A stretch of 22,885 bases of DNA from a virus, in IMG/VR virus record IMGVR_UViG_3300031746_000183, positions 1 to 22,885 of that record, one strand, 5' to 3'. Under the pieces are notes generated by a model that was not told the DNA's origin, did no database searches, and worked only from the letters and a program-made list of their open reading frames with translations. The translations under genes and the position numbers were made by a program. Each line of letters begins with the position of its first letter. Positions within the stretch are counted from its first letter, which is position 1. Of the stretch, positions 1 to 22,885 are shown piece by piece.

Positions 1-2
1 GT

Positions 3-1154
3 GATAGTGAATTTAGAAATGACCCAACAAATCAAAATAACTCATACTTCAGAATTTACGCAAGGAAATTCACTGTTATGTTTGAAGGTGGTTTTGACGG
101 ATGGGATGTGTATAGAGAAAATCGTACAAACGGAAATGAATTCCAATTAGGTAAATCAGGTTTCTTGGCAGGAGCTAACAAATCGTTTAGATTCCCTAAC
201 GCAACTGGAGAAGGTTTACTTAAAATAATAACTGTTGGAGATAACTTAGTAGATTGGGCAAATACTGACTACTACGCTTATTTACTTGGTCAAGCAACAT
301 TTAATAACCCGGCATCTACAAACATTAACGTATTTGTAACTCCAGGTATTGACTACGTAACTAACGAAGAGTTGGTTAAACAAGCAATTAATTTAGTTGA
401 ATACAATAGAGCGGATTCTATCTATATTACAACAACTCCTGATTGGGATATGTTTGTACCTGTAGCTAATAATCCTGCAGACTTTGTTCAAGCAATTGAT
501 GCAATTGACAACTTGGCAACTACAGATATTGATTCTAACTATACCGCTACTTATTATCCTTGGATATTAACTAGAGATAGTGTCACTTTAACTCAAATTT
601 ATATACCACCAACCGCTGAAGTTTGTAGAAACTTAGCGTTAACCGATAACGTGGCGTTCCCTTGGTTCGCAACTGCAGGTTACACAAGAGGTCTTGTAAA
701 TGGTGTTAAAGCTAGACGTAAGTTAACTCAAGAAGAAAGAGATACACTTTACATCGGTAGAATTAACCCAATCGCAACCTTCGCAGACGTTGGTCCAGTT
801 ATTTGGGGTAATAAAACTTTACAAGTTGCTGAAAGTGCTCTTGATAGAATAAACGTTAGAAGATTATTACTTCAAGCTCGTAAATTAATTTCCGCAGTCG
901 CAATTAGATTGTTGTTTGAACAAAACGATGAGAAAGTAAGACAAGATTTCTTAGACGCTGTTAACCCTATCTTGGACGCAATCAGAAGAGACAGAGGTTT
1001 ATACGATTTCCGTGTAACAGTTTCTAACTCAGTAGAAGACTTGGATAAAAACCAATTGGTAGGTAAGATTTACATCAAACCAACTAAAGCGTTAGAGTTC
1101 ATTGACATTGAGTTCTTGATTACTCCTACAGGAGCATCTTTTGAAAATGTTTAA
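3..1154 (+). CDS. Tail sheath protein (gp18-like), C-terminal part, 5' partial
   Basis: The frame is open from base 3, and the first visible in-frame ATG (base 78) lies inside conserved sequence (residues SYFRIYARKFTVMFEGGFDG span it). The true start is therefore upstream of the window, and 383 codons plus stop are visible. The product is the contractile sheath subunit that polymerises around the tail tube and drives injection. Supporting features are the FEGGFDGWD segment, a long mixed alpha/beta middle, and the typical sheath C-terminal domain: NVRRLLLQARKLI, the FEQND segment, then a beta-hairpin ending in KIYIKPTKALEFIDIEF. The gene uses CGT arginine codons and C-ending codons more than the hub genes downstream, as expected for a very abundant protein. 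It ends directly at a promoter-like motif and a terminator. The tube gene lies nearby, separated by a HAD gene. Family assignment is firm; T4 gp18 is the reference. Confidence 0.92.
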   Translation, partial: DSEFRNDPTNQNNSYFRIYARKFTVMFEGGFDGWDVYRENRTNGNEFQLGKSGFLAGANKSFRFPNATGEGLLKIITVGDNLVDWANTDYYAYLLGQATFNNPASTNINVFVTPGIDYVTNEELVKQAINLVEYNRADSIYITTTPDWDMFVPVANNPADFVQAIDAIDNLATTDIDSNYTATYYPWILTRDSVTLTQIYIPPTAEVCRNLALTDNVAFPWFATAGYTRGLVNGVKARRKLTQEERDTLYIGRINPIATFADVGPVIWGNKTLQVAESALDRINVRRLLLQARKLISAVAIRLLFEQNDEKVRQDFLDAVNPILDAIRRDRGLYDFRVTVSNSVEDLDKNQLVGKIYIKPTKALEFIDIEFLITPTGASFENV

Positions 1155-1163
1155 TATTTATAA
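1155..1163 (+). promoter_or_regulatory. TATTTATAA motif, candidate phage promoter element
   Basis: TATTTATAA begins at the base after the sheath stop codon and lies 36 bases before the next start codon. The same 9-mer recurs at 2019, 2097 and 18841. If it is a -10-type element, transcription would start inside the 5' arm of the following hairpin. Promoter function is inferred. Confidence 0.45.
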
Positions 1164-1194
1164 GGGTGGGGTAATAAAAACCCCACCTTTTTTT
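1162..1194 (+). terminator. Intrinsic terminator behind the sheath gene
   Basis: A perfect 7-bp GC-rich stem, GGTGGGG (1165-1171) with CCCCACC (1181-1187), is extended by A-T pairs and followed by a run of seven T. The next start codon (1200) is only a few bases downstream. The HAD gene must therefore be reached by read-through or by a promoter overlapping the hairpin. Confidence 0.85.
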
Positions 1195-1199
1195 AAGTT

Positions 1200-2015
1200 A
1201 TGAATAAATTTCTAAATGAAGGTTTAACAAAAGAAGGTACTCCCGATTTAAAATACTATGCATTTGATTGGGACGATAATATTGTTTCTATGCCCACAAA
1301 AATAATGATTAAGAATGAAGAAGGAGAAGAAGTTGGGATGTCTACAGATGACTTTGCAAAATATAGAAGTAAAATTGGAAAAGAAAATTTTAATTATAAA
1401 GGAGAAATTATTGTAGGATTTGGGGATGACCCATTTAAAAACTTTAGAACTCCCGGTGATAAAATGTTCATAGTTGAATCTATGTTGGCAAAACCAGGAC
1501 CATCGTGGACTGATTTTGTAGAAGCAATTAATAGTGGTTCAATTTTTTCTATCATAACTGCTAGAGGACATAATCCAAATACATTAAAAGAAGCGGTATA
1601 CAATTATATTATATCAGGGTTTAATGGATTGGATAAAAATCAATTAGTTAAAAATTTAAAAAAATATAGAGAGTTTTCAGGACAAGAAAGTTTAAAAGAT
1701 AGTGAGTTAATAAGAGACTACTTAAACTTATGTAGATTTTATCCTGTTTCTTTTGGTTCAGGAGCAGAAACTAATCCTGAAGAAGCAAAAATATCGGCTT
1801 TGGAGGAATTTGTTGAATATGTTAAAGGACTTTCTTCTGAAATGAATAAAAAAGCGTTTCTAAAAAATAATATAAGAAATTTCTTTTTACCTACTATAGG
1901 TTTTTCAGATGATGATATTAAAAATGTAGAAGCAATTAAACAACATTTTGAAAAGAAAACAGATAATATAGTTAAAACATATTCTACTAAAGGAGGCGAA
2001 AAAAAGATATACTAG
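1200..2015 (+). CDS. HAD-superfamily hydrolase-like protein
   Basis: The protein has 271 residues. The HAD phosphatase signature is visible in order: motif I FDWDDN (D23 nucleophile, D25 acid/base), motif II IITARGH (T120), a candidate motif III lysine (K197 in EEAKIS) and motif IV GFSDDD (D237-D239). A long insert between motifs I and II would be a cap. Known HAD enzymes of this layout are mostly Mg-dependent phosphatases; the substrate here is unknown. The start at 1200 is the first ATG after the terminator, with no Shine-Dalgarno sequence. The position is unusual because in T4 the sheath (18) and tube (19) genes are adjacent, and this gene splits them. It could be an accessory (moron-like) gene or a nucleic-acid end-processing phosphatase. 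The superfamily is fairly sure; the role is not. Confidence 0.75.
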   Translation: MNKFLNEGLTKEGTPDLKYYAFDWDDNIVSMPTKIMIKNEEGEEVGMSTDDFAKYRSKIGKENFNYKGEIIVGFGDDPFKNFRTPGDKMFIVESMLAKPGPSWTDFVEAINSGSIFSIITARGHNPNTLKEAVYNYIISGFNGLDKNQLVKNLKKYREFSGQESLKDSELIRDYLNLCRFYPVSFGSGAETNPEEAKISALEEFVEYVKGLSSEMNKKAFLKNNIRNFFLPTIGFSDDDIKNVEAIKQHFEKKTDNIVKTYSTKGGEKKIY

Positions 2016-2018
2016 TAA

Positions 2019-2027
2019 TATTTATAA
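2019..2027 (+). promoter_or_regulatory. TATTTATAA motif, candidate phage promoter (distal copy for tube gene)
   Basis: This exact copy of the 9-mer sits 3 bases after the HAD stop codon. The 13-base context TAATATTTATAAG is identical to that at 1152-1164. It is one of two copies in the 122-base spacer before the tube gene. Promoter function is inferred. Confidence 0.45.
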
Positions 2028-2096
2028 GTAATATTATTAACTAGATAATAAAAATAAAAAAAAACAAAGTAAATAGAAATATTTTCAAAAAGAGAA

Positions 2097-2105
2097 TATT
2101 TATAA
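2097..2105 (+). promoter_or_regulatory. TATTTATAA motif, candidate phage promoter (proximal copy for tube gene)
   Basis: This exact copy of the 9-mer lies 32 bases before the tube start codon. The tube gene thus has two tandem copies, consistent with a need for high expression. Promoter function is inferred. Confidence 0.5.
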
Positions 2106-2137
2106 ACAATAAAACAAAAAATTAAAATTTAATTAAT

Positions 2138-2626
2138 ATGGCTGATTTACTCATGAAAATGCCGATTCCGTATGAACCGAAAAGGCAAAACCGATTCATC
2201 CTAAGATTCCCCTCAACACTTGGTATTAACGAGTGGTACGTAGAATCTGCGGCTAGACCTCACATTAAAATCAATCCTGTAGAAATTCCTTTCTTGAATA
2301 CTTCTACATATGTCGCTGGTAGATTTACTTGGGACCCAATCTCTGTTAAGTTTAGAGACCCAATTGGACCTTCAGCAACACAAGCTCTTATGGAGTGGGT
2401 TCGTCTTTGTGCGGAGTCTGTTACAGGTCGTATGGGGTACGCAGTAGGATATAAGAAGAACGTTGATTTAGATATGTTAGACCCAACGGGTGTCGTGGTT
2501 GAAAAATGGATTCTTCAAGATACATTCTTATCAGACGTTAACTTTGATAACTTGGCTTACAATACCGATGGTTTAGCAACAATTACTGCTCAACTTCGTA
2601 TGGACCGTTGTATTCTAGTTTATTAA
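2138..2626 (+). CDS. Tail tube protein (gp19-like)
   Basis: The protein has 162 residues; T4 gp19 has 163. It forms the hexameric rings of the inner tail tube through which DNA is delivered. Visible support: the N-terminal PYEPKRQNRFILRFP strand, the ESAARPHI and VEIPFLNTSTYVAGR segments, FTWDPISVKFRDPIG, a helical stretch around TQALMEWVRLC, and a C-terminal strand where SDVNFDNLAY leads into TITAQLRMDRCILVY. This is the classic tube beta-barrel order. CGT arginine codons are prominent, unlike in the hub genes, which fits high copy number. Two copies of the promoter-like motif precede it and a strong terminator follows it, so it may be a one-gene transcription unit. Confidence 0.93.
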   Translation: MADLLMKMPIPYEPKRQNRFILRFPSTLGINEWYVESAARPHIKINPVEIPFLNTSTYVAGRFTWDPISVKFRDPIGPSATQALMEWVRLCAESVTGRMGYAVGYKKNVDLDMLDPTGVVVEKWILQDTFLSDVNFDNLAYNTDGLATITAQLRMDRCILVY

Positions 2627-2672
2627 TATTTTTTTAATAAAAGTATTGATAAAAAAATAATAAGATATATAT

Positions 2673-2718
2673 TTAACCGTAGAGAATGTAATAAACTCTT
2701 TACGGTTAATTTTTTTTT
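2673..2718 (+). terminator. Intrinsic terminator behind the tube gene
   Basis: A 13-bp stem pairs 2673-2685 (TTAACCGTAGAGA) with 2697-2709 (TCTTTACGGTTAA), with a single G-T wobble and an 11-base loop. It is followed by nine T (2710-2718). The ATG of the next gene is the very next base. Termination and initiation of the following gene are therefore physically fused, leaving no room for a promoter after the T tract. Confidence 0.88.
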
Positions 2719-3474
2719 ATGGACAATTCAACACAATACGGGCAACAAAATTTTAGTCTTCCACACGATGTGGTAAAACTACCTTCAGGTGGTGTATTTT
2801 ATAAATCAAAGAAAAAGTCAATCAAAGTTGGTTATTTAACCGCTGCGGATGAAAATCTTCTTATGGGAGGAGCGTCAATGGGTAACGATAGTGTTATTAT
2901 GACTCTTTTGAGAAATAAAATCTATGAGTCTGATATTAAACCTGAAGAATTATTACAAGGGGATATCCAAGCTATCTTAATCTTTTTAAGAAATAGTGCA
3001 TTTGGTCCCGAGTATGAATTTGTAATAAATGACCCTGAAACAGGAAAATCATTTAATTCAAGTGTTTCTTTAGAAGAGTTATATATGAAAAAAATTGATG
3101 TCCAACCAAGTGATGACGGTTCAATAACGACCACATTACCAAAATCAGGACTTCAAGTTAAAGTTAAACCGTTATCTTTTGGAGAATTAGCAGAATTAGA
3201 TAAATCAGCAGAACAATACCCACAAGGAAGAGTCGTACCAAAACAAACTTGGAAACTACAAAAAATGATTATTGATTTAGGAGGAACTACAGATAAATCA
3301 GTAATTGCTCAAACTATTGAAACATTACCTATTCAGGACGCTAAATACATACGAAAGTTCGTTGAAGATAACGAACCTGGCCTTGAACTAAACAGAAAAA
3401 TTACAACCCCATCAGGAAAAGAGGTAACCATCGAGATTACCTTTGGGGTAGAGTTCTTTCGGCCTTTCTTCTAA
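2719..3474 (+). CDS. gp26-like tail/baseplate assembly chaperone, short (unshifted) product
   Basis: The protein has 251 residues and resembles the T4 gp26 baseplate-assembly family. It has an N-terminal KLPSGGVFY motif, a middle segment QAILIFLRNSAFGPEYEF followed by a short beta module (VINDPETGKSF), and a C-terminal region EIDRK-poor but with the EVTIEITFGVEFF strand. Families at this position act as assembly chaperones for the tape measure and central hub. The gene lies between the tube and the tape measure, the usual site of G/GT-type tail assembly chaperones. The ATG abuts a terminator T tract and there is no Shine-Dalgarno sequence. The zero-frame stop at 3472-3474 ends this form. A clearly protein-like extension continues in the +1 frame (see the next two entries). 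Confidence 0.78.
   Translation: MDNSTQYGQQNFSLPHDVVKLPSGGVFYKSKKKSIKVGYLTAADENLLMGGASMGNDSVIMTLLRNKIYESDIKPEELLQGDIQAILIFLRNSAFGPEYEFVINDPETGKSFNSSVSLEELYMKKIDVQPSDDGSITTTLPKSGLQVKVKPLSFGELAELDKSAEQYPQGRVVPKQTWKLQKMIIDLGGTTDKSVIAQTIETLPIQDAKYIRKFVEDNEPGLELNRKITTPSGKEVTIEITFGVEFFRPFF
3457..3463 (+). other. Putative programmed +1 ribosomal frameshift site (TTTCGGC)
   Basis: In the zero frame the codons are TTC-TTT-CGG-CCT-TTC-TTC-TAA. A P-site phenylalanine tRNA on TTT (3457-3459) can move forward one base to TTC (3458-3460), another Phe codon, while the rare arginine codon CGG waits in the A site. Decoding then continues at GGC (3461). This is mechanistically like known +1 sites in which a slow A-site codon follows a P-site codon that can re-pair. 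The shift must occur between the +1-frame stop TAG at 3449-3451 and the zero-frame TAA at 3472, which fixes the window to about 20 bases. A -2 shift would reach the same frame, but no convincing -2 slippery site is present. Confidence 0.55.
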
Positions 3475-3622
3475 TTACCGAGAACTTCAATCAAGAGAAT
3501 ATTACGTCTGTACTAAGCATTTAAATGTGTCTTGGTCAGACTTTATTATTATGCCCGTATTTTTAAGGAAGTATTTAATCAATGAATTAATTGAAGAGAA
3601 TTCTCCAAAAGAAAATACTTAA
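3461..3622 (+). CDS. Frameshift extension of the tail assembly chaperone (GT-like C-terminal part)
   Basis: 53 codons are open in the +1 frame relative to the chaperone and end at TAA 3620-3622. The sequence looks like real protein (SSNYRELQSREYYVC, then LNVSWSDFIIMPVFLRKYLI and an acidic/polar tail), and this interval otherwise has no gene. The only in-frame ATG (3551) is internal to that protein-like sequence, so independent initiation is unlikely. Joined at the TTT/TTC site, the long product would be about 300 residues. By analogy with other tailed phages, the extension would bind the tape measure, whose gene starts 25 bases further on. Confidence 0.68.
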   Translation, partial: GLSSNYRELQSREYYVCTKHLNVSWSDFIIMPVFLRKYLINELIEENSPKENT

Positions 3623-3627
3623 TAAAG

Positions 3628-3636
3628 TATTTATTT
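3628..3636 (+). promoter_or_regulatory. TATTTATTT, variant of the promoter-like motif before the tape measure gene
   Basis: This two-mismatch variant of TATTTATAA is located 11 bases before the tape-measure ATG and just after the frameshift-extension stop. It could be a weaker promoter or part of an A/T-rich leader. Function is inferred from recurrence. Confidence 0.3.
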
Positions 3637-3647
3637 AAAAAGTAATT

Positions 3648-6600
3648 ATGTTATTTCAAGACCCTAAAAAAGATACCGGCAAAACGGTAACAGAACAAAA
3701 AGTACCTCTTTTTAAATTTCCTAGTGATAAAACAGTTACAGAGTTTATAACTAGTTTAAATCCTATAACTCAAATTTCTCAAATTGTCTCTTCAAATTTT
3801 GGTGCTGGATTTATGACAAATCTGAATAATGATATAAAGGTGATGGAGGAAGCAGTTAGTGGATTGGCAGGTAAATTTGGAGGTATGAGAGAGTTTGCAA
3901 TGGAGATAAAATCTTCAATAGATGCTGCAACTCCAAGCGTTATTGCTTTAGGTGGTACTATCGAAGACGTTGTTGCAATGCAAGAAGGGGCAATAAAGGC
4001 GTTAAATAGACAAGTTATTTTAGATAAAGAGGCTTATGCCGATTTATATGCTGTTGGTAATTTAATAGGTGACGGTACAGAAGCAACTTCGGTAAGTACC
4101 GCAAAATTAGTTGGGGAGTTTAAAGATGCTGGAGTTGGGTTATACCAAGTCAGTAAACAAATGGGGGATATTATTAAAGATGCTAGAGATATTGGTGCAG
4201 CATCCGCCGCGGTTTATGAACAATTAAGTGCGAATATTAAAAGTGTAAATCTATACAACTTTTCTGAAGGTGTTAGAGGAATGGGTAAAATGGCTGCCGA
4301 AGCCGCGGTTTTGAGATTAAATATGTCTGACGTATTAAACGTTGCGGAAAAAGTTTTTAATCCTGAAGATGCGATACAAATGGCTGCTGATATGCAAAGG
4401 TTAGGGGTACAAGTTACAGACCTTTTAGACCCGTATAAGTTAATGGATATGGGTAGAAATAAACCCGAAGAGTTACAAGCCGACATTTATAAAGCGGCGG
4501 CAGCACTTACATACTTTGATGAAAAAAATCAAAAAATATCAATTCTTCCTGGAGAGCAAGGGAGATTAAGAGAATTGGCTAAAGCTTTCGGTATGACTGC
4601 CGCTGAATTTTCAAAAATTGCCGTTAACTACGGGGATATGGAAATGAAAATGAAAGCAATTAAATTTAATCCGTTTGTTACTGAAGAAAAAGACCAAAAA
4701 TTCTTGGCCAGTTTATCTGAACTTAAAGATGGTAAGTATATGGTTAATATTGGAATGGACCCTAAAACCAATGAGGCTATAATGAGACCGATAGAGTCTC
4801 TAGGGAAAATTGAAATTGACAGATTAAAAAGAGCTGAGGCCGACAAACAAAAAAGTCCGTCAGAATTAATTGTTGAAGCGAACAATAAGTTAGTTAACAT
4901 ACATAACGCTCTTTTATCAATGCAAGGAATTGCCCCAAGAAAATTGGCCGCCAGCCAAACTATGGAGAATTTCCAACAAAAAACGTCTGAAATATATCTA
5001 CCAATTATTAAAGGTACAAGAGAAGCGATGGGTGTTCAAGAAAAACCAGGAGGTTATCTTGACCAAAGTAAAATTGGTACGGATATAAACAAAGCGTTTG
5101 GAAGTCTCGCTACTGAAATTTCAGACGCGAAAAATGTTGAGGATATACAAAACGCTTTAAAACACGTTGGTAAAAATATTAGTGAGTTGGGTAAGGAATA
5201 TTTAGTAAGATTTAAAAATATACCTGAATATGCGACAGAAGCCTCTAAGAAAATGAAAGATAAAGGTGAAAGTGGAATGGCTTATGATTTTACAGAGTGG
5301 GGAACTAAATTAAGTACTACGATTGCCACCTCCTCAACAGAAATACTTAATTTTTGGAAAAAATTTGAAAATCCTGGCACATTAAAAGTAACAATATATG
5401 GTGAAAAGATTGGATTAATTCCTTTAATTGCTGAAGGAATGAAATTAACATTACCTGATGAGTATGTAAAATACAAAGACGAAGAAAAAAAATCGGAAGA
5501 AGAAAAGAAAACGACTAAAAAAGAGAATAAAGATATAGTAACAATACCCGCAGCGCCATTAACTGCAAGTAAAATTGAAATTCCTAAGGAAAAAATGGTG
5601 GAGACTGTAGGAAAAAAAGACGCAACCACACCCGAAACTAAAAAAGAAACTTTAAGTACGAAAACGACACCACCTTCATCAAACAAACAATATTTAATTG
5701 ACATTGTTCAATCTACCAAAGATAAAAATGATAATTTATATAATTGGAAAGAAGTTAGAGATGCTTGGCAAAAAGAACATTCTGATAAAAAAGAAGGTAG
5801 TTTAGACCAAAATTTAGAATTATTAAGTGATTGGAAAAAAGGATGGAAACCTGAACAGACAGAAAAAACTAAAGTCAAACAAGAACCAACAGTTAATAAA
5901 TTTATTAATTTAGAAGATTTAAAATTAAAAACACCAGGAATAATACCTGAGATAAAAATACCTACAGCAGAAAGTAAGGTATCTGAAACAACCAAAAAAG
6001 AAATAGGTGGGACGGATAAGTCCGTAGAAAAATTCTCCACGTTTACCAATACTTTAAATGATTTAGAAAAAAAATACTTCACAACAACTTTACCTAGTTT
6101 ATCTGATATAAATTTAAAAACACCTGGTATAGTACCTGAAATAAAGTCAACCGAAGTTGTCAAAACAACTCCTGAAAAAACAATTGAAAATAATAGGTTT
6201 GATAAAGAAAGTATTTTTTCTAAAATAAGTGAAATTGTTTCACCAAAAACCGAAACTCCTAAAATTGAATACCCTAAGACATTTGATTTATCGTTAATTA
6301 AAAATTTAACATCTAAAGACACAGAAACCAAAACAGTAGAAACTACAAATGAAAAGTACTCAACGATGAAAGAAGCGTTAACCGATTCTAAAAAAACCTA
6401 TGAAAAAATAGAATCTGTTATGAAACCAATGGCAAGTAACTTAACTTTGGATTTAAAAACATTATTACCAAAGTCTTTAAGTATGGGAGGTGAAAAAACT
6501 ACGGATTTTTCAAACATTACTAAAGGATTAAACAGTATGGTTGAAAATATAAGAAAAGAAACAAAACTACCTACATTTACAAAAATTACTGAGACCACTT

Positions 6601-7151
6601 CAATCCCAAAAGAAAAAACAACTGCAGAAACTAAAGCAGAAAAAATTGTTGGATTTACGCCAGGTATGAAAAGTGAAGACATACTAAAACAAATTATGCC
6701 TTATTTAGAAAAATCAGGAACTTTAATGGGTATAAATGAAATGGTTAAAAAAGAAAGAGATAAAGGTGTTATACCTGAAAGTAAGATAACTCCGAAAACA
6801 AAAACTGAAAGTGTAACTAACAAAGAATATAATGAAACAAAATTAAAAACAATATCAGAAACAATTGCAAGAACACAAGTTGCGCCTAAAATGCCCTCTC
6901 AAAGTTTTGTTGTACCAAGAACAATGATGAGAGATGAAATAAAAACAAAAACAAGAGAAGGGGTAACAGATAAAATTGATGTCACAGTAGTTGTGAAAGG
7001 GGAATTTCCAAATGATTTACAACCAATTTGGAATCAAGCTTTGAGAAATACGCAATGGATGGAAAATCTACAAAGAACAATTTCAGCATCAATTATTGAA
7101 AAGAACGCGCTTAGAGGTACAGGTAATTATTCTAAACCGTTTTTAACATAG
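3648..7151 (+). CDS. Tail tape measure protein
   Basis: The protein has 1167 residues. It sets tail length and occupies the tube lumen until DNA ejection; T4 gp29 is the functional counterpart but about half as long. Residues about 1-350 are helical and rich in Ala/Met/Gly (for example EAVSGLAGKFGGM, AAAVYEQLSANIKS, EDAIQMAADMQRLGVQV), typical of tape measures. Residues about 600-1090 are low-complexity and rich in Lys, Thr, Glu and Pro, with a repeated LKTPGI(I/V)PEIK unit. The C-terminus (about 1110-1167) returns to ordinary sequence, KIDVTVVVKGEFPNDLQPIW. There is no obvious membrane segment. It is preceded by the frameshifted chaperone and followed by the baseplate proteins, which is the canonical order. 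If fully helical (about 0.15 nm per residue) it could span roughly 170 nm, so a long tail is expected. Confidence 0.87.
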   Translation: MLFQDPKKDTGKTVTEQKVPLFKFPSDKTVTEFITSLNPITQISQIVSSNFGAGFMTNLNNDIKVMEEAVSGLAGKFGGMREFAMEIKSSIDAATPSVIALGGTIEDVVAMQEGAIKALNRQVILDKEAYADLYAVGNLIGDGTEATSVSTAKLVGEFKDAGVGLYQVSKQMGDIIKDARDIGAASAAVYEQLSANIKSVNLYNFSEGVRGMGKMAAEAAVLRLNMSDVLNVAEKVFNPEDAIQMAADMQRLGVQVTDLLDPYKLMDMGRNKPEELQADIYKAAAALTYFDEKNQKISILPGEQGRLRELAKAFGMTAAEFSKIAVNYGDMEMKMKAIKFNPFVTEEKDQKFLASLSELKDGKYMVNIGMDPKTNEAIMRPIESLGKIEIDRLKRAEADKQKSPSELIVEANNKLVNIHNALLSMQGIAPRKLAASQTMENFQQKTSEIYLPIIKGTREAMGVQEKPGGYLDQSKIGTDINKAFGSLATEISDAKNVEDIQNALKHVGKNISELGKEYLVRFKNIPEYATEASKKMKDKGESGMAYDFTEWGTKLSTTIATSSTEILNFWKKFENPGTLKVTIYGEKIGLIPLIAEGMKLTLPDEYVKYKDEEKKSEEEKKTTKKENKDIVTIPAAPLTASKIEIPKEKMVETVGKKDATTPETKKETLSTKTTPPSSNKQYLIDIVQSTKDKNDNLYNWKEVRDAWQKEHSDKKEGSLDQNLELLSDWKKGWKPEQTEKTKVKQEPTVNKFINLEDLKLKTPGIIPEIKIPTAESKVSETTKKEIGGTDKSVEKFSTFTNTLNDLEKKYFTTTLPSLSDINLKTPGIVPEIKSTEVVKTTPEKTIENNRFDKESIFSKISEIVSPKTETPKIEYPKTFDLSLIKNLTSKDTETKTVETTNEKYSTMKEALTDSKKTYEKIESVMKPMASNLTLDLKTLLPKSLSMGGEKTTDFSNITKGLNSMVENIRKETKLPTFTKITETTSIPKEKTTAETKAEKIVGFTPGMKSEDILKQIMPYLEKSGTLMGINEMVKKERDKGVIPESKITPKTKTESVTNKEYNETKLKTISETIARTQVAPKMPSQSFVVPRTMMRDEIKTKTREGVTDKIDVTVVVKGEFPNDLQPIWNQALRNTQWMENLQRTISASIIEKNALRGTGNYSKPFLT
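5910..5957 (+). repeat. Tape-measure peptide repeat, copy 1
   Basis: Residues 755-770 of the tape measure read LEDLKLKTPGIIPEIK. They match copy 2 at 818-833 (LSDINLKTPGIVPEIK) in 12 of 16 positions. The DNA is less similar than the protein, which suggests an old duplication under protein-level constraint. Confidence 0.7.
6099..6146 (+). repeat. Tape-measure peptide repeat, copy 2
   Basis: Residues 818-833 read LSDINLKTPGIVPEIK, 63 residues after copy 1. A degenerate third match (GVIPESKI) occurs near the C-terminal end of the low-complexity region. Confidence 0.7.
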
Positions 7152-7173
7152 GTCTAAAAACTAATCTTTAATC

Positions 7174-7182
7174 TATTTATTA
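7174..7182 (+). promoter_or_regulatory. TATTTATTA, variant of the promoter-like motif before the baseplate genes
   Basis: This one-mismatch variant of TATTTATAA lies in the 44-base gap after the tape measure, 13 bases before the ATG at 7196. It is the only such site ahead of the overlapping baseplate trio. Function is inferred. Confidence 0.35.
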
Positions 7183-7195
7183 TTAAAATAAATTA

Positions 7196-10100
7196 ATGCC
7201 GAGTAATTTAACATTTGCATCTACACAAGCTTTTAGAGATAGGTTATTGACAAGAAACTTATTACCTTACAGGGTACCTGGAGTATACGCTGGTCAACCC
7301 GTTCAACAAATAGTTCAAGAATATACTCAATCAGATTACTCAATAATTGATTCTCCTGACCAATTAATATCTAATGACCCATTTGCGGATTCATTATATC
7401 CTTTGAATCAATTTGGTCCAAACGGAGGATTTAATAAAACCATTAATATAGGTGGTCTTGCAAATACAAGAAGTAATCAAGGACCCTACGATTATTTAGA
7501 TGCGAAATTACCACAACTTAGTGCACCAATTGAGTTGCATATACCAACACAAAACAAATATTCTTCAAGTAATCCGTTACAATTAATATCAATTAATAAT
7601 ATACAATCAGTACCAACATTCAAACAATATGCGGACCCTTTAAATTTTACACCATCAACATACTCTCCATATGAGATTTTAATGGAAAATAACCCAAATG
7701 GAGATAACGGAACTTTATCACAAGATTCGTATATTGTACAATTAGGGGCGAAACAATTACAGAAATTATTTAGAGACAGAATTGCTCAAAGTATTAATGA
7801 AAAAACAATAGGTAGATTAAATCTACTTAATGCGGTTGGTAATCCGATACAGGCAATAATGATTGCTCAAGGAAAGGTCCCGTTAATTGAAAAGGATTGG
7901 ACAATTACAAGACCGTCAAATATTGCACTGAGAGCCACAAATTTTTTAGCTCGATTAGGGGGGTTTTATTATCCCGGCTCAGTAATACCTGGAGATTATT
8001 GGACTGCCGACCAACAAAACTTAAGTTCTTTTGGTCAGATAGCGAGAGCCTTTAATGGTGGTAGAGACCCAAGAGCGAGTAATTTTGGTAAGTTATTTGG
8101 TAGATTTTTATCACAACCATCCCCATCACAATTATTTTTAGATAATACAGGGGCGGGTACTAAGAATCAGTTATATTACAATTTAAGTTTTAATAGGTAT
8201 TCACCTCAATACAAGAAATCAATTATAAATACAATATTCACTAATGCATTATCTAGAATTAATGATGCGTTAGATATTCCACAAAAAGGTGGTTATTATG
8301 TTGGTCACGATGAAAACACTGTATCAACTATTAATTCACCTCCAGGAGAGTTACCTGTTAATTCATTTGGTCAAGAAGTTCAATCCCCCGTATACGGACA
8401 AGATAAATTATCTAAAGAATATGAAGGAGACAGTTTAGGTAATAAATTTCAATTTGGTCTTGCGGGATACTCATCGACCGATGGTAATGGGGTAGGCGGA
8501 GGGTTTATATGGACGGCATCAAAGTATAATAGACCTGGTTATAACCAAGGTCCCCTCGGTGTATATGCACCTGTTGATGACGAATACAAACAAAATGAAT
8601 TTAATAATACAATAGAAAAAAATCTTACAGTAACTATTGATGGAGCGCAGTTTCCGTTCAGAGCGGGCTCAATACTTGACCAAACCCAAAGAATATTAGA
8701 ATCAACTCCTCATACCTCAGGAAGATTAGCTCATGCGGGAAACGCTATAAATCAGTTAAGTAAGGTTTTTAATGATGGATATAAAGAAATAACTAAAGGT
8801 TCTCAAGTTGTTGGGTATACAAACGCTGAAGGATTAGCTGGTAAAGGTGTGGTTAAGCCAACTAATGTATATTGTAGAGTATTTGCTAAAGATACACCAT
8901 ATTACACATATGCTGATTTACAAAAAACAGATGGTAACATAAGAAAGTTTGATAAATCTGTTTTGGATAGTACCTATGACCTTAATATTGCACCGGTAAG
9001 AAATAAAAACTTTTTTGAAGATACAGGGGTTAAAAAATATATGTTTTCTTTAGAAAATTTAGCTTGGAGAACATCAAACAGAGTTGGGTTAACGGTTAAT
9101 GATTTACCCGCTTGTGAAAAAGGACCTAACGGAGGAAGAATAATGTGGTTCCCTCCTTACGATATAAAATTAAGTGAAACGACCACACCTTCGTTTAAAG
9201 GACAAGATTTCTTGGGAAGACCCGAACCCGTTTACACATATACTAATACAAAAAGAAGTGGCCAATTAAGTTGGAAAATAATTGTTGACCACCCATCAAT
9301 TTTAAACGTAATAGCTCAAAAAGAAGTTAATGGTACTAAACCGGAGACAAATAAAATTATAGATTCTTTTATTGCGGGATGTTTAAAATATGACATATAT
9401 GAATTAGCTAAAAGATGGCCAAGTTTATCGGTAAATGAATTATTTTCATTACAAGAAATTGTGGTTCAAAATAAAAACATAATAAATGAGGAAACAATAA
9501 AACAGATACAAACTGAGATACCAAATTCTGCAGAAGAAGTACCACAAGTAAAACAACAACCAAAAACGCCACCTAATTTTAACAAATACACAGGATACGC
9601 CTATTACTTTGATAACAATATACCAACAGATTCAACATCTAATTGGGATAATTTATATCAAACATATATTGGTCAACAAACAACGTATCAACAAAATTCG
9701 GCGACTAACGACCAAAAAAATGCGACAGGGAATTTCTTTACATCAGCGATAACTTTTAATTATGAAATAACTAATGAATTATATAGTGATATTCAAAAAT
9801 TCTTTACGGATTTCGCACCAACTGAAGGGGAGCAATCTCCACCTTCATTAAGTATTGAACTTGTTGGTAGTGCATCCGCTGTCGCATCAAATAGTTATAA
9901 TTTAAGTTTATCGCAAAGGAGAATACAATCTGTTATAAATTATTTGCAACAATCTAGTCCGCTTGCTCAGTATTTTACAAAAGGATGGATTAAAATAACA
10001 AATACAACTCCTCAGGGAGAGGATACTACTGTTTTTCCAATAACAAGAGGTGGCACAAATTCTAATGAAGGTATTAAATCACCTGTGGCAATTGATTGTA

Positions 10101-12169
10101 CAAAACTAAGTAAAAATCCGACATTGTATGAGAAAAAGTATTCTCCAAACGCTATGGCTTGTAGACGAGTATCAATATCTAACATATTTGTAAGTGTTCC
10201 CGAACCCAAGAAAACAACACCAGAACCTGTTAATAATAAAACAGAACCAACAAAGTATTCCACCGAAACACAAAGAATACCAACTACCAGAGTTGAGACA
10301 ACATCAAGTACAAAAATAATTCAAAATGAAAGAAAGAAGGGTCTTACCAAAAGAGTTTTAAGAAAGTTATTATCTGAGTGTGATTATTTTAGTGAGATAT
10401 TAAAAAGTAATCCTATGTTTTATGATTCAATGAAAGAAAGATTAAAATACTTTAATCCGGCATTTCATTCAATGACACCTGAAGGGTTGAATTCAAGATT
10501 AACTTTTTTACAACAATGTATGAGGCCTGGCGATACAATACCCGTAATTAATTCAAAAGGGGTTGCCGAATATAATAATTCGGTAAATACCGCTTTTGGA
10601 GCTCCTCCGGTATTAGTTTTAAGGATAGGTGATTTTTTTAATACTAAAATAATACCACAATCATTACAAATTAGTTATGAGCCACTACTTTTTGATTTAA
10701 ACCCCGAAGGTATCGGTGTTCAACCAATGTTGGCTAATATTAGTATGAGTTTTGAGATTGTTGGTGGAGAAGGATTACAAGGTCCAATTGATAAATTACA
10801 AAATGCGTTATCTTTTAACTTTTATGCGAATACAGAAATGTATGATGAAAGGGCTGATGAAACTGATACGTCCTATCCTAACTATGATGAATTCTTATGG
10901 AATAAAATTTTAGAAGATACACCATTAGTTGGGGTTAATGACCTTAACAATCAAATTGACAATGGAGGAGGAAATACAATTGGTGAGATACAAACAAAGT
11001 TTTTTAATAATGCAGGAACTAGCGGAGAAACCATCTTTAGAAAAATTATGGATGATTTTCATAATGGCGGACAAGAATACATTAATACTTTTTATAATAA
11101 AACATCTGAAGTTATAGAAAATTATAATTTACCAATCCTTTCTATGTTCTTAACAAATATGCAATATAACGAAGGGAGTGCTATGGACTTTACAGGTCCT
11201 CAATTTTTAAAAATATTTGGGAAATCAAATTCATATCAAGAAAATGTTGACATTCTTTTTGATTCTATTGTCGAGGATATTAATGGCCAAACGTCATCTA
11301 ATCCGCAAGGTAATGGATTGATTTTTTCATATTATAATGAAAACTTCCCTGAAAAAAAAGTTATTAATATAATCAAAAAAAATCTAATAACTCAGGTTAA
11401 TAAAAATAGAGAAGTTGTTAAAAATTATTTAACGGGTATAAACAATGATATGACGAACATACAACAAAGTTTAGTTAAAATAATGGCTAAATTAGATGTG
11501 GTAGATACGTTAACCGATGGATACATTAAATCAAATCAATCAGTTCAAATTTTAAATCTAACACCTACCACAGGTGCGACAATACCGATTAATACTGCGA
11601 ACGAATTATCAATTGACTACAGTTCTGGGGCAACTCAATTATATTCTTTTTATAAGTTATTTGAAAATTCGGGAATTATAAACACCAATACAAATTATAA
11701 TTTTGTTAACCCTTACATTATGATAGACCCTGATAGTTTTACAATATTAACTTGTGGTGTTTGTACTGATGCTGAAAAAAGATTTTTTGTTGGGATGTTT
11801 AATGTTTTAAAAGACCCAATAACTCTTAAAAATTTTATGAATAGTGTTTTAACACCTGATGTGAGTAATGTTTATGTTGGAGTTCAAAGTTCAAATTATG
11901 TGTTTTCTAAGTATTTTGCCGATAGGTATCCAACATATGAAAAAGAATGGGATAAAGAGAGGAAATTCTTTAGTGACAATTTTTTAACTGTTTATGAAAC
12001 AAATTATAAAACTTGGACCCCTTTTGTTAAAGGTAAAGAAAGACGATACACTTACGATACTTACACACAAGGAACAACAACACAGGAAGACTATATTAAA
12101 AATTTATATAAAGACGGTAATTCAAATACTGACCCATCAACATTCAACGGAAAAAATAAATTTAACTAA
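7196..12169 (+). CDS. Giant baseplate/tube-initiator-like protein with an OmpA-like domain
   Basis: The protein has 1657 residues. I do not recognise the whole. Two segments look like tube-cap or tube-like beta domains (about 645-703, including GGRIMWFPPYDIKL; about 1136-1198, including PPVLVLRIGDFF and an ISMSFEIVGGEG strand). This suggests a gp48/gp54-like role in starting tube polymerisation on the baseplate. Between them, residues about 847-998 form an OmpA-C-like peptidoglycan-binding domain: a beta strand (SLSIELVGSAS), the helix signature NLSLSQRRIQSVINYL (N902, R908, R909) and a terminal ACRRVSI strand (R990, R991). The family's usual TD aspartate is not evident. A Thr/Pro/Lys-rich linker follows (about 1004-1050). 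The gene follows the tape measure and overlaps the LysM gene by one base (TAATG). The structural role is likely and the OmpA-like domain fairly clear; the exact T4 counterpart is uncertain. Confidence 0.65.
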   Translation: MPSNLTFASTQAFRDRLLTRNLLPYRVPGVYAGQPVQQIVQEYTQSDYSIIDSPDQLISNDPFADSLYPLNQFGPNGGFNKTINIGGLANTRSNQGPYDYLDAKLPQLSAPIELHIPTQNKYSSSNPLQLISINNIQSVPTFKQYADPLNFTPSTYSPYEILMENNPNGDNGTLSQDSYIVQLGAKQLQKLFRDRIAQSINEKTIGRLNLLNAVGNPIQAIMIAQGKVPLIEKDWTITRPSNIALRATNFLARLGGFYYPGSVIPGDYWTADQQNLSSFGQIARAFNGGRDPRASNFGKLFGRFLSQPSPSQLFLDNTGAGTKNQLYYNLSFNRYSPQYKKSIINTIFTNALSRINDALDIPQKGGYYVGHDENTVSTINSPPGELPVNSFGQEVQSPVYGQDKLSKEYEGDSLGNKFQFGLAGYSSTDGNGVGGGFIWTASKYNRPGYNQGPLGVYAPVDDEYKQNEFNNTIEKNLTVTIDGAQFPFRAGSILDQTQRILESTPHTSGRLAHAGNAINQLSKVFNDGYKEITKGSQVVGYTNAEGLAGKGVVKPTNVYCRVFAKDTPYYTYADLQKTDGNIRKFDKSVLDSTYDLNIAPVRNKNFFEDTGVKKYMFSLENLAWRTSNRVGLTVNDLPACEKGPNGGRIMWFPPYDIKLSETTTPSFKGQDFLGRPEPVYTYTNTKRSGQLSWKIIVDHPSILNVIAQKEVNGTKPETNKIIDSFIAGCLKYDIYELAKRWPSLSVNELFSLQEIVVQNKNIINEETIKQIQTEIPNSAEEVPQVKQQPKTPPNFNKYTGYAYYFDNNIPTDSTSNWDNLYQTYIGQQTTYQQNSATNDQKNATGNFFTSAITFNYEITNELYSDIQKFFTDFAPTEGEQSPPSLSIELVGSASAVASNSYNLSLSQRRIQSVINYLQQSSPLAQYFTKGWIKITNTTPQGEDTTVFPITRGGTNSNEGIKSPVAIDCTKLSKNPTLYEKKYSPNAMACRRVSISNIFVSVPEPKKTTPEPVNNKTEPTKYSTETQRIPTTRVETTSSTKIIQNERKKGLTKRVLRKLLSECDYFSEILKSNPMFYDSMKERLKYFNPAFHSMTPEGLNSRLTFLQQCMRPGDTIPVINSKGVAEYNNSVNTAFGAPPVLVLRIGDFFNTKIIPQSLQISYEPLLFDLNPEGIGVQPMLANISMSFEIVGGEGLQGPIDKLQNALSFNFYANTEMYDERADETDTSYPNYDEFLWNKILEDTPLVGVNDLNNQIDNGGGNTIGEIQTKFFNNAGTSGETIFRKIMDDFHNGGQEYINTFYNKTSEVIENYNLPILSMFLTNMQYNEGSAMDFTGPQFLKIFGKSNSYQENVDILFDSIVEDINGQTSSNPQGNGLIFSYYNENFPEKKVINIIKKNLITQVNKNREVVKNYLTGINNDMTNIQQSLVKIMAKLDVVDTLTDGYIKSNQSVQILNLTPTTGATIPINTANELSIDYSSGATQLYSFYKLFENSGIINTNTNYNFVNPYIMIDPDSFTILTCGVCTDAEKRFFVGMFNVLKDPITLKNFMNSVLTPDVSNVYVGVQSSNYVFSKYFADRYPTYEKEWDKERKFFSDNFLTVYETNYKTWTPFVKGKERRYTYDTYTQGTTTQEDYIKNLYKDGNSNTDPSTFNGKNKFN

Positions 12170-12492
12170 TGGATAATTTATATTTTAATAGATATCTTGG
12201 GTTTTTAATTAATGGAGAACAAACGGTAATACCTTTTGTAAGGATACCTGGTAAACCATCAGATAAAGCTTATTTTTATAGAAAGAATGTAACAAGATTA
12301 GATAAAATAAGTCAAGAATTTTATGGTTCTCCATATTTTGGATGGTTGATATTACATGCGAATCCTCAGTATGGTGGATTAGAATGGGGTATTCCCGATA
12401 ATTCTTTACTGACAGTACCATTTCCATTGTTGGCTTCAGTTCAAGATTATGAATCACAATTAAAAAATCATTTCTATTATTATGGCAGGTAA
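12169..12492 (+). CDS. gp53-like baseplate protein with LysM-type domain
   Basis: The protein has 107 residues. After a short N-terminal strand region (YFNRYLGFLINGEQTVIPFV), residues about 40-90 form a LysM-like module: VTRLDKISQEFYGSPYFGWLI, then ANPQ and a loop ending in a hydrophobic-proline strand (LLTVPFPLL). T4 gp53 and P2-type tail protein X carry such modules in the baseplate or tube terminus, where they act structurally. T4 gp53 is longer (about 196 residues), so this is a minimal version. The start codon overlaps the upstream stop (TAATG) and its end overlaps the next gene by 11 bases, which suggests translational coupling within a baseplate operon. Confidence 0.7.
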   Translation: MDNLYFNRYLGFLINGEQTVIPFVRIPGKPSDKAYFYRKNVTRLDKISQEFYGSPYFGWLILHANPQYGGLEWGIPDNSLLTVPFPLLASVQDYESQLKNHFYYYGR

Positions 12493-15400
12493 TGACGAAA
12501 ATATATTAGTTGAATTTGATTACGATAATATAAGTGTTATAGACCCTAATAAAGTAATTTCAGCTGACGGAACAATAAGTGAAAGACTCATAAAACATGA
12601 GAATTTAGTTATTTATGCCAACTTAGAGGCAACCGCATTACCAAGAACAAGATTGGCGATTAACAATAAAGGTAATTTAGAAAACGAGAGAGTCTCAATA
12701 GCTTCTGTTAACTTTATGAAACCGGGAAATAAGACGTTCCTAAGTAATGAGTATTTGGATACGATGACGGGAGAAAATAAAGGAGACGTTGGAAATCCTG
12801 TACCTGTAAAACACGGAAACGAAACAATCTTTGATGGTCAAGCGGACACCCAATATATTGATAGTGAATTATTATTAATCACTCAGATATCAATAGAAAA
12901 CGACCTTAGTGGTTATCCACAAGTAACCATTGAAATGGAGGATGTTAGAGGAAGAGCTCTTTTTGAAAAAGGTGAATTATCACCATACGCTGTGTTCTTT
13001 AATTACCCGTATCCCATTTTCTATTTAACTGTTAAAGGATATTTTGGAAAGGCTATTAAGTACCAATTGGCGTTAAGAAGTTTTAATGCCAGATTTAATA
13101 CACAAACAGGTAATTTTAGTATTACAGTTAAATTTTTAACATATAAGTTTAACATTCTTTCAGAACTTTCAATGAAGTATTTGTTATCCTTACCTTTTAT
13201 GTATGAAACAAAATACACAGTAACCCCAACAATAGACGCGGGTGCTCAAAGCTCCCAATCAAGTGCGGGAAAAAGTAGTTTAGGTCCTGTTGACGTTGTA
13301 AATACGTCCAAAGGATTACAGAAATTACATGAAGTATACTCGATATATAAAAGTAAAAAATTAATTGATTTAGATTTCCCTGAACTAACTATTCAAGAGT
13401 TAATGACAAGATTACAAAATCTTGAAACATATATAATGAATACTTTTACAGAGGCGGATTTAAAACCATTAACCGACGCAACAAACTATGGTAATATTCT
13501 AACTAACTATGAACAAGAAGTTTTTCTTTATCAAAGCGAATCTTGGTTTGCTAAGTATTTGGATAAAGAAAATTACTATATAAAAAATGATAAAAGAAAA
13601 ATTTATACATTTAAAAAAGAAGTAAGAGAAGGTGTTTCATATAGAAAAGCCGCGATACAATTTTTACAAGAAAATATTATTAAAGTTTACAATGGTAAAT
13701 TAAACGATGTGGCAGGATTTGGAGACGCCGAACCAAAAAATACTGAATTATCGGTAGGGTTACAAATTAAATATGAAGACATAAATATTCCTGAAATAAC
13801 ACCAAGTGAAATAGATTGGGAGCAATCTTATAAAGAAAGATTTGGAAAAGACCCAAATGCAAATGAAAACAAACTTAATTTTGAAACATTTAAATCTTCG
13901 GGTGAGACGATAATAAATAATTCATCTGCTCAAGATGATAATCAAACAAAATTTTTTTGGTATTGGTTTGAAGGTGATGGTTCATTTACTAATAAAATTT
14001 TAGAGGCTAGAAAAAATTTAAATACAAAAATTGGTATATTTAATGTAAAATTAGAAGCTAAATTAGCGAGTAGACTTTCAGATAAACAAGGTGGTTTAGG
14101 TTTTAAACCGTTACTTATAAATTTTGTTGCGGTAATACTTGCATCTGCGGAAGCGTTTATTAGGTTACTCTGTGATGTTCATGAAAACGCTTGGGACCAA
14201 AGAAATAGTGAAATAAGAAGAACAGCAATATTAGATGATAGTAAAACACAAAAATCCCCTGACGCTAAAGATTCTGTTCAAAAAGATGGTTCTAATTTAA
14301 TACCGATTTATCCTTGGCCTCATTACTTTGTTCAATCAGGTCTTAATGATACAGAACCATTTGTTTTAGCGTATCCTGGTGACCCAAAAGTACAGGCTCA
14401 AACAAAAGGTTATAGATATGATATTTGGCCTGAGGTGGAATTTGTTGAAGAATTTATAAAGGCGAGAGTTTTAAATAGCCAAGCAAGTAGTAAGTTGGGA
14501 ACATTAAAAAATTCCGCACAAGTTACTGATAGAGTATCAATAAATGCTTTAGATTTTCCAACTAGTGATATCATTTATCAAGACAAACAAGCGGTTAAGT
14601 TTTTGTATGAAATATGGGAAAGAGTTTATTTGTATTCTAATTACCAAAGGTTAATGAGGCCTGGTGCTGAAAACGAAATTTCAGGGTTGATTGCTGAAAC
14701 AGAAATGATTAATATAAAAGGTTCTGTTGGAGAAGACTCACCTGATTTAATTAAATTGTTAAAAAATATTTCATTTAATTCAAAAAATTTTGAAAATGTA
14801 ATGAAAAACATTTCAAATGGAGGAGTTGGAGAAAGTTGGCAAAAATATGTAAGAGATATTTTTGTTACAAATAGTATCCAACAAAGTGTTGACGTTAGTT
14901 TTAGTATTTTAGACGGCTCAATAATACAACCAGGGTTTAATGTTGTTACAACAGAGCCAAAAGAAATGGATAAATTAAGAGATTATTTAAAAGGAACGAA
15001 ATCTAATAATACGAATTTAACAGATACTTTTCCATTTACTGGTTCTACAGATTGGTGTCAATCCAATTTAGGTAATGGAATATCATCATCAAATAGTGGA
15101 GGTGTATATAACACCACAAAAGTTTTGTCGGTTAATAACGAGAAAAAAATGATAGCTAATTTTTCGGCTTCAACAGCAAGTACCGAAATAAGACCCATAA
15201 CTAATTTTAGTTATTTAAAGTATAGTGAGCCAAACCCAACACAGAATAATTTAAAAGCGTTCTATTTAGATAGAATAAATAATAATATAACAAAACAATT
15301 ACCAACAGAAGGTACTTTGAGAATGGATAACTATACAAATAGTCTTTTATCTGTCCAAACTACATCAATGTTAAATACTCCTTATTTTGTCAATGCAATA

Positions 15401-18400
15401 CAAAAAGGGGTGAATAATTGGGTTACAGGTGCAACAAATCCGTACAAAGAAGCCGCATTTTTATTTTTAAATAGTCTACCATTATCAACACTTAGAGAAA
15501 AATATAAATCATACAATGGAACTGATTCTGGTATTGAATTGGATTATATTTTTGCAACACTTAAAAAATTTGGTGCGATACATAAGATACCGTATGTTTG
15601 GATTTTAAAGTATGGTAGTATTTGGCATAGATATAAAACATTTATAAACAGTGGTGTTGATATTTTAAGTGATATTTGGACAAATTTTGACCCAGTATAT
15701 AATTTTGACCCAATAACTAATAATATTAATAAAGAATATAACTTAACCGCTAATAGTATTAATCAACGTATAAGGTTAGAAAAAAATACACCTTCGGTTA
15801 ATAGCTCAGTTTATGAAATGAATGTGGGATTTTATCCTAAAGTAATTAATGATTTTAATTTATTTTATAGGGGGTATAATATTTTTGACACATATACAAA
15901 TAGTGAAATTCAATCTAAAATTGATAATACAAGTGGATTTACTTTAACGTTCAACGATGATTCATCTTTTAATAAATCAAAAGGTTATAATCCTAATCTT
16001 CCAAATGAATATTTAGATTTTAGAACGTGGAGCTGTACGTTGTTAGATAATACTAAACAATACGTTGTTCCGTCATTTGGTTCAAATATTAATCAAACAT
16101 TATCCGAATGTTTTGACAACCAAGATAATTTAGTAACTCCAGTAGTTAATAATCAATCAGTTTTTAATGGTTCTGTTAGAACTTTTTGGTCTCTACCTAA
16201 TTATGGTTATTTTGACGATAATACGATAACAATACCATCGCCTCTTGAATATATGAAACAAATCATTAGTGGTGATACACAACAAGAATCGTTCTCACTT
16301 AATTATGAAAATTATACTAATATTGAGGAAATGTTTTCTGTGTTTGATAAGGAAGTTTTAGATATTTTAGAAAACGAATTTTTAAAGTTTTCTAAATCAA
16401 TGTACGATGTTAAAATTGATGAGAACACTTTAAATCAGATTACTAAAGTAGTTACTCAAAATTTACCATCAGGTGACGATATCAAATATCAAAATTTTCA
16501 GTTATTGATGAAGAATATGATGTCGACAAATAAAGTTGTTACTAACAATTCAACCCAATTTAATTCATCGGTACAACAAAACCAATTAAAAAGTATAATG
16601 ACTTATGTCCAAAAACTATTAGAATATGATGTAGTTGTTAGATATGGAAATCCTTCAGGATTCGACAGAAGAGTTTTTGGTAGTTTCTCAACAATTGAAA
16701 AACCTGAAGACCCAATAACTTACAATGCGTATGTTGTTGGTTCTTTACCATCACCATCAAATACAACGTTAAGTTTAAGTAGTTATTTTAATAATAATCC
16801 AAAAGCTTGGGCAACTTTGAAAACATACGTTGGTTTTTATACTGAAGATGGTATTAGTTATAATTCAACAGGATGTACGGTCACAGATTTTTTTATAGAT
16901 AATAATGTAGAATTCAATGAAGATAACGCAAGGATATTTGCACCACTTATAAAAATATATGCAACACAAAAGAAAATAGACCCAACATATAACGCAACTA
17001 AATTTAGACAATCAATTAATCAATATTTACTTGATAATAATAAATTTTCTGATTTGGTATTTGATTCTTTATTTACCAAATTAAAAAAAGAATTACCCAA
17101 TATTACTGAACAACCAAAAAAAGATACTTCAACATCTTTACAAGGCGAACAAACAAAATTAGAACTTTATGATTCTTTTAAAGCGTTAAATGATACTTGG
17201 ATTGCGGGATATGATTTTAAGCAAACTACCTTTATGGAGGATGTTTTATTATTAGATAGGGCAAGTAGGAACATTAGAGATAAAATATTACTTGACCCAT
17301 TTTTAACAAGAAATTTATTTCCTGGTTCAGGTGTTTTAGGAATTAATGAAAATTCTGCGGTTTATGGATATGTTAGTTCGGTTATACAAGGTCATAATTT
17401 TAATGTTATGATGATGTCGTCTTGGATTAATTTTTACAATGTGCAAACCCACGACCAAGAAAATAATCCAAAACCCGAAGGAACATCTGATTTTGGTAAT
17501 TCTATGTTTGGAACCCATATGAATGTTGATGCGAGAGAATCCTCACCTAAAATTGTTTGTACCTATAACTCGTTGGGCAGTGAACACGTTGATACAACCA
17601 AAAATTCGGATAATAGATTTGGAGACGATTCTTTTAAGTTAGAAAGAAGAGGAAATCCTCTAACAACTTCATATGATGATAAAACAAAATGGTCTCAAGT
17701 TAATAAAGTTGTTGGGTTTAATGTTGATATTGGTATTAGAAATCAAAATATGTTTTATTATTTTGATGTCTCACAAGATGTTGGAAAAGAAACTTATGAA
17801 TCATTATTACAAACTGACAACCAAATTAATCAGGCAAATGGTAAAAAAGGCTCTACTCAAAGTACTAGTTTATGGAGTTTTTATAAAAAAAGGTCATATG
17901 AATGTCAGGTAAGGAGTATGGGAAATATGATGATTCAACCCACAATGTATTTTAATGTTAGATATGTACCTATGTTTTATGGCCCGTATTATATCACAAG
18001 TGTTAAACATAATATAACACCGGGTATGTTTGAAACTACTTTTAAGGGAACAAGACAAAGTGCATTTTCATTTCCTAATATAAGTGAGGCTAATTATTTA
18101 CAGTTAGTAACCACAAAATTATTAGAAGAAATAAGAGAAAAATTAGCTCAGAACCAACAAACATCAAAAGCTAAATTAACAAATAGTGCTGACACATCTA
18201 CACTTTCTTCAGAATTTGGTGATATCGACATTTCAATTAATTGTCAACCATTATTACCGAAACTATATGAAAAATTTATACCGGTGTCTCAAGTTGCCGA
18301 TAATTCTTCGGCACAAGAAGTTGCGGACAATATAAAAAAGTATGTTGTTGGTACAAATAACGATTTAGTTGCTAGAAGAATATCATTTGTAACTTGTTAT

Positions 18401-18823
18401 TTGGCGTCTTGGTCAGATACTATTTTTACATACTATAATAATAATATATGTGGTGCGATTTTATATTTAGAAAATACCGAAAATGTTAAAAAAGCTTACG
18501 GAGATGCGGATAGTAGATTTTTACAAAAAACTTTTTTGTGTAGAAAAGATATTTTTAGAGGATATGTTTCCCAACCAACGGCTTGCTTTAATACTAAAGA
18601 AGATATGTATGGTTTTTTAAATGCAAGGTGGAGGTCAACAATTGTTGGTAATACTGTGGCAACAACTGAAGATTATCTTAGATTGTGGTATACACGTTGG
18701 AATAGAAGTTTAAATGTTAATGATTTTAATGCTTTTAAAGTTAATTATCCTGAACAATATGAAAACTATTATAAAAAAGTAGAAGCAGCATTAGTGTTTG
18801 CAACAAATTTACACCTATCGTAA
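12482..18823 (+). CDS. Giant baseplate hub-like protein
   Basis: The protein has 2113 residues, very long for a hub component; T4 gp27 is under 400. Residues about 125-250 form a beta-rich module (LLLITQISIENDL, PIFYLTVKGYFGKAIKYQLA, FNARFNTQTGNFSITVKFL) resembling hub or tube-adaptor barrels. Residues about 1750-1860 again look hub-like, with CQVRSMGNMMIQPTMYFNV followed by YGPYYITSVKHNITPGMF. This matches the common hub pattern in which a Gly-rich strand precedes a 'Y-x-I-x-x-V-x-H' strand. The two would be halves of a hub fold separated by about 1500 residues of Asn-rich inserted sequence. Residues about 1915-2113 form a cysteine-containing C-terminal domain that I cannot name. There is no clear gp5 lysozyme or needle repeat. 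The gene starts inside the LysM gene. The hub call rests on local motifs and position. Confidence 0.55.
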   Translation: MAGNDENILVEFDYDNISVIDPNKVISADGTISERLIKHENLVIYANLEATALPRTRLAINNKGNLENERVSIASVNFMKPGNKTFLSNEYLDTMTGENKGDVGNPVPVKHGNETIFDGQADTQYIDSELLLITQISIENDLSGYPQVTIEMEDVRGRALFEKGELSPYAVFFNYPYPIFYLTVKGYFGKAIKYQLALRSFNARFNTQTGNFSITVKFLTYKFNILSELSMKYLLSLPFMYETKYTVTPTIDAGAQSSQSSAGKSSLGPVDVVNTSKGLQKLHEVYSIYKSKKLIDLDFPELTIQELMTRLQNLETYIMNTFTEADLKPLTDATNYGNILTNYEQEVFLYQSESWFAKYLDKENYYIKNDKRKIYTFKKEVREGVSYRKAAIQFLQENIIKVYNGKLNDVAGFGDAEPKNTELSVGLQIKYEDINIPEITPSEIDWEQSYKERFGKDPNANENKLNFETFKSSGETIINNSSAQDDNQTKFFWYWFEGDGSFTNKILEARKNLNTKIGIFNVKLEAKLASRLSDKQGGLGFKPLLINFVAVILASAEAFIRLLCDVHENAWDQRNSEIRRTAILDDSKTQKSPDAKDSVQKDGSNLIPIYPWPHYFVQSGLNDTEPFVLAYPGDPKVQAQTKGYRYDIWPEVEFVEEFIKARVLNSQASSKLGTLKNSAQVTDRVSINALDFPTSDIIYQDKQAVKFLYEIWERVYLYSNYQRLMRPGAENEISGLIAETEMINIKGSVGEDSPDLIKLLKNISFNSKNFENVMKNISNGGVGESWQKYVRDIFVTNSIQQSVDVSFSILDGSIIQPGFNVVTTEPKEMDKLRDYLKGTKSNNTNLTDTFPFTGSTDWCQSNLGNGISSSNSGGVYNTTKVLSVNNEKKMIANFSASTASTEIRPITNFSYLKYSEPNPTQNNLKAFYLDRINNNITKQLPTEGTLRMDNYTNSLLSVQTTSMLNTPYFVNAIQKGVNNWVTGATNPYKEAAFLFLNSLPLSTLREKYKSYNGTDSGIELDYIFATLKKFGAIHKIPYVWILKYGSIWHRYKTFINSGVDILSDIWTNFDPVYNFDPITNNINKEYNLTANSINQRIRLEKNTPSVNSSVYEMNVGFYPKVINDFNLFYRGYNIFDTYTNSEIQSKIDNTSGFTLTFNDDSSFNKSKGYNPNLPNEYLDFRTWSCTLLDNTKQYVVPSFGSNINQTLSECFDNQDNLVTPVVNNQSVFNGSVRTFWSLPNYGYFDDNTITIPSPLEYMKQIISGDTQQESFSLNYENYTNIEEMFSVFDKEVLDILENEFLKFSKSMYDVKIDENTLNQITKVVTQNLPSGDDIKYQNFQLLMKNMMSTNKVVTNNSTQFNSSVQQNQLKSIMTYVQKLLEYDVVVRYGNPSGFDRRVFGSFSTIEKPEDPITYNAYVVGSLPSPSNTTLSLSSYFNNNPKAWATLKTYVGFYTEDGISYNSTGCTVTDFFIDNNVEFNEDNARIFAPLIKIYATQKKIDPTYNATKFRQSINQYLLDNNKFSDLVFDSLFTKLKKELPNITEQPKKDTSTSLQGEQTKLELYDSFKALNDTWIAGYDFKQTTFMEDVLLLDRASRNIRDKILLDPFLTRNLFPGSGVLGINENSAVYGYVSSVIQGHNFNVMMMSSWINFYNVQTHDQENNPKPEGTSDFGNSMFGTHMNVDARESSPKIVCTYNSLGSEHVDTTKNSDNRFGDDSFKLERRGNPLTTSYDDKTKWSQVNKVVGFNVDIGIRNQNMFYYFDVSQDVGKETYESLLQTDNQINQANGKKGSTQSTSLWSFYKKRSYECQVRSMGNMMIQPTMYFNVRYVPMFYGPYYITSVKHNITPGMFETTFKGTRQSAFSFPNISEANYLQLVTTKLLEEIREKLAQNQQTSKAKLTNSADTSTLSSEFGDIDISINCQPLLPKLYEKFIPVSQVADNSSAQEVADNIKKYVVGTNNDLVARRISFVTCYLASWSDTIFTYYNNNICGAILYLENTENVKKAYGDADSRFLQKTFLCRKDIFRGYVSQPTACFNTKEDMYGFLNARWRSTIVGNTVATTEDYLRLWYTRWNRSLNVNDFNAFKVNYPEQYENYYKKVEAALVFATNLHLS

Positions 18824-18840
18824 TTTTAATTAAATACAGA

Positions 18841-18849
18841 TATTTATAA
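18841..18849 (+). promoter_or_regulatory. TATTTATAA motif, candidate phage promoter
   Basis: This exact copy of the 9-mer lies in the 37-base gap after the hub gene, 11 bases before the ATG at 18861. Function is inferred from recurrence at unit starts. Confidence 0.42.
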
Positions 18850-18860
18850 TAAACAATTTT

Positions 18861-19085
18861 ATGAGTATAAAAAATACATTAGATAACTACTTAGGAAAAC
18901 AAGGTAGATATACAGAAAAAGAAACAGGACACGGAACAAAAGAAGTTTGTGATTTAGATACGGGAGATTGTTACACCGTAAGAATGAAAGATGGTTTAAT
19001 CGAAAGAGTAGACCATATGATGACAACAAATAAAAAAGTTCAAGTTGAAACATCTAAAGGTGTTAAACAATTATTAAATGATTAA
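18861..19085 (+). CDS. Small conserved-looking protein of unknown function
   Basis: The protein has 74 residues and is not recognised. The N-terminal 15 residues could be a helix (MSIKNTLDNYLGKQGRY). The remainder is rich in charged residues and looks beta-stranded (VCDLDTGDCYTVRMKDG, with C30 and C37, followed by IERVDHMMTTNKKVQVE), perhaps a small SH3-like or OB-like barrel. It has no signal peptide or membrane segment. It lies downstream of the hub, behind its own promoter-like motif, and its last 8 bases overlap the next gene's first possible start. It is probably a minor virion or assembly protein, inferred only from context. Confidence 0.6.
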   Translation: MSIKNTLDNYLGKQGRYTEKETGHGTKEVCDLDTGDCYTVRMKDGLIERVDHMMTTNKKVQVETSKGVKQLLND

Positions 19086-19707
19086 TTATATGTCAGTAGA
19101 TAAAAAAATAATAGAAGAGTTAAACAGATACCGTAGTATCAACAAATACATTATGGAACAAGATGTTCCTGAAATTCCACCACCCGGAGGAGAAATACCT
19201 CCATCACCTGAGGCAGGAGCAGCACCAACACCTGTTGATGTTGAAAATGACCCTGATGTAGAAAAAATTGGTAGTGAACCCAAAGGAGAAGAGACCGGAG
19301 GAGACGAATCAGGTACTGAAGAATTAGATATTACTGATTTAGTTACTAGCCAAAAAGATATTAGTAAAAAACAAGATGATTATTTTGAAGAACTATTCGC
19401 CCACATTGAAAGATTAGAATCAAGATTAGGTGAGATGGATAACCTTGTTAATAAAATCAACTCTTTGGAAGCAACTATTGAAAGGTCAAGACCAAAAACC
19501 CCACAAGAAAAACTTGAGTTAAGAAGTTTAGATTCAGGTCCTTACAATCAGAAATTAACAGATTTTTTTATTGATAAGGAACAAGATATGCAAAAATCGG
19601 GAAAAAATGAATATATTTTAACTTCAGATGACGTAGAAAATTTTACATCATCAGATGTTAGAACATCGTTTAATCCTCCTCAGTCACAGAAAAATTTTGG
19701 AATATAA
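19078..19707 (+). CDS. Probable virion-associated protein, Pro/Glu-rich with coiled coil
   Basis: The longest form has 209 residues. An alternative start at 19090 (MSVDKK), 4 bases after the upstream stop, would avoid the overlap and is equally plausible. Order: a helical N-terminus, a disordered Pro/Gly/Glu-rich region (about 30-80, with IPPPGGEIPPSPE), a heptad-like coiled coil (about 88-140, DISKKQDDYFEELFAHIERL), then a short motif TPQEKLELRSLDSGPYNQKL and a polar tail ending near phenylalanines. I recall the TPxEKLxLRS type of motif from uncharacterised structural proteins of T4-like phages, so a virion or prohead role is suggested. No enzyme signature is present. It closes the late block; the SSB promoter region follows. 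Confidence 0.6.
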   Translation: MINYMSVDKKIIEELNRYRSINKYIMEQDVPEIPPPGGEIPPSPEAGAAPTPVDVENDPDVEKIGSEPKGEETGGDESGTEELDITDLVTSQKDISKKQDDYFEELFAHIERLESRLGEMDNLVNKINSLEATIERSRPKTPQEKLELRSLDSGPYNQKLTDFFIDKEQDMQKSGKNEYILTSDDVENFTSSDVRTSFNPPQSQKNFGI

Positions 19708-19740
19708 TTTGACAAAATAAAAAATCGGGCTTATATTTTG
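19708..19740 (+). promoter_or_regulatory. Bacteroidota-type promoter before the SSB gene
   Basis: TTTG (19708-19711) is followed, after 20 bases, by TATATTTTG (19732-19740). This is close to the Bacteroidota -33 TTTG / -7 TAnnTTTG consensus with about 20 bases between elements. The -7 part carries one extra base relative to the strict consensus. It is 37 bases ahead of the SSB ATG, in the only promoter-sized gap there. It could be read by the host housekeeping sigma factor in early or middle infection; this is inferred. Confidence 0.5.
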
Positions 19741-19777
19741 GTATAAATTAAATTATTCAAAATTAAACCAAATTTTT

Positions 19778-20605
19778 ATGTCTACATTAGATTCGGTTCT
19801 GGCACAGTACGAAAAGTCAAAACAGTCAAGCGGTTCTGGAACAAACAAAATGTCCCAAGAAGAGAGGATGAAAAGATACTTTGCGGCAATCCTCCCCGCA
19901 AATCAAAGTTCAGCACAAAAGAGAATTAGAATTCTCCCTACAAAAGATGGTGGTTCACCATTTGTAGAAGCCTGGTTCCACGAAGTACAAGTCGGAGGTC
20001 AATGGAACAAAATTTATGACCCCGCAAAGAACGATAACGAACGTTCTCCACTCACAGAAGTTTACGAAGAGTTAATTTCCACGGGTAAAGAGTCTGACAA
20101 ACAATTGGCGACTCAGTATAGGGCTCGTAAGTTTTATATTGTTAAAGTAATTGACAGAGATAAACCCGAAGATGGTGTTAAGTTCTGGCGTTTCAAACAC
20201 AATTATAAGAACGAAGGCGTTCTAGATAAAATCATTCCTATTTGGAAAAACAAAGGTGATATTACAGACCCTGAAAAAGGACGTGACCTTATCATCGAGT
20301 TAGCTAAAGCTAAGACTCCTAAAGGTAAAGAGTACACTATTATTCAAACGATTATGTACGATGACCCAAGCCCTGTTCACGAAGAGAAATCTCAAGGAGA
20401 AGCTTGGGTAAATGACGGATTGTCTTGGAGAGACGTTTATTCTAAAAAACAAACCGATTATCTTGAGGCAATTGCCCGAGGAGAAACTCCAAGATGGGAT
20501 AATGACAAAGGTGGATATGTTTTTAGTGACAGTACTTCATCAGAAGTTATGTTAGGTGGAGACCCTCAGGCAGAACAAGAAGCCGATTCGGATATGCCAT
20601 TTTAA
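19778..20605 (+). CDS. Single-stranded DNA-binding protein (gp32-like) with a bacterial SSB-like tip
   Basis: The protein has 275 residues (T4 gp32: 301). It coats ssDNA in replication, recombination and repair. Visible support: a basic N-terminal region, the KRIRILPTKDGG strand, WFHEVQVGG, ARKFYIVKVIDRDKPEDGV leading to FWRFKHNYK, DPEKGRDLII, and a C-terminal DYLEAIARGE helix. T4 gp32 has a structural zinc site (one His, three Cys). This protein has no cysteine at all, and the equivalent stretch (KIYDPAKNDNERSPLTEVY) lacks ligands. The end is acidic and closes with DSDMPF, closely resembling the DDDIPF tip of bacterial SSB rather than the gp32 C-terminus. The gene has its own promoter-like site and terminator, and uses many CGT and C-ending codons. 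Confidence 0.88.
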   Translation: MSTLDSVLAQYEKSKQSSGSGTNKMSQEERMKRYFAAILPANQSSAQKRIRILPTKDGGSPFVEAWFHEVQVGGQWNKIYDPAKNDNERSPLTEVYEELISTGKESDKQLATQYRARKFYIVKVIDRDKPEDGVKFWRFKHNYKNEGVLDKIIPIWKNKGDITDPEKGRDLIIELAKAKTPKGKEYTIIQTIMYDDPSPVHEEKSQGEAWVNDGLSWRDVYSKKQTDYLEAIARGETPRWDNDKGGYVFSDSTSSEVMLGGDPQAEQEADSDMPF

Positions 20606-20617
20606 TTAATCAAAAAC

Positions 20618-20645
20618 AAAAGGGCGGAATATCCGCCCTTTTTTA
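20618..20645 (+). terminator. Intrinsic terminator behind the SSB gene
   Basis: GGGCGGA (20622-20628) pairs with TCCGCCC (20632-20638) across a 3-base loop. The stem is extended by four A-T pairs and runs into a T tract (20639-20644). It is the most GC-rich hairpin in the window. The next start codon lies about 23 bases downstream with no clear promoter between. Confidence 0.9.
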
Positions 20646-20667
20646 AACTTTAAAAAAAAATAAAACT

Positions 20668-21000
20668 ATGTCAAAAGCTAAAAAGAAAACCGTAGCTAAA
20701 ATGAAAGCGGAAAAAATTGTAAAACCATATGCGACATTAACTGAAGAACAGTATGATGAACTTAAAAATATTATTACTTGGGATAATCCAATTGGTGATT
20801 TGAAAGATTTATCAACAGTGGGTAATCTTGATTTACTCGAAATAGGTTTTAAAATCGGAGAAGTATATTCATCATTTGTTAAAACAATGGTAAGTTTTGA
20901 AAATATTTTGGACAATTGTGTTGTTGAGAAAACTGAGGAAGAAACTGAGGAAGTAGAGGAAGATAAAGAATTTGATTGGGACTCAGAGGATGAGAATTAA
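20668..21000 (+). CDS. Small protein of unknown function between SSB and UvsX, acidic tail
   Basis: The protein has 110 residues and is not recognised. It has a strongly basic N-terminal 19 residues (KAKKKTVAKMKAEKIVK), a helical middle (TEEQYDELKNII, then DLLEIGFKIGEVYSSFVKTM) and a very acidic C-terminus (EETEEVEEDKEFDWDSEDEN). Position between a gp32-like SSB and the UvsX recombinase suggests a role in ssDNA handling, such as a UvsY- or gp59-like mediator or loader, or a gp33-like RNA polymerase adaptor. No sequence match to those families is visible to me. It follows the SSB terminator, so it depends on read-through or an unseen promoter. Confidence 0.65.
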   Translation: MSKAKKKTVAKMKAEKIVKPYATLTEEQYDELKNIITWDNPIGDLKDLSTVGNLDLLEIGFKIGEVYSSFVKTMVSFENILDNCVVEKTEEETEEVEEDKEFDWDSEDEN

Positions 21001-21009
21001 AAAAAATGA

Positions 21010-21120
21010 ATGAATAGTACTTTATTTTTTATTGGTATGTTAATAAACACAATTGCATTTATATTGATGTCAATTGTATTATATAGGTTTATAAAAAGAA
21101 AAAAATATGGCAGGAATTAA
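21010..21120 (+). CDS. 36-residue single-pass membrane miniprotein
   Basis: The ATG at 21010 opens a 36-codon frame ending at TAA 21118-21120. The product starts MNSTLFFIGMLINTIAFILM. Residues about 4-26 are a continuous hydrophobic helix, followed by a basic end (RFIKRKKYGRN), the pattern of a membrane anchor with a cytoplasmic positive C-terminus. It fills an otherwise empty gap of about 105 bases and overlaps the UvsX start by 14 bases. Function is unknown. A chance frame in AT-rich DNA is possible, because T-rich codons encode hydrophobic residues. Confidence 0.45.
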   Translation: MNSTLFFIGMLINTIAFILMSIVLYRFIKRKKYGRN

Positions 21121-22099
21121 AAAAAAAGAAATATCCTTATCAAGCATTAAGAATAAATTCTCAACAAAAACAAAATATAAAGAAACCGAGTTTTATAACT
21201 GCGGGCAGGCGTTTTATGATGCTTGCGGATTACCAGGTCCTGTGCTTGGTGGAATTAATATGTTATTAGGTCACTCAAACGCTGGAAAGACAACGGCATT
21301 AATACTTGCGGCTGCGGATGCTCAAAAGAAAGGACACTTACCTGTATTCATCATTACAGAGAAAAAATGGAGTTTTGAACACAGTGTAGAGTTGGGATTA
21401 CAGGCACAAAAAAATGAAGATGGAACTTGGGATGGGGATTTTTTATTTAATGATTCGTTTGATTATATAGAGCAATTAACGGATTATATAAACGAGTTGT
21501 TAGATGCTCAAGAGAAGGGGGATTTACCATACAATTTAGCGTTCTTCATAGATTCAATCGGAAGTATCCCTTGTAAAATGACATATGATGGTTCGGGTGG
21601 GTCAATGCACGACGCTAGAATTTTGGCGGATAAAATAGGTAGAGGTCTTCATTCAAGAATATCAAAATCAAAAAAAGAGGATTACCCATATATAAATACT
21701 ATGTCTGTAATAGTACAACCTTGGGTTCAATTACCGGATTCGCCTTTCGGTCAAGCTACCATCCAACCTAAGGGAGGCCAAGCTTTGTTCTTGGCGGCAT
21801 CTTTAGTATTTTTATTTGGTAACCAAAAAAGTTCGGGAGTTAGTCATATTACTGCAACAAAAAATGGTAGAACAATATCTTATGCTGTCAGAACTAAAGT
21901 ATCACTTCTAAAAAATCACGTAAATGGTATACAATGGAAAGATGGAAAAATAATTGCAGTACCACAAGGGTATATATCGGATACAAAAGAAGAAATTGAC
22001 AAATACAAAAAAGAATACTCACAATATTGGAATGCAATATTAAGTGGTGATGGTGAAATTACTTTGGAAGAAACAAGTGATGATGAATTACCAGAATAA
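21107..22099 (+). CDS. uvsX: UvsX/RecA-like recombinase
   Basis: The protein has 330 residues (T4 UvsX: 391). It forms filaments on ssDNA and catalyses ATP-dependent strand exchange, working with the gp32-like SSB encoded upstream. Walker A is GHSNAGKTT (residues 55-63; K61, T62). Walker B is LAFFIDSIGSI (D149). A later segment QPWVQLPDSPFGQATIQPKG fits the L2/DNA-binding loop area, and KGGQALFLAASLVFLFG resembles the RecA-core beta strand that follows. The C-terminus is acidic (ETSDDELPE), as in RecA-family autoregulatory tails. The N-terminus is shorter than in T4. The start overlaps the miniprotein gene. It is preceded by an A-rich leader without a Shine-Dalgarno sequence. Confidence 0.9.
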   Translation: MAGIKKKEISLSSIKNKFSTKTKYKETEFYNCGQAFYDACGLPGPVLGGINMLLGHSNAGKTTALILAAADAQKKGHLPVFIITEKKWSFEHSVELGLQAQKNEDGTWDGDFLFNDSFDYIEQLTDYINELLDAQEKGDLPYNLAFFIDSIGSIPCKMTYDGSGGSMHDARILADKIGRGLHSRISKSKKEDYPYINTMSVIVQPWVQLPDSPFGQATIQPKGGQALFLAASLVFLFGNQKSSGVSHITATKNGRTISYAVRTKVSLLKNHVNGIQWKDGKIIAVPQGYISDTKEEIDKYKKEYSQYWNAILSGDGEITLEETSDDELPE

Positions 22100-22127
22100 A
22101 AAAAAGTAAAAAAAATTATACTTTTAG

Positions 22128-22135
22128 TATATTTG
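22128..22135 (+). promoter_or_regulatory. Bacteroidota-type -7 element (TATATTTG)
   Basis: TATATTTG fits TAnnTTTG exactly, 16 bases before the ATG at 22152. No convincing TTTG is found at the -33 position; that region is A-rich. It is followed immediately by a TATTTATTA variant. A promoter for the small regulator and HNH genes is inferred. Confidence 0.4.
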
Positions 22136-22139
22136 TAGA

Positions 22140-22148
22140 TATTTATTA
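22140..22148 (+). promoter_or_regulatory. TATTTATTA, variant of the promoter-like motif
   Basis: This one-mismatch variant of TATTTATAA lies 3 bases before the ATG at 22152. That is too close for a -10 element of that gene unless the message is leaderless or the element serves another start, so it may only reflect the leader's A/T composition. Confidence 0.2.
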
Positions 22149-22151
22149 TAT

Positions 22152-22313
22152 ATGGGAAGAAAAAAAGTTGATGATGATAAAAAGAAAGTGAAGTTGGCGG
22201 TGTCAATAGACCCCGAATTACCACAATATTTCAAAGACAAATCAATAAATCTTTCTTCCCTTGTTAATAAACTATTAAAAGAATATGTTAAAAATGGAAA
22301 TAAAAGTTTGTAG
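22152..22313 (+). CDS. 53-residue ribbon-helix-helix-like protein
   Basis: The protein begins MGRKKVDDDKKKVKLAVSID. The pattern is a basic N-terminus, one beta strand with alternating residues (KVKLAVSID), a short helix (ELPQYFKDK), the turn INLSS, then a longer helix (LVNKLLKEYVKN). This is the order of Arc/CopG-type ribbon-helix-helix DNA-binding proteins, and the length is right for a minimal one. Such proteins bind DNA as dimers and often repress their own operon. A Bacteroidota-like -7 element precedes it, and its 3' end overlaps the HNH gene by up to 29 bases. An antitoxin role is possible in principle, but no toxin-like partner is next to it. Confidence 0.62.
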   Translation: MGRKKVDDDKKKVKLAVSIDPELPQYFKDKSINLSSLVNKLLKEYVKNGNKSL

Positions 22314-22878
22314 TAAATGTAATTTAGAAAAATTATTATCTGAATATTATAAAAAGAAAGGTTGTTTAATGGGGGTTAATTCTTATTGTAAATTATGTCA
22401 GTTAGAATTAAAACAAAAACATAGAAAAGAAAATCCTGATAAATATAAAGAAGAAACAAAAAAATATTATCTAAAAACACGGGAAATTCAGGCGGTAAAA
22501 AAGAAAAAGTGGATAAGCGAAAATAGAGAAAAATACAATAGTTATTGGACAAATAGGAAAAAAAATGATGAGGTATTTAAATTAGTAATGGGTATGAGGT
22601 CTAGAATATGGAAATACTCAACATTACTTAACATCACCAAGAAAAACAAAACTTTTGAAATTGTCGGTTGTTCTCCGCAAGAATTAAAGGAACATTTAGA
22701 AAAACAATTTGTTCCGGGAATGAGTTGGGAAAACAGAACAGAATGGCACATTGACCACATAATTCCATTATCATCGGCAAAAACAGAAGAAGAATTATAC
22801 AAACTTTGTTATTATACAAATCTCCAACCATTATGGGCGGAGGAAAACTTAAAGAAGAGTAATAAAATACTAAATTAA
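22285..22878 (+). CDS. HNH endonuclease with N-terminal zinc-binding motif (homing-type)
   Basis: The longest form has 197 residues; a start at 22294 (MEIKVCSKC) removes three residues and is equally good. The N-terminus has two CxxC pairs (C9, C12, C35, C38), a likely zinc-binding recognition module. A Lys/Glu/Tyr-rich helical linker follows, then GCSPQELKEHLEKQF and the HNH core: EWHIDHIIPLS (H155, D157, H158), then TNLQPLWAEEN (N179 and following asparagines). This architecture is common in phage-borne homing or nicking endonucleases that spread into related genomes. The gene is complete and its active-site residues are present. It lies behind the recombination genes and overlaps the RHH gene, and may have arrived as a mobile insertion. 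Confidence 0.85.
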   Translation: MLKMEIKVCSKCNLEKLLSEYYKKKGCLMGVNSYCKLCQLELKQKHRKENPDKYKEETKKYYLKTREIQAVKKKKWISENREKYNSYWTNRKKNDEVFKLVMGMRSRIWKYSTLLNITKKNKTFEIVGCSPQELKEHLEKQFVPGMSWENRTEWHIDHIIPLSSAKTEEELYKLCYYTNLQPLWAEENLKKSNKILN

Positions 22879-22885
22879 AAATTAA

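What the first reader, a model, noticed from the sequence alone, without database searches (positions are those of the whole stretch)
3440..3622. Programmed +1 frameshift in the tail assembly chaperone before the tape measure
The gp26-like gene stops at 3472-3474, but the +1 frame carries 53 protein-like codons up to 3622 with no start codon of their own except an internal ATG. The permitted window (3452-3471) contains TTT-CGG-C, where tRNA-Phe can slip from TTT to TTC while a rare CGG codon stalls the A site. Frameshifted chaperones directly upstream of the tape measure are a known feature of many tailed phages, mostly -1. A +1 event in a T4-type gp26-family gene would be uncommon and, as far as I know, not well described.
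Basis: partly seen in the sequence, partly recalled or inferred. Interest (0 to 1): 0.72.

Follow-up and report, generated by a model that had tools for sequence, protein, structure and literature searches.

The report
Programmed +1 frameshift in phage tail chaperone
A phage tail-assembly gene ends in a slippery site that makes some ribosomes skip one base and add a conserved 53-residue tail to the protein; the same arrangement recurs in well over a hundred related phages and offers a testable explanation for two puzzling proteins (gp26 and gp51) of the model phage T4.

Summary
The gp26-like gene (2719-3474; PF12322) is followed in the +1 frame by 53 codons (3461-3619) just upstream of the putative tape measure gene. 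All 83 close relatives (68 after removing near-duplicates) keep the extension in the +1 frame. The slip codon TTT is invariant. The next codon is always CGN (CGG/CGC in 55 of 68; these two are 4 of 612 Arg codons elsewhere in the gene). On a tree that codon changed at least 20 times while TTT-CG never changed. I also found a covarying RNA hairpin (3406-3449) ending 7 nt before the slip codon. Best explanation: tRNA-Phe slips UUU to UUC while a rare Arg codon waits in the A site, giving a 251-aa and a 300-aa chaperone. More distant relatives use UUU_C, UUU_U or CUU_U. Cyanophage and rhizophage relatives carry the extension in the -1 frame after U_UUU_UU(C/G). T4 gp26 and gp51 are paralogues; gp51 looks like the long form with its own gene. 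T4 is described as the exception to tail-chaperone frameshifting, so this makes gp26/gp51 function testable. Precedents: influenza PA-X (UUU_CGU) and Bacillus phage Moonbeam's chaperone (annotated at UUU_C). No expression data.

The parts
2719..3474 (+). gp26-like short form (251 aa), T4_baseplate family, zero frame
   Evidence: PF12322 5e-10 and phrog_150 1.4e-14; relatives
3406..3449 (+). upstream RNA hairpin: outer arms 3406-3411/3444-3449 (ACCCCA/UGGGGU), inner arms 3421-3429/3435-3443; ends 7 nt before the slip codon
   Evidence: fold in the window -14.6 kcal/mol; covariation above all 500 shuffles on 4 of 5 measures, 2/500 on the fifth; mean z -2.31 against synonymous-codon shuffles, control stretch -0.18
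3457..3460 (+). slip site TTT_C (P-site UUU re-pairs with UUC)
   Evidence: TTT 68/68 and next base C 68/68 in the clade; no parsimony change
3460..3462 (+). rare A-site codon CGG
   Evidence: CGG+CGC 55/68 at the site against 4/612 Arg codons in the gene body; CGG 2 of 232 Arg codons in the window
3472..3474 (+). zero-frame stop TAA, five codons after the slip codon
3461..3622 (+). +1-frame extension (53 codons plus stop), the inferred gp51-like C-terminal part
   Evidence: conserved in all relatives of the clade; purifying selection in the +1 frame; three predicted helices
3648..7151 (+). putative tape measure protein (1167 aa)
   Evidence: gene order; the gene in this place is annotated tape measure in Listeria phage LIS04 and Flavobacterium phage immuto; no own family match
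2138..2626 (+). tail tube protein, upstream neighbour
   Evidence: phrog_4542 1.7e-21

Best explanation
The gene makes two chaperones by programmed +1 ribosomal frameshifting. Most ribosomes read TTC TTT CGG CCT TTC TTC TAA and release a 251-residue gp26-like protein. A fraction pause with the rare CGG codon in the A site; the peptidyl tRNA-Phe, wobble-paired to UUU, moves one base forward to UUC, for which its GAA anticodon has the better fit, and translation continues GGC CTT TCT ... to give a 300-residue protein with a conserved helical extension. An RNA hairpin that ends 7 nt before the slip codon probably re-forms behind the ribosome and promotes the forward move. Shown here by comparative evidence: reading frame, site, codon bias, hairpin and protein-level selection. 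Inferred: that the shift happens, its efficiency, and the role of the hairpin. By analogy with lambda gpG/gpGT, the short form would coat the tape measure protein and the long form recruit tail tube subunits. In T4 the two forms are inferred to be separate genes: gp26 short, gp51 long.
For: All 83 clade members keep the extension in +1. Slip TTT 68/68; next codon CGG 42, CGC 13, CGT 11, CGA 2, AGA/AGG 0, against gene-body Arg AGA 470, AGG 54, CGT 50, CGA 34, CGG 2, CGC 2. The A-site codon changed at least 20 times on the tree, nearly all at its third base, while T-T-T-C-G had 0 changes; conserved columns elsewhere: median 19 third-base changes, minimum 7. The four most codon-constrained columns of 84 lie in the hairpin. 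Covariation with double changes, e.g. pair 12-51, both third codon positions: CG 65, AU 2, UA 1. Extension under purifying selection and predicted as three helices. Distant relatives use TTT_CGN, TTT_TGG, TTT_TAC or CTT_TGG at the same place. PA-X shows the same UUU_C slip with CGU in the A site (PMC3498833). T4 gp26 and gp51 both match PF12322 along its length, gp51 with about 49 residues more; fused cyanophage gp26+extension aligns to gp51 at 2.6e-16.
Against: No expression data; the shift is inferred. Direct profile alignment of this clade's extension with the T4 gp51 C-terminus is weak (E 0.018, low probability, though in the expected register); the link runs through intermediate groups. 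Codon counts are not independent samples, though the parsimony test addresses this. The upstream hairpin is not evident in the SP-15-type set, so it is not essential to the family's +1 shift. The tape measure has no family match of its own.
Confidence: 0.93

Rival explanations
1. The frame break is a sequencing error or a decaying gene.
For: A single contig could carry an indel.
Against: The same +1 arrangement in 83 loci from many metagenomes and in isolates of other phages; the extension is under selection.
Confidence: 0.01
2. The extension is a separate short gene started by reinitiation after the zero-frame stop.
For: Annotators call short ORFs there in SP-15, BRock, LuckySocke, Mel-JY01 and immuto; in cyanophages a conserved ATG follows the stop.
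Against: In this clade the first ATG/GTG/TTG of the extension frame falls anywhere from codon 3 to 38 after the slip; five of 67 have no ATG and one has no ATG/GTG/TTG. Conserved residues (GLSSxY) mostly lie before any start and overlap the zero frame. It does not explain TTT-CGN or the hairpin.
Confidence: 0.03
3. RNA polymerase slips on the run of T (transcriptional slippage).
For: Most relatives have TTTTTT at the site.
Against: The window and some relatives have TTCTTTC, a run of only three T; it does not explain the rare CGN codon or the hairpin.
Confidence: 0.02
4. The slip occurs elsewhere: on the CCT proline codon, or as a -2 shift.
For: Same final frame; CCT is common at the site and proline tRNAs are classic +1 slippers (own knowledge).
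Against: CCT is GTT in 4 of 68 lineages that keep everything else (six loci). A -2 move of tRNA-Phe in the window would have to pair with UCU. Neither explains the fixed C after TTT and the rare CGN codon.
Confidence: 0.03
5. Same +1 slip, but the conserved GGG codon acts as an internal Shine-Dalgarno stimulator as in RF2, and the hairpin is incidental.
For: GGGG in 65 of 68, near the slip site.
Against: The exceptions change both arms together (GCACC/GGUG, UGUCC/GGAC); no Shine-Dalgarno is seen at window starts and in only 1 of 67 gp26 starts.
Confidence: 0.15

Closest known systems
Lambda gpG/gpGT tail assembly chaperone frameshift
   Same: Gene upstream of the tape measure with an abundant short form and a C-terminally extended form made by frameshifting (PMC5009743)
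   Different: +1 instead of -1; the gene here is PF12322; that review excepts T4 from the rule
Bacillus phage Moonbeam tail chaperone (SPO1-like)
   Same: +1 shift, annotated exactly after TTT in CGA TTT C|AA CTC TGA, so UUU_C as here (PMC4299906)
   Different: No PF12322 match; A-site codon CAA; extension of over 200 residues
Influenza A PA-X
   Same: UUU_CGU, P-site tRNA-Phe slips to UUC, rare Arg codon in the A site (PMC3498833)
   Different: Eukaryotic RNA virus, unrelated protein; no stimulatory signal evident (PMC5009743)
T4 gp26 and gp51 hub assembly chaperones
   Same: Both PF12322; gp51 carries an extra C-terminal part at the place of the extension
   Different: Two separate genes; no frameshift needed
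Cyanophage and vibriophage short gp51
   Same: Short ORF after gp26 similar to the gp51 C-terminus; Sullivan 2010 noted it lacks about 200 N-terminal residues (PMC3037559)
   Different: In the cyanophage set the extension lies in the -1 frame after T_TTT_TTC, with a conserved ATG of its own
Listeria PSA and SPP1 +1 frameshifts
   Same: Programmed +1 shifts in phage structural genes (PSA; SPP1: own knowledge, reference seen)
   Different: Capsid and major tail proteins, not a chaperone

Membership tests
T4 gp26 (PF12322, T4_baseplate) | Match above the curated cut-off over the domain | tested here: met
   39.9 bits against 24.5, profile 10-218 of 219
Tail assembly chaperone frameshift pair | Gene between tail tube and tape measure | tested here: met
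   Tube 2138-2626; 3648-7151 is in the place of annotated tape measures
Tail assembly chaperone frameshift pair | Second reading frame without own start, conserved as protein | tested here: met
Tail assembly chaperone frameshift pair | -1 shift at a slippery heptamer (typical, not universal: +1 cases are known) | tested here: not met
   Extension is in +1 in all 83 loci
Tail assembly chaperone frameshift pair | Both products made in a fixed ratio, bind tape measure, absent from virion | not testable with these tools
   Needs protein experiments
UUU_C P-site +1 slippage (PA-X type) | Conserved UUU_C with a slow or rare A-site codon | tested here: met
   TTT 68/68, CGN 68/68, rare CGG/CGC 55/68; no changes on the tree
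RF2-type +1 frameshift | Stop codon in the A site and Shine-Dalgarno stimulator | tested here: not met
   A-site codon is CGN; GGGG is one arm of a covarying hairpin
T4 gp51 | Extension homologous to the gp51 C-terminal part | tested here: inconclusive
   Direct hhalign E 0.018; chain this clade-immuto type 2e-15, immuto type-cyanophage 1.6e-5, cyanophage-gp51 8.7e-12

The most novel reading that the evidence does not exclude
The T4-type gp26 family is the missing tail-assembly-chaperone pair of T4-like phages, with three solutions to making short and long forms: +1 frameshift at UUU_Y, with an upstream RNA hairpin in at least this clade; -1 frameshift at U_UUU_UUC in cyanophages; and gene duplication in T4 (gp26 short, gp51 long).
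Probability: 0.7. Interest if true: 0.82.

Novelty: new variant of a known kind. Interest (0 to 1): 0.72.

Why it matters
[quoted passage not shown] The comparison suggests gp26 and gp51 are the short and long chaperone forms, which gives a concrete test. The site combines an invariant UUU_C, a rare codon kept through many codon changes, and a covarying upstream hairpin, which makes it a good natural system for +1 frameshifting in bacteria. It also explains short hypothetical ORFs, and perhaps cyanophage gp51, annotated between these genes.

Tried and rejected
Proline slip at CCT: rejected by CGG-GTT relatives. Transcriptional slippage: the window has only three T. Internal Shine-Dalgarno from GGGG: first suspected, then better explained by the covarying hairpin. 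Downstream RNA structure: no strong signal (mean z -0.67); the RNAalifold consensus put only a weak 3-bp stem beyond the upstream arms. Foldseek against PDB gave nothing at E 0.001 or better, so no solved fold; viral models gave T4-type hub proteins. Extension alone by tblastn in phages found one weak true relative; plasmids none. Genome contigs gave no relative.

Full report
Observation. The ORF 2719-3474 ends GAG TTC TTT CGG CCT TTC TTC TAA. The +1 frame is open from 3452 to the stop at 3620-3622. Skipping C3460 joins 247 residues to a 53-residue extension, 300 in all. The gene belongs to PF12322 (T4 gp26 family), follows a tail tube gene, and precedes a 1167-aa ORF in the place where relatives have an annotated tape measure gene.

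Conservation. A scan of IMG/VR with a profile gave 80 relatives; with earlier ones the clade has 83 loci, 68 below 90% identity. Every one has the extension in the +1 frame and none in the zero frame. Within the extension the third codon position in the +1 frame is the most variable (entropies 1.05/0.79/1.46). P and R of the motif MPTYxRKYL are invariant.

The site. The slip codon is TTT in 68/68. The next codon is always CGN: CGG 42, CGC 13, CGT 11, CGA 2; in the rest of the gene 524 of 612 Arg codons are AGA/AGG and only four are CGG or CGC. On a tree made from the gene without the hairpin and junction, the A-site codon changed at least 20 times yet bases TTTCG never changed; at other conserved columns the third base changed 7-36 times, median 19. 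In the whole window TTT-CGN is in frame only here. The first base of the CGN codon is skipped in the +1 reading, so its fixation is not explained by coding in the new frame. Four lineages have GTT for CCT, which excludes a proline slip there. The window itself has TTCTTTC, which argues against polymerase slippage and a -2 shift.

An upstream hairpin. The codon columns with the strongest synonymous constraint lie at -17, -16, -14 and -4 from the slip codon. They form and flank a stem: CCCC pairs with GGGG, closed above by a variable inner stem, ending 7 nt before TTT. Exceptions change on both arms (GCACC/GGUG in L019 and L042; UGUCC/GGAC in L029). On the ungapped 68-sequence alignment the covariation score is 0.276 against 0.175 +/- 0.008 in shuffles and 0.06-0.15 when slid. 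The stretch is more stable than synonymous-codon shuffles (mean z -2.31; control stretch -0.18); the immuto-type set also shows excess stability (-1.72), though no shared helix passed my 70% pairing scan there; the SP-15 type and cyanophages show none. A role in promoting the forward shift is inferred.

Wider family. SP-15-type relatives mostly use TTT_CGT, the immuto/huge-phage/Microcystis type TTT_TGG, TTT_TAC or CTT_TGG, nearly all with the extension in +1. Streptomyces phage BRock has TTT_CGC. In 50 distinct cyanophage-type loci the extension is in the -1 frame after an invariant T_TTT_TTC, though a conserved ATG also follows the stop. Rhizobium phages IC12 and RL38J1 have TTTTTTC or TTTTTTG in the same place. 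Two cases differ: L090 and L217 carry it in the +2 frame without a clear site.

T4. T4 gp26 (208 aa) and gp51 (249 aa) both match PF12322, gp51 with about 49 further residues. Extension profiles link this clade to the immuto type (2e-15) and SP-15 type (1.6e-8), the immuto type to cyanophages (1.6e-5), and cyanophages to the gp51 C-terminus (8.7e-12); the direct comparison is weak (E 0.018). Sullivan et al. noted that cyanophage and vibriophage gp51 lacks the first 200 residues (PMC3037559). I read that short gp51 as the frameshift extension of gp26; a separately started small protein is not excluded there. [quoted passage not shown] the recoding review excepts T4 from G-T frameshifting (PMC5009743).

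Precedent. PA-X uses UUU_CGU with the same tRNA-Phe logic (PMC3498833). The Moonbeam tail chaperone has a +1 shift (PMC4299906) annotated at TTT_C, in a protein without a PF12322 match. The searches of the held papers that combined gp26, gp51 and frameshift terms gave no description of frameshifting in the T4 gp26 family; subscription papers were not searchable, so priority is not certain.

Structure. AlphaFold2 on 39 fused relatives: pLDDT 82.8, pTM 0.74; the extension is three helices (251-268, 272-277, 280-294). No PDB match; viral models of T4-type hub proteins match.

Verdict. A +1 programmed frameshift that yields a short and a long chaperone is very likely. The kind is known; the T4-family setting, the rare-codon rule and the covarying upstream hairpin are new to my knowledge.

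Noticed in passing
window 3412-3420 and the same bulge in relatives: The 9-nt bulge of the hairpin (UCAGGA and neighbours) has unusually fixed codons (GGA 66/68, TCA 51/68) that pairing does not explain.
   Followed up: partly
L096 and L218-L297, end of gp26: Cyanophage-type gp26 genes end with invariant T_TTT_TTC_G and a -1 frame continuation annotated in L096 as a baseplate hub assembly catalyst (gp51): likely an unrecognised -1 frameshift or a coupled start.
   Followed up: partly
L092, L093, L095, L091, L005: Short hypothetical ORFs annotated between gp26 and the next large gene (SP15_046, BRock gp135, LuckySocke 91, Mel-JY01, immuto 232) lie in the region of the extension and look like mis-started pieces of it.
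   Followed up: partly
L090 (LR756511) and L217: Extension lies in the +2 frame with no clear slip site; L090 has TAATGGATG after the stop.
   Followed up: no
window 1200-2015: A 271-aa protein with a DWDDN motif like HAD phosphatases (own reading) sits between the gene at 3-1154 (tail sheath by its place) and the tube.
   Followed up: no
window 22285-22878: Possible HNH-type endonuclease gene after the gene at 21107-22099, which looks like a RecA/UvsX protein (own reading).
   Followed up: no
window 5700-6330: The putative tape measure gene holds near-repeats of LKTPGI(I/V)PEI.
   Followed up: no
window gene starts: None of 13 starts shows a clear Shine-Dalgarno sequence near the start codon, which suggests a Bacteroidota-like host.
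   Followed up: partly
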